Assembly: GCA_009917695.1 (NCBI GenBank)
Contig: JAACJG010000003.1
Location: 186,001 to 250,000 of the forward strand
Reading direction: 5' to 3'
Source of the DNA: Candidatus Rifleibacterium amylolyticum
GTDB taxonomy: Bacteria > Muiribacteriota > Ozemobacteria > Ozemobacterales > Ozemobacteraceae
DNA: 64,000 nucleotides
How positions within the stretch are numbered: the first letter of the stretch is position 1; each line of letters begins with the position of its first letter. This document shows positions 1-64,000 of the stretch, one piece after another. The position numbers and the translations under genes were made by a program. The notes under the pieces were generated by a model that worked only from the letters and a program-made list of their open reading frames with translations, was not told the DNA's origin and did not search any database.

Positions 1-1
1 T

Positions 2-1180
2 GTGGAAGGCGGTACTCTGGTTGCTGCCGGCCCGCCAGAAACGGTCATTGCCGATAAGCTTAGCATGACCGGCAAGTTTCTTGGCGGCAGCGAGTTTATT
101 CCCACTCCGTTGGCGCGCCGCGAAGGCAATGGTCGCTGGCTGACTCTCAAGGGCGCCACTCACAACAATCTCAAGAATATCGATGTTTCGATTCCGCTTG
201 GCAAGCTGGTTGTTGTTACCGGCGTCTCAGGCTCGGGCAAATCAAGTCTGGTCAGTGACACTCTTTTTCCGCTTCTCAACAATCAGATCAATCGTTCACG
301 TCTCGAAGTCGGCACTTATCGCAAACTCGAAGGCATAGAGCACATAGATAAGGTCGTTAACATCGACCAGGACCCGATTGGCCGTTCGCCCCGCTCGAAC
401 CCGGCTACTTATACCGGCATTTTCACTCCGATCCGCGATCTTTTTTCGCAGACGGTCGAAGCAAAGACCCGCGGTTATGCGCCAGGTCGTTTCAGCTTCA
501 ACGTCAAGGGCGGTCGTTGCGAAGTTTGCGAAGGTTCCGGCCAGATTCAGATAGAAATGCACTTTTTACCCGATGTTTACGTGACCTGCGACCAGTGCAA
601 AGGTCAGCGTTTTAACGATGAGACGCTCAAAGTCAGGTTCAAAGGGCTCAATATCGCCCAGGTTCTCGATTTAAGCGTTAACGATGCATTACCGTTTTTC
701 GAAGCTTTTACCGCAATAAGACGGCGTTTGCAGACGCTCGTCGATGTCGGTCTGGGTTATATAACGCTCGGTCAGGCGAGCACGACGCTTTCTGGTGGCG
801 AGGCTCAGCGCGTCAAGCTGGCGACCGAGCTGTCGAAAGTCGCTACCGGCTCGACCTTTTATCTGCTCGATGAACCGACGACCGGTCTGCATTTTCAGGA
901 TGTCCACTGTCTGCTCGATGTGCTGGCGCGGCTTGTCGATAAAGGCAACACTGTGCTGGTAGTCGAGCACAATCTCGATGTCATCAAGACCGCCGATTAT
1001 ATTATAGATCTTGGCCCCGAGGGCGGTGAGCGCGGCGGTTCGATCGTTGCCACCGGTACTCCCGAAGAAGTAGCTGCCGTCAAAGATTCGCTTACCGGCC
1101 GTTTTATCGCTGAAGACATGCAGCGCACGGCCGGACTGGGCAAAAACGGCAAAGGCGGCAGGAGAAGATTATATGGCTAA
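2..1180 (+). CDS. uvrA: UvrABC excinuclease subunit A, C-terminal part (5' cut by window edge)
   Basis: UvrA is the damage-sensing ATPase of nucleotide excision repair; it loads UvrB on damaged DNA in the cytoplasm. The visible 392 residues cover the second ABC half. They contain Walker [10 protein letters not shown] at visible residues 74-82, the C-terminal zinc finger (CEVC and CDQC pairs flanking an MHFLPDVYV stretch), the ABC signature LSGGEAQR, Walker [11 protein letters not shown], and the switch histidine in VVEHN. Full-length UvrA is about 940 residues, so more than half lies upstream of the window. The GTG at position 2 is an internal codon, not a start. The 3' end overlaps radA by 8 bases, which suggests co-transcription of two DNA-repair genes. 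Confidence 0.97.
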
Positions 1181-2531
1181 GGCGCGCATTCGGTTCGTCT
1201 GTCAGTCTTGCGGGCAGGTCTTTACCAAGTGGCAGGGGCAATGCACCGCCTGCCAGGAATGGAACACCATCGAGCAGGAAGCAGATGCTGCCGAAGCCCG
1301 CCGCGTGCCGATGCAGAACCCGGGCGGCAGTCTCGCGATAATTCAGACTCTCGAAGACGTCGCCATGGAAAACTCAACGCGTTGGCCGACCGGCGTCGAT
1401 ATATTCGACGAACTGATCGGTGGTGGCCTGGTTCCTGGAGGTATCACGCTTATCGGCGGTGAGCCTGGCGTTGGCAAATCGACTTTTATGCTGCAGCTGG
1501 TGTCGCGGCTTGGAGTTACCATCAAGCCACTTGCATATATTTCCGGCGAAGAATCGGCGACGCAGATCAAGCTTCGGGCTGAGCGCCTGCGTATCGGCAA
1601 CGGCAGCGATATCATACTGGTTTCTGAGCAGAATCTCGATTCAGCGCTTAACGGGCTGGCTTCATATCTGCCGCGCCTTCTGGTTGTCGATTCGATTCAG
1701 ACCGTTTATACGCCACAGATGGAAGCAACGCCCGGTTCGGTCACTCAGATTCGTGAGTGCGCAGCTATTCTGACCAAGTTTGGCAAAGATCGTGGTCTGC
1801 CGATTTTTATCATCGGTCATGTCACCAAAGATGGCGCTATTGCCGGGCCCAAGATTCTCGAACACATGGTCGATACAGTGCTCTATTTCGAAGGCGATGT
1901 GAACTCGAATTTCAGAATTCTGCGCGTGTTCAAGAATCGTTACGGCGCGACCGGCGAGGTTGCGGTGTTTCAGATGACCGACAAGGGCCTGAGTCCGGTA
2001 ATAAACCCGTCTGATCTTTTTATCAGCCGTAAGCGCACCGATGCGCCGGGCGTCGTTGTCGTGCCGATTCTACAGGGCAGTCGTTGCATTCTTACCGAGT
2101 TGCAGGCGCTGGTTACTCAATCATTTCTGACCATGCCAAGGCGCGTGACTGCCGGCATCGATTCGAACCGGCTGAATCTGGTGGTTGCTGTGCTCGAAAA
2201 GCATGCCGGTCTCAAGTTCTATAACCGTGATGTTTTTGTAAATGTCGCCGGCGGTCTCAAATTGAATGAGCCGGGTGGTGACCTTGGTCTGGCAATGGCT
2301 CTGGCCGGCAGCCTTAACGATCAGCCACTGCCAAAAGACACTCTGTTGGTCGGCGAACTGACGCTGGCCGGCGAAGTCAGGCCGGTGGCCCAGGCGGCGC
2401 GACGTATCAACGAAGGGCGTCGCTTCGGTTTCAGCCGTTTTGTCGTGGCGGCCGGCTGTGAGCTGACCGATAACAAGGGCATAGTTCATGTTTCAACAGT
2501 GCGCGAGGCAATTAAAGCTGTTTTTGGCTGA
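1173..2531 (+). CDS. radA: DNA repair protein RadA (Sms)
   Basis: RadA is a RecA-like ATPase that promotes branch migration and processing of recombination intermediates. The 452-residue protein has the usual family length and order: an N-terminal zinc finger (C10, C13, C24, C27), a RecA-type ATPase core with Walker [10 protein letters not shown] at about residues 95-103, the RadA-specific KNRYG motif (KNRFG in most homologs) at about 254-258, and a C-terminal Lon-protease-like domain from about residue 280. The ATG overlaps the end of uvrA by 8 bases. No terminator was seen in the 60 bases after the stop, but a separate promoter for the next operon lies there. Confidence 0.97.
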
Positions 2532-2534
2532 CAG

Positions 2535-2574
2535 TTGGTATTCCGGCTGATCTGTGATAATATTTTGTGACACA
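2535..2574 (+). promoter_or_regulatory. Promoter and candidate operator of the metal-transport operon
   Basis: A sigma70-type promoter is readable: TTGGTA at 2535-2540, a 17-base spacer, and TAATAT at 2558-2563. Immediately downstream lies the 9-base palindrome TGTGACACA at 2566-2574, and a related TGTGA occurs at 2553-2557 within the spacer. The palindrome sits where a repressor would block initiation of the downstream regulator-importer operon. Short palindromes are typical targets of ribbon-helix-helix proteins, and such a protein is encoded next. The operator assignment is inference. Confidence 0.5.
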
Positions 2575-2591
2575 TTTCGGAGGTTTTTCTG

Positions 2592-2855
2592 TTGAAAAAG
2601 GCTGATACCGTAACTTTTAAAGTTGACCCCAACCTGCTCGAAATTTTGCAGAGCATGCCAAACCGCTCTGAATTCATTCGCAGCGCAATTCTCAATGCTC
2701 TCAAACATGTTTGCCCGCTATGCAGCGGTGCTGGCGTGCTTTCGCCGGCCATGAAAAAATGCTGGGATAGATTTGCTGAGAAACATGAGATCAAGAAGTG
2801 CTCTGAGAGCGATGAAATCGAGCTTGTCTGTAACGTCGAAGCAGATTCTGAGTAA
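2592..2855 (+). CDS. Ribbon-helix-helix (CopG-like) regulator with Cys/His-rich C-terminal domain
   Basis: This 87-residue protein begins at TTG, chosen because GGAGG (2579-2583) sits 8 bases upstream. Residues 6-37 fit a ribbon-helix-helix DNA-binding domain: a TVTFKV beta strand, then helices containing NRSEFIRSAI. The rest carries possible metal ligands H39, C41, C44, C57, H65, C70 and C80, including a CPLC pair. RHH proteins with a metal-binding C-terminal part, such as NikR, act as metal-dependent repressors. The gene lies 4 bases upstream of a Zn/Mn ABC importer, so the inferred role is metal-responsive control of that operon. The C-terminal part does not look like the NikR ACT domain, and I do not recognise the full architecture. 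Confidence 0.75.
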   Translation: MKKADTVTFKVDPNLLEILQSMPNRSEFIRSAILNALKHVCPLCSGAGVLSPAMKKCWDRFAEKHEIKKCSESDEIELVCNVEADSE

Positions 2856-2859
2856 CGCT

Positions 2860-3759
2860 ATGCGAACTGCTTTGCGGCTGACTTGTTCACTATGGCTTCT
2901 GGTGCTGGTTTTTGTTGCCATGACACTGGTGGCCAGTGCTGAAATGCCGCGAATCAAAGTGTTTACCAGTATTCTGCCACAGAAATATTTTGTCGAGCAG
3001 ATTGCCGGCGATCTCGTCGATGTCGAAGTGCTGGTCGGGCCTGGCATGTCGCCGCATACTTTCGAGCCTTTGCCGCAACAGATGAGCCAGTTGAGTCGCG
3101 CGGCCGCCTTTTTTATGATCGGCGTTCCCTTCGAACAGGCTATGGTTACCCGTTTGGCTGCAATCTGCCCCGATCTCAAATTTGTTGACACCGGCAGAAA
3201 TGTGGTTCGTCGATCGATGAGCGAACCTGATTCAGATCATCAACACAGCGAAGATTGCGTGCATGACGCTGGCTCGCCCGACCCCCATATCTGGCTCGAC
3301 CCGATTAATGCAATCACTGTTTCAGAAGCTGTTGCTGGCGCGCTGTTAGAAATCATGCCAGAAAGCTCGACACAGATAAATGAGAACCTGCAAAAGCTGA
3401 CAGACGAATTGAAGGCTCTCGATCAACAGCTGACAATAGCTCTGGCTCCGGTAAAAGGGCAAACCATGCTGGTTTTTCATCCGGCCTTTGGTTACTTTGC
3501 TGCCCGCTACGGGCTCAAGCAGCAGTCAGTTGAAGTTGAAGGCAAAGAACCTGGCCCACGGCAACTGGCCGAGCTGATCAGAAAGTGTCGTCAGCTTAAC
3601 GTCCACGTGGTTTTTGTGCAGAAGCAGTTTCCGGTTGCCGCCGCCGAAACCGTAGCCCGTTCCATTAACGGCGCGGTAGTTCCGATCGACCCCCTGGCCG
3701 AGGATTATGTCGATAACCTGCGCCGGATAAGCGAAGCGATACTGGCTGGTGGCAAGTGA
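2860..3759 (+). CDS. znuA: Metal ABC transporter substrate-binding protein (ZnuA/cluster A-I)
   Basis: This is the periplasmic binding protein of a zinc or manganese importer. A signal peptide (about residues 1-27, hydrophobic LWLLVLVFVAMTLVASA) follows the ATG at 2860; the frame is open further upstream, but a start there would run through the regulator gene. Residues that match the four metal ligands of the family are H66 (PHTFEP), H143 (PHIWLDP), H207 (HPAFGYF) and D277 (PIDPLAED). A short His-rich loop (DHQHSEDCVHD, about 125-137) precedes the second ligand; such loops favour zinc over manganese. The 299-residue length is normal. The gene is followed by ATPase and permease genes with overlapping ends. 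Confidence 0.92.
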   Translation: MRTALRLTCSLWLLVLVFVAMTLVASAEMPRIKVFTSILPQKYFVEQIAGDLVDVEVLVGPGMSPHTFEPLPQQMSQLSRAAAFFMIGVPFEQAMVTRLAAICPDLKFVDTGRNVVRRSMSEPDSDHQHSEDCVHDAGSPDPHIWLDPINAITVSEAVAGALLEIMPESSTQINENLQKLTDELKALDQQLTIALAPVKGQTMLVFHPAFGYFAARYGLKQQSVEVEGKEPGPRQLAELIRKCRQLNVHVVFVQKQFPVAAAETVARSINGAVVPIDPLAEDYVDNLRRISEAILAGGK

Positions 3760-4535
3760 AAATCGACAGTTCGGCGCCGGTAGTGCGGTTTTCTGAAGTT
3801 AATTTTGCCTACGAAGACGGTATAACTGTACTGGAAAACATCAATTTTTCTCTCGAACCAGGCGAGTTTGCCTGTGTTGTTGGCCCGAACGGCGGTGGCA
3901 AGACCACTCTGCTCAAGCTGATACTTGGGCTGCTCAAGCCGGTTTCCGGGTCGATATCGGTGCTCGGGCAACCGCCAGGCCGCGCTCAGGCGCAGATTGG
4001 CTATGTTCCACAGTTCTCAAAATTCGATGCCGGCTTTCCGGTAAACGTGCTCGACGTCGTTCTGATGGGTTGTCTGCGCCGCTCGTTTTTCTGGGGCCGA
4101 TATTCAGACGAACAGGTCGAAAAGGCGCGCCGTGCGCTTGCTGCCGTAGGTCTACAGGGTAAAGACGGGCGTGCTTTTGCCGGGCTTTCCGGCGGTCAGA
4201 AACAGCGGGCGCTGATTGCCCGCGCCCTGGTTTCTGAGCCGCGCCTGATCCTGCTCGACGAGCCCACAGCCAGTGTTGATGTTGCTGGCACCGAGCAGTT
4301 TTACAATATGTTCGAAGAACTGAACCAGCGGTTCACCATACTTATGGTTTCGCATGACGTTGGTTTTATCTCAAGCCGCGTAAAAAGTGTTCTATGTGTA
4401 CGCAAGACCCTGCAGATTCACCCGGTTTCAGAGCTTACCGGCGAAGCGCTGCAGAATATCTACGGCGTCGATGTCAGTGTCATCAGGCATGATCACCGCT
4501 GCAGTGATAAGGGGCATATATGTCCGCATTCATAA
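3756..4535 (+). CDS. znuC: Metal ABC transporter ATP-binding protein
   Basis: This is the cytoplasmic ATPase of the metal importer, 259 residues. Walker A is GPNGGGKTT at residues 43-51, the signature is LSGGQKQR, Walker B is LILLDEPTASVD, and the H-loop is in MVSHD. The GTG start overlaps the znuA stop in a GTGA arrangement, a sign of translational coupling. The last 16 bases overlap the permease gene. The family (ZnuC/MntB-like) cannot be assigned to one metal from the ATPase alone; zinc is inferred from the His-rich loop of the binding protein. Confidence 0.93.
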   Translation: MKIDSSAPVVRFSEVNFAYEDGITVLENINFSLEPGEFACVVGPNGGGKTTLLKLILGLLKPVSGSISVLGQPPGRAQAQIGYVPQFSKFDAGFPVNVLDVVLMGCLRRSFFWGRYSDEQVEKARRALAAVGLQGKDGRAFAGLSGGQKQRALIARALVSEPRLILLDEPTASVDVAGTEQFYNMFEELNQRFTILMVSHDVGFISSRVKSVLCVRKTLQIHPVSELTGEALQNIYGVDVSVIRHDHRCSDKGHICPHS

Positions 4536-5395
4536 GGGATCTGCTCGAACTGGAATTTCTGCAGAACGCTTTTTTGGCCGGCATTCTGTGCAGTATCGCC
4601 AGCGGCGTCGTCGGCACTTACGTTGTTCTCAAGCGCATCACCTACATAGCTGCCGCAATTTCGCACTGTATTCTCGGTGGTCTGGGGGCCGCCCGCTACT
4701 TTTCTGTGGTCTACGATCTGCCCTGGCTGCGTCCGGTGTATGGCGCCATTGTAACGGCACTGGCTTCGGCCTTGTTGATAGGATTTATCAGCCTGCGCGC
4801 CCGTGAGCGCGAAGATACCGTGATAAGCGCCCTGTGGGCGGTCGGTATGGCGGTTGGTGTGTTGTTTATCTTCAAGACGCCCGGTTATAACGAAGACCTG
4901 ATGAGTTACCTGTTTGGCAATATTCTTATGGTTTCGCGTGAAGACCTTTATCTTATTGCCGGTCTGGATCTGCTGGTTGTCGGCCTTTCGGTTTCGTTTT
5001 ACTACCAGACGGTAGCTGTCTGTTTTGATGAAGAATTCGCGCGCACCCGTGGTGTGGCGGTCGAATTCTACTATCTGCTGCTGCTTTGCCTGACTGCGCT
5101 TACAGTCGTGCTGACCGTTTCGGTGGTCGGTATCATCATGGTGATCGCCCTGCTCAGTTTGCCGGTAGCTATTGCCAGCCGTTTTTTCGACAGCGTCTGG
5201 AAAATCATGATCGCGGCCACGCTGCTTGGCATGACGTTCACCTTGAGCGGTCTGGCACTGAGCTATTCGCCGAATCTGCCATCAGGCGCACTTACCATCG
5301 TCATCGCCGGCGCTGCCTACTTTCTGACTCTTGCCTGGTCGACATTTTCCCGCCCAACCCTGGCAAAATCAGCTGCCGCCAATACAGATAGTTGA
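4520..5395 (+). CDS. znuB: Metal ABC transporter permease
   Basis: This is the inner-membrane channel subunit of the importer (ABC-3 family), 291 residues with about eight hydrophobic segments. Family features include the N-terminal block FLQNAFLAGILCSIASGVVG, an ITYIAAAISHCILGG stretch, and the cytoplasmic coupling region around RTRGVAVEF. The ATG lies inside the 3' end of the ATPase gene (16-base overlap). It completes a regulator-binding protein-ATPase-permease operon. No terminator was found before the next gene, which starts 40 bases later, so read-through into 5436-6176 is possible. Confidence 0.93.
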   Translation: MSAFIRDLLELEFLQNAFLAGILCSIASGVVGTYVVLKRITYIAAAISHCILGGLGAARYFSVVYDLPWLRPVYGAIVTALASALLIGFISLRAREREDTVISALWAVGMAVGVLFIFKTPGYNEDLMSYLFGNILMVSREDLYLIAGLDLLVVGLSVSFYYQTVAVCFDEEFARTRGVAVEFYYLLLLCLTALTVVLTVSVVGIIMVIALLSLPVAIASRFFDSVWKIMIAATLLGMTFTLSGLALSYSPNLPSGALTIVIAGAAYFLTLAWSTFSRPTLAKSAAANTDS

Positions 5396-5435
5396 AGACA
5401 GAGGCTTTGTGAATTCAATCAGCAGAGGGATAATC

Positions 5436-6176
5436 ATGAGTTTTATTGTGAGACTTGCAAGTGTTTTCATTCTTTCAGTTGTCTGTGTCGGTTCTCTCCG
5501 GGCTGAGCCAACAAGTTTTCCAAGAAAAAAATTTCTCGATTACCGGCTTGTTTACAGCGCGATTTCAGAATTTCACCCGAATGAAATCCCTTATCAGCCC
5601 AGCCCGGAAAATCTGCGAGAACTGGAGTCCAGTCCTGGCAATGACAGTGAAAACCACAACTGCGACTACGTATGGCGGGAATTCGGTGAATTTTTTACGG
5701 TTGCAACCTTCCCCGGTTCCGACATCTATTTGATGATCAGTGATAGTCCCAGTCACCGTGCCAGCGATCCTTTCAGGGTTATTCTCGCGGCGAATGACAA
5801 GAAAAAAGAACTTTATATTTTGAATTGCGCTCACTCAGGATCAGTTTACGACGCGGGTTATAGGATTTCCGAAACGGGCAACTGGCTTTTAACTTTCAGC
5901 ACCGAAGCCGATTTATTCACGGAAAAGCTCCTTCCTTATTGTGTGACTGAATCCTCATTGTCACTCGACCGGGAGTCGCTTGGATTGATCTCTAAGGCTT
6001 TTCAGCCCTTTAAGTCACCAGAATCCGACACTGACGAAGAGTCTGAAAACCAATATCACCTCTATCTTGTTGAAGATCCCGAGTTGATTGAAACGCGTGA
6101 ATGGAAGGGCCTGAAAATAAACATGCTGAAGGATGACCGTCCGGAAAAACTTATGATACCATTGCCACTCAAATGA
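5436..6176 (+). CDS. Secreted protein of unknown function
   Basis: I do not recognise this 246-residue protein. The ATG at 5436 was chosen because it follows a GAGGG ribosome site and starts a clear signal peptide (VRLASVFILSVVCVGSLRAEP, cleavage after about residue 23). The mature part is acidic with few cysteines. A central block (ILAANDKKKELYILNCAHSG and the SVYDAG that follows) resembles a block in the convergent gene at 6309-7082 (VLYFAETGSVYMSEF), so the two are probably distant paralogs. The local sequence is more A+T-rich than the flanking genes. Function is unknown. Confidence 0.75.
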   Translation: MSFIVRLASVFILSVVCVGSLRAEPTSFPRKKFLDYRLVYSAISEFHPNEIPYQPSPENLRELESSPGNDSENHNCDYVWREFGEFFTVATFPGSDIYLMISDSPSHRASDPFRVILAANDKKKELYILNCAHSGSVYDAGYRISETGNWLLTFSTEADLFTEKLLPYCVTESSLSLDRESLGLISKAFQPFKSPESDTDEESENQYHLYLVEDPELIETREWKGLKINMLKDDRPEKLMIPLPLK

Positions 6177-6235
6177 AAAATCCAACCGACCAGCAAAGGG
6201 CTCACCGGAAACAGCTGGAAACTTCCATTAGTTTG

Positions 6236-6268
6236 CAGGCAGAAGCCACAAACCAGTTTTTCTGCCTG
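6236..6268. repeat. Inverted repeat between convergent genes
   Basis: CAGGCAGAA at 6236-6244 is repeated in reverse complement at 6260-6268 around a 15-base loop. It sits between two convergent genes and could form a bidirectional transcription-stop hairpin. No strong T-run follows on either strand (there is a short TTTTT inside the loop edge), so terminator function is uncertain. Confidence 0.35.
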
Positions 6269-6308
6269 TTGAAGCTTGTTGAGAGAGAAGTTAAAACTGC
6301 TGACCTGA

Positions 6309-7082
6309 TTATTGCACATTTACTTCCTTTTGGGTTTCGGTTACTTGAATTTTCTGCATCTTGAAGATGATTTTCTTATTTTTGCTGTCAATAAGAGCGA
6401 TGCATTTTTCGTTTTTCTGTTTGCTGCCTCTTTCGAAACCTTCGAAGCCAAATAACTCTGCATCATGGTCAAAAAAAAGACGTTCTTCAAATTTCCTGCC
6501 TGGCATCAAGGTTTTTTGCAGATAATCGCTGGCAAATCTCCAGGAATTTTCAAATTCTCTGTCGAATTCTAATTTATTTTCTGCAAGTTTGAACAGAGAT
6601 CTGGTCTCACCGTCTTCCTGTCCGACGCATATTCTTTCCCTGAATGCGTCCAACGCAAATTCTGACATGTAAACCGACCCCGTTTCGGCAAAATACAATA
6701 CCTTAAAGTCTTCCATATGTTCATTTTTGAGCATGATAAAGGCGGCATCATGAGCCCCAGCACCGTCATATCCGCCTGTTATCAGAATCCAGTCGCCTGC
6801 GAGTGTTTCTCGGTACATGCTGATGTAAGGGTCTTCACCGGTGTAGAAAGGATTGAAACTCATGAGACCCGAATCCAAAAACCAGCAAAGCTTTTTGTAA
6901 AGAAAATCTGAGGAATCTTTGTCCTGTTCGACGGATGGAAAACTCTGCGAATACTTTTCTGCGCCCGGCACAACGGAAAATTGATTCTGAGACAGCAGCG
7001 GCTCAGAATCTGAAATCATAAACAGGCAGAGTAGAAAACCAAGCAGAATTCCTCTGGCTTTAATCATATTGCGCATTTTCAT
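6309..7082 (-). CDS. Secreted protein of unknown function, convergent paralog of 5436-6176
   Basis: This 257-residue protein has an N-terminal signal peptide (GILLGFLLCLFMISDSEPLLS). I do not recognise its family. The segment with FKVLYFAETGSVYMSEF matches the HSGSVYDAG segment of the convergent neighbour in position and flanking pattern, and both proteins have a similar length and an acidic mature part. The start could be the first ATG (7082) or the in-frame ATG codons 2 or 5 residues later; none has a well-placed ribosome site. The intergenic gap to the neighbour is only 132 bases. Confidence 0.7.
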   Translation of the reverse strand: MKMRNMIKARGILLGFLLCLFMISDSEPLLSQNQFSVVPGAEKYSQSFPSVEQDKDSSDFLYKKLCWFLDSGLMSFNPFYTGEDPYISMYRETLAGDWILITGGYDGAGAHDAAFIMLKNEHMEDFKVLYFAETGSVYMSEFALDAFRERICVGQEDGETRSLFKLAENKLEFDREFENSWRFASDYLQKTLMPGRKFEERLFFDHDAELFGFEGFERGSKQKNEKCIALIDSKNKKIIFKMQKIQVTETQKEVNVQ

Positions 7083-7555
7083 AATTTTTTTCTGTTCTTT
7101 CCCTCAATCGAATGATGCAGGTTAACTTTTTTGAATTGCCGGCCGGAAAACCAGCAATTTAATAGGCAACGCAGGAAGTTGTCTGCCAACTAAATGGCTT
7201 CTGTATCCCGATGTCATTTTACCAGAGTTCAATGCCGATCACAAAAAATGCTTTGGCACGGCCGAATTTGATCAGCTGGAGCGAGGCCGCGCTTCCATTG
7301 GTCGCTGCAATACCCGGGTCTTCTGAAAAAACCGGTTAAATTTGACATCATAATTTCACCAGATCATAAATGACTAGCTGAAAGCCTGCAAAGCAAGAAA
7401 GGACTCCATTTATCGCTTTGCGCCAATGGGTTCTTGCAAATATCAGCGGTTGGCATGGCGCAAATCATTTTCCCGAGAGGGCTGTAAAACTGTTGGCCTG
7501 ATTATTGCTAATAAACGGGGTTCGTGGTATCCTCTCAAGCCGTGGAGTTTACCTC
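7083..7555. other. 473-base intergenic region, no confident gene
   Basis: The region separates the divergent genes at 6309-7082 (minus) and 7556-8632 (plus). On the plus strand one frame stays open from about 7131 to the TGA at 7324-7326 (about 63 codons) with no start codon; it could be a gene remnant or chance. A TTGACA occurs near 7339 without a convincing -10 at the right distance. Nothing else is supported. Confidence 0.4.
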
Positions 7556-8632
7556 ATGATTTTTCAACTGTTAAGGGCCCTGCTTGTCCTGACCGGAACC
7601 ATCGTCGGTGTTGCGGTCGGCTATGCCATAGCAACCGAATACACTAACCTTATCGAACTCGAAAACCCTGAATTGACTCTGGCTGCTCTGCTGGGGTTCA
7701 TCGGCTATCTGTTCTGCTCGATCGCCGGGCGTGAACTGCATTTGTGGCTCGAAGACCAGATCGAACACAACAACAGCTACGATCTCGCCTGGGGCGCGCT
7801 TGGCCTGCTGCTCGGTCTGATCAGCGCCAACCTGCTGTTCGTGCCGGTGTATTTTTTGATGTACAAAGGCTTCGGCGAGATTCATTTCGATAACAAATAT
7901 CTCGATGGTCTGGTGCCGCTGTTCAACCTCGTGATTCCGCTGTCTTTCAGCCTGCTGGCCGCTTATCTCGGCGTCAAGATCATGCTCCGATACCGGCGTT
8001 ACCAGGCCAAAATCAACACCGACGGCGTCGCCGCCCGCCACAAGATCATCGATACCAGCGCCATCATCGATGGCCGTTTCGCTGATCTGTTCCGGCTTGG
8101 ATTCCTCGAAGGCAACATAATAATTCCGCGTTTCGTGGTCAACGAACTGCAGTTTCTCTCTGATTCTTCAGACGAGATCAAACGCAGCAAGGGGCGCAAA
8201 GGCCTGGTCAGTCTCAACCAGCTCAAAAGCGAATTTCCCGACCTGATCGTAATTGCCGAAAATGATTACGCTGATATCAACGAAGTCGATGCCAAGCTGG
8301 TTAAGCTCGCTTCCGAACTCAAGGCGATTATGATTACGCAGGACTACAACCTCAAAAAGGTTGCAGAGCTCGATCGCATAACTGTTCTGAACGTTAATGA
8401 TCTCGTGAATGCCCTCAAGCCGATTTTTGTCAGCGGTGAGGATATCGAAGTTAAAATTGTGAAAAAGGGTAAGGAGCCGTGTCAGGGCGTTGGGTTCTTA
8501 TCAGATGGCACCATGGTAGTAATAGAGGATGGCGGAGACCATGTGGGCGAGACGGTTAAAACCACGGTCAGCAACATTTTGCAGACCGGCGCCGGTAGAA
8601 TGATTTTCTGCCGCATAGGTAACCAGAAATGA
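7556..8632 (+). CDS. Membrane-anchored PIN-TRAM domain protein (YacL-like)
   Basis: This 358-residue protein has four N-terminal membrane segments (about residues 5-25, 37-55, 75-100, 122-144), a PIN nuclease-fold domain beginning IIDTSAIIDGR at about residue 163 with conserved acidic residues (DTS, NEL, DAKL, TQDYNL), and a C-terminal TRAM domain (about 290-355). The architecture is that of the YacL/PilT-N family found in many Gram-positive and other bacteria; the physiological substrate is not established. The ATG at 7556 was chosen for its GGAG ribosome site (7544-7547) and because it starts the first membrane segment. The CBS-HutP gene follows 28 bases later. Confidence 0.9.
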   Translation: MIFQLLRALLVLTGTIVGVAVGYAIATEYTNLIELENPELTLAALLGFIGYLFCSIAGRELHLWLEDQIEHNNSYDLAWGALGLLLGLISANLLFVPVYFLMYKGFGEIHFDNKYLDGLVPLFNLVIPLSFSLLAAYLGVKIMLRYRRYQAKINTDGVAARHKIIDTSAIIDGRFADLFRLGFLEGNIIIPRFVVNELQFLSDSSDEIKRSKGRKGLVSLNQLKSEFPDLIVIAENDYADINEVDAKLVKLASELKAIMITQDYNLKKVAELDRITVLNVNDLVNALKPIFVSGEDIEVKIVKKGKEPCQGVGFLSDGTMVVIEDGGDHVGETVKTTVSNILQTGAGRMIFCRIGNQK

Positions 8633-8660
8633 CAGCCCTTTTTGTGAGGAGAAGCAGTAA

Positions 8661-9446
8661 ATGGGTATACGCGTAAAAGAAATAATGGATCGCAACCCGA
8701 TCATCGTCGACGCGAGTCAGACCGTGTTCGGGCTTAGAGAACTGGTAATACTCAGGCAGCCCGAGTGTGTACTGGTCACTGACGCTGAAAAGCGCCTGGT
8801 CGGCATCATGACGCCGTCGCATCTCGCGACGATTTCAGATGTCGATATCGAAGAGAAAGTTACCGCGGTGATGGAAAGCAAGTTTCGCCGGGTCAACTGT
8901 AACATGTCGGTGCGCGAAGCCGCCGCCATGCTCTCGGCCAGCGAACTCGAAGCGCTGCCGGTCGTCGATAACAACGACGAGCTCGTCGGCGTCGTCACCT
9001 ACAAAGACATTGTCAAAGACCTTGTCGAAGACCGCGAAGATCAACTGTTGACGCCCGAAAGCGCGGTAATCTACCTGTCGATGACCAAAGACCCCGAACA
9101 GGAAGAATACTGGCTGCAGAAAGTCAGCAACAAAGGCTATCGCGCTGCGATCACCCAGGTCGGCGCCACCGCCGAGAAGCTGCCGATCAAATTGCGCGAA
9201 GCGACTATCGTCGCGGCAATCGCGCGTTCGGTCATCAAAGAAGATTCGCGTGAGAAATTCTCGGTCAGCAACGCTGTTCGCGATATTTTCAGTCAGCTTT
9301 ATACAATCAACCCCGGGCTTGGTGGCGGTTTTAAGGTCGCCATCGTGCGCGGCGAAGGCAGAATAGCGGTAGCGGCTTTTGGTCGCTGCGGTCATGCCCT
9401 GTCGAATGGTAACGAACAGATTTTCATGGGGAGCAACATCATTTAA
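8661..9446 (+). CDS. CBS-domain pair fused to a HutP-like domain
   Basis: This 261-residue cytoplasmic protein starts with two CBS domains (about residues 7-60 and 72-122; IMDRNPIIVD and LPVVDNNDELVGVVTYKDI). The remaining part, about 135-261, matches HutP in pattern: a GYRAAITQVG strand, an alternating helix, FKVAIVRG, and a C-terminal IAVAAFGRCGHA followed by FMGSNII. HutP is the histidine- and Mg-dependent antiterminator of Bacillus hut operons. The three metal-binding histidines of Bacillus HutP appear to be replaced here (REKFSVSNAV and NEQIFMGSN contain none). CBS domains usually sense adenine nucleotides. RNA binding is inferred from the fold only. It lies between a PIN-TRAM gene and gltX. 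Confidence 0.8.
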   Translation: MGIRVKEIMDRNPIIVDASQTVFGLRELVILRQPECVLVTDAEKRLVGIMTPSHLATISDVDIEEKVTAVMESKFRRVNCNMSVREAAAMLSASELEALPVVDNNDELVGVVTYKDIVKDLVEDREDQLLTPESAVIYLSMTKDPEQEEYWLQKVSNKGYRAAITQVGATAEKLPIKLREATIVAAIARSVIKEDSREKFSVSNAVRDIFSQLYTINPGLGGGFKVAIVRGEGRIAVAAFGRCGHALSNGNEQIFMGSNII

Positions 9447-9448
9447 TC

Positions 9449-10879
9449 ATGTCACAGCAGGTTCGTGTGCGCTTTGCGCCGTCTCCAACCGGTTATCTTC
9501 ACGTCGGCGGAGCCCGTACGGCTCTTTTTAACTGGCTTTTTGCCCGCAAAACCGGCGGCACCTTCGTGCTGCGTGTCGAAGATACCGATGTCGAACGGTC
9601 AACGCAGGAATCAGTAGATGGCCTGCTGCGCGACATGAAATGGCTAGGCCTGACCTGGGACGAAGGCCCCGAAGTTGGTGGTCCGCACGGCCCCTACTTT
9701 CAGTCACAGCGCCTCGAAATTTATCAGAGCTATGCCCGCCGCCTGCTCGATAACGGCGCGGCTTACCCATGCTTCTGCAAAGAAGAAGAACTCGAAGCCA
9801 AACGCCAGAAAGCCGAAGAAGAACATCGTTCGCTGCACTACGACGGAACCTGCCGTCATCTGAGCAAAGATGAGGTCGAGCGCCGCATCGCCGCCGGCGA
9901 GACCTATGTTGTGCGCGTAAAAGTGCCCGAAAAAGATTATGTGCTCGAAGATCTTGTGCGTGGCCGGGTTGAGTGGAAAGCCGAAACACTCGGCGACTTC
10001 ATTGTTCTGCGTTCGAGCGGCATGCCGGTCTACAATTTCTGCGTCGTCGTCGATGACGCTGATATGAAGATTTCGCATGTGGTGCGGGCTGAAGAGCATC
10101 TTACCAACACCCATCGTCAGCTGATTCTTTATGAAGCGCTGGGTATCAAACCGCCGATTTTCGCACATGCTTCGCTGATTCTTGGCGAAGACAAATCGAA
10201 ACTGTCGAAACGGCACGGTGCCACGGCTGTCGGTCAGTATGCCGAAGACGGCTTTCTGCGCGATGCCATGATCAATTTTCTTGCCCTGCTCGGCTGGAAC
10301 GAAGGCACCGACCGCGAAATCTACAGCGTAAAAGAACTGATCGAAAGCTTCTCACTCGAGCGCATCAGTAAATCGCCCGGCGTTTTCGACCATAACAAGC
10401 TGATCTGGATGAACGGTCAACACCTGCGCGCCATGCCGGTCGATGAACTGCTGCCACTGGTTGTGCCGGTTCTTAAAAAGGCCATGCCAGACGACGCCCG
10501 TCTCAACAACCCCGAGGTTCTGCGCAAGCTGGTCGAGCTGATTCAGATCAAGATGAACACGCTCAACGATGCCGTGCCGGTTGCCGAATCGATATTGCGC
10601 GCCAATCAGCCCGAAGACGAAGAGTCTGTCGCCATGGTCGGCACCGAAAAGTCAAAAGCGCTGTTTGCCGCTCTGGCCAAAGAATTCGCAACCTGCGAAT
10701 GGGTTAAAGACGGATACAATGCCGCCATCAAAGCCGCCGGCAAGGCCGCCGACGCTAAGGGCAAAGACCTCTTCATGCCGATCCGCGCCAAGATCACCGG
10801 TTCCTGTCACGGCCCCGAACTCGTCGGCATCCTCGATGTGCTTGGCCGCGACGAAGTCATCAACCGCCTCAACAACTAG
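9449..10879 (+). CDS. gltX: Glutamyl-tRNA synthetase
   Basis: GltX charges tRNA-Glu (or tRNA-Glu and tRNA-Gln in non-discriminating forms) with glutamate. The 476-residue protein is of class I: a HIGH-type motif HVGG at residues 18-21 after FAPSPTGYL, and a KMSKS-type motif SKLSKR at about 250-255. The catalytic fold is followed by an alpha-helical anticodon-binding region. Length and motifs are typical of bacterial GltX. The ATG lies 2 bases after the stop of the CBS-HutP gene, so they are probably co-transcribed. Whether the enzyme is discriminating cannot be told from the sequence. Confidence 0.97.
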   Translation: MSQQVRVRFAPSPTGYLHVGGARTALFNWLFARKTGGTFVLRVEDTDVERSTQESVDGLLRDMKWLGLTWDEGPEVGGPHGPYFQSQRLEIYQSYARRLLDNGAAYPCFCKEEELEAKRQKAEEEHRSLHYDGTCRHLSKDEVERRIAAGETYVVRVKVPEKDYVLEDLVRGRVEWKAETLGDFIVLRSSGMPVYNFCVVVDDADMKISHVVRAEEHLTNTHRQLILYEALGIKPPIFAHASLILGEDKSKLSKRHGATAVGQYAEDGFLRDAMINFLALLGWNEGTDREIYSVKELIESFSLERISKSPGVFDHNKLIWMNGQHLRAMPVDELLPLVVPVLKKAMPDDARLNNPEVLRKLVELIQIKMNTLNDAVPVAESILRANQPEDEESVAMVGTEKSKALFAALAKEFATCEWVKDGYNAAIKAAGKAADAKGKDLFMPIRAKITGSCHGPELVGILDVLGRDEVINRLNN

Positions 10880-11033
10880 TTTTCTTATTCCAGCCTGCTT
10901 TTGCCAGAAATTTCCTCTTGTCACGATCCTGCATTCAATAGACTTAGAGATCTTACAGTTAAATACAAAGATCTTCTCATGGATTTTGCAGATGCTTGTC
11001 TCGTTTATCTGGCCGAAGACTTGAATACAAGCC

Positions 11034-11477
11034 TTATTTTGAGGCTTTCCCGGCAAGAAGGGCAATTTCACGTTCAATCGCCGCAAGTTCGGCCTGTTCT
11101 TCGGGGATTGTCTTTTTAGCGTGCTCTACATAGTCACCCTTGGCTAATGATGTCTGCCAATATTCAATGCTGAGGGCGGTAGAATGCCGCGCTTTCTCAA
11201 GAGAAGCGGCGGCTTTATCAGATGTGATACGGGCGATACTTTCGTCGGTATAGCCTTCTCCCATGCCGGCTTCTGAATCGTGTTCATGAATGAATTCGTA
11301 ATAGGTTCCACATTCCGGGCACACCCTGATTTGAGGAGAATCATATCTGCAATAACCGCCGATAATACGGAGCCTGTCGACCTCGGGTGGCAGCCGTTCA
11401 TCGCTATGAAGAAGTTCAACCGTTATCAGATCGGGAATTTTGCCACACAGACAACAGTTCACATAAGCATCTGGCAT
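11034..11477 (-). CDS. Small Cys-rich protein of unknown function
   Basis: I do not recognise this 147-residue protein. The start was set at the ATG 11475-11477 because GGAGG lies 5-6 bases upstream; an in-frame ATG four codons earlier lacks such a site. The N-terminal third carries CCLC and, about 45 residues on, CPEC, a spacing that could form a zinc ribbon; the C-terminal half is predicted alpha-helical and charged. No signal peptide or membrane segment is seen, so it is probably cytoplasmic. It is convergent with gltX. Confidence 0.65.
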   Translation of the reverse strand: MPDAYVNCCLCGKIPDLITVELLHSDERLPPEVDRLRIIGGYCRYDSPQIRVCPECGTYYEFIHEHDSEAGMGEGYTDESIARITSDKAAASLEKARHSTALSIEYWQTSLAKGDYVEHAKKTIPEEQAELAAIEREIALLAGKASK

Positions 11478-11862
11478 ATAAACCTCCATATGTCTGGCAA
11501 AGTTTGAGAAAGATTTTGTCCGAAAACCATTACATCACGAATTCAATAATTTTTTCAGCGCAGGTGCCTGAATAAATAAGAATGCGCGCGGTTAAACCTG
11601 TTTTATATCGACAAGTCAGCTGCCGCCCACTTCAGTCTTGGGTGATTGCGGTGATGCAGCCAGGCAGGCACCCCGTAGCTGCAGGTTCCGGCAATCAGGC
11701 TGGCAGTAGCATTAAAACACATTCCGGTTCTCCCTTAAGCAAAATCAAGCTGACATGCAATTGCGAATTTATCAATAAACCTGTTGAAAGCTTTTTTATA
11801 TAAACTGAGCTTAACATAGAGAAGTTGCTGCGTACTGTTGGCCAATGATTATTTCTCAGAAA
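11478..11862. other. 385-base intergenic region, nothing recognised
   Basis: No start with a ribosome site, no terminator hairpin and no RNA gene could be supported. A 73-codon open frame on the plus strand (11582-11803) has no ribosome site and no protein-like pattern and is treated as chance. Base composition swings from A+T-rich at both ends to G+C-rich around 11620-11700. Confidence 0.4.
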
Positions 11863-12114
11863 TTATTCGTAAGAATGCTGAATCGAGGCTTCGACGCCCT
11901 GTTCGGTTAGTTCTTTTTTGACTTCGCCGACGACGAAATCGCCAAGCTTGAGTTTAACCTTCTCGACGATTTTGCCGTCGACAGCCGCTTTCAGGGCGCT
12001 TTCCGGCATCATGGCGACCAGGGCTTCCGGCATGTTGTGGCGGCTGGCGTAGAGCTTGGCAAGTTCGTTGTAGTTAGCAATTTCAATATCCAGGCAAAGT
12101 TTGATTTTCGGCAT
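11863..12114 (-). CDS. Small protein of unknown function
   Basis: This 83-residue protein is probably real: the ATG follows a GAGGT ribosome site, and the composition is protein-like with alternating charged and hydrophobic residues. It begins MPKIKLCLDIEIANYNELA and contains no signal peptide or membrane segment. The ending EVKKELTEQGVEASIQHSYE is charged and predicted helical. No family is recognised. A 9-base inverted repeat (12140-12171) lies just upstream of its start. Confidence 0.55.
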   Translation of the reverse strand: MPKIKLCLDIEIANYNELAKLYASRHNMPEALVAMMPESALKAAVDGKIVEKVKLKLGDFVVGEVKKELTEQGVEASIQHSYE

Positions 12115-12139
12115 AGTACCTCATTTGTGCAGTTATTCT

Positions 12140-12171
12140 GGTTATGATCAGGCTGATAAATTATCATAACC
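12140..12171. repeat. Inverted repeat upstream of divergent genes
   Basis: GGTTATGAT at 12140-12148 is perfectly inverted as ATCATAACC at 12163-12171, with a 14-base loop. It lies 26 bases upstream of the minus-strand start at 12114 and upstream of the plus-strand promoter at 12234-12262. It could be an operator for the minus-strand gene; there is no T-run, so a terminator is less likely. Confidence 0.45.
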
Positions 12172-12233
12172 CGCCGAAAAAGTCAGTTTTGTGTCGTTAA
12201 AAAGGTTTGTGAAAAGCCATGCCTTGTGGAAGA

Positions 12234-12262
12234 TTGTATTATATTTTACGAGATCATATAAT
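12234..12262 (+). promoter_or_regulatory. Sigma70-type promoter for 12349-13260
   Basis: TTGTAT at 12234-12239, a 17-base spacer, and a consensus TATAAT at 12257-12262 form a good match to a housekeeping promoter. The inferred start of transcription is about 80 bases before the coding start at 12349, leaving a leader of about that length. Confidence 0.6.
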
Positions 12263-12348
12263 CAGACTGCGCTTCAGCAGAGTATCAGTTTCCAGGTCTG
12301 ATGTCTCTGCTTGAAGTTGACGAAATAGCTGAATAGAGATTCTCTGGC

Positions 12349-13260
12349 ATGCAAAGTATTGTTCAATTTATTTATGTTTCGGGTTTTGTCGGTTTCGTAA
12401 TCGGGATACTGTTTTTTCCATTTGCCTGTCCCCCGGAAGTCCTTTCTAAACAGGTTCTGGGTCAGCCAGCAATAAATGCAACGGCTATAACCTCGGCCTC
12501 TGATTCTACCCGAGAATATTTAAAAATGCTGGAAAAGGCTTTGCTGAATCTGCCAGATATTGTTTCGATAACCGCGGATCCTTATGGTTTTGCCGGGACA
12601 AACCTGTATTTAACCGACATAGCTACTTCAGTAACAGTTGTCGGGCCACTTCGAGACCTTTATGGCTTGCCGCTTGTGCCGACTTTGCCCGAAATCTATG
12701 ATAGAATTGATGCAGTTAAACTGCCCGGAGGGTTGAAACTCTTCTCATTCGCCATGTATGCGAGGAAAAAGGCGTTCGCAGATGAAGCCTTGAAAAGGCA
12801 GCAGTTATACGAGAAGAATCTGGTCGTATTTACAACCCGTCGGAAGTATACAGTATTCATCTGGCTTATCTTAACGTTGTCGATACTTTTTGTCTGGAAA
12901 AAGGTGAGTAATAAGAGAGCAACCTGGCTGGAAATGACCATTATGGTTATAACTGCGCTGATCTGTATTGTTCCTTTTGTCTTTCCGGGTGTTACCTTAG
13001 GCAGTGGTTTTATCGGGTCTGATGCGACAGAAATCAGTTTTCAGGAGCGCGAAGCGCTTAATGATAGCCTGCGCACTTATATGGTTAAGTGCCTGGAAGC
13101 TAGACTCATAGATAAGGCCGCTTTAGAACGACTGGTTGGCAGCCTTTCAACGCCTGCTTTGCCTGTTCCGTCGCACTTTTATCGGCAATATAGAACAGGA
13201 AGCGCGCGCCTCAGATATTGGGGTGTTGATGAGTTCATCGCGCGCGAAACTGCGCGCTGA
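12349..13260 (+). CDS. Membrane protein of unknown function
   Basis: This 303-residue protein has an N-terminal membrane segment (about residues 5-25) and two adjacent hydrophobic segments near 166-183 and 192-213. Residues between about 28 and 160 would then lie outside the cytoplasm, and the C-terminal about 90 residues are soluble. The family is not recognised. A well-formed promoter lies upstream at 12234-12262. The last codons contain GCGCGC-GAAACT-GCGCGC (about 13241-13258), which can fold into a hairpin but lacks a T-run. Confidence 0.7.
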   Translation: MQSIVQFIYVSGFVGFVIGILFFPFACPPEVLSKQVLGQPAINATAITSASDSTREYLKMLEKALLNLPDIVSITADPYGFAGTNLYLTDIATSVTVVGPLRDLYGLPLVPTLPEIYDRIDAVKLPGGLKLFSFAMYARKKAFADEALKRQQLYEKNLVVFTTRRKYTVFIWLILTLSILFVWKKVSNKRATWLEMTIMVITALICIVPFVFPGVTLGSGFIGSDATEISFQEREALNDSLRTYMVKCLEARLIDKAALERLVGSLSTPALPVPSHFYRQYRTGSARLRYWGVDEFIARETAR

Positions 13261-13282
13261 GTTTGCTTATCCACAACTTAAA

Positions 13283-13331
13283 CGCAAATTTGCGCAATTA
13301 GATTGCGGGGTTCGTGAACTGAGGTTATAAT
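13283..13331 (+). promoter_or_regulatory. Promoter with adjacent 12-base palindrome for 13355-13888
   Basis: TTGCGG at 13303-13308, a 17-base spacer and TATAAT at 13326-13331 form a promoter 23 bases before the start codon. The perfect palindrome CGCAAATTTGCG occupies 13283-13294, just upstream of the -35, a position common for activator or repressor binding. The regulator is unknown. Confidence 0.55.
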
Positions 13332-13354
13332 TGTTCAAACAGGAGGATGCTGCA

Positions 13355-13888
13355 ATGTACATATTCAGATCGCGTTTGTTCATAAGTACGATGCTGCTGA
13401 TCTTTATGGCCACCATGATGGTTCCGGCTCAGCTGTTCGCTCAAACCGCCAGCCGCGAAAAGAGCGGCGCAGAAATATTTCTCAAGTGGTTCACCATTGG
13501 TGCTATGGTCGTCGGTGCCGGGGTCGGAGTAGCTACCTTCGGCGTGGCCGGTCTTGTGCTTGGCCCGGTAATCGGGGCCGCCGCCGCGACGTTGACCGGC
13601 ATTCTGTTTCAGGCTAACCCGGTCGACCAGTGGCGGGCAGTGGTCAACAAACCACCGCGTTACAGCAACAGCAACATTGCTGGGATGGCTGTGGACATGG
13701 CCTCAGAACGAAAAACCGAAGTCAGACCGGGCGCAGATATGAGCCCGCAGGACGCCCTGGCCGCCTATCGCAGTGCTTATTCCGCTTATGAAGAGGCTGT
13801 GAAAGCCGGCGATCAGACCGATATCGCCAAAAAAGCGGCGGCGGTGCGCGATGCCAAATCGGCTTACAATAAGGCGCTTGGCCGCTGA
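13355..13888 (+). CDS. Secreted or membrane-associated Gly/Ala-rich small protein
   Basis: This 177-residue protein begins at the ATG at 13355, set by AGGAGG at 13341-13346 and by the start of a signal peptide (RLFISTMLLIFMATMMVPAQ, cleavage near AQLFAQ). After it lies a glycine- and alanine-rich hydrophobic stretch (TIGAMVVGAGVGVATFGVAG and a following GPVIGAAAATLTG), with zipper-like glycine spacing. The C-terminal 50 residues are predicted helical, with repeated AYRSAYSAYEEA and AVRDAKSAYNKA motifs. No family is recognised. It has its own promoter. Confidence 0.72.
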   Translation: MYIFRSRLFISTMLLIFMATMMVPAQLFAQTASREKSGAEIFLKWFTIGAMVVGAGVGVATFGVAGLVLGPVIGAAAATLTGILFQANPVDQWRAVVNKPPRYSNSNIAGMAVDMASERKTEVRPGADMSPQDALAAYRSAYSAYEEAVKAGDQTDIAKKAAAVRDAKSAYNKALGR

Positions 13889-13981
13889 GCAGGTTCTGTC
13901 TGTAAAAAGTTAAAGACCTCATTGCCGCTGGCAGCGACAGGCTGTCGGCGGCATGTTTATCGAATCAGGAAGTTTTGCCGC

Positions 13982-15658
13982 ATGCTTATGACAAGAACAG
14001 ATTGTAAAATAAAAACTACAGGTCTTCTGCTGCTTGCTGGCCTGATTTTATTCTGCTCTGATGCATTTGCGTCGCGGCAGCGCATGCAGCTGGCCGAACC
14101 CGATCATTCATCGCCGCTTACCGGAGTGCTGGTTGCCGCCCCACTCTTCGAAAAAACCAGGAATGGCTGGGATCCCTACAAACGTGAGTCACAGGATCCG
14201 ATTGTCGAGTTGTTCGGCGGCGATGGCAAGATGCTTTCTTATGCCCGCAGCGCTTTTGCCGAAGGCAAAGACCCTGATTACCTGATCAAATTCAGACAGG
14301 TTGCCGGCAAATATCTGCAGGGCAGCAAAACCATAAAAGATGCCCTGAAAGCCCGGCAGAAAGCCCGTTGGATAATATGCCGCGAACTCACCAGTGGCCC
14401 GGGCAGGTCTGAAAAGGCTGCCAATCCTGATGCCAAGGCCGTTCTGCAACAGTGGGTCGAGGAACCGCTGGCTCTGCTGCCGCGAACTCCGATACCCGGC
14501 CTGGAATCGACCGGCCCGCATGCAGTGCCTTACCCGCTGGCCGTTTACAACGATAGAAACGAGTGTGTAGCTTTTGACTCGTTTTTTATCGTAATTGCTG
14601 ATTCAGAAAGGCACTCGGCTCAGGAAGTGCCCTTCAATGTTGCCAGATCCGTCGAGAATGACACGCTCGATCTGGTTGTCTGTCATGAACTGGCACATGG
14701 CATCATGTTCGATGCCTATGGCCGGCCGCATAACCGCAAGGTTGGCCGTGGCCCAAGCATTCACGGTCATACGGCCGATCTGATCACCGACCGCGAAAAA
14801 GCCTGGCTCGAAGGCTGGGCCGAGGCTTTTGAGGCTTTTTACGGGCGCAACCGTAAGATTACCCGACTCGGCGAATCACATTACGGCATCGCCTCGTTTC
14901 TCATTGACCGTCAGGATTCGGTGCGCCGCGACCGCTGGCTCTGGCTGACCGGAAAAGCGAATCAGGCCGCACAGATGAAAAATGCCGCGCAGATGATGGC
15001 CAGCGAAGGCGTCATCGCCGGACTGTTTTTCGATATTCTCGCGAACCGGGCTCTGGTTTCGCCTTTTGAAAAGTCGATCACCGTTATGGTCAGGCGCCAG
15101 CCCAAAGATTTTGCAGCATTCGTCAATGCCTGGCTAGAACTCTTTCCCGGCGATCGCCGCACTATGCTGCGTATTGTGCTCGAACATACCAGGTATGCCA
15201 CTTTCGATCCTTCGGTAACTGCTCTTTATCAGGAATTTTACCGCGTACGCCGCGCCCTGCAAACACGCAAAGGCAGCAATAGCGAAGCTCTGGTTGCCGA
15301 AAAGGCATATTTAAAAGCTAAAGAAGAAGCTTTCGCTAAGGCTCTTGCCGGCGCCGACCCCTTTTCCGCACTTCCACCCCAGCTCTGGACCGGCATCGAA
15401 AATCTTACCCGAAAAGACGGCAGGGTAACCCGCATGGCCAGATTGAACATCGATCTAAACAGCGTCGATGCGTTTCTGCTGGAATACTCGGGCTTGTTTG
15501 AAAAACCCCAAATCGCAGAATTTCTGGCAACTCGCGATAAACAAGGATTTTTTCGCGGCAACCCCATCGATGTGTTGCGCCGCTTTATCGGCGAAGAGCG
15601 CTGGAAAAAGCTGCCCGACGAAGGTGTTAAATTTTATCCGGAACTTCTCCAGCCTTAA
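13982..15658 (+). CDS. Exported gluzincin-type metallopeptidase, putative
   Basis: This 558-residue protein has a signal peptide (TGLLLLAGLILFCSDAFA) after the ATG at 13982, which follows AGGA at 13967-13970. It contains a HELAH zinc motif (H235, E236, H239) in VVCHELAHGIMFDAYG. A downstream EGWAEAFEAF segment (E277 or E281) could supply the third zinc ligand, the gluzincin arrangement. The remaining sequence is mostly helical and unrecognised. Substrate is unknown; location is inferred to be periplasmic or outside the cell. The gene lies 93 bases after the previous one and may be in the same transcript. Confidence 0.72.
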   Translation: MLMTRTDCKIKTTGLLLLAGLILFCSDAFASRQRMQLAEPDHSSPLTGVLVAAPLFEKTRNGWDPYKRESQDPIVELFGGDGKMLSYARSAFAEGKDPDYLIKFRQVAGKYLQGSKTIKDALKARQKARWIICRELTSGPGRSEKAANPDAKAVLQQWVEEPLALLPRTPIPGLESTGPHAVPYPLAVYNDRNECVAFDSFFIVIADSERHSAQEVPFNVARSVENDTLDLVVCHELAHGIMFDAYGRPHNRKVGRGPSIHGHTADLITDREKAWLEGWAEAFEAFYGRNRKITRLGESHYGIASFLIDRQDSVRRDRWLWLTGKANQAAQMKNAAQMMASEGVIAGLFFDILANRALVSPFEKSITVMVRRQPKDFAAFVNAWLELFPGDRRTMLRIVLEHTRYATFDPSVTALYQEFYRVRRALQTRKGSNSEALVAEKAYLKAKEEAFAKALAGADPFSALPPQLWTGIENLTRKDGRVTRMARLNIDLNSVDAFLLEYSGLFEKPQIAEFLATRDKQGFFRGNPIDVLRRFIGEERWKKLPDEGVKFYPELLQP

Positions 15659-15840
15659 CAGGGCAGTAATTCCAGGAGGGCGCCCTGGTTTTCTATTGAT
15701 CACCATGGTTTCGCTGCATCGACTGTTAGCGTGCATCCAAATTCACGCTGTTGTCTGTGAAAATTTGGATTCCATAACCCTTGGATCGACAGAAAATGTG
15801 TTATAGTCGAAATATCAATAATAATAGCAGGGAGTCATCA

Positions 15841-16218
15841 ATGAAAAAACTGGTCGCAGTATTTGTTTGTCTGCTTGGTATCACTCTTGTTAACGGTTGC
15901 TGCGGTGCCGCCGCCAAACGTGACGAGGCCCGCGCGAAGTTCTGTGCAGCCAATATGCGGGTAATGCTCGGATGCATCGAGATGTATAACATGGATCATT
16001 CAGAAATGATGAAAACTCCTGATTTCAGCATGTTTCAGGAAGGCGGACTGATGATGCAGTCAAAGCTTTTGAAACAGCCGATTCAGCTGCCCAGCGACAA
16101 ATGCTCATACTCTTATTCAGGGAATTTTGCCTCAGTAGATGAAAGTGATGAAGGTGTTATCTCCTGCGCGATTCATGGCACGGTTAAGGATATCGAAGCA
16201 AAGTATTCCCGCCGGTAG
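15841..16218 (+). CDS. Small lipoprotein with pseudopilin-like sequence
   Basis: This 125-residue protein starts at 15841 after a GGGAG site. The N-terminus is a lipoprotein signal (FVCLLGITLVNGCC, lipobox VNGC, lipidated Cys near residue 20). The mature part has CAANMRVMLGCIEMYNMD near its start and ISCAIHGTV near its end. These resemble the ANMRxxxGAxExYNMD and CxxHGTV patterns of pseudopilin-like proteins in some uncultivated diderms, but there is no prepilin peptidase site. A lipid-anchored relative of a pseudopilin globular domain is the best reading; function is unknown. Four mature cysteines could form disulphides. Confidence 0.65.
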   Translation: MKKLVAVFVCLLGITLVNGCCGAAAKRDEARAKFCAANMRVMLGCIEMYNMDHSEMMKTPDFSMFQEGGLMMQSKLLKQPIQLPSDKCSYSYSGNFASVDESDEGVISCAIHGTVKDIEAKYSRR

Positions 16219-16264
16219 TACTGACTGTTAGTCGCAGAGATCGAATTGCAGGTAATGGCGTAAG

Positions 16265-17200
16265 ATGAAGATATGCCCGAAGTGTAACAAATCGTTTCCT
16301 GACGGGGTAAAGTTGTGCCCGTTCGATCGTATAGCTCTGGTCGCTGAGACGGCGGCAACTGATTCCGTGGCCGGCCCGGCGCGGGGCAATATGCCGGCTG
16401 CCGGCGAACTTGCTGAGCTGGCCCTTTTAGCAGATGGCCCGAACCGTCTGCTTTTTGAGACGCAGGCTTTTTATCACGCTCCCATACAGGGTCTGCTGGT
16501 TTTTGGCGGCGGGATTCTGTTCATGGTGATCGCATCAGTTCTTGGCCTTGGGACAAAAGGCGGTTCGGCAGCCCCATCGATGGAAAACAGTACTGCGGTC
16601 ATGCTTACTATTGTCGGTTCTCTGGTTCTCGGCGCCGGTCTGGCTTTGCAGCATATTTTCAGGCACTACACCGTCTTCGATTTTCGCAGTGGCATGCTTT
16701 TGCAGCAGGCCAGAGCTATGGGCAAGGTCCTCTGGGAAGGCCCGCTGCTGCGTCTCGACCAGCTGATCGCAGTTGGAACAACCACCCGCGCGGCCGGGAT
16801 TTCTGCCGAGAATCTGAAAATGATTATCATCGGCGGCTTGAGCAAAGGCAAAAATCAGGGGCTTCCCTATGATGTTTCACTGGCGATGCTGAGCAAAGAT
16901 GGCAAGATTCACGAGATAACGGCATTTCGTAATGGTACGCGACATACTTCGCTGGCGGCCGGGCGTGCCGATATGCTTGCCGGGCTCATGAATATTCCCT
17001 GTGTTATCAGCAGAGAAGGCGAGATGCTCGAGGCTGTCCGCAAACCAGGTAAGCCGATTAGCTTGCAGGCGGTTTCGATCAGCGCGGTTGCGAAAAGATC
17101 AGAGAATGTCGCTAACAAGGTGCTGATGTGGCTCGTTCTGCTGGTATTCCTGATCGGTGGCTGGTTTGTGCTGATGGCCTGGTCGGGCGTCTGGAAATAA
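16265..17200 (+). CDS. Membrane protein with N-terminal zinc-ribbon motif
   Basis: This 311-residue protein begins KICPKCNKSFPDGVKLCPFD, half of a zinc ribbon (C4, C7, C18). Three hydrophobic segments follow, at about residues 78-97, 115-137 and 288-308. The stretch of about 150 residues between the second and third is soluble and predicted to be beta-rich (a PH-like or bacterial membrane-associated fold is possible, but this is a guess). The family is not recognised. It precedes the ABC transporter genes by 70 bases. Confidence 0.65.
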   Translation: MKICPKCNKSFPDGVKLCPFDRIALVAETAATDSVAGPARGNMPAAGELAELALLADGPNRLLFETQAFYHAPIQGLLVFGGGILFMVIASVLGLGTKGGSAAPSMENSTAVMLTIVGSLVLGAGLALQHIFRHYTVFDFRSGMLLQQARAMGKVLWEGPLLRLDQLIAVGTTTRAAGISAENLKMIIIGGLSKGKNQGLPYDVSLAMLSKDGKIHEITAFRNGTRHTSLAAGRADMLAGLMNIPCVISREGEMLEAVRKPGKPISLQAVSISAVAKRSENVANKVLMWLVLLVFLIGGWFVLMAWSGVWK

Positions 17201-17270
17201 CTGGTATAGGTCTGCTGCTGGCTCATAACTGAGTTTGAGGTGGCTGAAAATAGCCACAGGAGAATAGTCT

Positions 17271-18572
17271 TTGAGTGTCGATGTAATTACCTGTGCGTTG
17301 CGTGAGCTTCGCCAGAACTGGCGGCGCACTTTTGCAGTGGTAAGCGGGTATGCGATAACAGTCGCATTTATCATCGTGCTTGCTGCCGTGCTGCTCTATT
17401 CGCGGGTCGTGCAGGACATAGTGATCGGCGGCACCGGCACTTATTTTGTCACCTGGCTGCCGGCCTGCGGCGACATCAGCTCGCTGACCGAAAAAGAGCT
17501 GGCAGACCTGGCCAAGGGTATAATTCCGGCCAAGTGCCAGGAACAATGCGAGAACTGTACCGGTTGTAACAAAAAGCCCTACGACATTCTCAATGAAGGC
17601 TTTGTCGTCAATACCAATACGACCCGCCTGCTGACAATCGAGTTGGCAGAGAAGGTTGCGCGGCTCGATTCCCTTAAAAATGTATCTGCCTGTCTGATGT
17701 TCAGGTTCAGAGATCCTACGAATAATCTGATTTTTACAGCTGCCGGCGTTAATCCGCAAGATTATGCAGTCGTAAGAAACTGCGTCGCTGCCGGCGATCT
17801 CGTCGAAGGCAGTTACCTCGATGCTGCGCAGCCTGGCAAAATTCTCGTTGAAAGCGGTTTTGCGATCAACAATGGCCTCAAGCCCGGCATGAAGTTTTCG
17901 ATTGCCGAAGAAGAATTCGAAATCGCCGGGCTGGTCAGAACCGGCGTGCGGCCGCTGAACCCCGATATAATGATGCCGTTTGCCGATGCAGAGCGGGCAA
18001 TCAACAAGCGCATACACAACCCGCTCGAAAAAGAGGCCAATATCATACTGGCGGTTTCGCACGATGCTACGCATCACATCAAGGCTATGGAAGACGTGAA
18101 AAAACTGCTGAAAACCGACAGCCTGCTGACGACCGGTTGCTACTGGCCGGCTTCTGAAGCGCTAGGCCTCAGTGAGCGCATGGTCTGGGGGTTTATGCTG
18201 ATCGTCATGCTTGGCAGTGTTATGTTCGCTGCTAAAATTCAGTGGTCAGCTGTGGTTGAACGTTATCGTAATCTCGCTATTCTCCGGGCTATTGGCTGGT
18301 CGAACCGTGTTATTGCCTGGCAGCTGCTTTGCGAATCGCTTTTTCAGTCAGTTGCTGGCAGTCTGGTCGGCGTTCTTATCGGCGTCGTGTTGATCACCGC
18401 TGTGCCGGTAAATTCACTTCTCGGGGTTGATGCGGCAATGACCGGTGTTCTTAACCCGGTGCTGGCCATTGTGGTCATTGCTTTTGCCGTTCTGGCCGGG
18501 TTGCTGGCTTCACTGTTTCCGGTTTTGCGCATGCATGCGCGCTCGCCTCTCGATGATCTGAGGCGTTTTTAA
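17271..18572 (+). CDS. ABC transporter permease (FtsX/MacB type) with periplasmic Cys cluster
   Basis: This 433-residue permease starts at TTG 17271, chosen for the AGGAGA site 7 bases upstream. It has one N-terminal membrane segment (about 25-45), a large extracytoplasmic domain, and three C-terminal segments ending RSPLDDLRRF, the FtsX/LolC plan. The extracytoplasmic part has a CQEQCENCTGC cluster (C-x3-C-x2-C-x2-C) plus other cysteines (PACGD, SACL, RNCV). The paralogous permease at 19285-20511 lacks the cluster. The cluster could bind metal or form disulphides. With the ATPase that follows, this is a MacB/LolCDE-like mechanotransmission system; substrate is unknown. Confidence 0.85.
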   Translation: MSVDVITCALRELRQNWRRTFAVVSGYAITVAFIIVLAAVLLYSRVVQDIVIGGTGTYFVTWLPACGDISSLTEKELADLAKGIIPAKCQEQCENCTGCNKKPYDILNEGFVVNTNTTRLLTIELAEKVARLDSLKNVSACLMFRFRDPTNNLIFTAAGVNPQDYAVVRNCVAAGDLVEGSYLDAAQPGKILVESGFAINNGLKPGMKFSIAEEEFEIAGLVRTGVRPLNPDIMMPFADAERAINKRIHNPLEKEANIILAVSHDATHHIKAMEDVKKLLKTDSLLTTGCYWPASEALGLSERMVWGFMLIVMLGSVMFAAKIQWSAVVERYRNLAILRAIGWSNRVIAWQLLCESLFQSVAGSLVGVLIGVVLITAVPVNSLLGVDAAMTGVLNPVLAIVVIAFAVLAGLLASLFPVLRMHARSPLDDLRRF

Positions 18573-18590
18573 TCTGGTATGGAGGGTTGC

Positions 18591-19274
18591 ATGGAGCCGT
18601 TACTGAGGGTCGAAAAGCTCAGCAAGAGCTATCATACGCGTGGCCATGAAATTAAAGTTTTTACGGACGTATCTTTTGCGGTCAATACCGGTGAACTGTT
18701 GCTTGTCACCGGGCGCAGCGGCGTCGGCAAATCGACTCTGCTCGGCCTGTTGAGCGGGCTTGACCGGGCAAGTGGCGGCAGCATATTTTTCCAGGAAAAA
18801 GAAGTTACCGGGCTGTCACTGGCTGAACTGGCCGAATTGCGCGCGAGCAGCATCGGCATGATTTTTCAGAATTTCAATCTTATACCTGGCTGGACCGCCC
18901 GCGAAAACGTCGAGGCGGTTCTCATGCATCGCGGCATAAGCGCTGCAGAACGCCAGAAGCGTGCGGTCGAAATATTGCGCGAACTTGGTCTCGCCGATCG
19001 ACTCGAAAATCTGCCGGCCGAGCTCAGTGTCGGGCAGCAGCAGCGCGTTGCCATTGCCCGCACGCTGGTTAATGATCCGGTACTGATTCTTGCCGACGAA
19101 CCAACCGGCGATGTTGACCCTGAAACTGCCGGCGAGATAATCGAATTGTTGCTTCCCAGGGTTAAGAGCGGGCGGGCTGCCATGATCGTCGCTTCGCATG
19201 GCCTGTTCGATGTAAAGCTGGCCACCCGTGTCGTCTGCCTCAAAGACGGCATTCTGAGCGAGACTGCGCAGTGA
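18591..19274 (+). CDS. ABC transporter ATP-binding protein (LolD/MacB type)
   Basis: This 227-residue ATPase powers the two flanking permeases. Walker A is GRSGVGKST at 41-49, the signature is LSVGQQQR (Val replaces the first Gly of LSGGQ), Walker B is LILADEPTGDVD, and the H-loop is in VASHG. The start was set at 18591 because GGAGGG (18581-18586) is a ribosome site 4-5 bases upstream; the earlier in-frame ATG at 18579 would bury that site inside the gene. It belongs to the family that serves FtsX-type permeases, which extrude or shuttle lipoproteins, peptides or drugs across the periplasm. Confidence 0.9.
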   Translation: MEPLLRVEKLSKSYHTRGHEIKVFTDVSFAVNTGELLLVTGRSGVGKSTLLGLLSGLDRASGGSIFFQEKEVTGLSLAELAELRASSIGMIFQNFNLIPGWTARENVEAVLMHRGISAAERQKRAVEILRELGLADRLENLPAELSVGQQQRVAIARTLVNDPVLILADEPTGDVDPETAGEIIELLLPRVKSGRAAMIVASHGLFDVKLATRVVCLKDGILSETAQ

Positions 19275-19284
19275 TGGCTGTCGT

Positions 19285-20511
19285 ATGAGAGATATACTTG
19301 TAAATGCCTGGCGTGAGCTATGGCGGCGAAAAATGCGATCTTTCGGCGCTGTCGGCGGATATCTTCTCGCCTGCGCCTTTATCGTTGCCATTGTGCTGAT
19401 GCTGCAGTTCGATCTACAGTCGAAGCATGCAACCGTGAATCTTATGGGCGCCAGATTTCTGGCTTATCAACCATTTGTGCGAACAGCTGACCCGGATGCG
19501 GTCGGTCGCCCGCTCGACCCGGTCAACGAAGGCTTTTTCACTGAACCGACGATCGCGACGCGGTTGTTGCCAAAGAGTCTGCTCGAACAGATTGCGGCGA
19601 TTCCCGAGGTGCGAGCGGTGGCGCCGTTTTTGCTGTATCGCTTCAAACAGGGCGAAAATGGCCATATTTTCAGTGTCGGGGCTTACGATACAAAGAATCA
19701 GGATGCCGCACGCCGCGCTCTGGTATCGCCGGCCGATCTAATCAGTGGCGCGTTTTTCAGGGCCGGCGACAGCAACGTCGTGCTGGTCGACAAATCCTAC
19801 GCCGATCTCTGGGATCTCAAGGTCGGCTCGGTGGTGGTAATCGGCGACATGCTTTATCCGGTTATCGGCATCACGGCTTCGCATGCTCGCACAGCCCGTG
19901 CTGACGTCTACATGCTCTGGCCTGACGCCGTAACTGCCATCAATAAGCGGCTGGGTCGGCCGCTCGCCGATGAAGCCAATATCTTTCTGGTCGAGGCTAA
20001 CGGTATCGAAGCGGCTCCTGTCGCCATGAAAAAGGTCGAGGCGGTGCTGCAGCAGGGCCACGCCAACCCGGTCGTCTGTATGCCGCCGGTGGTTAAGTTC
20101 ATGGGGCTCAGCCATGATACGCTTCGGCTGGTTCTGGCGATCGTGGCGGTTCTGACCGTTCTCTTCGCCATGAATTCGCAGTGGTCGACCGTGTCTGAAC
20201 GCCGTCACGAGATTGCCATTCTTAAAGCAATCGGCTGGAAAGATGCCAGCATTTTTTTGCAGATCATCGCCGAGTCGCTGCTGGTAGCGCTGCTCGGCTC
20301 AGCCCTCGGCGCTCTGGCCGGCTACGTCGGTTTTCTGGCAATTTCGACCAGTATGGGCGCGCGGGTAAGTCTTGCTTATTACGTGATCAGAGCACCGCTG
20401 ACGATTCTCGCCATCATGCTGGCTGCTCTGCTCACCGGCATCCTGGCCGGACTGTTGCCAGCCTCCCGTGCCGCCAGAACCAGCCCCGCCGAAGTTTTGC
20501 GCACTCTCTGA
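19285..20511 (+). CDS. ABC transporter permease (FtsX/MacB type), second subunit
   Basis: This 408-residue protein shares layout and sequence blocks with the permease at 17271-18572: WRELWRRKMRSFGAVGGYLL at the N-terminus, VNEGFFTEPTIATRLLP (cf. LNEGFVVNTNTTRLL), and a C-terminal ILKAIGWKD followed by TSPAEVLRTL. The large extracytoplasmic domain lies between membrane segment 1 and segments 2-4. It lacks the Cys cluster of its partner. The two permeases likely form a heterodimer, as LolC/LolE do, with the ATPase encoded between them. It begins 10 bases after the ATPase stop. Confidence 0.87.
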   Translation: MRDILVNAWRELWRRKMRSFGAVGGYLLACAFIVAIVLMLQFDLQSKHATVNLMGARFLAYQPFVRTADPDAVGRPLDPVNEGFFTEPTIATRLLPKSLLEQIAAIPEVRAVAPFLLYRFKQGENGHIFSVGAYDTKNQDAARRALVSPADLISGAFFRAGDSNVVLVDKSYADLWDLKVGSVVVIGDMLYPVIGITASHARTARADVYMLWPDAVTAINKRLGRPLADEANIFLVEANGIEAAPVAMKKVEAVLQQGHANPVVCMPPVVKFMGLSHDTLRLVLAIVAVLTVLFAMNSQWSTVSERRHEIAILKAIGWKDASIFLQIIAESLLVALLGSALGALAGYVGFLAISTSMGARVSLAYYVIRAPLTILAIMLAALLTGILAGLLPASRAARTSPAEVLRTL

Positions 20512-20582
20512 CCAGAGTTGTATCGGCCGATGCTTCTTCCTGATGGCAGGTTCGCTTAAACGCAAACTGGATTGCACAAAAT

Positions 20583-20653
20583 ACAGTAACGATGTTTTTG
20601 CAAAATTAAGTATTGACAAAATAGCTATCCGTCACTATAATTTACAGTAACGA
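20583..20653 (+). promoter_or_regulatory. Promoter and operator-like repeats of the restriction-modification island
   Basis: TTGACA at 20613-20618, a 17-base spacer, and TATAAT at 20636-20641 is a consensus sigma70 promoter, the strongest in the window. The direct repeat ACAGTAACGA occurs at 20583-20592 and 20644-20653, bracketing the promoter at 61-base spacing. The downstream copy is also the right arm of an imperfect palindrome at 20631-20651 (GTCAC...GTAAC, 16 of 21 positions symmetric) that covers the -10 element. This looks like an operator controlling entry into the island; the regulator is not identified. Confidence 0.65.
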
Positions 20654-20675
20654 CGATGCAGCAATTTGGTGGTGT

Positions 20676-21254
20676 ATGAAGGCGACAATTAAAGAACTGA
20701 CAAATGTACAGATGGGTTACTCTTTCAGGACTCGTATCGAGTCTGCGAAAAGTGGCGGAGTTTCTGTCATTCAGATGAAAGACCTTCTCGATGATGGCAG
20801 GGTTTGTTGTGACGATCTGATAAAAGTAGACCTGGGCAACGTTAAGCCGCATCATCTTGCGCAAAAAGGAGACCTGATTTTCAGATCTCGTGGCCTGGTT
20901 GCAACTTCTGCCATTCTACTAGAAGACCCGGGAACAGCTGTAGTATCAGCCCCATTGCTTTTGATTCGGGTGACAAAACCTGGCCGGGTTTTACCTGAAT
21001 ATCTTAACTGGTATATCAGTCAGCGGGATGCCCAGATTTATCTGGCCAGTAGAACCAGGGGTACGCTTCAGAAAATGATCAGCAAAGAATCTATAGAAGA
21101 GCTTGAAGTTGCTTTGCCAGATCTCAAAACGCAGAAAGATATTATAGAACTGGCTTCGCTAGCTTCCAGGGAGCAGGTTCTGCTGCGCACTCTTTCAGAA
21201 AAACGTGAACGATACATTTCGAAAATTCTTATGCAGCTTGCAAAAGGAGAATAG
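20676..21254 (+). CDS. Half-size type I restriction specificity (S)-like protein
   Basis: This 192-residue protein resembles one half of HsdS: one target-recognition domain (about residues 1-150) followed by a helical segment (LASLASREQVLLRTLSEKRE). Motifs include GYSFRTR near the start, DLIFRSRG (cf. GDVLLNITG in HsdS) and the TRD-terminal LPDLKTQKDI. HsdS normally has two such domains in about 400 residues and directs methylation and cleavage to the target. A full HsdS is encoded at 23521-24708, so this is an extra single-TRD protein as the first gene of the operon, 3 bases before hsdM. It may dimerise on HsdM or be a modulator. The start ATG at 20676 has no strong ribosome site. Confidence 0.75.
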   Translation: MKATIKELTNVQMGYSFRTRIESAKSGGVSVIQMKDLLDDGRVCCDDLIKVDLGNVKPHHLAQKGDLIFRSRGLVATSAILLEDPGTAVVSAPLLLIRVTKPGRVLPEYLNWYISQRDAQIYLASRTRGTLQKMISKESIEELEVALPDLKTQKDIIELASLASREQVLLRTLSEKRERYISKILMQLAKGE

Positions 21255-21257
21255 AGC

Positions 21258-22826
21258 ATGAGTGGAAGAATAGATCAGAAAGACATCAATAATGCGGCCT
21301 GGGCGGCCTGCGACACTTTTCGGGGTGTTGTCGACCCGGCGCAATATAAAGATTACATCCTTGTAATGCTGTTTCTTAAATATATTTCCGATGTCTGGCA
21401 GGATCATTATACCGAATACCAGAAACAGTATGGCGCCGACGATGTTCGTATCCGCCGCAAGCTCGAACGTGAACGCTTCGTTCTGCCGCTGGTCAGACTC
21501 GCCGAAAAGACTGATAACAGCGGCAAAGAAACGGTTCTCGATGAGTTTCCCGCTACTTTTTACAGTCTTTATGAACGCAGAGCAGCCGCCAATATCGGTG
21601 AGCTGATCAACATCGTTCTCGACCACATTGAAGAAAGCAACAAAAGCAAGCTTGAAGGTGTTTTTCGCAATATCGACTTCAACAGTGAGGCCAACCTTGG
21701 CAAAACAAAAGATCGCAACCGTCGTCTCAAACAGTTGCTCGAAGACTTAAACAAGCCGCAGCTCGATATGCGGCCAAGTCGAGTATCTGAAGACGTCATC
21801 GGCAATACCTACATTTATCTGATCGAACGCTTTGCCTCTGATTCAGGCAAAAAAGCCGGAGAATTCTTCACACCGCTCAAAGTAACCGAGCTGGTGGCAA
21901 AGCTGGCCGGCCCGAAACCGGGTGATCGTATATGTGACCCGGCCTGTGGTTCTGGTGGGCTTCTGATTCAGGCGGCAAAAGAAGTCGGCGATCGTAATTT
22001 CGCCCTTTTCGGTCAGGAATCGAACGGCAGCACCTGGGCGCTCTGCCGCATGAACATGTTTCTGCACAGCTTCGACAGTGCGCGTATAGAATGGTGCGAC
22101 ACACTCAACAGTCCGTTGCTGGTCGAAAACGATCGCCTGATGAAGTTCAACTGTGTTGTCGCCAATCCGCCGTTTTCGCTCGATAAATGGGGCGCCGAGA
22201 ATGCCGAGAGCGACCAGTACAATCGTTTCTGGCGTGGTGTTCCGCCTAAAAGCAAGGGTGACTGGGCATTTATCAGCCACATGGTCGAGACGGCCCATGA
22301 AAAGCAGGGCCGTGTCGCAGTGGTCGTTCCGCATGGGGTTTTGTTCCGTGGCGCTGCCGAAGGCCGTATTCGTCAGAAAATGATCGAAGAGAACCTGCTC
22401 GACGCCGTTATTGGTTTGCCGGGCAACCTGTTTCCGACTACCAATATTCCGGTTGCGATTCTGGTTTTCGATCGATCCCGCGAAAAGGGCGGGGTTCGTG
22501 AAGATTGCAGAAACGTTCTTTTTGTCGATGCCAGCCGCGAATTCGTTTCAGGCAAAAACCAGAATACCCTCTCAGAAGAGCATCTGGCCAGAATCATGGA
22601 AGTATACAAATCACGCAGCGAAGTCGAAAAATACGCTCATGTTGCCGAGTTTACCGAGATCAAAGAGAATGATTTCAACCTCAATATTCCGCGTTACGTC
22701 GACACTTTTGAAGAAGAAGAAGAAATTGATATAGATGCGGTACAGGCTGAAATCGACGAGCTCGAAAAAGAACTGGCCTCGGTGCGGGCGCAGATGGCCG
22801 AAAAAATAGCGCAGATTCAGAGATGA
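21258..22826 (+). CDS. hsdM: Type I restriction-modification methyltransferase subunit HsdM
   Basis: HsdM transfers a methyl group from S-adenosylmethionine to N6 of adenine at the site chosen by HsdS. The 522-residue protein has the N-terminal helical domain, the SAM-binding motif DPACGSGG (227-234) and the catalytic NPPF (303-306). The C-terminal part after about 480 is a charged coiled coil that contacts HsdS. The ATG at 21258 follows an AAGGAGAATAG site. Length and motifs are intact, so the subunit is expected to be active. Confidence 0.96.
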   Translation: MSGRIDQKDINNAAWAACDTFRGVVDPAQYKDYILVMLFLKYISDVWQDHYTEYQKQYGADDVRIRRKLERERFVLPLVRLAEKTDNSGKETVLDEFPATFYSLYERRAAANIGELINIVLDHIEESNKSKLEGVFRNIDFNSEANLGKTKDRNRRLKQLLEDLNKPQLDMRPSRVSEDVIGNTYIYLIERFASDSGKKAGEFFTPLKVTELVAKLAGPKPGDRICDPACGSGGLLIQAAKEVGDRNFALFGQESNGSTWALCRMNMFLHSFDSARIEWCDTLNSPLLVENDRLMKFNCVVANPPFSLDKWGAENAESDQYNRFWRGVPPKSKGDWAFISHMVETAHEKQGRVAVVVPHGVLFRGAAEGRIRQKMIEENLLDAVIGLPGNLFPTTNIPVAILVFDRSREKGGVREDCRNVLFVDASREFVSGKNQNTLSEEHLARIMEVYKSRSEVEKYAHVAEFTEIKENDFNLNIPRYVDTFEEEEEIDIDAVQAEIDELEKELASVRAQMAEKIAQIQR

Positions 22827-22856
22827 TGACCAGACTCAACTTGCGGGAGGTGCGCA

Positions 22857-23513
22857 GTGAACAAGAATCTTGAACATATTCACCATCAGACATTCGAGGA
22901 GATCCGACAGACCAACAATGCGGGTGAAGAATTCTGGCTGGCCCGGCAACTGGCAAAAATTCTTGAATACGCTGATTTTCGTAACTTTCTTCTGGTAATC
23001 GAAAAAGCCCGGCAGGCATGCAAAAACAGTGGGCATGCGGAAAAGAACCATTTCGTTGAAATCACCGAAATGGTCAATCTCGGTTCAGGAGCCGAACGAG
23101 AAGTTAAGTCTTTCGCATTGTCGCGCTATGCCTGCTATCTGATCGTTCAGAATGGCGATCCCGCCAAGCCGGTCATTGCCAAGGGCATTCATACAAAAAA
23201 AGGTCTTAAAAAGAGTCAGAACATTCTTGATAACATGGGCAGCACCGAACTGGCGGCCAATCTGTTCCGCGCCACGCAAACCGAAGAAAAACTGCGCCGC
23301 GAAAACATTCAAGGCAAAGCCAGAGCAAACCAGACTCACTACGAAGTCGGCAAAAAAGTCCGCAAGACCATCGAAGAGCTGGGCGGCACCATGCCTGAAG
23401 ACCTGCCAACCCCCGAAGAAGACCTTAAAAAGCTGGAAAGACGAGTAAAATCTGCTGAAAAAAAGCTCCCCAAAACCAGCAAACTCCCGCAAAAACCGGA
23501 GGACAAAGAATAA
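22857..23513 (+). CDS. dinD: DinD-like (DNA-damage-inducible protein D) protein with an internal deletion
   Basis: This 218-residue protein is a close relative of E. coli DinD: EFWLARQLAKILEYADFRNF, SRYACYLIVQNGDPAKPVIA and STELAANLFRATQTEEKL are clear matches. DinD from memory is about 274 residues; here PVIA is followed directly by KGIHTKKGLKK, while E. coli has about 65 further residues (from AGQTYFAIQTRR) between these blocks. The reading frame is kept, so the protein may be functional but shortened. GTG 22857 is preceded by GGGAGG with a 6-base gap. E. coli DinD inhibits RecA-mediated strand exchange; its role in an RM operon is unknown. Confidence 0.85.
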   Translation: MNKNLEHIHHQTFEEIRQTNNAGEEFWLARQLAKILEYADFRNFLLVIEKARQACKNSGHAEKNHFVEITEMVNLGSGAEREVKSFALSRYACYLIVQNGDPAKPVIAKGIHTKKGLKKSQNILDNMGSTELAANLFRATQTEEKLRRENIQGKARANQTHYEVGKKVRKTIEELGGTMPEDLPTPEEDLKKLERRVKSAEKKLPKTSKLPQKPEDKE

Positions 23514-23520
23514 GAAAACC

Positions 23521-24708
23521 ATGAAAAAAGTTAAGCTTAGAAAATATGCTATAAAAATTGGTAGTGGCATGACGCCTAAGGGTGGTGAGAGCTCATATAA
23601 AGCATTTGGTATCCCTTTGATTAGAAGCCAAAATGTTTTAGAGAACAAATTGAGCTTGGAAAACGTTGCTTTTATCGATGCTGTTCAACACAAAAAAATG
23701 TCAGGTTCAAAAGTCAATCCAGGCGATGTTTTGCTTAACATTACAGGCGCCTCAATTGGTAGAAGTTGTGTGGTTCCTCAAGAAGTTGTTGAGGCGAATG
23801 TTAATCAGCATGTGTGCGTAATACGCTTGAAAAGAGATTATTACGCACCATTTCTATCAAGTTTTCTGAACTCATGGTTTGGTCAGAAGCAAGTTTTTTC
23901 CTTTCAAGGCGGGGGAAGCAGAGAAGGATTAAATTATCAACAAATTGCAAGTTTTGATATACCGAGTCTTCAGTATAGTGAGCAAAAAGCCATTGCCGAT
24001 CTGTTATCTACCTGGGATGAGGCCATCGAAAAAACCACCCGCCTGATCCAGGCAAAAGAAAAGACGTTTAAACGTCTTCTAAATGATCTAATTTATTTGC
24101 CAACCAAGCATGGGAAATGGCATCAGGTTAGAACAAAATCACTTTTTAAGGAGCGAAGAGAGAGCAACCGAGGTGATTTGCCGCTTCTTTCAATAACCAG
24201 CAACGAAGGAGTCATTCCGCGAGAGGACACGAATAGAAAAGATACTTCCAACGAAGATAAGTCCAAATATCTGAGAATTTGCCCGGGCGACATTGGATAT
24301 AACACAATGAGAATGTGGCAAGGGGTTTCTGCGTTGTCATTCTTAGAAGGGATTGTGAGCCCTGCTTATACGATATGCATTCCAGGGGTGAAGCTTCACC
24401 CACAGTTTGTAGCCTTTTTGTTTAAGACCTCTTTTATGATTGATCGGTTTTATAGGTATTCACAGGGTCTGACTTCAGATACCTGGAATCTGAAATTTCC
24501 TCATTTTGGCGAAGTAAAAATGCCTCTACCATCAATCAGCGAGCAAAAGTTCATTTCTGAGACATTATCTTCGGCTCAGACGGAAATAGGACTTCTAAGA
24601 CAACTCGTAGAAAAATACAAAAACCAGAAACGTGGTCTGATGCAGAAATTATTGACCGGCCAATGGCGGGTAAAACCCGAGATAATCAATAGATTCAAGG
24701 AGCAGTAA
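23521..24708 (+). CDS. hsdS: Type I restriction-modification specificity subunit HsdS
   Basis: HsdS sets the DNA target of the type I enzyme. The 395-residue protein has two target-recognition domains (about 1-160 and 200-355), each followed by a conserved helix that starts after SEQKAIADLLSTWDEAIEK or SEQKFISETLSSAQTEIG, and ends RGLMQKLLTGQWRV. The DNA coding for the two TRDs is visibly A+T-rich, while the central helix (about 23980-24070) and C-terminal end match the G+C content of neighbouring genes. That mosaic is the mark of TRD exchange by recombination. The ATG lies 7 bases after the stop of the DinD-like gene. Confidence 0.92.
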   Translation: MKKVKLRKYAIKIGSGMTPKGGESSYKAFGIPLIRSQNVLENKLSLENVAFIDAVQHKKMSGSKVNPGDVLLNITGASIGRSCVVPQEVVEANVNQHVCVIRLKRDYYAPFLSSFLNSWFGQKQVFSFQGGGSREGLNYQQIASFDIPSLQYSEQKAIADLLSTWDEAIEKTTRLIQAKEKTFKRLLNDLIYLPTKHGKWHQVRTKSLFKERRESNRGDLPLLSITSNEGVIPREDTNRKDTSNEDKSKYLRICPGDIGYNTMRMWQGVSALSFLEGIVSPAYTICIPGVKLHPQFVAFLFKTSFMIDRFYRYSQGLTSDTWNLKFPHFGEVKMPLPSISEQKFISETLSSAQTEIGLLRQLVEKYKNQKRGLMQKLLTGQWRVKPEIINRFKEQ

Positions 24709-24710
24709 GT

Positions 24711-24944
24711 ATGACCAAAGGCAAAAATCAGCACGTAGTAAAGCATCCTGATGGTTGGACTGTGAAAGGTGAAGGCAACACCAAGGCTACAAAAGTGACC
24801 AAAACTCAGGCTGAAGCAATAGAAGTTGCTGAAAATATTGCCAGAAACCATCATTCAGACACAAAAATTCACGACCGCAACAACAAAATCCGTGCTGGCA
24901 ACAGTTACGGCAACGACCCCTGCCCCCCAAAGGATAAAAAGTAA
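24711..24944 (+). CDS. DUF2188-type small protein
   Basis: This 77-residue hydrophilic protein has the DUF2188 pattern: HVVKHPDGWTVKGEGNTKAT, then a helix rich in Ala and Glu (TQAEAIEVAENIARNH) and a basic, polar end. DUF2188 proteins are small and of unknown function, often near restriction or defence genes. It starts 2 bases after hsdS, behind AGGAG, so it is part of the same transcript. Confidence 0.72.
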   Translation: MTKGKNQHVVKHPDGWTVKGEGNTKATKVTKTQAEAIEVAENIARNHHSDTKIHDRNNKIRAGNSYGNDPCPPKDKK

Positions 24945-25068
24945 GAAAGTGCATTATAGTGTGCGTGACAATCAATGTTTGGGAACGTTCTTACGGAAAT
25001 TTTTGCATGAAAATCGGCTTGGTGAAATTGGTAAGCCCCCTTTTGTATTGTGGAGTGAGTGTTGAACG

Positions 25069-26418
25069 ATGAAAATAGAGCCAACACATGCGGTAGCTGA
25101 ATCGCAAAACATAGAATGGAAAATGTCGTGGCAGGATGAATACCTGAAATGGATCTGCGGATTTGCCAATGCGCAGGGCGGAAAGATTTACATCGGCAAG
25201 GATAACTCAGGCAAGACTGTTGGTCTGAAGAATGCAAAAAAACTCCTGGAGGACTTACCCAACAAGATCCGCGACCAGCTGGGGTTGATGCCGCACATCA
25301 ACTTGTGCCATGAAGGCAGCAAATCCTATCTGGAGATAATTGTAGAATCTTCCACAGTACCGATTTCGTTGCGCGGTTCTTATTATTGGCGTTCTGGTAG
25401 CGTTAAGCAGGAGTTGAAAGGTCATGCGCTGACTGATTTCCTTCTTAAAAAAACTGGTATTACATGGGACAGAGTTATCGAAGAAAAAGCACGGCTGGAA
25501 GATATTGACGAGTCAGCCATTGTATTGTTCAAAAAAGATGCCGCAAAGGCTGGTCGGTTGCCAGATTTGCAAGATCTCTCTGCCAAAGAATTGATGTTAA
25601 AGCTTCGATTACTGACTCGCGAGGGTCTAACTCGGGCCTCGTTGGTTTTGTTTGGTAAAAATCCTGGTGAATTTTACCCAAATTTATTTGTTAAAATCGG
25701 TCGTTTTGGCTTACGAGATGTTGATTTGCGGTTTCAGGAAGTCTGCGAGGGAAATTTGCTGCAAATGTTGCGGGATGTAATGGAGCAGCTCGAAAAGAAG
25801 TTTTTGATCAAGCCGGTGCGTTTTGAAGGATTACAAAGAATAGAAGAACTGGAATATCCGGTGTCGGCATTACGTGAAATGCTTCTGAATGCATTAGTTC
25901 ATCGAAGCTACCAGGGAAGCATGACTCAGTTAAAAGTATATGATGATCGATTGTCACTCTGGAATGCAGGAATCCTTCCAGAACAATTGTCCATAGAGCA
26001 GTTGTTCCTGACACATGAATCAATACCGCGCAATCCGTTGATTGCAGAAGTTTGTTATAAAGCAGGCTATATTGATTCGTGGGGTCGAGGTGTTGAAAAA
26101 ATTGTAGATGCCTGTAAAGAAGCTGGGCTTACAGTGCCGAATTTCAGCGAGCGTTCCGGTGGTTTTCTGGTTGAGCTGACGCAAAAACATGATCTGTTGG
26201 GTAATCGGTTGGGTAATAAGTTGGGTAATAAGTTGGGTAATACCAGAGATGCCATTTTGCAAGAAATGCGAGCAAATCCAAGGATTTCTGGTAATCAACT
26301 GGCTTTAAAATTAGCTGTCAGCACAACTACTGTAGAAAAACATATCAAACAACTACGAGAAGAGGGGTTGATTAAACGGATCGGTGGAACACGTGGTCAC
26401 TGGGAGGTCGTCGACTGA
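25069..26418 (+). CDS. AlbA_2 (Schlafen-like) domain ATP-binding/regulatory protein
   Basis: This 449-residue protein belongs to the AlbA_2 family of putative transcriptional regulators: residues about 10-130 (ESQNIEWKMSWQDEYLKWIC, FANAQGGKIYIGKDN, YYWRSGS) form the AlbA_2 domain. A C-terminal HATPase-like part carries LNALVHRSYQGS, DRLSLWNAG and GRGVEKIVDAC, followed by a winged helix (ISGNQLALKLAVSTTTVEKH). Four tandem LGN(R/K/T) units sit between the ATPase-like part and the winged helix. The gene is A+T-rich relative to hsdM and hsdR, as if added separately. Such proteins are common in type I RM loci, possibly as regulators. Confidence 0.82.
   Translation: MKIEPTHAVAESQNIEWKMSWQDEYLKWICGFANAQGGKIYIGKDNSGKTVGLKNAKKLLEDLPNKIRDQLGLMPHINLCHEGSKSYLEIIVESSTVPISLRGSYYWRSGSVKQELKGHALTDFLLKKTGITWDRVIEEKARLEDIDESAIVLFKKDAAKAGRLPDLQDLSAKELMLKLRLLTREGLTRASLVLFGKNPGEFYPNLFVKIGRFGLRDVDLRFQEVCEGNLLQMLRDVMEQLEKKFLIKPVRFEGLQRIEELEYPVSALREMLLNALVHRSYQGSMTQLKVYDDRLSLWNAGILPEQLSIEQLFLTHESIPRNPLIAEVCYKAGYIDSWGRGVEKIVDACKEAGLTVPNFSERSGGFLVELTQKHDLLGNRLGNKLGNKLGNTRDAILQEMRANPRISGNQLALKLAVSTTTVEKHIKQLREEGLIKRIGGTRGHWEVVD
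26197..26244 (+). repeat. Four tandem 12-base units inside the AlbA_2 gene
   Basis: The unit TTGGGTAATAAG is repeated four times head to tail (units at 26197, 26209, 26221 and 26233), with the first ending CGG and the last ACC. It encodes L-G-N-R, L-G-N-K, L-G-N-K and L-G-N-T. Because the unit is a multiple of three, gain or loss of copies would change linker length but not the frame. The array lies between the ATPase-like part and the winged helix. Confidence 0.85.
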
Positions 26419-26492
26419 TTAATTGTTAAATGATTGGCTTTCTGCGATGTTTACACAGATTTGAGTATAAATTAACGATATGAGTAATACAC

Positions 26493-29400
26493 ATGGATAA
26501 TATGGCTGATTTTCAGATTAATGAGAAGCGTGTTTCGCAGATTCCGGCGGTACAGATGCTGATCAATATGGGTTTTGAGTTTTTGACACCGGCAGAGGCC
26601 CTGAAAGAAAGACAGGACAGGACTGCAAACGTCATTCTGGAAAACATTTTGCGTGGGCAGCTCAAAGAAATCAATCGGATTCGCTACAAAGGCAGTGAAT
26701 ACCTGTTCAGCGAAGAAAATATTCAGTCAGCTATTCAAAAGCTGAAAAACATCAAATATGATGGCTTGCTTAAAACCAATGAGGCCGTGTATGACCTGAT
26801 AACTCTCGGAACAGCACTGGAACAGGTGGTCGAGGGCGATTCGAAAAGTTTTAATTTGAACTACATCGACTGGCGTAATCCGGCACGAAACAGGTTTCAT
26901 GTGACGGTCGAATACAGCGTCGAGCGTGCCCGTTCAACCGAAACGGCCCGGCCCGATATCGTTCTTTTCGTTAATGGTATTCCGTTCTGTGTCATCGAGT
27001 GCAAAGCGCCACAGATAGAAGTCGAACAGGCCGTTTCGCAGACGATCAGAAATCAGAACGATGACTATATTCCCAGACTTTTCATTTACAGTCAGCTGGT
27101 TCTGGCTCTCAACAAGAACAGCGCCATGTATGCAACGACCGGAACAGCTGCCAAATTCTGGAGCGTATGGAAAGAGCCGCAGATGAACGAAGGCGAGCGA
27201 GAATTCGCCAAGCTTGCAAAGGTCGTCGCCAAACCGCTTTCAGATGATACTGCTGCCAGTATTGCGGCCGCTTTTGACGTAAGTCCGAAAGTTTTCAACG
27301 ATACCAGACTTGTGACAGAACAGGACAAAGCTCTCTTTTCTCTGTGCCGGCCGGAAAGGCTGCTCGAGCTCGCCTGGAAGTTTACGGTATTCGATGGCGG
27401 AATCAAAAAGATAGCCCGTTATCAGCAGTATTTTGTCACCAGATCAACTCTGGCGCGGGTTAAGAACCTTGACAGCAGCGGTTCAAGAAAAGGCGGCGTT
27501 ATCTGGCAGACTCAGGGCTCTGGCAAATCTTTAACCATGGTAATGCTTGCCCGTAATCTGGTCCTCGACCCGGAAATTCTGAACCCGCGCATCGTTCTGG
27601 TGACCGACCGTGACGATCTCGACAAGCAACTGGGAAACACTTTTGCAGCCTGTGGTCTCGAAGCGAACCGTGCTACTTCTGGCAGAAACCTGCTGGAACT
27701 GGTGGCTGAGAAAAAATCAGGCATCGTCACGACGCTCATTCATAAATTCGATAAGGCCTACGCAGTGAACAGATATCGTGATGAGTCGCCAGATATCTTC
27801 ATTCTTGTCGATGAGAGCCATCGCACGCAGTTCGGCTCGTTTTCGGCACGAATGCGGCAGATGTTCCCCAATGCCTGTTATCTGGGATTTACCGGCACTC
27901 CGCTGCTCAAAAAAGAAAAGAACAATTTCACCAGGTTCGGAGAACTGCTGGAGCCACATTATTCGATTACTCAGGCTGTCGAAGACGGTGCTGTCGTGCC
28001 GCTTCTGTATGAGGGCCGGCATGTCGAGATAACCCAGAACCGGGCAGCTGTCGATCTGTGGTTCGAGCGGCACACGCAGGGTCTGACCAAGGAACAGCAG
28101 GCCGACCTGAAGCGCAAGTATGCGCGGGCAGAAATGCTCAACAAAGCGGATCAGGTCATATACATGCGAGCTTTTGACATCAGTGAGCATTATCGCGCCA
28201 GCTGGCAGGGAACCGGCTTTAAAGCTCAGCTCGTGGCTCCGAATAAAGCGTCAGCCCTCAAATACAATGCCTACTTGAATGAGCTCGGCATTGTCAGTTC
28301 TGAGGTTGTCATATCGTCGCCGGATATGCGCGAAGGCTACGAGGAAACCGATGATGAATCAACCGATGAGGTCGTTAAATTCTGGCAGAAAATGATGAAG
28401 CGCTATGGCAGCGAAGAAGAATATACCAAGCAGCTCATCAATCAGTTCAAACATGGTTCTGAACCCGAAATTCTGATCGTTGTCGATAAACTGCTGACCG
28501 GCTTTGACGCTCCGAAAAATGCGGTTCTTTATTTATGCCGGGTGCTGCGAGAACATACGTTGCTGCAGGCAATTGCCCGGGTCAATCGTCTGCACGAAGG
28601 CAAGGAGTTTGGTTATATTGTCGATTACGCCAGTGTTCTCGGCGAGCTCGACAAGGCGCTGACAATGTACAGCGCTTTTGAAGGATTTGACGAATCAGAC
28701 CTGGCAGGCACTCTGACCTCTATCAACAGCGAAATAGACAAGCTGCCGAACCGTTATTCCGATCTCTGGGATCTCTTCAAAACGGTTAAGCATTCTTACG
28801 ATGAAGAGGCTTATGAATTGCTGCTGGCTGATGATGAACTCAGAGAAGAGTTTTACAAACGCCTCTGCGAGTATGCAAAGAATCTTGGTATTGCGCTGTC
28901 TTCAGAGAGGTTTATGACTGAGACCGATGATAGAACCCTGGCGCGATATCGCGCTGATCTGCGTAAGTTTCAGTCGCTCAAGGTGTCGGTTAAGCTCAGA
29001 TATGCCGAAGCAATCGATTACCGTGACTACGAGCCACGCATTAAAAAACTGCTCGATACTCACATTCAGGCCAATGAAGTGGTTCAGCTGAATGAACCGG
29101 TAAACATCTTCGACGACAATATTTTCAACCAGGTCAAAGAAGACCGGGGGATTTATCAGGCGAACAGAACAAAGGCTGCCAGGGCAGATACCATCGCGCA
29201 TGCAACCAGAAGGGTCATTACCGAAAAGATGGATGAAGACCCTGCGTTTTACGAGAAGTTTTCAAAGCTGATTCAGCAGGCGATCGAGGATTTTCGGGCA
29301 AAACGAATATCTGATCTTGATTACCTCAACAAGGTTGTCGAAATTCGCCACAAGGTTGTCGGAAAAGTGCATGATGATATTCCTGACAAGCTTACCGGCA

Positions 29401-29702
29401 ATGAGGATGCGATGGCCTATTTCGGCGTCGTCAGGCCCTTTCTTGATAAGTGCGGGTTGAACGAAAAGAACATTGAGTATGCTGCCGCAGATACTGCAAT
29501 CGCAATTCAGGGCATTCTGGATAAGCACAAAAAAGTTCATTTCTGGGACGACGAAGATGCCCAGAAACAGGTCGTTAATGAGATTGACGACTATCTTTTC
29601 GATGAACTCAAAACAGAACGAGGTGTTGAGTTGTCACTCGACCAGATGGACGATCTCATCGAAAAAGTGCTGCAGGTAGCGAAGCACAGGAGTTATAAGT
29701 GA
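26493..29702 (+). CDS. hsdR: Type I restriction endonuclease subunit HsdR
   Basis: HsdR is the DNA translocase-nuclease of the type I complex. The 1069-residue protein has the nuclease motif with D155 (RPDIVLF) and E169-x-K171 (CVIECKAP), then a helicase superfamily 2 motor with Walker A QGSGKS (G342-S346) and a DESH box (440-443), motif III FTGTP, and a later LLTGFDAP motif. A helical C-terminal part from about residue 850 joins the complex. Length is normal and motifs are intact. A weak TTTACA/TAACGA-like signal upstream may be an internal promoter. With HsdM and HsdS it forms a complete type I system. Confidence 0.96.
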   Translation: MDNMADFQINEKRVSQIPAVQMLINMGFEFLTPAEALKERQDRTANVILENILRGQLKEINRIRYKGSEYLFSEENIQSAIQKLKNIKYDGLLKTNEAVYDLITLGTALEQVVEGDSKSFNLNYIDWRNPARNRFHVTVEYSVERARSTETARPDIVLFVNGIPFCVIECKAPQIEVEQAVSQTIRNQNDDYIPRLFIYSQLVLALNKNSAMYATTGTAAKFWSVWKEPQMNEGEREFAKLAKVVAKPLSDDTAASIAAAFDVSPKVFNDTRLVTEQDKALFSLCRPERLLELAWKFTVFDGGIKKIARYQQYFVTRSTLARVKNLDSSGSRKGGVIWQTQGSGKSLTMVMLARNLVLDPEILNPRIVLVTDRDDLDKQLGNTFAACGLEANRATSGRNLLELVAEKKSGIVTTLIHKFDKAYAVNRYRDESPDIFILVDESHRTQFGSFSARMRQMFPNACYLGFTGTPLLKKEKNNFTRFGELLEPHYSITQAVEDGAVVPLLYEGRHVEITQNRAAVDLWFERHTQGLTKEQQADLKRKYARAEMLNKADQVIYMRAFDISEHYRASWQGTGFKAQLVAPNKASALKYNAYLNELGIVSSEVVISSPDMREGYEETDDESTDEVVKFWQKMMKRYGSEEEYTKQLINQFKHGSEPEILIVVDKLLTGFDAPKNAVLYLCRVLREHTLLQAIARVNRLHEGKEFGYIVDYASVLGELDKALTMYSAFEGFDESDLAGTLTSINSEIDKLPNRYSDLWDLFKTVKHSYDEEAYELLLADDELREEFYKRLCEYAKNLGIALSSERFMTETDDRTLARYRADLRKFQSLKVSVKLRYAEAIDYRDYEPRIKKLLDTHIQANEVVQLNEPVNIFDDNIFNQVKEDRGIYQANRTKAARADTIAHATRRVITEKMDEDPAFYEKFSKLIQQAIEDFRAKRISDLDYLNKVVEIRHKVVGKVHDDIPDKLTGNEDAMAYFGVVRPFLDKCGLNEKNIEYAAADTAIAIQGILDKHKKVHFWDDEDAQKQVVNEIDDYLFDELKTERGVELSLDQMDDLIEKVLQVAKHRSYK

Positions 29703-30427
29703 TGCCGGCCTTGCACCATAACGATCAATTTTCGGTTGTTTACGGCCAGAAGACCATTGCTTTCGGTCTGCAATATTGTGAACGTAAGACGTTGGAAATT
29801 TCAGTGCATCCTGATGGAATCGTTATGGTCAAAGCTCCTGCCAAAGCAGATTTCGCGCAGGTCGAAAAGAAAGTAATGAAAAGGGCCGGCTGGATTCTCA
29901 GGCAGCAGAATTACTTCAGACAGTTCGAGCCAAAGATGCCAAAGAGATGCTATGTCAGCGGCGAAACCCACTTGTATCTCGGTCGCCATTATCGCTTGAA
30001 GCTGGCAGTCGGCCAGGAAAACTCGGTAAAATTATCTCGCGGAGTTTTTTTGATCACCTGTCGTGATAAACTCGCTCCAGAAGAAGCAAAGAAGCTGTTA
30101 AACCAGTGGTATGCCGAAAAGGCTGGTGTGCAATTCGCTCAAAGCATGCAGCGCTGCTGGCAAAAGTTCAAAAAGCTCGGAATTGCCAAACCCCGGTTGT
30201 CGACCAAGCGAATGCAGAAAAGATGGGGCAGTCTATCTGCCAATCGCACCGTAACTCTTAATACAGAACTGGTTAAAGCACCTAAGGAATGCATCGATTA
30301 TGTTGTTACGCATGAGTTGTGTCATTTGAAATACAATGATCACAGCCGCCAGTTCTACAGACTTCTCGCTTCTGTGCTGCCAGACTGGGAAAAAATCAAA
30401 CACAGGCTCGAACTCAGCATGGCTTGA
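29699..30427 (+). CDS. YgjP-like (DUF45) metallopeptidase-fold protein
   Basis: This 242-residue protein has the conserved C-terminal part of the YgjP/DUF45 family: KRMQKRWGSL, LNTELVKAP, and a zinc motif HELCHLKYNDHS (H205, E206, H209, and H215 as possible third ligand). The fold resembles minigluzincins. Members are often encoded next to type I hsdR, but their role in restriction is unknown. The GTG at 29699 overlaps the hsdR stop, and ATG 29702 is an alternative start; AGGAG at 29688-29692 fits both. It closes the island. Confidence 0.88.
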   Translation: MMPALHHNDQFSVVYGQKTIAFGLQYCERKTLEISVHPDGIVMVKAPAKADFAQVEKKVMKRAGWILRQQNYFRQFEPKMPKRCYVSGETHLYLGRHYRLKLAVGQENSVKLSRGVFLITCRDKLAPEEAKKLLNQWYAEKAGVQFAQSMQRCWQKFKKLGIAKPRLSTKRMQKRWGSLSANRTVTLNTELVKAPKECIDYVVTHELCHLKYNDHSRQFYRLLASVLPDWEKIKHRLELSMA

Positions 30428-30445
30428 GAAAATTCACGCCGGCTA

Positions 30446-30503
30446 TTTACATTCGCCATTTATTCGCCTATAATTGAAATATATGAGGCGAAAAAATGGC
30501 GAA
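30446..30503 (+). promoter_or_regulatory. Promoter inside a perfectly centred inverted repeat, radical SAM operon
   Basis: TTTACA (30446-30451), a 17-base spacer and TATAAT (30469-30474) form a promoter. TTCGCC occurs at 30452-30457 and 30463-30468, both in the spacer, 11 bases apart; GGCGAA occurs at 30487-30492 and 30498-30503, also 11 bases apart. The four half-sites are symmetric about 30477.5. The arms (30452-30468 and 30487-30503) match at 16 of 17 positions and enclose the -10 element and the transcription start. This is an excellent operator candidate for a dimer or tetramer repressor. The second GGCGAA overlaps the ATG at 30496. Confidence 0.75.
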
Positions 30504-31899
30504 AATTATGGGTGAGATAGATAAGTGTGTTGAGCAACCGCAGGAGCGGCTGTCGGGGGTGCTCGACAAGCTGCGGATTCTGGCGGGTGCGGCGCGGTAT
30601 GATGTTTCGTGCGCTTCGAGTGGGAGTTCGCGCAAAAGTGCGCCGGGCAGTCTGGGCAACGTGGCGGCCTGCGGTATCTGTCACAGCTGGGCTGCTGACG
30701 GGCGCTGTATTTCGCTGCTCAAGGTGCTGTTTACCAACTATTGCGCCTACGACTGCGCTTATTGCCTCAATCGCCGCAGCAACGATGTCGAACGCGCCGC
30801 CTTTACCCCCGAAGAACTGGCCGAACTGACGATTTCGTTTTATCGGCGCAACTACATCGAGGGGTTGTTTCTGAGTTCGGGAGTGCTCGGAAACCCTGAC
30901 TACACAATGGAGTTGCTGATAAGAACCGTGCGTCTGCTTCGCGAGGTTCACAAATTCGGCGGCTACATTCATATAAAGGCGATTCCCGGGGCTGATCCCG
31001 ATCTGTTGTATGAAGCTGGCACACTGGTAGACCGCATGAGTGTAAATCTCGAATTGCCCAGTCAGAGCAGCTTGCAGCTGCTGGCGCCCGACAAGTCGAA
31101 AGAGCAGATACTGCTGCCGATGGCGCGCATTCGCGACTGGCATCGCGAACATAACCCGGAGCAGAATCGCCAGCGCCTGCTGCCTTCAGCGGCACCGGCG
31201 TCCGGGCCTTTGCAGCCAGTCAGCCGGCCGGTTGCCGCAGGAAATTTTGTGCCTGGCGGGCAGAGTACTCAGCTGATCATCGGCGCCACCCCCGAAGACG
31301 ACCGCCAGATTCTGACGCTTTCTGAAAGCTTATACAAAAAAATGCAGCTCAAACGCGTTTATTATTCGGCTTATATTCCGGTTAATCAGGATCGACGTCT
31401 GCCTGAATTGCCACAACCGCCGTTACTGCGCGAACATCGACTGTATCAGGCCGACTGGCTGTTGCGCTTTTATCGTTTTTCTGTCGATGAGCTGTTCGAA
31501 AACGGGCCGCCGGCTCTCGATACCGATTTCGACCCCAAAATCATGTGGGCTTTGCGGCATCCTGAGAAATTTCCGGTTGATATCAATCGCGCTGATTACG
31601 AGACACTGTTGCGCGTACCCGGGCTGGGCATCATTTCGGCGCAGCGCATAGTGCGCGCGCGGCGGGTCGGCCGCTTGAGCTACGACGACCTGATAAAACT
31701 CGGGGTCGTCATGAAGCGGGCGCGCTTTTTCATTGCGGCACCAGGTTCGGCAAGATCAGACCTTGGACTCGACCCCGATCTTCTGCGGCAGCGACTGCGA
31801 TATGGTGACCCGTTGTTGAGGCCGCGCCAGATGGCGTTTACCGATCTTCCTGAGTTTCGTCGTGAAGCCAGACAGGAAGCAATTACCGGGCAATTCTGA
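30496..31899 (+). CDS. Radical SAM protein, DNA modification/repair type (TIGR03916-like)
   Basis: This 467-residue protein has the radical SAM cluster C83, C87, C90 (NYCAYDCAYC), which binds a 4Fe-4S cluster for S-adenosylmethionine cleavage. The core (about 75-330) is followed by a helix-hairpin-helix DNA-binding motif (LRVPGLGIISAQRIVRAR, about residues 375-393). This is the architecture of the family named putative DNA modification/repair radical SAM protein, which is commonly linked to a DUF4130 partner or to uracil-DNA glycosylase genes. The next gene is that DUF4130 partner, with overlapping stop and start. The substrate base or lesion is not known. The ATG is at the edge of a palindromic operator. 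Confidence 0.88.
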   Translation: MAKIMGEIDKCVEQPQERLSGVLDKLRILAGAARYDVSCASSGSSRKSAPGSLGNVAACGICHSWAADGRCISLLKVLFTNYCAYDCAYCLNRRSNDVERAAFTPEELAELTISFYRRNYIEGLFLSSGVLGNPDYTMELLIRTVRLLREVHKFGGYIHIKAIPGADPDLLYEAGTLVDRMSVNLELPSQSSLQLLAPDKSKEQILLPMARIRDWHREHNPEQNRQRLLPSAAPASGPLQPVSRPVAAGNFVPGGQSTQLIIGATPEDDRQILTLSESLYKKMQLKRVYYSAYIPVNQDRRLPELPQPPLLREHRLYQADWLLRFYRFSVDELFENGPPALDTDFDPKIMWALRHPEKFPVDINRADYETLLRVPGLGIISAQRIVRARRVGRLSYDDLIKLGVVMKRARFFIAAPGSARSDLGLDPDLLRQRLRYGDPLLRPRQMAFTDLPEFRREARQEAITGQF

Positions 31900-32660
31900 T
31901 GAACATACTACGTTATGATGGGTCATTTTATGGCTTGATATGCGGGCTGGTGCCCTGGCTGCGGCAACGCTATCTGCCCGACGGTATCGAGCGCGAAAAT
32001 GCCCGCCAGCCTCTGTTGTTCACTGGCGAAGAAACTGCGCCGGCATCTTCGACCGATCTGGCGCTGGCCAGTTCGGCCTGCGATCCGCAGGTGTTCAAGC
32101 TTCCGGGTGTTTCGCGCGAAACCTGGCAGAATGCCTGGCATGCCTTCCTTTCAGAAGCGCCCAATGTCGAACTGGCGGTTGCGCGATATTTGCTGCTGGC
32201 CATCGAAAAGCAGAGTAAAGTAGACTCGTTTATGGCCGATGAGCGTGTGCGCCTGATTCAGCGGCTTGCGAAAAAGGTGACTTTCGAGCGCCACCGTTTT
32301 CTTGGTCTGCTGCGATTTCGCAGTATTGGCGACAATATTTATTACGCTTCGATCAAGCCCGATCATTTCATACTGCCGATTCTGGCGCCGTTTTTTGTCG
32401 AGCGTTTCGCTGACCAGCGCTGGATAATTCACGACCGTCGGCGCGAAATGGCTGCGGTATATGACCTGCGCGCCTGGACAATAACCGAACGGGCAGCGGC
32501 TGATCTGCCGGCCGTTTCCCCCCAAGAAGACTCGACCCAGAAACTCTGGCAATGCTTTTTTGACAGCATCGCCGTGCGTGAGCGCCTGAATCTGGCGCTG
32601 CAGCAGAAGTTCATACCCAAAAAATACTGGCAGGATCTGACCGAACTCCCCGGCCGCTGA
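31899..32660 (+). CDS. DUF4130 DNA-metabolism protein (TIGR03915-like)
   Basis: This 253-residue protein is the expected partner of the radical SAM protein. Recognisable features are the start NILRYDGSFYGLICGL, the core RYLLLAIEKQ, ERHRFLGLLRF followed by YYASIKPDHFILPILAPFF, and DRRREMAAVYD. In other bacteria the pair is sometimes fused to or beside uracil-DNA glycosylase; no glycosylase gene is present here. The ATG overlaps the stop of the previous gene (TGATG), pointing to translational coupling. Function is inferred from the pairing. Confidence 0.85.
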   Translation: MNILRYDGSFYGLICGLVPWLRQRYLPDGIERENARQPLLFTGEETAPASSTDLALASSACDPQVFKLPGVSRETWQNAWHAFLSEAPNVELAVARYLLLAIEKQSKVDSFMADERVRLIQRLAKKVTFERHRFLGLLRFRSIGDNIYYASIKPDHFILPILAPFFVERFADQRWIIHDRRREMAAVYDLRAWTITERAAADLPAVSPQEDSTQKLWQCFFDSIAVRERLNLALQQKFIPKKYWQDLTELPGR

Positions 32661-32737
32661 CAAGAAGACAATCCGCAGATTTCACAGATTACCCGGATGA
32701 TTGCTGGAAAGAAAGACGCATGACTGGAGCGAAAGCA

Positions 32738-32761
32738 AAAGCGCCCGACGAGGGGCGCTTT
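32738..32761. terminator. Bidirectional hairpin terminator
   Basis: AAAGCGCCC (32738-32746) and GGGCGCTTT (32753-32761) form a 9-pair stem with a 6-base loop. On the minus strand a T-rich run (TTTTGCTTT) follows, as expected for stopping transcription of the antiporter gene; on the plus strand the end is only TTT, so termination of 31899-32660 is less certain. Confidence 0.7.
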
Positions 32762-32796
32762 GAGAGTTGCACTACTGAGTCGGTTGCAGAACGTTT

Positions 32797-33768
32797 TCAG
32801 GTCGGGGTCTGGAAGAGAACCCAGGTGTAGCCGAGGTAAGCTGCCAGCAGAACGACTCCTTCCAGGCGGGTGATTTTAAGGTCACTGCGCATGATCGGCA
32901 GACAGCCGAGACTGATTACCATCATCAGCGGGCAGTCAATTTTGGCCATGTGCTCTGAGACTTCGAGTGGCAGAATCATGCCGGCAACTCCAAGAATGCC
33001 GAGAATATTGAAAATATTTGAACCGACAACGTTGCCTACCGCAATATCTGACTGCCCTTTGGTGGCTGCCACTACGGAAGTCGCGAGTTCCGGCAGAGAG
33101 GTGCCGGCGGCGATCAGGGTGAGACCGATGACTTCGTCAGAGACGCCGCCCGCTCTGGCAATCGCAACCGAGCCATGCAGCAGAAGTTTCGAGCCGGCAA
33201 TCATGGCGACAAAACCAGTAGCGATGAGCCTGAGTTCTCCCCACAGTGTGGTTGGCTCTACAGCGGTAACTTCGTTGTTCTCTTCTGCCTGTGGCTCTTT
33301 GCAGGCCTTGTAGTATGAATAAACAGTGTAAGTCACGAGAAGGCAGAAAAGTGTGATCGACTCTGTTCTTGAGATGAGCCGGTCTTGCGTCAGATACCAG
33401 AAAAGGCCGGAAACCGCGATCATGACAGGAACATCGCGGCGAATAACGTTTTTGCTGCAGGAAATCGGTTGTATCAGTGCGGCAATACCAAGAATCAACG
33501 CGATGTTGAAGATGTTGGAACCGACAACGTTGCCGACGGCGATGCCGGGGTTGCCGGCGAGACTGGCATCGATGCTGACGACGAGCTCGGGCATTGAAGT
33601 GCCGAAGGCAACTACGGTAAGCCCGATTACCAGCGAAGAAACGCCGATGCGTTTTGCCAGGTTTGCTGCGCCGTTAACCAGCCAGTCAGCAGCAACGGTT
33701 AGCAGGTAGAATCCGGCGCCGATCATCGCTATGATTTCGATGAGCCCCAATTCAAGATTGAAAATCAT
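32797..33768 (-). CDS. Calcium/sodium antiporter (CaCA family, YrbG-like)
   Basis: This 323-residue inner-membrane protein exchanges Na or H ions for Ca. It carries the two inverted alpha repeats that mark the family: GLTVVAFGTSMPELVVS in the first half and GLTLIAAGTSLPELATS in the second, each followed by GNVVGSNIFN. About ten membrane segments are visible. A cytoplasmic loop rich in Glu (KEPQAEENNEVTAVEP) separates the halves. No accessory regulator is adjacent, but a hairpin (33807-33840) lies just upstream and a small membrane protein gene (33868-34011) precedes it on the same strand. Confidence 0.92.
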   Translation of the reverse strand: MIFNLELGLIEIIAMIGAGFYLLTVAADWLVNGAANLAKRIGVSSLVIGLTVVAFGTSMPELVVSIDASLAGNPGIAVGNVVGSNIFNIALILGIAALIQPISCSKNVIRRDVPVMIAVSGLFWYLTQDRLISRTESITLFCLLVTYTVYSYYKACKEPQAEENNEVTAVEPTTLWGELRLIATGFVAMIAGSKLLLHGSVAIARAGGVSDEVIGLTLIAAGTSLPELATSVVAATKGQSDIAVGNVVGSNIFNILGILGVAGMILPLEVSEHMAKIDCPLMMVISLGCLPIMRSDLKITRLEGVVLLAAYLGYTWVLFQTPT

Positions 33769-33806
33769 TATGGCCTCGCTTGCAAAAGAGTAGTTATAAT
33801 GCCCCT

Positions 33807-33840
33807 CAGAGAGGCCGCAATAAGACCTACGACCTCTCTG
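33807..33840 (-). promoter_or_regulatory. Inverted repeat upstream of the antiporter gene
   Basis: CAGAGAGG (33807-33814) and CCTCTCTG (33833-33840) form an 8-pair stem with an 18-base loop. It lies between the small membrane protein gene and the antiporter gene, 38 bases before the antiporter start in the minus direction. It may be an attenuator, a processing site or an operator; no T-run is present for a classic terminator. Confidence 0.45.
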
Positions 33841-33867
33841 ACGTGGTTTTAATAGACGATGATGTAA

Positions 33868-34011
33868 TCAGATCAGGCCCGAATACATGACGAGCAGCCC
33901 TATCGCGAGAGTGATCAGGGTTTTGACGACTATATCAGCTATCACCGAAGAAGGTTTTTCGCTGTTATCAACGTTTTCAGGGTTACTTGACGAGAGTTTT
34001 CCTTTGTCCAT
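33868..34011 (-). CDS. Small membrane protein (47 residues)
   Basis: The ATG at 34009-34011 follows a GAAAGGA site 8 bases upstream and opens 47 codons to the TGA at 33868-33870. The N-terminal half is polar (MDKGKLSSSNPENVDNSEKP); the C-terminal half is one membrane helix (IVVKTLITLAIGLLVMYSG). It lies in tandem upstream of the Ca/Na antiporter and could be a small subunit or regulator of it, which is inference. No homolog is recognised. The ribosome site and clean helix argue for a real gene. Confidence 0.6.
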   Translation of the reverse strand: MDKGKLSSSNPENVDNSEKPSSVIADIVVKTLITLAIGLLVMYSGLI

Positions 34012-34111
34012 GATTTAATCCTTTCAGATGAACCGGTTACTGTTGATGCGGCATAAAAAAGCCGCGCAATAAGCCTGTGATGAGATTGTGAGGTTCTCTT
34101 GCCGGAAAGGA

Positions 34112-34465
34112 TTACCCGTCGCTGCGGGGAAACTGAATCAGGGTCATGCCCCATTCATGCGGGAGTACCGCATCATCAGGAGCGCGGTGTCGGTGCCGGT
34201 TCGGCAAAAAGCCTGACGGCTCGGTCTGGCATGCCGTTTTCAGCCGGCAATGCAGCAATTGCAGCGGCTGCTGACGCCCGAAAGCGAATATCTGGCCGAA
34301 ACGCAGGGCCGGCCTGGGGCTGCTGAGTGTTGCCTCGGAAGAGCAGGGTTCGTTGAGCTCCAGTCCTGTGTTTTCTGTGTTGTATGGCAGCAGTTCCCGG
34401 TCGGTGTGCCACAGACCCTGGCACAGTCCGAGAATCAGAAAAATTACGAGAATGATGCGTTTCAT
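34112..34465 (-). CDS. Small exported protein, uncertain
   Basis: A 117-codon frame begins MKRIILVIFLILGLCQG, a clear signal peptide or anchor, followed by a low-complexity, polar and Arg/His-rich remainder without recognisable motifs. Its start ATG is followed by a plausible protein for 40 residues, but the second half looks less protein-like. A different frame on the opposite strand overlaps it. I keep it because of the signal peptide. Function is unknown. Confidence 0.45.
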   Translation of the reverse strand: MKRIILVIFLILGLCQGLWHTDRELLPYNTENTGLELNEPCSSEATLSSPRPALRFGQIFAFGRQQPLQLLHCRLKTACQTEPSGFLPNRHRHRAPDDAVLPHEWGMTLIQFPRSDG

Positions 34466-34503
34466 GCTTTTATAATATCACATATCGAACTCTAAATGAA
34501 GAA

Positions 34504-34526
34504 GCAGCGCCCGAAGCGGGCGCTGC
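34504..34526 (-). terminator. Hairpin downstream of bacterioferritin
   Basis: GCAGCGCCCG (34504-34513) and CGGGCGCTGC (34517-34526) form a 10-pair stem with a 3-base loop, 22 bases after the bacterioferritin stop (minus strand). The sequence after it on the minus strand is T-rich but interrupted (TTCTTCATTT). It probably terminates or stabilises the bacterioferritin transcript. Confidence 0.65.
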
Positions 34527-34547
34527 TGCAGGCGATCAATAAAAAAA

Positions 34548-35066
34548 TCAGGGCTGATTGGCGAAGCCTTTCGATGCCGGGCCGGTATCGGCCGGAGTGC
34601 CGGCGATGCGAGCCAGAAAGGTGTCGCCGAGATTTTTGAGATGGCTGGTGATGTTGTCGAAGTAGCTGAAATGAGCCTGTTCTTCATCGATGATCTGCTC
34701 AAAAAGCTTTACTGAAAGGTTGTCGCCGTTTTCGCGGCAGACCAGCAGAAATTGGTTATAATCGTCGATGGTTTCGTCTTCAACTTTGGCGTCGAACGGA
34801 AAAATCGCTTTGACGTCCTGGCCCTTCTTGACCTTGTCGGCAACGTCACTGGTCGGTTCGCCGCCGAGTTCCTTGATTCTTTCGGCAAAAGCTTCGGCAT
34901 GGCGCATTTCGTCGATGGCGATGAGCTTGACCTTGGCTGCAAGTTCGCCGTAATCGGCGTCGTCGAGATTATAATGCTGATTCATGTACTGATGAATCGC
35001 GTAGAGTTCCATAGATCTGGCTTTGTTGAGAACTTCAATGACCTTTGCTTTACGTTCCTTCTGCAT
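34548..35066 (-). CDS. bfr: Bacterioferritin
   Basis: This 172-residue ferritin-like four-helix protein stores iron or detoxifies peroxide with iron. Conserved di-iron ligands are visible: E20 in ARSMELYAIHQYM, DEMRHAEAF (E and H), and DEEQAHFSYFD (E and H). The start at 35066 was chosen because GGAGG stands 5 bases upstream (GGAGGTCACC then ATG), 13 codons after an in-frame upstream ATG. The C-terminal tail (about residues 150-172) is Ala/Gly/Pro-rich and not typical. It is divergent from the ankyrin-TPR gene, with a promoter and a weak Fur-like site between them. Confidence 0.88.
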   Translation of the reverse strand: MQKERKAKVIEVLNKARSMELYAIHQYMNQHYNLDDADYGELAAKVKLIAIDEMRHAEAFAERIKELGGEPTSDVADKVKKGQDVKAIFPFDAKVEDETIDDYNQFLLVCRENGDNLSVKLFEQIIDEEQAHFSYFDNITSHLKNLGDTFLARIAGTPADTGPASKGFANQP

Positions 35067-35148
35067 GGTGACCTCCGTGATTAATTTCTTCAAATTACCC
35101 GGCAATTTTACTACATACTCGCATTTTTTGCATGCTGGTAGTTAAGAT

Positions 35149-35188
35149 TTGTATTGATTGAAATGAATGTTTATATTGATTATTATCA
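35149..35188 (+). promoter_or_regulatory. Promoter of the ankyrin-TPR gene with a weak Fur-like site
   Basis: TTGTAT (35149-35154), a 17-base spacer and TATATT (35172-35177) form a promoter about 63 bases before the start at 35241. A 15-base stretch at 35174-35188 (TATTGATTATTATCA) resembles half of a Fur box (the right arm matches ATTATCA; the left arm is poor). The same intergenic region feeds the minus-strand bacterioferritin gene, where Fur control would make sense. The Fur reading is speculative. Confidence 0.4.
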
Positions 35189-35240
35189 GTTGAGAGCAGT
35201 CCAGATTGAGTTGCAATTTAACGAATGGAGCCAGACAAAG

Positions 35241-36224
35241 ATGTTATTCAGACAAAAATCTGCATCAGTATTATTGCTTTTTCTCGTTATAGCTATTGGA
35301 GCGGCGACTTTGAACGCCGGCCAGCCCGATTTCGACTGCCCGGCTGCCAAAGAAGCTCTGGCGGTAATGGAAAGACTTAAAACTAACCCCGAGACTCAGA
35401 TGATGGCAACAATGCTCGAAAATGCGCATAAGGGGCATCCGTTCATTCTTGCCATAAGAATGTCCCGCGATGATCTGGTTGCAGAAATGATTGAAGCTGG
35501 TTTCGATCCGAAAGTTGAGCAATCGAACGGCGATTATCCGCTCGATGTCGCAATAAGCGGCTGGTCTCCCGGCCTCAAGACTGATGTCATCAAGAGAATC
35601 CTCGAAGCCGGAGCCGACGCCAACCGAACCGATAAGAACGGTGTTTCACCTCTGCATTATGTATCGATGAGCGGCCACTCTGAGGTTGTCAGCCTTCTTC
35701 TCAAACATGGCGCGAATCCCAATCTGCCGACAACCGGCGATGCGATAAAAAAATGGACGCCGCTCCACAGTGCCGTAAAAGGTGGTAAGAGTGAAATCGT
35801 CTCACTGCTTTTGGCCAGCGGTGGGGATCCACACCAGAAGAACGCCGAGGGAGTTTCGCCTCTCGAGATGGCGAAGGCTGAGAACAGCGAAGAGCTGGTT
35901 AAGCTGCTTTCTGCTGCAAAATCTGAGAGCAAAGAATCATCGCCGGCTGCTGATGTTGCGCCAGTCGAACAGGTCGATAAGACCGCTGAGACTTTTAAGA
36001 AAGCCATGAATCTGGCCAAAGAAAAGAAACTCAGCGAGGCGCTGCCGCTGTTCGAAATCTGCTACAAGGCTGATTCGAGCAACGACAACTACGCCTATTA
36101 TCTGGCTCTTGCCCAGGCGAAGTCCGGAAAAACAGACGAAGCCAGGCAGGTCTGCCAGGAACTTCTTCAGCGCAGCCCTGGCCACGAAAAGGCTGTAACT
36201 CTTCTTGACACGCTTAACAAATAG
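35241..36224 (+). CDS. Exported ankyrin-repeat and TPR protein
   Basis: This 327-residue protein begins with a signal peptide (SVLLLFLVIAIGAATLNA) after the ATG at 35241, preceded by GGAG at 35227-35230. Residues about 65-220 contain about four ankyrin repeats (for example NGDYPLDVAIS, DKNGVSPLHYVSMSGHSEVV, WTPLHSAVKGGKSEIV, NAEGVSPLEMAKAENSEELV). A linker rich in Ser/Lys leads to a C-terminal TPR-like helical part (FKKAMNLAKEKKLSEALPLF). Both modules bind proteins, so the protein may be a periplasmic scaffold. No catalytic motif is seen. Confidence 0.82.
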   Translation: MLFRQKSASVLLLFLVIAIGAATLNAGQPDFDCPAAKEALAVMERLKTNPETQMMATMLENAHKGHPFILAIRMSRDDLVAEMIEAGFDPKVEQSNGDYPLDVAISGWSPGLKTDVIKRILEAGADANRTDKNGVSPLHYVSMSGHSEVVSLLLKHGANPNLPTTGDAIKKWTPLHSAVKGGKSEIVSLLLASGGDPHQKNAEGVSPLEMAKAENSEELVKLLSAAKSESKESSPAADVAPVEQVDKTAETFKKAMNLAKEKKLSEALPLFEICYKADSSNDNYAYYLALAQAKSGKTDEARQVCQELLQRSPGHEKAVTLLDTLNK

Positions 36225-36254
36225 TCCAGATAGCTTCCAGCAGGCTGAATCGAT

Positions 36255-36812
36255 ATGAGAAGTATAATTATATTCTGCATGATAATGTTCGCCGGGATTA
36301 TCATTATTCCGAATCTGCAGACAACGGCGCATTTCAACACCTATGGCGCCTGTCATAATCAGTGCCGTCAGTTTGCCGGAATTTTCGATCAGTATCGCAC
36401 CTTCTTTCCAGATTCTGATATAAGTGCGGTGACCGCCGATAATTACGACTGGCTGATAGCCGATATCGAAGCGAAACGAAACGAAATGTCGCTGCCCGCG
36501 CAGCTCAAGATCGCAGAAGTCGCACGCTGTCCGTCGGCCGGCACCCCGCTGCTTACGGCGGTGAACCGCGATGCTCCAGACCAGATAATTGTCTGCTGTA
36601 AATTTCATCAGAACGAAGGCGAGTCTGACAGAAATGTTGAAATGCCGGCTTTTCCCGCTCATGATCAGCAGATGGTCGAGAATAACGAGCGCGCTTTTTA
36701 TGAGCGTTTCGTCAGAAGCAAATACATTTTTGGCCTGCAGCCACACGTTCAGGTAATGATTTTATTTGCTTTTGCCGCTGCTGCTGCCTTTATCTTCAGA
36801 AAAAGAACCTGA
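36255..36812 (+). CDS. Small membrane protein of unknown function
   Basis: This 185-residue protein has an N-terminal hydrophobic segment (SIIIFCMIMFAGIIII, about 3-19) and a second near the C-terminus (VMILFAFAAAAAFIF, about 166-181), with a soluble part between them. That part contains cysteines in ACHNQC and IVCCKFH, which may bind a metal or form disulphides. No family is recognised. The gene is 30 bases after the ankyrin-TPR gene, in the same direction. Confidence 0.62.
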   Translation: MRSIIIFCMIMFAGIIIIPNLQTTAHFNTYGACHNQCRQFAGIFDQYRTFFPDSDISAVTADNYDWLIADIEAKRNEMSLPAQLKIAEVARCPSAGTPLLTAVNRDAPDQIIVCCKFHQNEGESDRNVEMPAFPAHDQQMVENNERAFYERFVRSKYIFGLQPHVQVMILFAFAAAAAFIFRKRT

Positions 36813-36824
36813 TGATGAAACTGC

Positions 36825-38054
36825 TTACTTGAGCTGGCCGGCGAGATGGCCGCTGGAAAAGGCTCATTGCAGGTTGTAGCCGCCGCAGGGGCCGTCGAGA
36901 TCGACGATTTCGCCGCAGAAATAGAGGCCTTTGACGAGAAGGCTTTCGAGAGTTTCGGGTTTGATCTGTTTGAGGGAAACACCGCCGCGGGTGATCATAG
37001 CTGCTGCGAAGCCGGCGTGCCCGATGACGGTCAGCGGTGTGGCGGTCAGCAGTTTGATCAGGTTGTCGCGCTGCTGGCCGGGCAGTCTGCCAAAGGCTGA
37101 TTCAGGCTCGATATTGACGAGTTTACAGAGCTCGCCGGCGAGTGGCCGATTCATAAATGTCGCCAGTATATCAGCGACGCTGCCGGACGGTTGTGCCTGT
37201 TTTGCCCTGTTTATGGCGTTTCTGATCTGTTCTTCGTTCATGCCTTTGCATAGATTGATCAACAACGGCACTTCGCCGTATTTTTTCAGCAGTGGCGTGA
37301 TTTCGCGGGCGAAATCAAGCACGACCGGGCCGCGAATCCCGGTTTCGGTAAAAATAAGGTCGCCGCTCGCCTGCAGCTTTCGCGCTTCTGGCAGATTGAT
37401 GCGCATTTCGACCTTGCCGACGGTGTCGGCACGGCATCGGCTGACCCAGGTTTCACGCGTGTTAAGCGGCAGCATTGCCGGAAACAATTCTTCGATCTTG
37501 TGCCCGAGTGCCGCGACAAGCTCATAACCGCTGGCGTCGGCACCGAGCGATGGGTAACCCGGCCCGCCGCTGGCGAGAATAACTTTGTTGGCTGAAAAGC
37601 TGCCCTTATAAGTTACTACAGCAGTTACAGCACCCTCTCTGCATTCGATCTGCTGTACCGTTGTGTTGCATGTCAGCTTGACGCCGAGCCTTTTCAGCTC
37701 AGTGGTGAGCGCATCAGCGACAGTGTCAGCCTGATGCGTGACCGGAAACACCCGAAAGCCATCGGGAGCATGGCAGGCGACGCCGATTTCGGCAAAAAAT
37801 GCGATGAGAGCCTGGTGGTCGAACTCTCTGAGTGCCGGAATCATGAACTTGCCACTGCGCCCGAAGCGGGCGATAAACTTTTCGTTGCTCAGCGTATTGG
37901 CAATATTGCAGCGTCCACCGCCGCTGGCACGCAGTTTGGTGCCGGGTCGTTCCTGCTTTTCTAGCAGCAGCACCCGGCAGCCGCGCCGCGCAGCAGAAAT
38001 CGCGGCCAGCATTCCCGCCGCCCCGGCTCCGATTACGATCAGGTCGTATTGCAT
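36825..38054 (-). pseudogene. HI0933/YhiN-like flavoprotein gene with in-frame TGA near the 3' end
   Basis: The 396-codon part encodes a NAD(P)/FAD-dependent protein of the HI0933 (YhiN) family: N-terminal FAD motif IGAGAAG, a GGGRCN segment, RGPVVLDFAREI and the terminal GPCGGYNLQ. In homologs GGYNLQ is followed by a conserved Trp and Ala (WA). Here the Trp position is TGA (36864-36866), and then 12 more codons (A-F-S-S-G-H-L-A-G-Q-L-K) lead to TAA at 36825-36827, matching the family end. A single TGG-to-TGA change explains it. The protein to 36864 may still fold but lacks its conserved tail. Other genes here stop at TGA, so recoding is unlikely. Sequencing error is possible. Confidence 0.85.
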
Positions 38055-38076
38055 GCAGATATGCTTGTATTGCTCT

Positions 38077-38625
38077 TCAGCCGCCGGTTTCCGGCTGAGT
38101 TATCTGTTGCAGAGCAACTTTTTTGCCGTCGAAAATATAGATGGCGCGCGCTTCCTTTGCCGGCTCGTCATCGGTAAAGTAATCGATAACGATACGGTTA
38201 CTGCCGTCGGCAGCAGCTTCAATGGCAACTTTGCCGGCACTGAAACCGGTTTCGATCCAGACCTCTCTGTATTTGCCGTTGTCGAGCTGCAGCAGTGAGA
38301 GTTCTCGCAAATCCGCCGAGCCGCCGAGTTCCATGACGACGAGAATTTCGTTGCTGCCGTTTTTGTCGAGGTCGGCCGCCAGCACCTGCTCGATTGCGCG
38401 ACCTTCTGACTCGAATATAACGGTTGTCTGCTCACCTTTTTCGATAAAAAGGCGGTCTTCGCGGGCAAGCATGCCTTCCTGCTGTCGTTTTTCCAGCATC
38501 AGGCGCCCGGAAGCATCAGAGGTTATTTCGAGTGTTTCGTTAACAGCGGCCATCACCTGGCAGAAGGCCAGCGAAACAGCGACAAGTGTCAGCACGAATA
38601 TACGAATAGCAAGTTTTTCAGTCAT
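38077..38625 (-). CDS. Exported protein of unknown function
   Basis: This 182-residue protein begins at the ATG 38623-38625, placed by the GAGGAGA site. A signal peptide follows (LAIRIFVLTLVAVSLAFCQV). The mature part has a FG-GAP/VCBS-like pattern of beta strands with Asp-rich turns (VLAADLDKNGSNEILVVMEL). It lies 10 bases after the lytic transglycosylase gene on the same strand, so the two may be co-transcribed. No catalytic motif is seen. Confidence 0.72.
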   Translation of the reverse strand: MTEKLAIRIFVLTLVAVSLAFCQVMAAVNETLEITSDASGRLMLEKRQQEGMLAREDRLFIEKGEQTTVIFESEGRAIEQVLAADLDKNGSNEILVVMELGGSADLRELSLLQLDNGKYREVWIETGFSAGKVAIEAAADGSNRIVIDYFTDDEPAKEARAIYIFDGKKVALQQITQPETGG

Positions 38626-38635
38626 TGTGTTCTCC

Positions 38636-39799
38636 TCAGGCTCCCAGGCCATGCGAATAAGAGTAAAGCTGATCGGCGTAGGCATCGACAGATCTGCTGC
38701 CGGCCATTTTTTCTTTGACGTAGGTGCGTTCAAGATCGGTCAGGGCTATGCCAAGGCACATTTTTACCTTTAAACCATAGCCAACCGCGCCGGTGCGGGC
38801 CTTTACCATGTCGGCAAACGAGCCGGCCAGTTTGGTCGAATATGGGCCCATGTTATAGGCGCAGCCGGCCATGACCAGCTTGTCGAGGCCTGATTTTTTG
38901 CCAACATAACGGCTGCTGAAAACTTCTTTAAAATACTTGGCGCCGCCGAGAATGTTCTGAGCCGGGTCGGTAGCATCGACGCCGAGGCCTTTCGCGGTAT
39001 TCGGCATCAACTGCATGAAGCCCATGGCGCCGCAATAACTGGTAGTGAGTTTGCCGCTAGAATTGCGATGAACGCCGCTGCTTTCGATATATATGATCGC
39101 CTTCATGAATTCTTCTTTGCTGACTTTCTTGCCGTATTTATTGGTGACATCAGGAAAAGCCCACTGACTGGCATACTTTGCTACTGCGTCATCGAGCCAC
39201 TTGTTGAAATCAGGCGATTTGCTGTTGATTGCCTGGCCGGTTGGCGCACTCTGTGTGTGTGAAGATGGTTCGTTACCACCGGAAACGCTGGTAGATGTTG
39301 TCGTGCTGCTTGAACGGGTACTTGTATCTGTACTGGTAGCTCTGCTGGCACCGGATTTGGAGGTGCTGATGCCTTCTGCAAGCGGCAGATAACCGCCGCT
39401 GCGTGTGTCGCCTGGATAATAGGGCGCATCGCCGGAAGCAGGAGCATTCGGAATCGAAACGTAATTTTTGTGCATATAGCCTTTCTGGCCATTCACTTCA
39501 ACGTAGTAGAACTCGCCAGATACGCCAAGCACGTTGATCGATGTTCCGCTTGCAAAAGTGTCCTGTACGATTCCCCAGGGCCAGAGTCGCAGTCTGAGGT
39601 TGCCACAGCCGGCAACTGTTCCGGTTATCGGAAACCCTTTCTGGTCTGGTTGAACGATCTTATTTATCGCTTCCATTTCGCTTGCAGCCGTGTTTGAGCT
39701 GTCAAGGTAAACATTCTGCTCGCTGAACGGCGTTGCCTGAAGAAGACCGGCACCGGCAAATACAGCTGCTGCGACCAGTATTAACATGATTTTGTTCAT
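38636..39799 (-). CDS. Lytic transglycosylase with bacterial SH3 domain
   Basis: This 387-residue exported protein should cut peptidoglycan glycan strands in the periplasm. It has a signal peptide (IMLILVAAAVFAGAG), an SH3-type domain (LRLRLWPWGIVQDTFASGTS through KGYMHKNYVSIP, about 68-115), a Ser/Thr-rich linker (about 145-190), and a C-terminal SLT/goose-lysozyme-like domain with catalytic Glu in IIYIESSGV, then YCGAMGFMQLMPNTAKGLGV and AYNMGPYS. SH3 domains bind the cell wall or peptide stems. A related SH3 occurs in the protein at 41713-42663. An AGGAGGAGCGAC site precedes the ATG. Confidence 0.88.
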   Translation of the reverse strand: MNKIMLILVAAAVFAGAGLLQATPFSEQNVYLDSSNTAASEMEAINKIVQPDQKGFPITGTVAGCGNLRLRLWPWGIVQDTFASGTSINVLGVSGEFYYVEVNGQKGYMHKNYVSIPNAPASGDAPYYPGDTRSGGYLPLAEGISTSKSGASRATSTDTSTRSSSTTTSTSVSGGNEPSSHTQSAPTGQAINSKSPDFNKWLDDAVAKYASQWAFPDVTNKYGKKVSKEEFMKAIIYIESSGVHRNSSGKLTTSYCGAMGFMQLMPNTAKGLGVDATDPAQNILGGAKYFKEVFSSRYVGKKSGLDKLVMAGCAYNMGPYSTKLAGSFADMVKARTGAVGYGLKVKMCLGIALTDLERTYVKEKMAGSRSVDAYADQLYSYSHGLGA

Positions 39800-39933
39800 G
39801 TCGCTCCTCCTTTTGTCCTGTCATTTGATAATACCACCAAGTTTACCCTTAAGTTTCGCCAAACTTGAAGAAAATAGCTCATACTGAGATCTGGAAACAC
39901 TTTGCTGGTCTGATTGCTAGCTTCAGGAAATTA

Positions 39934-39963
39934 TTGAATCGATAATTATATACGTAGTATAAT
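39934..39963 (+). promoter_or_regulatory. Promoter of 40009-41052
   Basis: TTGAAT (39934-39939), an 18-base spacer and TATAAT (39958-39963) form a promoter 46 bases before the GTG start at 40009. TCGAT/ATCGA flanks (about 39939-39966) give partial symmetry around the spacer, but the middle is irregular. Confidence 0.5.
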
Positions 39964-40008
39964 CGACCTGGATAAGGGCGAGAGTATTGATTAAAGAGGA
40001 GTTCCCAC

Positions 40009-41052
40009 GTGAGAAGATTCTTTCTGTCGATTTCGTGCTTGTTTGTTTTTTCATGCCTTTTTTACGGCAATGAGAGTATTGCTGCTGATAATCAGATAAA
40101 TAGTGCCCGGCCGGGGCTCGGTGAATTCGCATCTTTTGCTCAGCATCTGGAAGCTGCCAGAAAAGCCAACAGAGCCGGCCGTCAGGAAGATGAGCAGGGA
40201 GCCCTGCAGGCGGCCCGCCGGTCGCTTGACAATGTCAGGATGGAATCGCCGCACGCCCTGATTAAACAGGATTTTCAGAACATTCTGGTCAAGGATACGT
40301 TCAATCGTATTCATGGTGCGCCGTCAGACCAACTGCGCGGCCTGTATTTCGGGCTCGAATGCGGCACCAAAGGCGGGCTTTATGAGCATCTTGACGAAGC
40401 TATCCGCAGCCATGAATCGCGTATGCCCTATTATTCAGAGCGATCAGGTGGAGCCTCAGATCCGCTGTTTCGCAAGATCGCAACCCTGCAGCGTCTCAAT
40501 CTGCCGGTTGCCTGGTATATTGACCTGCAGGCCCGGCGCTTTCAGAAGGCCGGTATTCCGATAATCACCGGTGATCTGTTTTCGATGTCGACAATTTGTC
40601 CGAAAGAGCGCCCGCCCCGCTATACCGGCATCATGAGCGATGAGACGTTGAAGGCTGTGCGCATAAAAGTTCGGGAGTTTCAGAAAAAGGCGTTTCGTTA
40701 TGTGTCTAAGAGTGAATTCTATAAGGTTGCTGAAGCAACCCATGAGCTGGTTGTCTCTCTGCGTCAGCTTGAAAAGCAGCATAACGCGCATCTGGCAATG
40801 ATGGTTCATATGCTTGATTCAGTCGGCTACACGGCTCTGCATGCCGCCGGCTACCAGCAGGAAACCAGCGGCGCAACCGACAATCTCGCCCGCCAGTTCC
40901 TGACTATACAGATTTTCCCGCTGCAGGAATGCCTGCCAACCGATCATAAAGCGCAGGCTCTGCACGCCAAAGGCATTGGCGTGATAGTCAATGACGTTCC
41001 AGACATCCACTTTCTCAAAGAATGGGAAACCTGGCAGGCGCAGCAGCGTTAG
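40009..41052 (+). CDS. Exported protein of unknown function
   Basis: This 347-residue protein starts at GTG 40009 with AGAGGA 8 bases upstream. The signal peptide is FFLSISCLFVFSCLFYGN. The mature part is predicted mainly helical with LRGLYFGLECGTKGGLYEHL and other charged stretches. One short region near GIMSDETLKAVRIKVREFQ looks like an alpha-helical bundle. There is no recognised family or catalytic motif. A clear promoter precedes it. Confidence 0.68.
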   Translation: MRRFFLSISCLFVFSCLFYGNESIAADNQINSARPGLGEFASFAQHLEAARKANRAGRQEDEQGALQAARRSLDNVRMESPHALIKQDFQNILVKDTFNRIHGAPSDQLRGLYFGLECGTKGGLYEHLDEAIRSHESRMPYYSERSGGASDPLFRKIATLQRLNLPVAWYIDLQARRFQKAGIPIITGDLFSMSTICPKERPPRYTGIMSDETLKAVRIKVREFQKKAFRYVSKSEFYKVAEATHELVVSLRQLEKQHNAHLAMMVHMLDSVGYTALHAAGYQQETSGATDNLARQFLTIQIFPLQECLPTDHKAQALHAKGIGVIVNDVPDIHFLKEWETWQAQQR

Positions 41053-41076
41053 CAGCAATGTACCCGTTGTCCGGTG

Positions 41077-41454
41077 TTATGGAAGACCGCCGATAAAAAT
41101 TGTGTTAATAAGAAACAAATAAGCCAGCGCGACCGAAAAGATGGCCCACAAGATCGTGCAGATTCCGAATGAAAGCGAAACGATATTGCCATTGAACCAG
41201 CGAAAGCGGTTTTCGATCAGAAATGCAAAACCGAAAACGAATGAAGTTGTGTATCCAGAGAACAGTACCAGGTTGCCGTCCGATACAGAGCGATTCATGA
41301 TAAGAGAGGCAAGAAAGCTTATGGCCAGATATATCACTGCATACCAGAAAAAGATTCTGAAAGAGCCAAGCCGGCCGGGAAAAAACAGTCCAGCAGGCAA
41401 TTTTTCAGGTTTAGTCAGTTGGCCGGCAGTATTATCTGAGTAAACTTCGTTCAT
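41077..41454 (-). CDS. Small membrane protein of unknown function
   Basis: This 125-residue protein is set to start at the ATG 41452-41454, which follows AGGAAG 6-7 bases upstream; a longer version would begin 6 codons earlier. It has four hydrophobic segments, for example IFFWYAVIYLAISFLASLIM, LFSGYTTSFVFGFAFLI, IVSLSFGICTILWAIFS and ALAYLFLINTIFI. No family is recognised. It is convergent with 40009-41052, separated by 24 bases. Confidence 0.6.
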   Translation of the reverse strand: MNEVYSDNTAGQLTKPEKLPAGLFFPGRLGSFRIFFWYAVIYLAISFLASLIMNRSVSDGNLVLFSGYTTSFVFGFAFLIENRFRWFNGNIVSLSFGICTILWAIFSVALAYLFLINTIFIGGLP

Positions 41455-41712
41455 AGATATCTTCCTTGTCATGACAGAGTTTCAGATTGATTTTATCACT
41501 CAAGCTCCAGTTTGAATCCAAATAAATACACGAGGTTGTATTCGCTGTTTGCGAATAGCAGAAATCACAGCTAAGATATGAAGAGCCCGAGGGTTATTCT
41601 TTAAAACTTTTTGGCGAAAGTCGCGGTATTCTGAATGAGAAGTAAGTGTGAGATTATTGTTTCGGACGGGCATAGAGGCGTCTGATCGAGGACCGATTAA
41701 TGGAGGCAGGAT

Positions 41713-42663
41713 ATGATCTACAGATCGTTCATTGCTATGGTGCTGCTGGCAACATGTGTCGGTGCCGTTTTTGCCGGCCCGGCTCTGATAAGTCCTTTTG
41801 AAGAAAAGCCGGTGATCTTTGCCGATGCAGATTCTGCGCAAAGCCGCGAAGTAGCGGGCACGGTGATGGCGCGCTGGAAGCTCAACGTCAGAATCTCACC
41901 CTGGGGAACCATCATCGACGGCTTCAAGCCTGGCAGAAAGGTGACAATAGTCGCACGCGAAGGCGACTGGTATCGCATTCGCTATGGCTCTGGTTTTGCC
42001 TACGTTCATACCAGCCTGATCAAAGTTTCTGCTTCCGAAGAAGATATGATCGCAACGACCTCACCCAGGGAAACTGCCGCGACAGAGCCTTCTGACAGCT
42101 CCAGTGCAGCCTCGTCAGGGAATACTGCACCGGTAAGCACAAAAACCGGTGGAATCAATGGCCCGGCGATTCCGGCTGAGCTGCTTAAAGGGCTCGCCGA
42201 AGCCAAAAAAACCGAGTGGTTCAGGTCGCATAAGTGCCTGCAGTTTGCCGGAACCATTGCTGCCAAAGCCGGCGCGACTCCGGGTAAAGCCGCAGCTTCG
42301 CAGCCACAGGCGGCTTACCCGGCTGATAAGAGATTGCGCGGCTATCAGATCAACGATCTGCCAAAAGCGGTCGAAGCCGGGCTGCTCAAGCCGGGGATGC
42401 TGATACACGTCAAGATTCATTACGACAAAGACCCGGCTTACCATCGGGCTGACAATGCTCATCACTGGTTCGTCTATATGGGCAAAAACAGCAAAGGCGT
42501 GCCGATGTTCGCCGACAATACTCACAAAGGCGAGCTGCAGACAGCGCAGCAGGTTTATTCGAATATGAAGGGCTGGCGCAACTCAAAAATCTACGGTGAT
42601 TCAAAATATGGCTACGTGCCGCGCGTCACCGCAATTCACGACCCCTTTGCCGACAAACGCTGA
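41713..42663 (+). CDS. SH3-domain protein with possible Cys/His hydrolase domain (NlpC/P60-like)
   Basis: This 316-residue exported protein has a signal peptide (IYRSFIAMVLLATCVGAVFA), then an SH3 domain (LNVRISPWGTIIDGFKPGRK to YVHTSLIKV, about 55-100) clearly related to the SH3 of the transglycosylase at 38636-39799. A Ser/Thr-rich linker leads to a C-terminal domain with a possible catalytic Cys in SHKCLQFAG and His in NAHHWFVYMG, the order seen in NlpC/P60 or CHAP-type amidases, although the motif is not canonical. It may cut wall peptides. The ribosome site is GGAGG at about 41702. Confidence 0.72.
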   Translation: MIYRSFIAMVLLATCVGAVFAGPALISPFEEKPVIFADADSAQSREVAGTVMARWKLNVRISPWGTIIDGFKPGRKVTIVAREGDWYRIRYGSGFAYVHTSLIKVSASEEDMIATTSPRETAATEPSDSSSAASSGNTAPVSTKTGGINGPAIPAELLKGLAEAKKTEWFRSHKCLQFAGTIAAKAGATPGKAAASQPQAAYPADKRLRGYQINDLPKAVEAGLLKPGMLIHVKIHYDKDPAYHRADNAHHWFVYMGKNSKGVPMFADNTHKGELQTAQQVYSNMKGWRNSKIYGDSKYGYVPRVTAIHDPFADKR

Positions 42664-42717
42664 CTTTATATAAACGAGCATCCCGTCTGATGGCCGAAGC
42701 TTTTGATTTAACAAAAA

Positions 42718-43191
42718 TCAACGCGCTTTTATATATACTGCCTGGTAATGGCGATATTGGCCCTTGTAAAAAGATTTGAGGGCACCGCTTTTTTCGAGAT
42801 TTTTGACTGAAGCCTGTATTTTTGCATCGCCGTAGCGCCTGAACTTGCCGCTGATTTTAGTAATAGTTCGGGCGGTGGCGCAATATTCGAGAATCTCTTC
42901 GGCCAGCAGATCGATGCTGTCTGGCAGAGCTTTATCCGGAAAAACCATGGTAACGCCAGGGTTAGCCGGCGCAATGTTCTCGCCGGCTTCGAAGCGCAGG
43001 CACTCAGCATGCCCGGCCAGAAAGCTGCGTATTCGGCGGCGCAGGGCACCGCCTTCGCCGCTCGAGCCATATCCATGTATAACCTCTATGCGACGCCAGT
43101 CGCGGTTCTTGACGCAGGTGTTATAAAACTTTACGAAAGCCTCGACAGCTTCGATCTGGGTATAGCCGTGTAAATCAATTTCGTTGCTCAT
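42718..43191 (-). CDS. Smr-domain protein with C-terminal winged-helix-like region
   Basis: The start is ambiguous: ATG 43191 gives 157 residues beginning MSNEIDLHGY, a typical Smr opening; in-frame upstream codons at 43236 (ATG) or 43281 (TTG) lack ribosome sites. The first half is an Smr (MutS2 C-terminal-like) domain: IDLHGYTQIEAVEAF and IEVIHGYGSSGEGGALRRRI (HGYGSG-type core), a nicking or nucleic-acid-binding fold. The second half (about residues 95-157) has a winged-helix pattern: LAEEILEYCATARTITKISG, VKNLEKSGALKSFYKG. The combination is unusual. Role is unknown; DNA or RNA binding is inferred. Confidence 0.78.
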   Translation of the reverse strand: MSNEIDLHGYTQIEAVEAFVKFYNTCVKNRDWRRIEVIHGYGSSGEGGALRRRIRSFLAGHAECLRFEAGENIAPANPGVTMVFPDKALPDSIDLLAEEILEYCATARTITKISGKFRRYGDAKIQASVKNLEKSGALKSFYKGQYRHYQAVYIKAR

Positions 43192-43387
43192 CAGGCGACC
43201 ATGATAATCGATCAGTCCTGCCAGTTCAACTCTCATACCAGTTTCAATAACCGCGGTGTGCTGTTGACCGGGCCAACGCAAAATGGTAAGCGCAAAGCAT
43301 AAAAAGATTTACGACAAACTTTTAAAGACCCTGTAATCCATCCCGAAGCCTTGGGGGCCTCCTGATATTAAATCAAAAAAATATTAG

Positions 43388-43415
43388 TTGATTCTGGTTT
43401 TATGTCGAGTATACT
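43388..43415 (+). promoter_or_regulatory. Promoter of the Fic gene
   Basis: TTGATT (43388-43393), a 16-base spacer and TATACT (43410-43415) form a promoter 35 bases before the ATG at 43450. The region is A+T-rich, like the gene itself. No operator is evident. Confidence 0.5.
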
Positions 43416-43449
43416 ATGTGTAACGTAATTTTTTAAAATTGAGTTGAAA

Positions 43450-44811
43450 ATGGCAAAAGATAGAATAGAAAGCCCTCCAGAATTAGAAGGAATTTTTCAG
43501 AAAGTTGATTATAAAGAATTTTCTGAATTTTTGCAGAAATATCCAGCTGTTGATTCAAAAGGTCGTTATCTTCATTGGAATGAGTTTAAATGGCGTATAG
43601 ATTCTGGCGACGATCCTAAAAAAGCCTGGTTTGCCACGAAAATGAACCGGCTAAGTTTGCTCAAAAACCTGGAGTTATTTGATAAAACCGGCAAGAATTT
43701 CAAATTTTGCGTGCCTGACTCTTTGAGAAGTAGAATTTATCAAATTGTAAAACTTGCAGGCGGCAATGTTGGTGCAATTTCTAACACTGAAGCTGGCTCT
43801 AACATTCAAAACAGCTTTTTAGTATCTTCGCTTCTTATGGAAGAAGCAATAAGCAGCGCCCAACTTGAAGGTGCAAATACAACTCGTCGGGTTGCCAAAG
43901 AAATGCTTGAATCCGAACGCGAGCCGAAAAACGAAGATGAAAGAATGATTTTGAACAATTTTCTTTTAATGAAAGAAGCCAAGAGAAGATGTTCAGAACC
44001 ACTTACGGTAGATCTTATTCTTGATTTTCATCGAATTGCAACTTCAGGTACAACCAAAAATTCTGTTGTTCCTGGTGAATTCAGGCAGGATAACGATGTC
44101 TATATTATTGATGGGCTTGAGCAGATTGTTGTTCATCAACCACCAGACTTTTCAGAGCTTGTTAAACGAATGAAAAGGCTGTGTGAATTTGCTAACAAAG
44201 AACATGCAAAAGAAGACAGCGACATATTTATAGAACCAGTTGTTAAAGCCATAATTCTTCATTTTATGATTGGCTATGATCATCCTTTTGCCGACGGAAA
44301 CGGGAGAACAGCAAGAGCTCTCTTTTACTGGTTTCTCTTAAAAAATGGTTATCACTTATTCGAATATATTCCTATTAGTAAGCTTCTGAAAAATGCGCCG
44401 ATGCAATATGGTGCCGCTTACTTACGAACAGAAACGGATGATAATGATTTAACTTATTTTCTTTATCACCAGACAGAGATTGTTTTAAGGGCTATTGATG
44501 AATTTACAGGCTATTTAAAGCATCGAACTCAGGAATACTATGAAATGCTCACCTGGCTGGAAAAATCACCAATAAACGAGCAACTTAATTTCGCTCAAAG
44601 AGAAATTTTGAAAAAGGCCGTTAAAAATCCTGGGCGAATCTTTACTGTTAAAGAAGTAAAGAACGATTTTGGTATTACAGATAACACAGCTCGAGCTTAT
44701 CTTAATAACCTGGTTAAATTCAAGCTTCTAATCAGGTCAAAAGACGGCAAAACAATTCAATATATCTCTCCTGCAAATCTCAGGGAAAAATTAAATCAAA
44801 TTAAAATCTGA
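43450..44811 (+). CDS. Fic family protein (AMP transferase-like), horizontally acquired
   Basis: This 453-residue protein has the Fic motif HPFADGNGRTAR (278-289), the family catalytic loop for transfer of AMP (or another nucleotide) to target proteins. A class II-type inhibitory motif S136-A-Q-L-E140-G141 lies N-terminal to it, so self-inhibition is expected. The C-terminal part (about 390-453) is winged-helix-like (FTVKEVKNDFGITDNTARAY). Codon and base use are clearly more A+T-rich than the flanking genes, a sign of recent transfer. No antitoxin partner is adjacent. ATG 43450 was preferred over TTG 43444. Confidence 0.9.
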   Translation: MAKDRIESPPELEGIFQKVDYKEFSEFLQKYPAVDSKGRYLHWNEFKWRIDSGDDPKKAWFATKMNRLSLLKNLELFDKTGKNFKFCVPDSLRSRIYQIVKLAGGNVGAISNTEAGSNIQNSFLVSSLLMEEAISSAQLEGANTTRRVAKEMLESEREPKNEDERMILNNFLLMKEAKRRCSEPLTVDLILDFHRIATSGTTKNSVVPGEFRQDNDVYIIDGLEQIVVHQPPDFSELVKRMKRLCEFANKEHAKEDSDIFIEPVVKAIILHFMIGYDHPFADGNGRTARALFYWFLLKNGYHLFEYIPISKLLKNAPMQYGAAYLRTETDDNDLTYFLYHQTEIVLRAIDEFTGYLKHRTQEYYEMLTWLEKSPINEQLNFAQREILKKAVKNPGRIFTVKEVKNDFGITDNTARAYLNNLVKFKLLIRSKDGKTIQYISPANLREKLNQIKI

Positions 44812-44933
44812 TCTTGTTTCAGCATTCGCACAAACTCAGTTGCTACAGGAGTCAAATTTCAGCCCATTCCTCACCTTTAAAAACTCTCATTTCCTCTGGC
44901 AATTGCCATTTTGGATTCAACTCCCGACCGCTG

Positions 44934-44962
44934 TTGACTTTGGCGGCGGGTAAAACTATTAT
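44934..44962 (+). promoter_or_regulatory. Promoter of leuS
   Basis: TTGACT (44934-44939), a 17-base spacer and TATTAT (44957-44962) lie 34 bases before the leuS ATG. The resulting leader is only about 25 bases, so a T-box riboswitch is not present. Confidence 0.6.
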
Positions 44963-44995
44963 GACGCAGACAAATCAACGATACGGAGCAATATC

Positions 44996-47464
44996 ATGGC
45001 AGAACGTTACGATGCGCAAAAAGTTCAGGCAAAGTGGTCGCCGAAATGGCGTGAAATGGGGCTTTACAAAACCTCAGAAGACCGCAGCAGGCCCAAGTTT
45101 TACTGCCTCGACTTTTTTCCTTACCCTTCAGGAAACGGCCTCTCGGTAGGACATCTGCGCAACTACGTTCCAACCGACGTGGTTTCGCGCATGAAGAGAA
45201 TGCAGGGTTTCAACGTTCTGCACCCGATGGGCTGGGATGCCTTTGGCCTGCCGGCCGAAAACTTTGCGATCAAGATGGGCGTTCACCCGGCCGTTACTAC
45301 CGAAAAGAATGCCAGTAACTATCGGCGCCAGCTCAGCCTGGTCGAGTGCGGCTACGACTGGTCGCGCGAAATAAATTCGACCGACCCCGGTTACTACAAA
45401 TGGACACAGTGGTTCTTTCTGCTTTTGCACAAGCGCGGCCTTGCCTATAAAGCCACCGGTGCCCAGTGGTGGTGCCCTGACTGCCGCACCATTCTCGCCA
45501 ATGAACAGGTCGAGCAGGGCTGTTGCTGGCGCTGCGAATCGCAGGTAGAGAAAAAAGACCTCAATCAGTGGTTTTTCAAGATCACCGAATATGCCGACCG
45601 CCTGATCGAAGACCTCAAAACCGTCGACTGGCCAGACCGCATCAAAAAAATGCAGGAACACTGGATCGGCAAGAGCATCGGCGCCGAAGCTAACTTTAAG
45701 GGCATCAGCCCGATAGATGGCGAGCAGTATGCTATTCCGATCTTCACAACCCGCGTTGACACTATATTCGGCGTTACATTTATGACCCTGGCGCCCGAGC
45801 ATCCGCTCGTCGAAAAGCTCACGCATCCTGATAACAAAGCGGCCGTCGAAGCTTATATCGCAGATTCTCGCAAGAAATCAGAGATCGATCGCCTGTCGAC
45901 CGAAAAAGAAAAGACCGGCGTTAATCTCGGCAGTTTCGCAATAAACCCGTTCAACGGCGAAAAAGTGCCGGTCTTTATCGGCGATTACGTTCTCTATGGC
46001 TATGGCACCGGCGCGGTTATGGCGGTTCCGGCACATGACGAACGCGACTTTGCCTTTGCAAAAAAATATGGCCTTGCCATAAAAGAAGTCATCACTCCCG
46101 ATGGCAAACCGCAGGGCGAGCTGCAGCAGGCTTACACCGAATATGGCACTCTTATCGAATCCGGCCAGTTCAGCGGCCTGACCAGCGAAAAAGCCATCGA
46201 AAAGATGATCGCCTGGCTCGAAGAAAACAAACTTGGTTCTGGTCGCGTTAACTACAAACTGCGCGACTGGCTGATTTCGCGGCAGCGCTACTGGGGCGCG
46301 CCGATTCCGATAATTCATTGCGACAGCTGCGGTGAAGTGCCGGTGCCTGACGATCAACTGCCGGTTAAACTGCCTGATATTAAAGAATTCAAACCTGGTT
46401 CTGACGGCAAATCGCCGCTGGCTGCGATCAGCGAGTGGGTTAACACGACCTGCCCGAAGTGCGGTAAGCCGGCTCGGCGCGAAACCGACACGATGGACGG
46501 CTTTGCCTGCTCGTCATGGTATTTTCTGCGCTTCATCAGTCCAAAGCTTGACACAGCGCCATTCGATGCCGAGACAGCAAAATTCTGGCTGCCGGTCGAT
46601 CTTTACGTCGGTGGCGCTGAGCACGCGGTAATGCACCTGCTCTACGCCCGTTTCTGGACCAAGGTCATGTATGATGCCGGTCTGGTTAACTTTATCGAGC
46701 CATTCAGCCAGCTGCGCAATCAGGGAATGATGCTGGCGGCCGATGGCAGCAAGATGAGCAAGTCGAAGAACAATGTTATTACGCCTGACGAAATGGTCGA
46801 AAAATACGGTGCCGACGCTTTGCGCGCTTTTATCCTGTTCCTTGGCACATTTGAATTTGAAGTGTCGTGGTCAGATGAGGGTATGCGTGGCATGCATCGT
46901 TTCGTTAACCGTGTATACGACCTGATCAGCGAGAATCCGGGCAATGGCAGCGGCAAAGCCGAAGGCAAAGAAGCCGAAGATCTTTATCGCATCATGCACC
47001 GCACGATCAAGGCGGTCAGCAACGATCTCGCCAATTTCAGCTTTAATACTGCTATTGCTCGTCTGATGGAGCTTACCAACGCAATGATCGATGCCGCCAA
47101 AAAGACGCAGCTGGCTTCGACGACGCTCTGGCGTGAGGCAGCACAGACTCTGCTCAGGCTGCTGGCCCCGATTACGCCTTTCCTCGCCGAAGAATTATGG
47201 GAACAGATCGGTGAAAAAGGCTCGGTGCATCAGCAGACCTGGCCGGTTCATGACGAAAAAGCTCTGGTCGAATCGACGATTACTCTGCCGGTCCAGGTTA
47301 ACGGCAAACTGCGTGATCAGATCGAACTGCCGGTCGATATCGATGAAGCCGGCGCTCGGCGCGCGGCCGAAGCAAGCGAAAAGGTGCAGAAGCATCTCGA
47401 AGGCAAACAGATTGTCAAGTTCATTTATGTGGCAAAGCGCATGATCAGCTTTGTCGTAAAGTGA
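44996..47464 (+). CDS. leuS: Leucyl-tRNA synthetase
   Basis: LeuS charges tRNA-Leu with leucine. The 822-residue class I enzyme has the HIGH-type motif GHLR (52-55) after PYPSGNGLSV, a zinc-like CP1 region (CPDC, CWRC), an editing domain (TTRVDTIFGVTF, YGTGAVMAVPAHDERDF), the KMSKS motif (586-590) and an anticodon-binding region. The ATG follows CGGAG (44984-44988). It has its own promoter and a strong terminator, so it is probably monocistronic. Sequence is intact. Confidence 0.98.
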   Translation: MAERYDAQKVQAKWSPKWREMGLYKTSEDRSRPKFYCLDFFPYPSGNGLSVGHLRNYVPTDVVSRMKRMQGFNVLHPMGWDAFGLPAENFAIKMGVHPAVTTEKNASNYRRQLSLVECGYDWSREINSTDPGYYKWTQWFFLLLHKRGLAYKATGAQWWCPDCRTILANEQVEQGCCWRCESQVEKKDLNQWFFKITEYADRLIEDLKTVDWPDRIKKMQEHWIGKSIGAEANFKGISPIDGEQYAIPIFTTRVDTIFGVTFMTLAPEHPLVEKLTHPDNKAAVEAYIADSRKKSEIDRLSTEKEKTGVNLGSFAINPFNGEKVPVFIGDYVLYGYGTGAVMAVPAHDERDFAFAKKYGLAIKEVITPDGKPQGELQQAYTEYGTLIESGQFSGLTSEKAIEKMIAWLEENKLGSGRVNYKLRDWLISRQRYWGAPIPIIHCDSCGEVPVPDDQLPVKLPDIKEFKPGSDGKSPLAAISEWVNTTCPKCGKPARRETDTMDGFACSSWYFLRFISPKLDTAPFDAETAKFWLPVDLYVGGAEHAVMHLLYARFWTKVMYDAGLVNFIEPFSQLRNQGMMLAADGSKMSKSKNNVITPDEMVEKYGADALRAFILFLGTFEFEVSWSDEGMRGMHRFVNRVYDLISENPGNGSGKAEGKEAEDLYRIMHRTIKAVSNDLANFSFNTAIARLMELTNAMIDAAKKTQLASTTLWREAAQTLLRLLAPITPFLAEELWEQIGEKGSVHQQTWPVHDEKALVESTITLPVQVNGKLRDQIELPVDIDEAGARRAAEASEKVQKHLEGKQIVKFIYVAKRMISFVVK

Positions 47465-47482
47465 ACCAGTTGTATTTTCAGT

Positions 47483-47519
47483 AAAAAAATGGCCGGGTAC
47501 CTTTCCGGCCATTTTTTTT
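47483..47519 (+). terminator. Intrinsic terminator of leuS
   Basis: The stem AAAATGGCCGG (47486-47496) and CCGGCCATTTT (47505-47515), with an 8-base loop, is followed by T residues to 47519. This is a textbook rho-independent terminator, 19-55 bases after the leuS stop. Confidence 0.92.
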
Positions 47520-47628
47520 GAGCTGTTACCAGCATTTATGTTACAATTTAGTTATGGGATGTTGACGCAGGCCTGCTGTATTGTCCTTTGTCGTGTGTCG
47601 GCGGGCACTGTGCTTTGAAAGGCAGCAA

Positions 47629-48543
47629 ATGGATCAGCCACAGAAGAAGATGAAAGTGCTGGTCGTTGAAGACGACGCATTTTCGCGGCAATATATTACC
47701 TCAGTCATTCGTATGGGTGATTACGAGGTTATGGAAGCGCGCGATGGCGCAGAAGGGCTCGCCATGTTCGAGTCTTTCGCGCCTGATTTGATTTTTTCTG
47801 ACATTTCGATGCCGGTCATGGATGGCCTTGAAATGCTGGAACGAATCAGGCGCAAGTCACACGAAACAATTGTGGTCATGACCACTGCTTTTGGCAGCGC
47901 CGAATTTACGCTCAAGGCTCTAAGGCTTAGAGCTAACGATTATCTGGTAAAGCCGGTAGTTCCCAAAGATATCATCGCCAATCTCAGAAAGTATGCTGAT
48001 GTTCTGGCCGCGCGTTCGGTCGAGCGTGAAGTCATCGGCTTCATTCTCGAGCGTTATCTCAAACTCAGGCTCGACAATCGTCTCGAAGTGCTTGGCAAGG
48101 TTGCTGACCGCCTGATGCAGGAAACCGAGGGCCGCATTCAACCAGTCGACCGCATGGGTGTGCGCCTGGGTCTGCTCGAGATAATCATCAACGCCATCGA
48201 ACACGGCAATCTTGGCATTACCTACCTCGACAAAAAAAGCGCAATTGAGGGCAAAGGTGCTGAACTCAATGACCTCGTCATCGAGAGATCATCTCAGGAA
48301 CCTTATAAGAGCCGGCGTGTGCAGATTCAATTTCAGATGAATGCCGAAATGTGCGAATGGATAATCGTCGATGAGGGCGAAGGTTTCGACTGGCAAAGTG
48401 TGCCTGATCCAAACGACCCGGCCAACCTCATGTCCATGCATGGCCGTGGCATATTGCTGGCACGCATGAATTTTGATGAGGTGATCTACATTGGGCGTGG
48501 CAATCAGGTCATTCTGCGCAAAAAGCTGGTTAAACCGGCCTGA
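47629..48543 (+). CDS. Response regulator with C-terminal RsbW-like ATPase domain
   Basis: This 304-residue protein joins a receiver domain (about 8-122; D13/D14, phospho-acceptor D58 in FSDISMP, T/S and KP motif LVKPV) to a GHKL ATPase domain (about 140-300; N-box EIIINAIEHGN, G1 VDEGEGFDW, G2 HGRGILLARM). There is no HisKA dimerisation helix with a phosphorylatable His, so it is more like an RsbW/SpoIIAB-type kinase or partner-switch module under receiver control than a histidine kinase. ATG 47629 was chosen because AAAGG lies 7 bases before it. The probable role is phosphorylation-controlled regulation of an anti-sigma or similar partner. Confidence 0.82.
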   Translation: MDQPQKKMKVLVVEDDAFSRQYITSVIRMGDYEVMEARDGAEGLAMFESFAPDLIFSDISMPVMDGLEMLERIRRKSHETIVVMTTAFGSAEFTLKALRLRANDYLVKPVVPKDIIANLRKYADVLAARSVEREVIGFILERYLKLRLDNRLEVLGKVADRLMQETEGRIQPVDRMGVRLGLLEIIINAIEHGNLGITYLDKKSAIEGKGAELNDLVIERSSQEPYKSRRVQIQFQMNAEMCEWIIVDEGEGFDWQSVPDPNDPANLMSMHGRGILLARMNFDEVIYIGRGNQVILRKKLVKPA

Positions 48544-48579
48544 TTCTCATGCTTGGCTTAGTTTTGACTGGTTGATATA

Positions 48580-50910
48580 ATGAAAATTATGAAAAAGACT
48601 ATCATTGCAGTAATTAGTGTTCTTTTTATTCTGATACTACAGGGAAGCCTGCCGGCGCAGTCTGCCGGTTGGAGCGGGCCGTCTGCGCAGGAGGCTTTTG
48701 ACAAGCCGAACCTGCACACTCCCAAAGAGTTGTACCGTATGGCGCGCGAGGCAATGGCTTCCGGCTTCCTGGAAGAGTCGCGCTTGTTTGCAATGCGTCT
48801 TTTTTTTGATGGCAATCGCAGCCAGAATCTTCTCAATCTCATCGGAATCATAGAACTGCAGGCCGGTCAGCCATTGCTGGCGGCCGAGTGGCTGCGCCGA
48901 GCCAGCGCTCTGTCACTGAGCAATAAGGTGGCACAGCGCTATCTGTCACGATTACCGGCAAATCCGCGGCCGATTCCAGTCGATCAGACCAAGCTGGCTG
49001 AACACTTTAACGAGATTTCCGAAGCGTTACCCAAGATTCAGGAACGCCTGGCCAACCCAAAGCTGCATTCCGGCGCAATTATGAAAGCGCTCGAGCGTGG
49101 GCAGGTCTATCTCGCGCTCGCTCTTTCCGAGGAGTATGAAAAAAAATATCCCGGCCCCGATGGCCCGGCCCTGACAGCTTTGTGCGCCTGGTATCTTGGC
49201 CGCAACCGCGATGCCCTGAACATTGTCGAGAACAACCTGAAAAAGTCGCCCTATCATCACATGCTGCTTTTTGTAAAGGCGATGATCGAAGACTCCAACC
49301 CCGGCAGCTCTTCCGGAAGTTTTTTCAGAGCTCTCTATGACCTTGATCAATGGAGCCGCGCACTTTCACTGGTTGATCAGTACAGCAAGGCCAACCCTTC
49401 GTCGCCAGATGCTTATATAACTCAGGCGCGCATATTGCTCGATCTCAACAAAGTGCGCGAGGCCGGCCAGGCTCTTCAGGAAGCCGGTCTTCGTGACCCG
49501 GGTAATCCTGAGATAGAACTGCTCTGGGTTGGCCATCTGTTGCAACGTAACGAAAAAGACAAGGCGGCAACACGCCTGGCGCGTGCTTTCAGACGAGGTT
49601 ACAACATGCCGTCGGTCAGTCTCACTGCGGCTCTTTTTGCTCTGCAAAACGGCAGAATGAATGAGGTCAACGTGATACTCAACGATGCTGCCAGCTCGCG
49701 GCCTTTTACCGACCCCGAAGCCTACCCGATATATATTACGCTGATGCTGATGGCCGATCGCACTGCTGATGCCCGCAACGCCCTCGATGAATGGCGCGGC
49801 CGGGTAGCAGAACGCAGTATGGTGTGCTATCTCGAAGCCTTTTACTGCTTCAAGATTGGCGATAACAGGCAGGCTTTGTCCTGGCTGCGCAAGGGTTTTC
49901 AGCTTAATCCGAACCGTATCGGCATGCTCCAGTTTCTTTCCGGGTTTCCCGCTCTTGGCGACGATCCACGACTCTTCGCCGAGATTAACAACCGGCTCGC
50001 CAGTGCGGCAGTTTCGGGCTATTCAGAAATACCTGTTCCGGAGGCATTGCCGGCTGCAGCAGCTCAAACAGCTACCGGCACTCAGCCGATGGCGACTGCT
50101 CAGGGCTCGACAGAGGTTTCTGGTGATGGCAAGTTTCAGATCACACTTGGAGCTGGTATAGATCCTTCGGCCCGTAGCGTTCTGGGTTCTGAACTGGCAA
50201 GAATGTACGAGCGTATAGCCTCGCGTATTGGCACCCTGACCGTGCCAATTTTCATCAATTTCATTTCAGCAGAAGGTCTGGGGCCGACGATCGCACTCTA
50301 CGAACCGGCCAATACGGTGGTTACTGTTACGACCCTCTATTATGACGCTGATATGATAAGAAACATCATTCTCGCCAATTTTGATGAACTTGGTGACGAC
50401 GAAATGGGCCCACTCATCGAAGAATTACCAGGCCATCTGCTGGCTGGTGAACTTACCCGTCTGATAATTCAGATTCTTCTGCCCGAGTCTAAGACGAACC
50501 GCGCCACCACCGCCTGGATGCAGCATGGGCTTGCCGAAGTGCTCGCCGCCAGTCAGATAAGTTTGCGTTATCGCCTGCTGATTGCTCAGAAGAGCATCGA
50601 ATCGGGTACTGCCAAACTGGTTTCAGGCAACATGCTCAACAGCATATTCTCAGAAGGCTATACGTCTCCTGCGGTCTTCGAAACTGCTACGGCTCAGGCC
50701 TACCTGATGACGTGCTTTCTCATCAAGCGCACCGGTAATCTCGAAAGAGGCTGTCGTGACATGATGCGCATGATCGAGATGGTCAGCAAGGGCACTGCTT
50801 TTGCTGATGCCCTGAATCAGATATTTAAAATCAGCGAAGCCGACTTCGAGCGGAGCTGGAAAGAATCAGCCTACTGGGCGCTCAAGCAGGGAGTTGCCTA
50901 CGAGTGGTGA
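48580..50910 (+). CDS. Exported TPR protein with degenerate peptidase MA-like domain
   Basis: This 776-residue protein starts with a signal peptide (TIIAVISVLFILILQGSLPA). Several TPR motifs (about 60-470) are followed by a Pro/Ala/Thr-rich spacer and a C-terminal region (about 520-776) with the shape of peptidase MA-like gluzincins: a GHLLAGELTRLIIQ segment where HExxH is expected, then WMQHGLAEVLA and a QAYLMTCFLIKR helix. The first His and the second His of HExxH are replaced, so it should be catalytically inactive or use other residues. It may be a scaffold. Start at 48580 or 48589. Confidence 0.75.
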   Translation: MKIMKKTIIAVISVLFILILQGSLPAQSAGWSGPSAQEAFDKPNLHTPKELYRMAREAMASGFLEESRLFAMRLFFDGNRSQNLLNLIGIIELQAGQPLLAAEWLRRASALSLSNKVAQRYLSRLPANPRPIPVDQTKLAEHFNEISEALPKIQERLANPKLHSGAIMKALERGQVYLALALSEEYEKKYPGPDGPALTALCAWYLGRNRDALNIVENNLKKSPYHHMLLFVKAMIEDSNPGSSSGSFFRALYDLDQWSRALSLVDQYSKANPSSPDAYITQARILLDLNKVREAGQALQEAGLRDPGNPEIELLWVGHLLQRNEKDKAATRLARAFRRGYNMPSVSLTAALFALQNGRMNEVNVILNDAASSRPFTDPEAYPIYITLMLMADRTADARNALDEWRGRVAERSMVCYLEAFYCFKIGDNRQALSWLRKGFQLNPNRIGMLQFLSGFPALGDDPRLFAEINNRLASAAVSGYSEIPVPEALPAAAAQTATGTQPMATAQGSTEVSGDGKFQITLGAGIDPSARSVLGSELARMYERIASRIGTLTVPIFINFISAEGLGPTIALYEPANTVVTVTTLYYDADMIRNIILANFDELGDDEMGPLIEELPGHLLAGELTRLIIQILLPESKTNRATTAWMQHGLAEVLAASQISLRYRLLIAQKSIESGTAKLVSGNMLNSIFSEGYTSPAVFETATAQAYLMTCFLIKRTGNLERGCRDMMRMIEMVSKGTAFADALNQIFKISEADFERSWKESAYWALKQGVAYEW

Positions 50911-50923
50911 TCTGGGCCGCCGT

Positions 50924-51547
50924 TCAGGGCAGACTACAGAACTCTTCGAAGCTTTTTGCGTTAAGAGCCGGATTTAGACGCTTCTCTTCGCCGAGAGTAC
51001 GGGTTGGTAACGGACCATAGTTGTGCCCGGTGCAGACGATCAGATGGTCAGGCAGACTTTTGAGCCGTTGCAGGCTGGCAAAAAGCTGTTTCGGGTCGCT
51101 GCCGGGCAGGTCGGCGCGGCCGCAGTCATTTATAAACAGAGTGTCACCGGTAACCAGCCATTTATCGGCCACCAGCAGGCAGATTGAACCAGGGGCATGG
51201 CCGGGCGTGTGCAGGCAGATTACTTTACGGTCTCCCAGTGTGAAACTGTAACCTTCGTCAATGAGACGATCAGGCGTGGTCGCACCGTGCAGCAGTGGCG
51301 CCGTGTCGCGATGACAGATTATTTCGGCGCCGGTTTGCGCCTTTACCTGGCTGGCGGCATTTATGTGATCGAAGTGATGATGGGTTAAGATGATCCGGGT
51401 CAGGTTAACCTTGTGCTTCTTTATGGTTGCAAGAATTTTATTGTGGTCGAAGGCCGGGTCGATGATAAACCCTTCGCGACCAGTTTCATCAGCAAACAGG
51501 TAACAAAAATTCTGCATATTGCCAAGACTGAGCTGTTCAAAAATCAT
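50924..51547 (-). CDS. Metallo-beta-lactamase-fold hydrolase (glyoxalase II-like)
   Basis: This 207-residue cytoplasmic enzyme has the metal motif THHHFDHIN, then TPGHAPGSICLL, TGDTLFINDCGRADLPGSD and CTGHNYG. These supply the His and Asp ligands of the binuclear zinc or iron site of the family. The closest small members are hydroxyacylglutathione hydrolase-like or persulfide-type enzymes; the sequence lacks a rhodanese partner and the exact substrate cannot be fixed. It is convergent with 48580-50910, separated by 13 bases, and divergent from 51597-52160. Confidence 0.88.
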   Translation of the reverse strand: MIFEQLSLGNMQNFCYLFADETGREGFIIDPAFDHNKILATIKKHKVNLTRIILTHHHFDHINAASQVKAQTGAEIICHRDTAPLLHGATTPDRLIDEGYSFTLGDRKVICLHTPGHAPGSICLLVADKWLVTGDTLFINDCGRADLPGSDPKQLFASLQRLKSLPDHLIVCTGHNYGPLPTRTLGEEKRLNPALNAKSFEEFCSLP

Positions 51548-51596
51548 CCTGTGCTTTCCTCCGAAATTGCTTTTGATTCATGTTAACATATTCGCC

Positions 51597-52160
51597 ATGA
51601 ACATCATTACGCACTTTTTTATCGGTTGGAATGCGGGCATCAGATTCAGTCGCCAGATGCGCGACACCGTGCTGCTGACAACCGCTTCAGTGATTCCTGA
51701 TATTGATGGTCTGGGAGCCCTGGTCGATCTGGTGCGTGGTGGCGAGGCAGAACTGTTTTCGGATTATCATCACAAGTTCGGTCACTGTGCCCTTTTCTGT
51801 CTGCTTCTTATTCCGGCCGTATACTGGTTGAGTCGCAAAAACTGGCGGCTGGTCGCCTGGTTCGTCGCCATATTTCATCTGCACCTTCTCTGCGATGTCG
51901 TCGGCGCTCGTGGCCCCGATGGTTACCAGTGGCCGGTCTATTACCTATGGCCATTTTCTGATGCCGGACTGACCTGGTCAGGGCAGTGGTATATCAATGC
52001 CTGGCCCAATATGCTGCTGACTTTTCTGCTGATTCTGGATTTTCTCTGGCAATCAGCACAGGCCGGTTTCACACCCCTTCGCATTGTTTCACGTGGAGCC
52101 GACAGTGTACTGGTAGCAACCCTGAAGAATAGATTTGGTAACCACAATGAGCCAGAATAA
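51597..52160 (+). CDS. Membrane-bound metal-dependent hydrolase (DUF457/YdjM-like)
   Basis: This 187-residue protein begins MNIITHFFIGW at ATG 51597, chosen because the upstream extension has no ribosome site and lacks family similarity. It has the DUF457 features: several membrane segments, DIDGLG, HHKFGH and HLLCDVVGARG, whose His and Asp residues are thought to bind a metal. Function is not established. The last 14 bases overlap the hemW start. Confidence 0.78.
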   Translation: MNIITHFFIGWNAGIRFSRQMRDTVLLTTASVIPDIDGLGALVDLVRGGEAELFSDYHHKFGHCALFCLLLIPAVYWLSRKNWRLVAWFVAIFHLHLLCDVVGARGPDGYQWPVYYLWPFSDAGLTWSGQWYINAWPNMLLTFLLILDFLWQSAQAGFTPLRIVSRGADSVLVATLKNRFGNHNEPE

Positions 52161-53265
52161 ACAGGCCGGCCTCTACGTGCATGTGCCTTTCTGTTTGAGC
52201 AAATGCGACTATTGCGGCTTTTATTCTGAAACCCCGGGCGCGCACTCTGTGACTGATTATCTCGCCCATCTGGCACAGGAGATCGGGGAAAGACCTGAGC
52301 CGGCTGCTCATCTTTTTAAGACAGTTTTTATCGGTGGGGGCAATCCGACCTGTATCGGACTGGCAAACCTGCAGCGTCTTGTCGAAACGGTCAGCCGTGT
52401 TTTGCCCGATCAGTCTCAGATTACAGAATGGACATTCGAAAGCAACCCTGAAACCTTGTCTGCCGAAATAGCTGATTATCTGGCAACTCTGCCACAGATA
52501 AGACTGAGTATGGGTATTCAGCGTCTGAACGATGGAGAACTCGCAGTTCTCGGCCGGCGCGCCAGTATGGATGCAGTTTATCGAGCCCTAGATATCGCGT
52601 TTGCCCGACTCAACAATATTGGGGGCGATTTCATTCTCGGGGTGCCGGGCTGCCAGTCTCTGGCTGATGATCTGCATAAACTGGTGACCAGATACCCACT
52701 TGCGCATGTTTCGGCATATTTTTTGACTCTTGAAGAAAACACACCCATGCAAAAAGCAGTCAGCCAGGGACTGTTGGCTGACCCCGCCGATATCGAAGCT
52801 GATGAGCTCTATGAAGTACGCGATGCCCTTGTTGCTGCCGGTTTCGAACATTACGAAATATCGAATCACGCCCGTAGTGGCAGGCGCTGTCAGCATAACC
52901 TCAATTACTGGTATCAGGGTGATTATATCGGTTTCGGGCCGGCAGCAGTATCGAGCAGCAATGGCATTCGCCTTGCTAACCCGCCCGATCTTGGTCGCTG
53001 GCTGGCAGGCGAGCCAGCGACGGTTGAGCAACTTTCTGCGACCGATCGGCGCAATGAGCATCTGATGCTGCGCCTAAGGCTTCTTCAGGAAGGTCTCGAT
53101 CTCGCAGATTTCGAGCAGCGCTTTGGCACGCAGCCAGCAGACTTCTACGCGCATCTTAACAGACAGACAGAATCTGGCAATCTGTGGCGCGAAGGTGATA
53201 GAATCAGACTGAGCGACTGTGGTCTGCGCCTCGCCGACGAAGTCATGGCCAGCCTGTTTATCTGA
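52147..53265 (+). CDS. hemW: HemW/HemN-like radical SAM protein
   Basis: HemW is a radical SAM heme chaperone related to coproporphyrinogen III oxidase. The 372-residue protein has the radical SAM cluster C16-x3-C20-x2-C23 (CLSKCDYC), followed by GGGNPT and the C-terminal HemN-like domain (YEISNHARSGRRCQHNLNYW). HemW binds heme and probably delivers it to respiratory targets. ATG 52147 overlaps the 3' end of the DUF457 gene by 14 bases, indicating co-translation. Family placement (HemW rather than HemN) rests on the short N-terminus. Confidence 0.9.
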   Translation: MSQNKQAGLYVHVPFCLSKCDYCGFYSETPGAHSVTDYLAHLAQEIGERPEPAAHLFKTVFIGGGNPTCIGLANLQRLVETVSRVLPDQSQITEWTFESNPETLSAEIADYLATLPQIRLSMGIQRLNDGELAVLGRRASMDAVYRALDIAFARLNNIGGDFILGVPGCQSLADDLHKLVTRYPLAHVSAYFLTLEENTPMQKAVSQGLLADPADIEADELYEVRDALVAAGFEHYEISNHARSGRRCQHNLNYWYQGDYIGFGPAAVSSSNGIRLANPPDLGRWLAGEPATVEQLSATDRRNEHLMLRLRLLQEGLDLADFEQRFGTQPADFYAHLNRQTESGNLWREGDRIRLSDCGLRLADEVMASLFI

Positions 53266-53267
53266 AT

Positions 53268-54119
53268 ATGAGAGAGAGTGTTGTGTTGTCGAAACCTTTA
53301 AGCCCAAACCAGTCAGCGACCATGACAGCTTCTGGAGCGTTGCTGATGTTGTCTCTAATGGTAATGTTGCTGTTACCGTCGGTCGCGTCAGCAGCAGGTA
53401 TCGATGCGGTGATGCGTTCTGTTGTTGCGCTGAGCGGTCGCGACGCTTCTGGCGAACAGGTTTTTGCCACCGCTTTTATGGTAGAAGCACCTGGTCGTAA
53501 TGCCGTCTGGCTGGTGAGCAGCGCGCACAGCTTCAACAGCATTGCCGAAGATTTTGCCAGGGTCAATCTGCGGCGTTGTGAGCGTGGCATCTACTTTCCT
53601 TTACCTTTGCAGGTGCAGATTCGCCGGCAGGGGCGCGCCCTTTATGCCAGTCATGCGAACCTCGATCTGGCAGCGATCAAGATCGAACTGCCAGGAGAAG
53701 CCGACTATTGTGTATTGTCGCGTGATTTTATCGCTGACGAAAGACAGCTGGGTCGTGCCAGTGTTGGCGCAGGTTCGCAGGTTATTATTGCCGGCTTTCC
53801 TTATGGTGAGGCTTGTAATGAGGCGGGTTTTGCCTTCGCCCGCAGCGGCGTGATATCGAGCTTTCCATTGCGCCCGACCAACCTTTATCCGGTTTTTTAT
53901 GTCGATTTCGAAGTGTTTGCCGGTTACAGTGGCGCGCCGGTCATTCTGGCCGGTTCTGGCGGTGGCGCTTTGCTTATGGGAATGGTGCTCGAAGAGGTCT
54001 TTCTCGAAGAGCTGAGACCGCAGAAAGGCCGCAAACAGCTGCGCACGCGGCGCGGGCTCGGCCTTGCCAAGGTATTGAGCGCACCATCCATTGCCGAGTT
54101 TATTGGCGGTTTACGCTGA
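53268..54119 (+). CDS. Exported trypsin-like serine protease, putative
   Basis: This 283-residue protein has a signal peptide near residues 20-42 (LLMLSLMVMLLLPSVASA), or starts at ATG 53322 (codon 19). Catalytic triad candidates are H87 (SSAHSF), D133 (ANLDLAAIKI) and S221 (GYSGAP). GxSGxP around the Ser is typical of trypsin-like endopeptidases. The rest lacks PDZ or other domains. Substrate is unknown. It is 2 bases after hemW, and its last 20 bases overlap the convergent gene at 54100-55362. Confidence 0.78.
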   Translation: MRESVVLSKPLSPNQSATMTASGALLMLSLMVMLLLPSVASAAGIDAVMRSVVALSGRDASGEQVFATAFMVEAPGRNAVWLVSSAHSFNSIAEDFARVNLRRCERGIYFPLPLQVQIRRQGRALYASHANLDLAAIKIELPGEADYCVLSRDFIADERQLGRASVGAGSQVIIAGFPYGEACNEAGFAFARSGVISSFPLRPTNLYPVFYVDFEVFAGYSGAPVILAGSGGGALLMGMVLEEVFLEELRPQKGRKQLRTRRGLGLAKVLSAPSIAEFIGGLR

Positions 54120-55362
54120 TTTCGGCTTTGAGAGCTTCAGAAAAACTGACCAGGTCGATAAGACGGTCTTCGCTGCTGATAATCTGTATTTTTGTGTTCA
54201 TAGCGAAACGCTTTTGTGCTTCAGCCATTTCCTTTTCGGCCATTTCTGGCTGATTGCTGCGTTTAAAGGCCCGGATGCGGTAAAGATACATGTGCGGCGC
54301 CATGATGCCGTTTGGCCGGTTTTCGAGATATTGCGATGTCCAATATAACGTCTGCTCTGTGTCGCCAAGCTTGTCGAACGAGAGCCTGACCAGGCTGGCC
54401 ATAGCTTCATCTGACCAGACATTTTGTTTGCCGAAACGTTTTATAAAGCTTTCGTAAGCGGCTTTGGCTTTTTCGAACTGATTGAGGCGGCGGTCGAGTA
54501 TCCAGGCCATGCGGTAGGTAACTGAGTCCATATATCGGTAGTCAGGAAATCGTTCAGTCAGATGTCTTAGTGTTTCATAGGCCGCAGCTGGCTCGACAAA
54601 GGTGCGTAGCTGGATCTCAGCCCGATAATAGAGAATCAGTGCTGGTCTGAAAAATATCACCCAGCCGGCAAATATCAGCCCGAGCACGAATATGCAAAGC
54701 AGCGCCAGCCGGTTGAACCTGGTAGCGCGCACCCGGCTGGTCTTTGTCTGTTCCCCATCCTGGCGCATGCGCTCGAGAGTAGAGCCAATATCGACACTGA
54801 TGTTGCCTGATTGCATAAGCTCATTGCTGACTTTTTGAACGTGGCCGCGCGAAATCTCGATAATCCAGTTGAAAACCTGAAGAATCGAAGAGGCGAATTG
54901 AAGAGTAACCACAATCAGCATCGAGGCAAAACAGGTAAAAAAGAACGAAGTGGTATCCTGACCGGTCAGGCCAAGCCAGTTGTTCCAGAAACCCCTGCCA
55001 AGCAGCCTGTTTGACAGCCCGAGAAAAACCCATGAGCTCAGTGTCACTGCGCCAACCACAGTCATCGGGTAGCACCAGAGAATAAAGGTCGGATAACTGA
55101 TCTGCATGCTGGCAGCAATACGGTCAGTAAATCTGGCAGCGACACGACAGACAAGTATAAAGAAAATTAAAAATGCGCAGATCATCATGGTGGGCTCTGG
55201 CAGGCGCAGCAGCATTTTCTGCGAGCCAAGCAGCAATACTGCGACAAAAATACTGGCAGAAAAAGGAGCCAGCCATTTTAGGCGCAGTTCAAAAATGCTC
55301 CGGGTAGATAAATACTCAAGCTGCATAGCTAAAAAATACACCAGATTACGATTCTTTTCCAT
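54100..55362 (-). CDS. TPR-containing multi-pass membrane protein
   Basis: This 420-residue protein has about five hydrophobic segments in its first 235 residues (for example FSASIFVAVLLLG, MMICAFLIFFILVC, YPTFILWCYPMTVVGAVTLS, FTCFASMLIVVTL, LLCIFVLGLIFAGWVIFF). The C-terminal about 160 residues are outside the bilayer and TPR-like (YETLRHLTERFPDYRYMDSV, AKAAYESFIKRFGKQN). This suggests a Yip1-like membrane module joined to a TPR scaffold, but I cannot fix the family. It overlaps the 3' end of the serine protease gene by 20 bases, tail to tail. Confidence 0.72.
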   Translation of the reverse strand: MEKNRNLVYFLAMQLEYLSTRSIFELRLKWLAPFSASIFVAVLLLGSQKMLLRLPEPTMMICAFLIFFILVCRVAARFTDRIAASMQISYPTFILWCYPMTVVGAVTLSSWVFLGLSNRLLGRGFWNNWLGLTGQDTTSFFFTCFASMLIVVTLQFASSILQVFNWIIEISRGHVQKVSNELMQSGNISVDIGSTLERMRQDGEQTKTSRVRATRFNRLALLCIFVLGLIFAGWVIFFRPALILYYRAEIQLRTFVEPAAAYETLRHLTERFPDYRYMDSVTYRMAWILDRRLNQFEKAKAAYESFIKRFGKQNVWSDEAMASLVRLSFDKLGDTEQTLYWTSQYLENRPNGIMAPHMYLYRIRAFKRSNQPEMAEKEMAEAQKRFAMNTKIQIISSEDRLIDLVSFSEALKAEISVNRQ

Positions 55363-55474
55363 TATGCCGGTTGCCGCAAGGCAGTCGATAAAAATTTGTT
55401 CTTATTAAATCAGTCGAAACTGTCGATAGAGGAACTGAGCATTCATATTCCCCAAGGAAAAAGATAAGAAAAGA

Positions 55475-57778
55475 ATGAGGCAAACAAAGAATTATAGCGT
55501 ATTTTCCCTGCTCTCGGGGTTACTGGTAACGCTTCTGTGCCTTGCGCTGCCCGCCGCCGCTCTGGCGCAATCAGCTGCTTTTCAGGATTTGCCGCGCGAC
55601 CACTGGGCATATTCAGACGTTGAGTTCCTTATCAGCCAGGGCTATATGGAAGGCTATCCCGACGGCACCTTTAAAGGTCGCAAAGTCACCACCCGCTACG
55701 ATGTCGCCCTCATTCTCGCACGCATTCTCAAACGCATGGAAGAGAAAAAGGCTAATATCGATGCCGCCAGCGAAGAAGAGCGTGCTGCTCTGACCCGCCT
55801 TACCAAAGAATTCAGAGACGAACTCGGTCTGCTCGATGTTCGCGTCGATTCGCTCGAACGTCGCATGGTAGACAGCGAAAACAAAGTCAAAGAAATCGAG
55901 GGCATGCTGCCCAAGGTTAAGGTCTCGGGCTTTTACCGAGCTCGCGCCCAATACATTATCGATCCAGAAACCGCCGGCAGAAACGTTGCTGGCGATTCTA
56001 CCTCATTCACTGATCCTGGTCTGGTGACTTTTTACCAGGAGGTATACCTCAGTTTCGTCGGTAAGCCTCTGGGTGAAAAGCTTGAAACATTTTATGAACT
56101 TTACGGCTTCATTCAGGGTAAGACCTGGAACAAGGTCGTTTACAGCCAGTCTGGCACCCCGAATCCATTCGATAACATCGACGATTACGTAAGCAAAGTG
56201 CAAAATGACAGAATATTGCTTTCTAACCGAATGCACATTCTCAGCAATGCCAAGTCGATGAAAGTCAGGGTTTTTTCAAGTGAAGGCGCCAGTGGTATCG
56301 ATGACCCGATGAATATTCTGACCGAAGATACCGACGTTGTTCAGCCCTACCAGGGTATTGAAGTGTCAGGTTCTGAAAGTGGTGTTTCATACCAGGGCTC
56401 GGTTCTTAAAACAGATCTGAATCGTGGCTACACAGACAGCACTGATATGGTAACCGGTCGCCTCGTCTGGAAACTGCCGGAAAAATTCAGCGAAGACAAC
56501 TTTTCTGTCGGCACTTCCTATGCTGAAAAGATTCTTGATTACAAAACAGTTGGCAATTCCAATACTGTCCGTGGATTCGATGTAAACTACTCGACCGATC
56601 GGGCCGGCAAAATCCAGGCTACTGCCGAGTTTCTGACTTCAGCTTCATACCTTTATGACGGCGGTGAGAAGAAAATGCGCAATATGCCCGATGAAGGCTC
56701 GCGCTTCGATATTACCGTTCAGAACGGCGGTCTTACCGGTACAGTTAAACATTATGATTTTGGCAGATACTTCCGGGCCATGATGGCTCCGGCATGGGCT
56801 TATGATATTGGTGATCTACAGGATTACCCGAACAATCTGAATATGGATGCAGACGACGGCAACTATGGTCGCCCCGACTTTGCCGGCGAAAAACTCACCA
56901 GATTCGGAGTCAACTATGACTTTGGCAACAAGCTGCTGGCGATAGCCAACAATCTGTCGGTCGAAGCAACCTACCTTTCTAAAACCTGGGAGACTGATCC
57001 TTATAACGAGCATGATACTGATGGACATTCGGGCCGCAAGTTCACCTTTCAGCTGTTGTCTGACTTTACCGACAAGACTACTTTCAAGTACGACTTTGTT
57101 CAGAAATGGGATGCGTTTGAGGGTGAGCAGGGCGAAAAGTCGAATGCCGTTGAGCTGAATCTGCGCCTGAGTGATTCGGTCAGCGCCAAAGGCAAGATGC
57201 TGGTCTGGGGTGATCCAGATGATACATTTGTCGACAATGGCACAACATATGACAACAATGAACGGGTTGGTTATTTCGAAATCAACTCAGACATCAACCC
57301 GAGAGTCTATGCCAAGGGCAGCGTCGAGCATCAGGTCGGCTGGGTGAGCTCGCCGCGTGAAAATATCAGAGTAGACTACATAGGCGAAGCCACTTATAAC
57401 TTTACGCCGACAACCAGTCTGACCTGTGGCGTTCAGCATGTTGATTATGAAGATTCCGGCGATGGCAGTAAGTCAAGCCTGGCCAACGCAATTCTGGCTG
57501 AGCTCAAGAAGAACTTTACCAACAAGTTCAGGGGCCGCGCCTTTTATTCGCGGGGTGTCATCGACTTCAAAGATGGTAACAGAGACCCCATCGATCGCGA
57601 AAACATCTATGGCGAGCTGATCTACGATGTCAGCAAAAGTGCCACCATCAGATTCAAATTCGGTTATGACTACCCTGACGAATGGCGCTGGGCGATCACC
57701 AGCACCGATAACGGCAGAGATTACGAAGACATTCACACTCAGAAGATGTTTATCTTCGAGGCCAGATCAAATTTTTAG
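55475..57778 (+). CDS. SLH-domain outer-membrane porin-like protein
   Basis: This 767-residue protein has a signal peptide (LLVTLLCLALPAAALA), one SLH domain (about 35-90: FQDLPRDHWAYSDVEFLISQ, YPDGTFKGRKVTTRYDVALI), a coiled coil (about 90-145) and a large C-terminal beta barrel (about 150-767) ending in Phe. SLH domains bind peptidoglycan-linked polymers, and this SLH-coiled-coil-barrel plan is used by Thermus, Deinococcus, cyanobacteria and diderm Firmicutes to tether the outer membrane. The barrel part is rich in alternating aromatic strands. It opens the envelope block. The ATG follows an AAGGAAAAAG-type site. Confidence 0.88.
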   Translation: MRQTKNYSVFSLLSGLLVTLLCLALPAAALAQSAAFQDLPRDHWAYSDVEFLISQGYMEGYPDGTFKGRKVTTRYDVALILARILKRMEEKKANIDAASEEERAALTRLTKEFRDELGLLDVRVDSLERRMVDSENKVKEIEGMLPKVKVSGFYRARAQYIIDPETAGRNVAGDSTSFTDPGLVTFYQEVYLSFVGKPLGEKLETFYELYGFIQGKTWNKVVYSQSGTPNPFDNIDDYVSKVQNDRILLSNRMHILSNAKSMKVRVFSSEGASGIDDPMNILTEDTDVVQPYQGIEVSGSESGVSYQGSVLKTDLNRGYTDSTDMVTGRLVWKLPEKFSEDNFSVGTSYAEKILDYKTVGNSNTVRGFDVNYSTDRAGKIQATAEFLTSASYLYDGGEKKMRNMPDEGSRFDITVQNGGLTGTVKHYDFGRYFRAMMAPAWAYDIGDLQDYPNNLNMDADDGNYGRPDFAGEKLTRFGVNYDFGNKLLAIANNLSVEATYLSKTWETDPYNEHDTDGHSGRKFTFQLLSDFTDKTTFKYDFVQKWDAFEGEQGEKSNAVELNLRLSDSVSAKGKMLVWGDPDDTFVDNGTTYDNNERVGYFEINSDINPRVYAKGSVEHQVGWVSSPRENIRVDYIGEATYNFTPTTSLTCGVQHVDYEDSGDGSKSSLANAILAELKKNFTNKFRGRAFYSRGVIDFKDGNRDPIDRENIYGELIYDVSKSATIRFKFGYDYPDEWRWAITSTDNGRDYEDIHTQKMFIFEARSNF

Positions 57779-57788
57779 GACTGGAATA

Positions 57789-58952
57789 ATGAAAAAGGCA
57801 TTTCTGACAGTATTTATTATTCTGACAGCGGTTTTTTCAAGCGGCTGTATTCAGGAATCACTGGTGATTCCAGTCGCTATCATCAAGGGAAAAGTCGTCG
57901 TACCGCCCGGGCAGATTTCGCGCGGAGTCAAGATAACTGTCGCCGGAACTTCATACAGTGCCTATGCCGATGACAGAGGTGAATATTCGATAGAATTGCG
58001 CAAATCAGGCCGATATCTGCTGGTTGCCCGTGGCCGCAGCTTCGATGTTGGTTACACCTGGGTTGATGCCGAGACCGAAAAAACAGCGACTCCACCCGAT
58101 ATTTCCCTGTCGACGAAAATTGTCGGTGAAGCTCTTTGGATCGCTTCTATCGTTGATTTCCCACAGGCCACCGCGTTTAATCTGGTGTCAGTAAGCCCGG
58201 TCTGGTCGCCAGATAAAGTCAAGATGTACGATGATGGCAGCCATGGTGATCTGCTGGCGAACGACGGTATTTACAGCGTGCGGCTGACTAATCTTACCAC
58301 TGGTTCGCAACAATATAAATTCGAGCTTAGCAAAGCTGATGGCAGCACTGAAACCAAGTCGGATCCGCATCAGGAATACACCAGAAACGGTAATTCCGAA
58401 ATTTACATTCTCGAATCAACAGTTAAGCTGGCCCGTGGTTATGTTACCAGCGACCTTAACAGTGTTAATTATTCAGAAGTTAAACTGGCTACCAAAAAGG
58501 GTTCACGCTCGATGTATCTCGACTCTGACGGTGGTTACAGTTTCGCAATGGAAGGGAACGGCCGCGAATATCTGGTGTTCCGCAGTTCTAACTTCAACAT
58601 CAGAGCTATTCCCATCGATCTTTCGACTGTCACTTTGTATGAGGTGCCGCCGACAACGCTTTCAGCCAAGAAAGGCGGCGAACTCAAAGTCATTCTGGTT
58701 GCCTCTGACTTCGTTGATGTTTCCAATCCGACGGTTGTTGGCTCTTTCAAGGGCTGGAGCAATCCGCAGCAGCTCTATGATGATGGCACCAACGGTGATG
58801 AAGTTGCTGGCGACGGCGTCTATACCCGCCTGTTTACCGGTATTGCACCCGGCTACTATCAGTATGCCTTCAATATCAACAGCGAAAATCAGGTCAAGGA
58901 TCCCTACCAGGAATCCGGTGACGAGACCTATTCGATCATAGGGGTCAAGTAA
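57789..58952 (+). CDS. Lipoprotein with carboxypeptidase-regulatory-like and choice-of-anchor X-type repeats
   Basis: This 387-residue lipoprotein starts at ATG 57789 (10 bases after the previous stop, AGGACTGG site). Lipobox FSSGC places the lipid on Cys near residue 19. An N-terminal carboxypeptidase-D regulatory-like domain (KGKVVVPPGQISRGVKITVA) is followed by repeats with DDGSHGDLLANDGIYS and DDGTNGDEVAGDGVYT, the pattern of choice-of-anchor X domains, and a DPYQES ending. It is probably on the periplasmic or outer face of the outer membrane. No enzyme motif is seen. Confidence 0.8.
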   Translation: MKKAFLTVFIILTAVFSSGCIQESLVIPVAIIKGKVVVPPGQISRGVKITVAGTSYSAYADDRGEYSIELRKSGRYLLVARGRSFDVGYTWVDAETEKTATPPDISLSTKIVGEALWIASIVDFPQATAFNLVSVSPVWSPDKVKMYDDGSHGDLLANDGIYSVRLTNLTTGSQQYKFELSKADGSTETKSDPHQEYTRNGNSEIYILESTVKLARGYVTSDLNSVNYSEVKLATKKGSRSMYLDSDGGYSFAMEGNGREYLVFRSSNFNIRAIPIDLSTVTLYEVPPTTLSAKKGGELKVILVASDFVDVSNPTVVGSFKGWSNPQQLYDDGTNGDEVAGDGVYTRLFTGIAPGYYQYAFNINSENQVKDPYQESGDETYSIIGVK

Positions 58953-60091
58953 TGATGTCTTTCGGCAGAACAGCAAAAGTGGTGGCAGCGCTGCTGCTGC
59001 TCTCGGCTGTTGGCGTATTTGCACAAAGTCAGGCTGAGCCGGTAAATTACTTTTATCAGGAAGGTGCCTGGTTTGATATTACCGATAACGTCGGCGATGA
59101 CAAGGGGCCAGGTTACTACCAGTACCCTCTCGACAAGCGTCTGCGCCGCGGAACATTCGACCTCAAACGCTTTACCGTCTATGAAGAAGGTGGCGTCGTG
59201 GTTTTCGAAATTCAGATGCGCAACTACATAATGCGTGACTGGCCTGATACGAGAAATACCGAAGAGCAGGGTTTCGTTGCCAACATGTGGGATATTTACA
59301 TCGACATCGACGGTCGCGAAAACTCTGGCTATAAAGAAGCGCTGATCGGGCGCGATCTTTTGTTCGCCGGTAATATGGGCTGGGAAAAGATGATCATGAT
59401 CACTCCGCTTTCAGAAATCGATGTATTCAATATTCTGCGCGAAAAGACCGATGATCTCGAACTGCGCAATCGTCTCGCCGATATAGTATACCCTGATTAC
59501 ATAAGGGTTCAGCGCGATAAGATCATAGTCAAGATTGCCAGAAGCAAACTGCCTGGCATTTCAGAACGAGCTGGTTATCAGTGTCTGGCTATGGGTTACA
59601 AACAGATTGTGTCACCAAACCGCTTGCTCAATCGAGATGTGAGAGGCTTTCCAACTCAGGATGATTTTGGTGGCGGCCATGATACCTACGGCGATCCGCC
59701 GGTAATGGATATAATAGTGCCCGAAGGCGAAGATCAGTATCAGATTCTGCGTGATTTCAGATCGGAGCCTTATCGCGAAAATATCAGGTATGCGTCGGTT
59801 CCTTTTGTCTACCGCGATGGCAAAAGTCAGCCGCCGCCTCTGGCAGTGCCGGTTAAGGAGCCTGCCAACACAACCGGCATCAATATCCCGCCGCCGAGCA
59901 TAATGCCCCCGGCAACCGCAAAGCCAGCCAGACCGGCCCAGGCAATCAAGCAGCCGGTATCTTCTTCCAGCGACTCGACCGGCTTTGTTCCTCTCAAACC
60001 TGTTACTCAGCCGAAGGCAGATGGCGGCTTCAAGCCAATTCCCAAAGCTCCCGAAGGCTTTATTCCGGTAAAGAAGAAAGACAATCCATGA
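58952..60091 (+). CDS. Exported glucodextranase-C-like protein
   Basis: This 379-residue protein overlaps the previous stop (TAATG) and has a signal peptide (VVAALLLLSAVGVFA). The core (about 40-255) resembles the C-terminal domain of glucodextranase (DNVGDDKGPGYYQYP, RGTFDLKRFTVYEE, MWDIYIDIDG), a carbohydrate-binding-like module often next to SLH domains. A Pro/Lys-rich tail (about 290-379) follows. It may bind envelope polysaccharide. Function is inferred from the module. Confidence 0.78.
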   Translation: MMSFGRTAKVVAALLLLSAVGVFAQSQAEPVNYFYQEGAWFDITDNVGDDKGPGYYQYPLDKRLRRGTFDLKRFTVYEEGGVVVFEIQMRNYIMRDWPDTRNTEEQGFVANMWDIYIDIDGRENSGYKEALIGRDLLFAGNMGWEKMIMITPLSEIDVFNILREKTDDLELRNRLADIVYPDYIRVQRDKIIVKIARSKLPGISERAGYQCLAMGYKQIVSPNRLLNRDVRGFPTQDDFGGGHDTYGDPPVMDIIVPEGEDQYQILRDFRSEPYRENIRYASVPFVYRDGKSQPPPLAVPVKEPANTTGINIPPPSIMPPATAKPARPAQAIKQPVSSSSDSTGFVPLKPVTQPKADGGFKPIPKAPEGFIPVKKKDNP

Positions 60092-60194
60092 CTTGCAGCA
60101 AAATCTTCAGGCAAATCTCATATTTTAACGATGAAATGACGATTAACATTAAAGCACACAAATCAGTTTCAGTTTCCTCAAGGAGGCCACGCCC

Positions 60195-61187
60195 ATGATT
60201 CGACAGAAATTATCTACAACAGCAGGTGTAATGCTGCTGCTATGCCTGTTTATTGTCGTTTCGACCAGTGATGTCTGCGCGCAGTCTGCGCGTTCACGCG
60301 GCATGGGCGGTGCTTTCATAGGTCTATCCGATGACGAATCGGCTACCTTCTACAATCCGGCTGGTTTGTCGCAGATTCAGGGGCGCGAAGCTTCACTGCA
60401 GGTCAAGGTCAACGAGCGTGATGTATTTGACTGGACCAGCGCTGCATTTACCGGTCATATTTATGAAGATCACGTCGAAGACAAGTTTTCGATCACTGAT
60501 TATCTCGAACACAATATTCTTGAAGAGCCGGTGCCGAGGCGCCCCAAATACAGCTACGGCATCGCCTATACCGAAGACAACCGCTCAGAAGCTTTTGGTC
60601 AGCTGGTTGGCGGCGAATATCTCGGTACCAGCCGCAAAACCAAAGATCTCCAACTGGCTTTTGGAACACGTTTTCCCATTGCCCGTCGCATGCTCGCCCG
60701 TGAGCAGCTTTATGGCGGCATCAAAATCCGGCACTACAATCTCGATCGCTGGATTCGCAGTTTACAGCAGCACAGCAAGAGAGACTCAACCTCTCTTGGC
60801 ATAGGTCTGATGTATCATTACAACGATCGCATCACTGGTGGTCTCACTGTGGATAATCTTGTCGAAGATGTAAATGGAACCTACGACCGCCGAGACGGAG
60901 TAAGTCTCAACCTGGGTGCCGCCGTAAAGATCACCAAGGGCACTATTATTGCAGCCGATGCTTTGAACGTTACCAACACTGCTCGCGCCTTTGAACAGCA
61001 GTATCGCATCGGGGTCGAGAAAAAGTTCATCGAAAACGACCTGACCATGCGCATGGGTTCGCTTAACGGAACGCTGACGCTTGGTTTTGGCATGTATGTA
61101 CTGCCTCATATCAGAGTTGATTATTCGTTCTATGATGGCGAAATCGTGCCTGAACATCATGTTGGAGCGCATGTGACCTTTGACTGA
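60195..61187 (+). CDS. PorV/UPF0164-like outer-membrane barrel protein
   Basis: This 330-residue protein has a strong AAGGAGG site (60180-60186) and signal peptide (AGVMLLLCLFIVVSTSDVCA). The mature part begins RSRGMGGAFIGLSDDESATF, the motif of PorV, PorQ and related 14-strand barrels, and ends in a beta strand (GAHVTFD). PorV acts in type IX secretion in Bacteroidetes, but the motif is shared by many unrelated outer-membrane proteins. Location is the outer membrane. It is part of the same block as the SLH porin; no other T9SS gene is present. Confidence 0.82.
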   Translation: MIRQKLSTTAGVMLLLCLFIVVSTSDVCAQSARSRGMGGAFIGLSDDESATFYNPAGLSQIQGREASLQVKVNERDVFDWTSAAFTGHIYEDHVEDKFSITDYLEHNILEEPVPRRPKYSYGIAYTEDNRSEAFGQLVGGEYLGTSRKTKDLQLAFGTRFPIARRMLAREQLYGGIKIRHYNLDRWIRSLQQHSKRDSTSLGIGLMYHYNDRITGGLTVDNLVEDVNGTYDRRDGVSLNLGAAVKITKGTIIAADALNVTNTARAFEQQYRIGVEKKFIENDLTMRMGSLNGTLTLGFGMYVLPHIRVDYSFYDGEIVPEHHVGAHVTFD

Positions 61188-61203
61188 TCGGAGAACGTTG
61201 TTG

Positions 61204-62124
61204 ATGAAACTCGCCATACGTCTGGCACTAATTTTAAGTTTGTTCACCGCCTGCAGTCTGCGGGCGGACTCTTTTATCGAGCCCGAAATTTTTATCAACC
61301 AGAAAATCGAAGTTTTCGGTCTTGCCGGGATTCCCTGGGAGAGTGAATACTCGCACGACGAAGAGCGCGCGCGGGCCTGGATGGATGCTCTGCATCACGC
61401 TTATGAGAAGATACTCAGCCTGCCTCTGATGGAGGGCAAGCTGGTGCGGCACGTCATGCAGACCAACGCTGCTCTCAAAGAGAGGCTTGGTCTCGTTCTG
61501 ATGTCGGCGCCAAAGTATTTTCAGCAGGCTGATGCCTCGGGCCTCATTCGCTGTCGCCTGGAGCTGCCGTTGACCGGCAAACTCAGTGTCAGGTCAGCTC
61601 TTTATCTGGCGGCAATGCGCCCGCAACCGTTACAGCCTGTCAGTTTTCTCGCTTCCTGGAGTGCCGGGCTCAAAGTAGATGAAAATGCCCCGGCACCTGA
61701 TTTTAAAAGAATCATCGTCGATGTGCGCGGCTCCAGTTTTGAACCTTCGCTGTTTCCCAGATTTTTTGATCAGACCGGCATGTTGATTTTTCAAGAATCG
61801 ATGGTGCCATCGGGAGAACGCTTCAGTCGTCCGGCTGTGCGCTTTGAATCCGATATCAGAAAAGCCCGCGCTGAACTTGAAGAGAATGAAACCATGACGG
61901 CAGCAGCTTACGTAAGTGCGTTGTCGCGCCGTGATATCAGCATAGACCATGCAGATACCGATGTTTTTGCGAGATTCTGCCGCGAACTGATTCGCAATCC
62001 TTTACAGGAGCGCGAAATTGTAATTGTCTTCACTCCAGGTGCGTCGACCCCTCGTGGTAAACTTGGTAAAACTGAAGCTAAGGTCGAAGCAGAAGAAAAA
62101 ACAAAAACTCCCGCAGTAAAATAA
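61204..62124 (+). CDS. Exported or lipid-anchored protein of unknown function
   Basis: This 306-residue protein starts at ATG 61204 (GGAGA site at about 61190); TTG codons at 61198, 61201 and 61180 are alternatives that would overlap the previous gene. The N-terminus is LALILSLFTACSLRADS, which could be lipidated at the Cys or cut after LRA. The mature part is predicted alpha/beta (LPP20/FlgO-like pattern near IIVDVRGSSFEPSLFPRF). I cannot assign a family firmly. The C-terminus is Lys/Glu-rich. Confidence 0.65.
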   Translation: MKLAIRLALILSLFTACSLRADSFIEPEIFINQKIEVFGLAGIPWESEYSHDEERARAWMDALHHAYEKILSLPLMEGKLVRHVMQTNAALKERLGLVLMSAPKYFQQADASGLIRCRLELPLTGKLSVRSALYLAAMRPQPLQPVSFLASWSAGLKVDENAPAPDFKRIIVDVRGSSFEPSLFPRFFDQTGMLIFQESMVPSGERFSRPAVRFESDIRKARAELEENETMTAAAYVSALSRRDISIDHADTDVFARFCRELIRNPLQEREIVIVFTPGASTPRGKLGKTEAKVEAEEKTKTPAVK

Positions 62125-62144
62125 CAGATCAGGAGGCATTAACG

Positions 62145-63074
62145 ATGAAAACCGTACGCATATTTACACTTATACTGGTGCTTTGTTCGATTGCCGGCGC
62201 CGCCTGGGCCTCTGAAGAGCAATCGCGCAACCTTGACAAGAAGCTGAGCAGGCTCGAACGCTATATTTATGGCGATGAGCAGAATGGTTCAAACACAGAT
62301 CGTTTGCGGCAGATCGAAGAAGATTTGTTCGGGCGCAACAGTGGCCGCAAGGAAGCTGAAAAAGCTGCATACCTGCATGATTTTGTTTTCAAGGGCTCTC
62401 CGACCAATCCTTCGCTCGATATGAAGTTGAGTTTTCTTGAATGGCGACTGTTCAACCGCACTGGCGAAGGCAACCTCGAAACGCGCCTTGCCGATGTCGA
62501 CAGGCAGGTTACCGGTCATATCTCGATGGAACCACTAGCTTTCAGGCTCGAACAGCAGATACATCTGATCATCGAAAATGGCATGATTTCTCTACATCAG
62601 GTAACTATTCCACGTGGTACCGAAATCAAGATGCGTCTCAAAAAAGACATTTCCAGCCGCACTGCCAGAAAGAACGATCTCATACCAATGGTTCTGGCAC
62701 ACGATGTGTTTATCGACAACAACATCCTGGTCATGACCAATGGCGGCATAGTGACTTCGTCAGTTAAATCGGTTCGCCGTGGCGGCCGCTTTGGGCGCAC
62801 CGGCTATGTGAATCTCGACGTGACAAAAATTGAGAGCATGGATTCAAGCGAATTGCCGATTCAGATCGATGCCGCTGGCGAAAAATTCGACAAAAAGAAA
62901 ATCGGCATGGCAGCTGGTGCTTCTACTCTTGGCTATCTTGTGCTTGGCCCGATTGGACTGGCAGGCGGCGCCTTCATCAAGGGCGGCGAAGTCGAAATCC
63001 CTGCCGGAACCGAGATCAGCGTTCGCACCACTGAAGACTGCAAGGTCATCGGTGTTCTGGTCAACCGCAAATAA
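62145..63074 (+). CDS. Exported protein with LExxxFG-type repeats and a Gly-rich hydrophobic segment
   Basis: This 309-residue protein has AGGAGG at 62131-62136 and a signal peptide (LILVLCSIAGAAWA). Residues about 28-130 contain two degenerate repeats with the pattern KLxxLExxxFG...RLxxIExxxxG (KLSRLERYIYGDE, RLRQIEEDLFG, KLSFLEWRLFN, RLADVDRQVTG), seen in some cyanobacterial and related envelope proteins. A C-terminal part is beta-rich with a Gly-rich stretch (IGMAAGASTLGYLVLGPIGL) near 254-280. It may be periplasmic or outer-membrane associated. It is the last gene of the block and is followed by a terminator. Confidence 0.72.
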   Translation: MKTVRIFTLILVLCSIAGAAWASEEQSRNLDKKLSRLERYIYGDEQNGSNTDRLRQIEEDLFGRNSGRKEAEKAAYLHDFVFKGSPTNPSLDMKLSFLEWRLFNRTGEGNLETRLADVDRQVTGHISMEPLAFRLEQQIHLIIENGMISLHQVTIPRGTEIKMRLKKDISSRTARKNDLIPMVLAHDVFIDNNILVMTNGGIVTSSVKSVRRGGRFGRTGYVNLDVTKIESMDSSELPIQIDAAGEKFDKKKIGMAAGASTLGYLVLGPIGLAGGAFIKGGEVEIPAGTEISVRTTEDCKVIGVLVNRK

Positions 63075-63108
63075 ATCACTGACAACTTTTTAATCGCTCC
63101 AATCTGAG

Positions 63109-63138
63109 GCCGGGCAATACGCCCGGCTTTGTCTTTTT
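63109..63138 (+). terminator. Intrinsic terminator of the envelope block
   Basis: GCCGGGC (63109-63115) and GCCCGGC (63121-63127) form a 7-pair stem with a 5-base loop, followed by TTTGTCTTTTT to 63138. It ends the six-gene block before lgt. Confidence 0.85.
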
Positions 63139-63181
63139 AAAAGGCTTGTAGGCAGTAACTCGTTGTGTTACTCTTGCTGGC

Positions 63182-64000
63182 ATGTATCCATACCTGTTTA
63201 AAATCGGCCCCCTGACAATTGGTTCTTATGGCGTAATACTCGCCATTGCATTTTTTTCAGCCTTCATGCTGATTAACTGGCAGTTTCGCAAACATGGCTG
63301 CGACGAAGAACTGGCCTGGGATCTGCATTTCCTCGCGATTTTCGGAGGCATGGTCGGTTCACGCCTGATGCACATTATTGAGAACTTCAGAGAGTTCCTC
63401 AATGACCCGATGTCGATGATCTTTACCACCACCGGTTTTTCGGTGCTGGGTGGTTATGTTCTCGCTCTGGTATTGTGCACTTTGCGGGTGCGTTACGCTG
63501 GCCAGCCGTTTTTTAGAATAGCCGATTTATATGTGCCGGGAATGGCGCTCGGCTATGCTATCGGCCGTCTTGGCTGTATTGCTGCCGGCGACGGTTGCTA
63601 CGGTCTGCCCTGCAAACTTCCATGGGCAATGAATTTTCCCAATGGCCTGGTGACTACTCTCAGCGAAAAAAATCAAACACTGGCGGCGACCTATCAACGT
63701 CTGTTTCCTGGCGAACCGTTGCCAACCGATATCAGCGTGCATCCGACGCCCCTGTATGAATCTTTGTCTACTTTTGTTCTTCTGCTTATTCTGCTGTTTG
63801 CCGGTTGGCGCATCGGTGGCGGTCGCCGTTTCGCATTTTTTCTTATCTGGTTTGGCATTTCCCGTTTTCTCGTCGAGTTTATCAGACTTAATCCTGTGGT
63901 TTTATGGGGTTTGTCTTCGAGTCAGCTTTTGTCTGTTTTCTTCGTTCTGGCCGGAGTTTTCATCATGGCTGGAGCCCGGACGAGACTTGCAGATATTCAG
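63182..64000 (+). CDS. lgt: Prolipoprotein diacylglyceryl transferase (3' cut by window edge)
   Basis: Lgt transfers diacylglycerol to the lipobox Cys of prolipoproteins in the inner membrane. From ATG 63182 the frame is open for 273 codons to the window end. It starts MYPYLFKIGPLTIGSYGVIL and has about seven membrane segments. The family core GRLGCIAAGDGCYGLPCKLP (an unusually Cys-rich version of GRxGNFxNGxxxG) and HPTPLYES are visible. Typical length is 260-300 residues, so only the last few residues are missing. A small inverted repeat (AGTAAC/GTTACT, 63154-63172) precedes the start. Confidence 0.9.
   Translation, partial: MYPYLFKIGPLTIGSYGVILAIAFFSAFMLINWQFRKHGCDEELAWDLHFLAIFGGMVGSRLMHIIENFREFLNDPMSMIFTTTGFSVLGGYVLALVLCTLRVRYAGQPFFRIADLYVPGMALGYAIGRLGCIAAGDGCYGLPCKLPWAMNFPNGLVTTLSEKNQTLAATYQRLFPGEPLPTDISVHPTPLYESLSTFVLLLILLFAGWRIGGGRRFAFFLIWFGISRFLVEFIRLNPVVLWGLSSSQLLSVFFVLAGVFIMAGARTRLADIQ

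Follow-up and report, generated by a model that had tools for sequence, protein, structure and literature searches.

Organization of the locus

The window, a stretch of 64,000 nucleotides from Candidatus Rifleibacterium amylolyticum, carries on one strand (+) six open reading frames, here called A to F, whose products are all of the exported type, with a signal sequence, judged by eye, at the start of each. An initial annotation had described at this site a six-gene block with a largest gap of 103 nt, exclusively exported products and a closing terminator, and all of this was reproduced; the intergenic gaps from A to F are 10, -1, 103, 16 and 20 nt. The features are as follows.

55363..55474, + strand: intergenic region upstream of A, likely promoter/leader; leader sequence kept across the genus
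55475..57778, + strand: gene A, SLH porin, 767 aa; signal peptide, SLH domain, coiled-coil stalk, long C-terminal region, last residue Phe
55580..55699, + strand: SLH domain of A (PF00395 match) with the T-R-Y-D/E motif inside
57789..58952, + strand: gene B, lipoprotein, 387 aa; CarboxypepD_reg-like domain and two choice-of-anchor X (E-set/CBM48-type) domains
58952..60091, + strand: gene C, secreted Glucodextran_C protein (PF09985), 379 aa, Pro-rich tail
59981..60073, + strand: three GFxP copies in the C tail (GFVPLK 59981-59998, GFKPIP 60026-60043, GFIPVK 60056-60073)
60136..60198, + strand: short upstream open reading frame (20 codons) between C and D, its stop overlapping the D start codon; kept across the genus
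60195..61187, + strand: gene D, predicted PorV/FadL-like outer-membrane barrel, 330 aa; PorV_fam match below cut-off
61204..62124, + strand: gene E, predicted periplasmic protein, 306 aa; Tp0624 D1-D2-like fold (AlphaFold2 and Foldseek)
62145..63074, + strand: gene F, predicted periplasmic protein, 309 aa; helical LExxxFG-type repeats, then a VirB10/ComB10-like beta domain
62904..62984, + strand: hydrophobic, Gly-rich hairpin of F (residues 254-280), where F is best conserved; low model confidence
63105..63131, + strand: Rho-independent terminator-like hairpin after F; 11 bp, 7 G-C, T tail

The upstream gene (54100-55362) lies divergently on the opposite strand, and the promoter region is thus the 112-nt gap that precedes A; downstream, lgt begins at 63182, beyond the terminator-like hairpin, which is a strong one. 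The spacing of the genes and this hairpin make it likely that A to F form a single transcription unit. For gene E, the most likely start is the ATG at 61204, which has GGAG upstream, the mechanical open reading frame starting at a TTG at 61180. The 20-codon open reading frame in the C-D gap possibly serves as a leader peptide or in translational coupling.

Conservation of the gene order

Forty genomes of the Riflebacteria, an uncultured phylum, were searched with profiles, and 38 loci, namely the window and 37 others fetched around gene C, were compared; because the loci were picked by C, the adjacency counts are conditional on it, and some genes are cut at contig ends. Gene C is present in 36 of the 40 genomes, in single copy in nearly all of them. 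The gene A profile matched 38 of the 40, mostly as a full-length gene or as pieces at contig ends, and in a few genomes (e.g. G037) only the SLH-stalk part, common to other SLH porins, was matched. A and C are adjacent on the same strand wherever a locus has both (29 of 29), and so are C and D (33 of 33), D and E (17 of 17) and E and F (17 of 17). The A-B-C-D core is kept through most of the eight families, and C is 58-72% identical to its counterparts in Candidatus Riflebacteria relatives (GWC2_50_8, HGW-Riflebacteria-1 and others, one of them filed as Erysipelotrichia). Since the order is kept across the phylum, the block is more than a chance arrangement, and the test that the initial annotation had set in advance, conservation of gene order in relatives, did not refute it.

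The same order recurs in a genome assigned to another phylum, of which it is the one member in the data set, where A-B-C-D and a weak F-like gene are found (L107:3281-9687, G123:C6). This sequence forms a very long branch at the base of the tree of A and groups with family f5, by long branches that meet, in the tree of D; we are unsure of its exact position. The block adjoins nucleotide-sugar/pseudaminic-type genes there.

The six-gene block falls into two layers, a phylum-wide A-B-C-D core and an E-F pair confined to the family of this organism (f1). Gene E is limited to the family, where it occurs in 21 of 24 genomes, one outside match (6.7e-4) being taken as chance; full-length F occurs in the family and, without linkage to the block, in two other families. 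D to F appear to have been lost from one genus. Of the four genomes that lack C, at least one, G009, is explained by a contig break, its contig ending within B, and the same probably holds for G007, where E and F lie on a short separate contig; in G029 and G034, both of family f7, A and B are kept and another gene replaces C and D. In one genome the SLH porin gene A is present twice in full length, the extra copy (L059:1406-3913) lying shortly before the block.

These data bear on the view, which we hold to be improbable, that the genes are adjacent but functionally separate envelope genes, held together only through co-regulation. In line with it, the order differs in part, B preceding A in L069 and L074, and E-F and lgt are lineage-specific. 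Yet the A-C and C-D adjacencies persist across very diverged families, overlaps of 4 nt or 1 nt are frequent in these loci, and the C-terminal module that is part of C in families f2, f4 and f5 is a gene of its own behind D in f3, a link of the fusion type.

The SLH porin and its possible role as a tether

The SLH label given to A was borne out by a PF00395 match (4.9e-7). The family profile of A matched the OmpM1 porin of V. parvula (8bys, 1.9e-34) and SlpA of D. radiodurans (7zgx, 3.7e-28), in both cases over profile positions 14-165 only, and a 96-residue SLH-protein fragment (8bz2, 1.7e-30). The motif is TTRYD in the window and TRYD/E in nearly all of 18 aligned homologues, corresponding to the TRAE/TRYE ligand motif, and the Arg of motifs of this type contacts the pyruvate ketal (PMC10628300). 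The C-terminal Phe is invariant among A homologues, and the profile search of the PDB gave no barrel match.

A shares with the OmpM/SLH porins of diderm Terrabacteria (VpOmpM1, Deinococcus SlpA) a signal peptide, an SLH domain with a TRYE-type motif and a coiled-coil stalk, followed by a putative C-terminal outer-membrane region, but its predicted barrel region is not recognizably related to that of OmpM. The likeness extends to the genome, in which, as in OmpM-bearing diderm Terrabacteria, no Pal over cut-off is accompanied by a CsaB-like protein. The CsaB-like domain of the organism's own genome matched PF04230 over cut-off and TIGR03609 with 185 bits (cut-off 213). This pyruvyl transferase domain is fused behind a DUF5693 membrane domain (L118:1294-3786, G000:C2). 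None of the 40 genomes holds a Pal over the TIGR02802 cut-off, and Pal was rejected as a co-tether on this ground; the OmpA-domain proteins that we inspected are MotB and pilin-like OmpA proteins. Two copies of the latter, with a pilin-like N-terminus (judged by eye) and a C-terminal OmpA domain, alternate with prepilin-like genes (L088:4008-5123 and 7099-8181, G000:C2). Apart from the block, the organism's own genome also encodes two tandem OmpM-like SLH porins (L085:6617-8509 and 8894-10813, G000:C3).

Unlike OmpM as described, A always has B, C and D beside it in an operon-like arrangement. OmpM is not known to have partner genes of the B-C-D type; none were found in the open-licence literature, nor did we find, among open-licence papers, any on this gene set or on the Riflebacteria envelope.

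Glycan-type domains of B and C

Two further labels of the initial annotation, choice-of-anchor X for B and glucodextranase-C-like for C, were upheld by clear margins over cut-off: B matched NF041940 with 82.9 bits (8.9e-24; cut-off 25), and C matched PF09985 with 123.7 bits (1e-35; gathering score 22). B also contains a CarboxypepD_reg-like domain (PF13620, 4e-8), its lipobox is conserved in the family, and its profile matched pullulanase 5ot1 (2e-4) and, weakly, AMPK-beta in the PDB. The family profile of C matched glucodextranase 1ug9 (5.9e-13), and C resembles the C-terminal module of this enzyme over nearly its whole length. The module is enzyme-fused in glucodextranase, whereas C stands alone, with either a GFxPLK tail or a pilin-like C-terminal module.

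The tail of C is family-specific. In f1 it is Pro-rich and carries the GFxP(L/V)K motif, in at least one copy in 20 of 22 proteins; the 22 tails (2882 aa) contain 48 matches, where shuffled tails give 0.25 on average and the background is 7 in 84,000 residues of neighbouring proteins. In f2, f4 and f5 the tail is a Cys-pair module, which by eye resembles pilin C-termini; family f3 encodes this module as a membrane-anchored protein of its own, immediately after D. It is a separate gene at L070:10832-11326 and L072:8749-9207, and is fused to C in L067, L069 and L074. The long C tail of family f5 matched none of the A-F profiles. The signal peptide of C is an ordinary one in f1, whereas several other families have C as a lipoprotein.

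Such domains invite the reading that the block is a porin-centred, SusCD-like system of glycan capture and uptake, in which B and C would bind a surface alpha-glucan-like polysaccharide and feed oligosaccharides to A, the SLH domain serving only as an anchor. The CBM48/AMPK-type domains of B fit this reading best in families f4 and f2, where the B position or its neighbour holds AMPK-type glycogen-binding domains (AMPK1_CBM 1.8e-26; GlgB-type matches), and PF09985 is the module present in glucodextranase and in enzymes of family GH57. A locus of another phylum (L103:6670-12195, G117) places a GH57-Glucodextran_C enzyme, a Glucodextran_C protein on its own and a porin-like protein beside a sugar-type ABC transporter, and OmpM1 itself serves as both tether and uptake channel (PMC10628300). 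At the Riflebacteria loci, however, we saw no conserved glycoside hydrolase, sugar transporter or regulator among the neighbours, and the near-universal occurrence of C as a single copy in the phylum contrasts with the patchiness of polysaccharide loci. Set against the residues known from AMPK, the CBM48-like domain also seems to have lost its second sugar-contacting Trp in this family. We regard glycan uptake as a serious but rather unlikely explanation.

The predicted barrel D and a possible export machine

The label PorV-like for D stands only in the sense of a distant relative: D scored 34.9 bits against PorV_fam, below the family cut-off of 90. PorV_fam matched all 23 D homologues, D homologues also matched PorVQ2, and in the PDB the D profile matched a FadL homologue (3dwo) at an E-value of only 0.29; on these sequence matches, D is probably a distant PorV/FadL relative.

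D shares an N-terminal PorV/FadL signature with PorV/PorQ of type IX secretion, but the SprA translocon of that system was not found over cut-off in the Riflebacteria genomes. SprA/Sov matches, none of them over cut-off in the 40 genomes, covered mostly about 100 of 2319 profile positions. Type IX secretion was rejected, the SprA matches being partial and to an outer-membrane-like protein of about 1000 aa. That protein, with its short SprA-profile match, lies near an LptD-like gene in this genome (L083:309-3431, G000:C3), and similar matches occur in 35 of the 40 Riflebacteria. The suggestion of the initial annotation that PorV clients with C-terminal signals might be sought accordingly finds no support here.

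A new surface-export or outer-membrane assembly machine might still be imagined, in which D and F would form or gate an outer-membrane passage and A would provide the anchorage to the wall, with B resembling the type IX plug domain. The PorV_fam/PorVQ2 matches of every D homologue would agree with this, as would matches of the type IX plug model to two B homologues of the phylum and to B of L107 (4e-9 and 5.2e-6) and the VirB10/ComB10-like model of F with its hydrophobic hairpin. Against it, the plug match lies in the same common CBM48-type domain that matches GlgB, SprA is matched over a short profile stretch, D falls under its family cut-off, the locus has no ATPase, motor or type IV secretion partner, and E and F are absent outside the family. 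On balance, an export machine seems quite improbable.

Family-specific additions E and F

Within the genus, E has a Cys near the end of its signal peptide, but the family does not keep this residue, and a signal peptidase I type protein is the best reading of E. Its AlphaFold2 model (pLDDT 79; residues 286-306 disordered) matched Treponema Tp0624 by Foldseek (5jir, E-value 5.7e-10, probability 1.00), with Lpp20 (5ok8) far behind; the LPP20/FlgO-like label is therefore retained only as a weak likeness of structure to LPP20. A sequence-profile search of the PDB with E gave no match to Tp0624. Bromodomain matches in such searches with E and F (E-value 0.35) were taken as chance, and the searches gave nothing useful otherwise. 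Judged by length, the match of the E model probably covers only the D1-D2 tandem of Tp0624, which is the fold modelled for E; Tp0624 goes on to a C-terminal OmpA-like domain, whereas E ends after the D1-D2-like part.

In the model of F (AlphaFold2 pLDDT 78), the LExxxFG repeats noted initially, which are visible in the sequence, lie on N-terminal helices. The C-terminal half matched CagY/VirB10/ComB10 structures by Foldseek (6x6s, 6odi, 3jqo, 2bhv; E-values 5e-4 to 5e-3, probability about 1.00), with a TMq of only 0.28. This half shares the fold of the VirB10/TrbI/ComB10 C-terminal domain and a hydrophobic stretch before the last strands, and the Gly-rich hairpin of F would sit where VirB10 has its outer-membrane antenna. 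F had no Pfam TrbI match (PF03743), a single one of 17 members giving a hit, at 0.083, and no type IV secretion genes were found among the locus neighbours. In place of the inner-membrane anchor of VirB10/TrbI/ComB10, F has a predicted cleavable signal and helical repeats. In several Riflebacteria, the VirB10-like domain of F is also encoded elsewhere on its own, as an exported protein of roughly 170-190 aa (L091-L100).

Discussion

We propose, with a probability of about one half, that the block encodes a multi-protein scaffold, centred on an OmpM-class SLH porin, by which the outer membrane would be attached to the cell wall. A would be a porin, probably trimeric, in the outer membrane, and its SLH domain and coiled-coil stalk would bind the wall; the most likely ligand is a pyruvylated wall polymer whose synthesis would involve the CsaB-like protein. 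The lipoprotein B and the Glucodextran_C protein C would place glycan-binding-type beta-sandwich domains beside the porin, with the repeated GFxPLK motifs of the C tail as docking sites for a partner; D would be the second barrel of the complex, and E and F periplasmic or outer-membrane-associated parts that were added in the family. We infer co-transcription, a physical complex, wall binding, glycan binding and tethering from the sequences, the gene order, its conservation, and domain and model matches.

The initial proposal of a unit around the SLH porin, and possibly a new outer-membrane attachment, is supported in part and agrees with all the tests made, as it does with the presence of further partners that have glycan-binding-type folds. 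The scaffold is favoured by the match of A to OmpM1/SlpA over the SLH domain and stalk with the TRYD/E motif kept, by the CsaB-like domain together with the lack of a Pal over cut-off, and by a core present in most of the eight families and one genome of another phylum, as for an envelope housekeeping function. The D1-D2 unit, moreover, is fused to a wall-binding-type domain in the Tp0624 lineage and lies here beside a putatively wall-binding porin. That the set is nearly universal and has no sugar-metabolism neighbours speaks for the scaffold rather than for glycan uptake or export. Several observations count against it. A may not be the main tether, given at least two further OmpM-like SLH porins in the genome; the domains of B and C are typical of alpha-glucan enzymes, and a porin and C lie in a sugar-uptake locus in another lineage; E and F are family-restricted, one genus has apparently lost D to F, and two f7 genomes have A-B without C-D; and the OmpA-like domain of Tp0624 does not bind normal peptidoglycan in vitro. 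We give still less credence, as a long shot, to a trans-envelope machine in which the OmpM-class porin, anchored to the wall and accompanied by glycan-binding partners, would hold both the PorV-like barrel and a VirB10-like protein that penetrates the outer membrane; such a machine would tether this membrane and also carry substrates through it.

In diderm Terrabacteria, descriptions of the OmpM SLH porins present them as tethers that stand alone, and arguments on how outer membranes were lost draw on the split between the tethers of Terrabacteria and Gracilicutes. In the Riflebacteria, which have no recognizable Pal, an SLH porin belongs to a fixed gene set whose other members, three to five envelope proteins, are unstudied; these are concrete candidates for tether partners, and the fixed set makes it testable whether OmpM works alone. 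Through E and F, two orphan folds, the D1-D2 unit of Tp0624 and VirB10-type domains outside secretion systems, are also placed in a genomic context. The gene set of the Riflebacteria is real and conserved, and it may build a multi-protein version of what is elsewhere a single-protein outer-membrane anchor.
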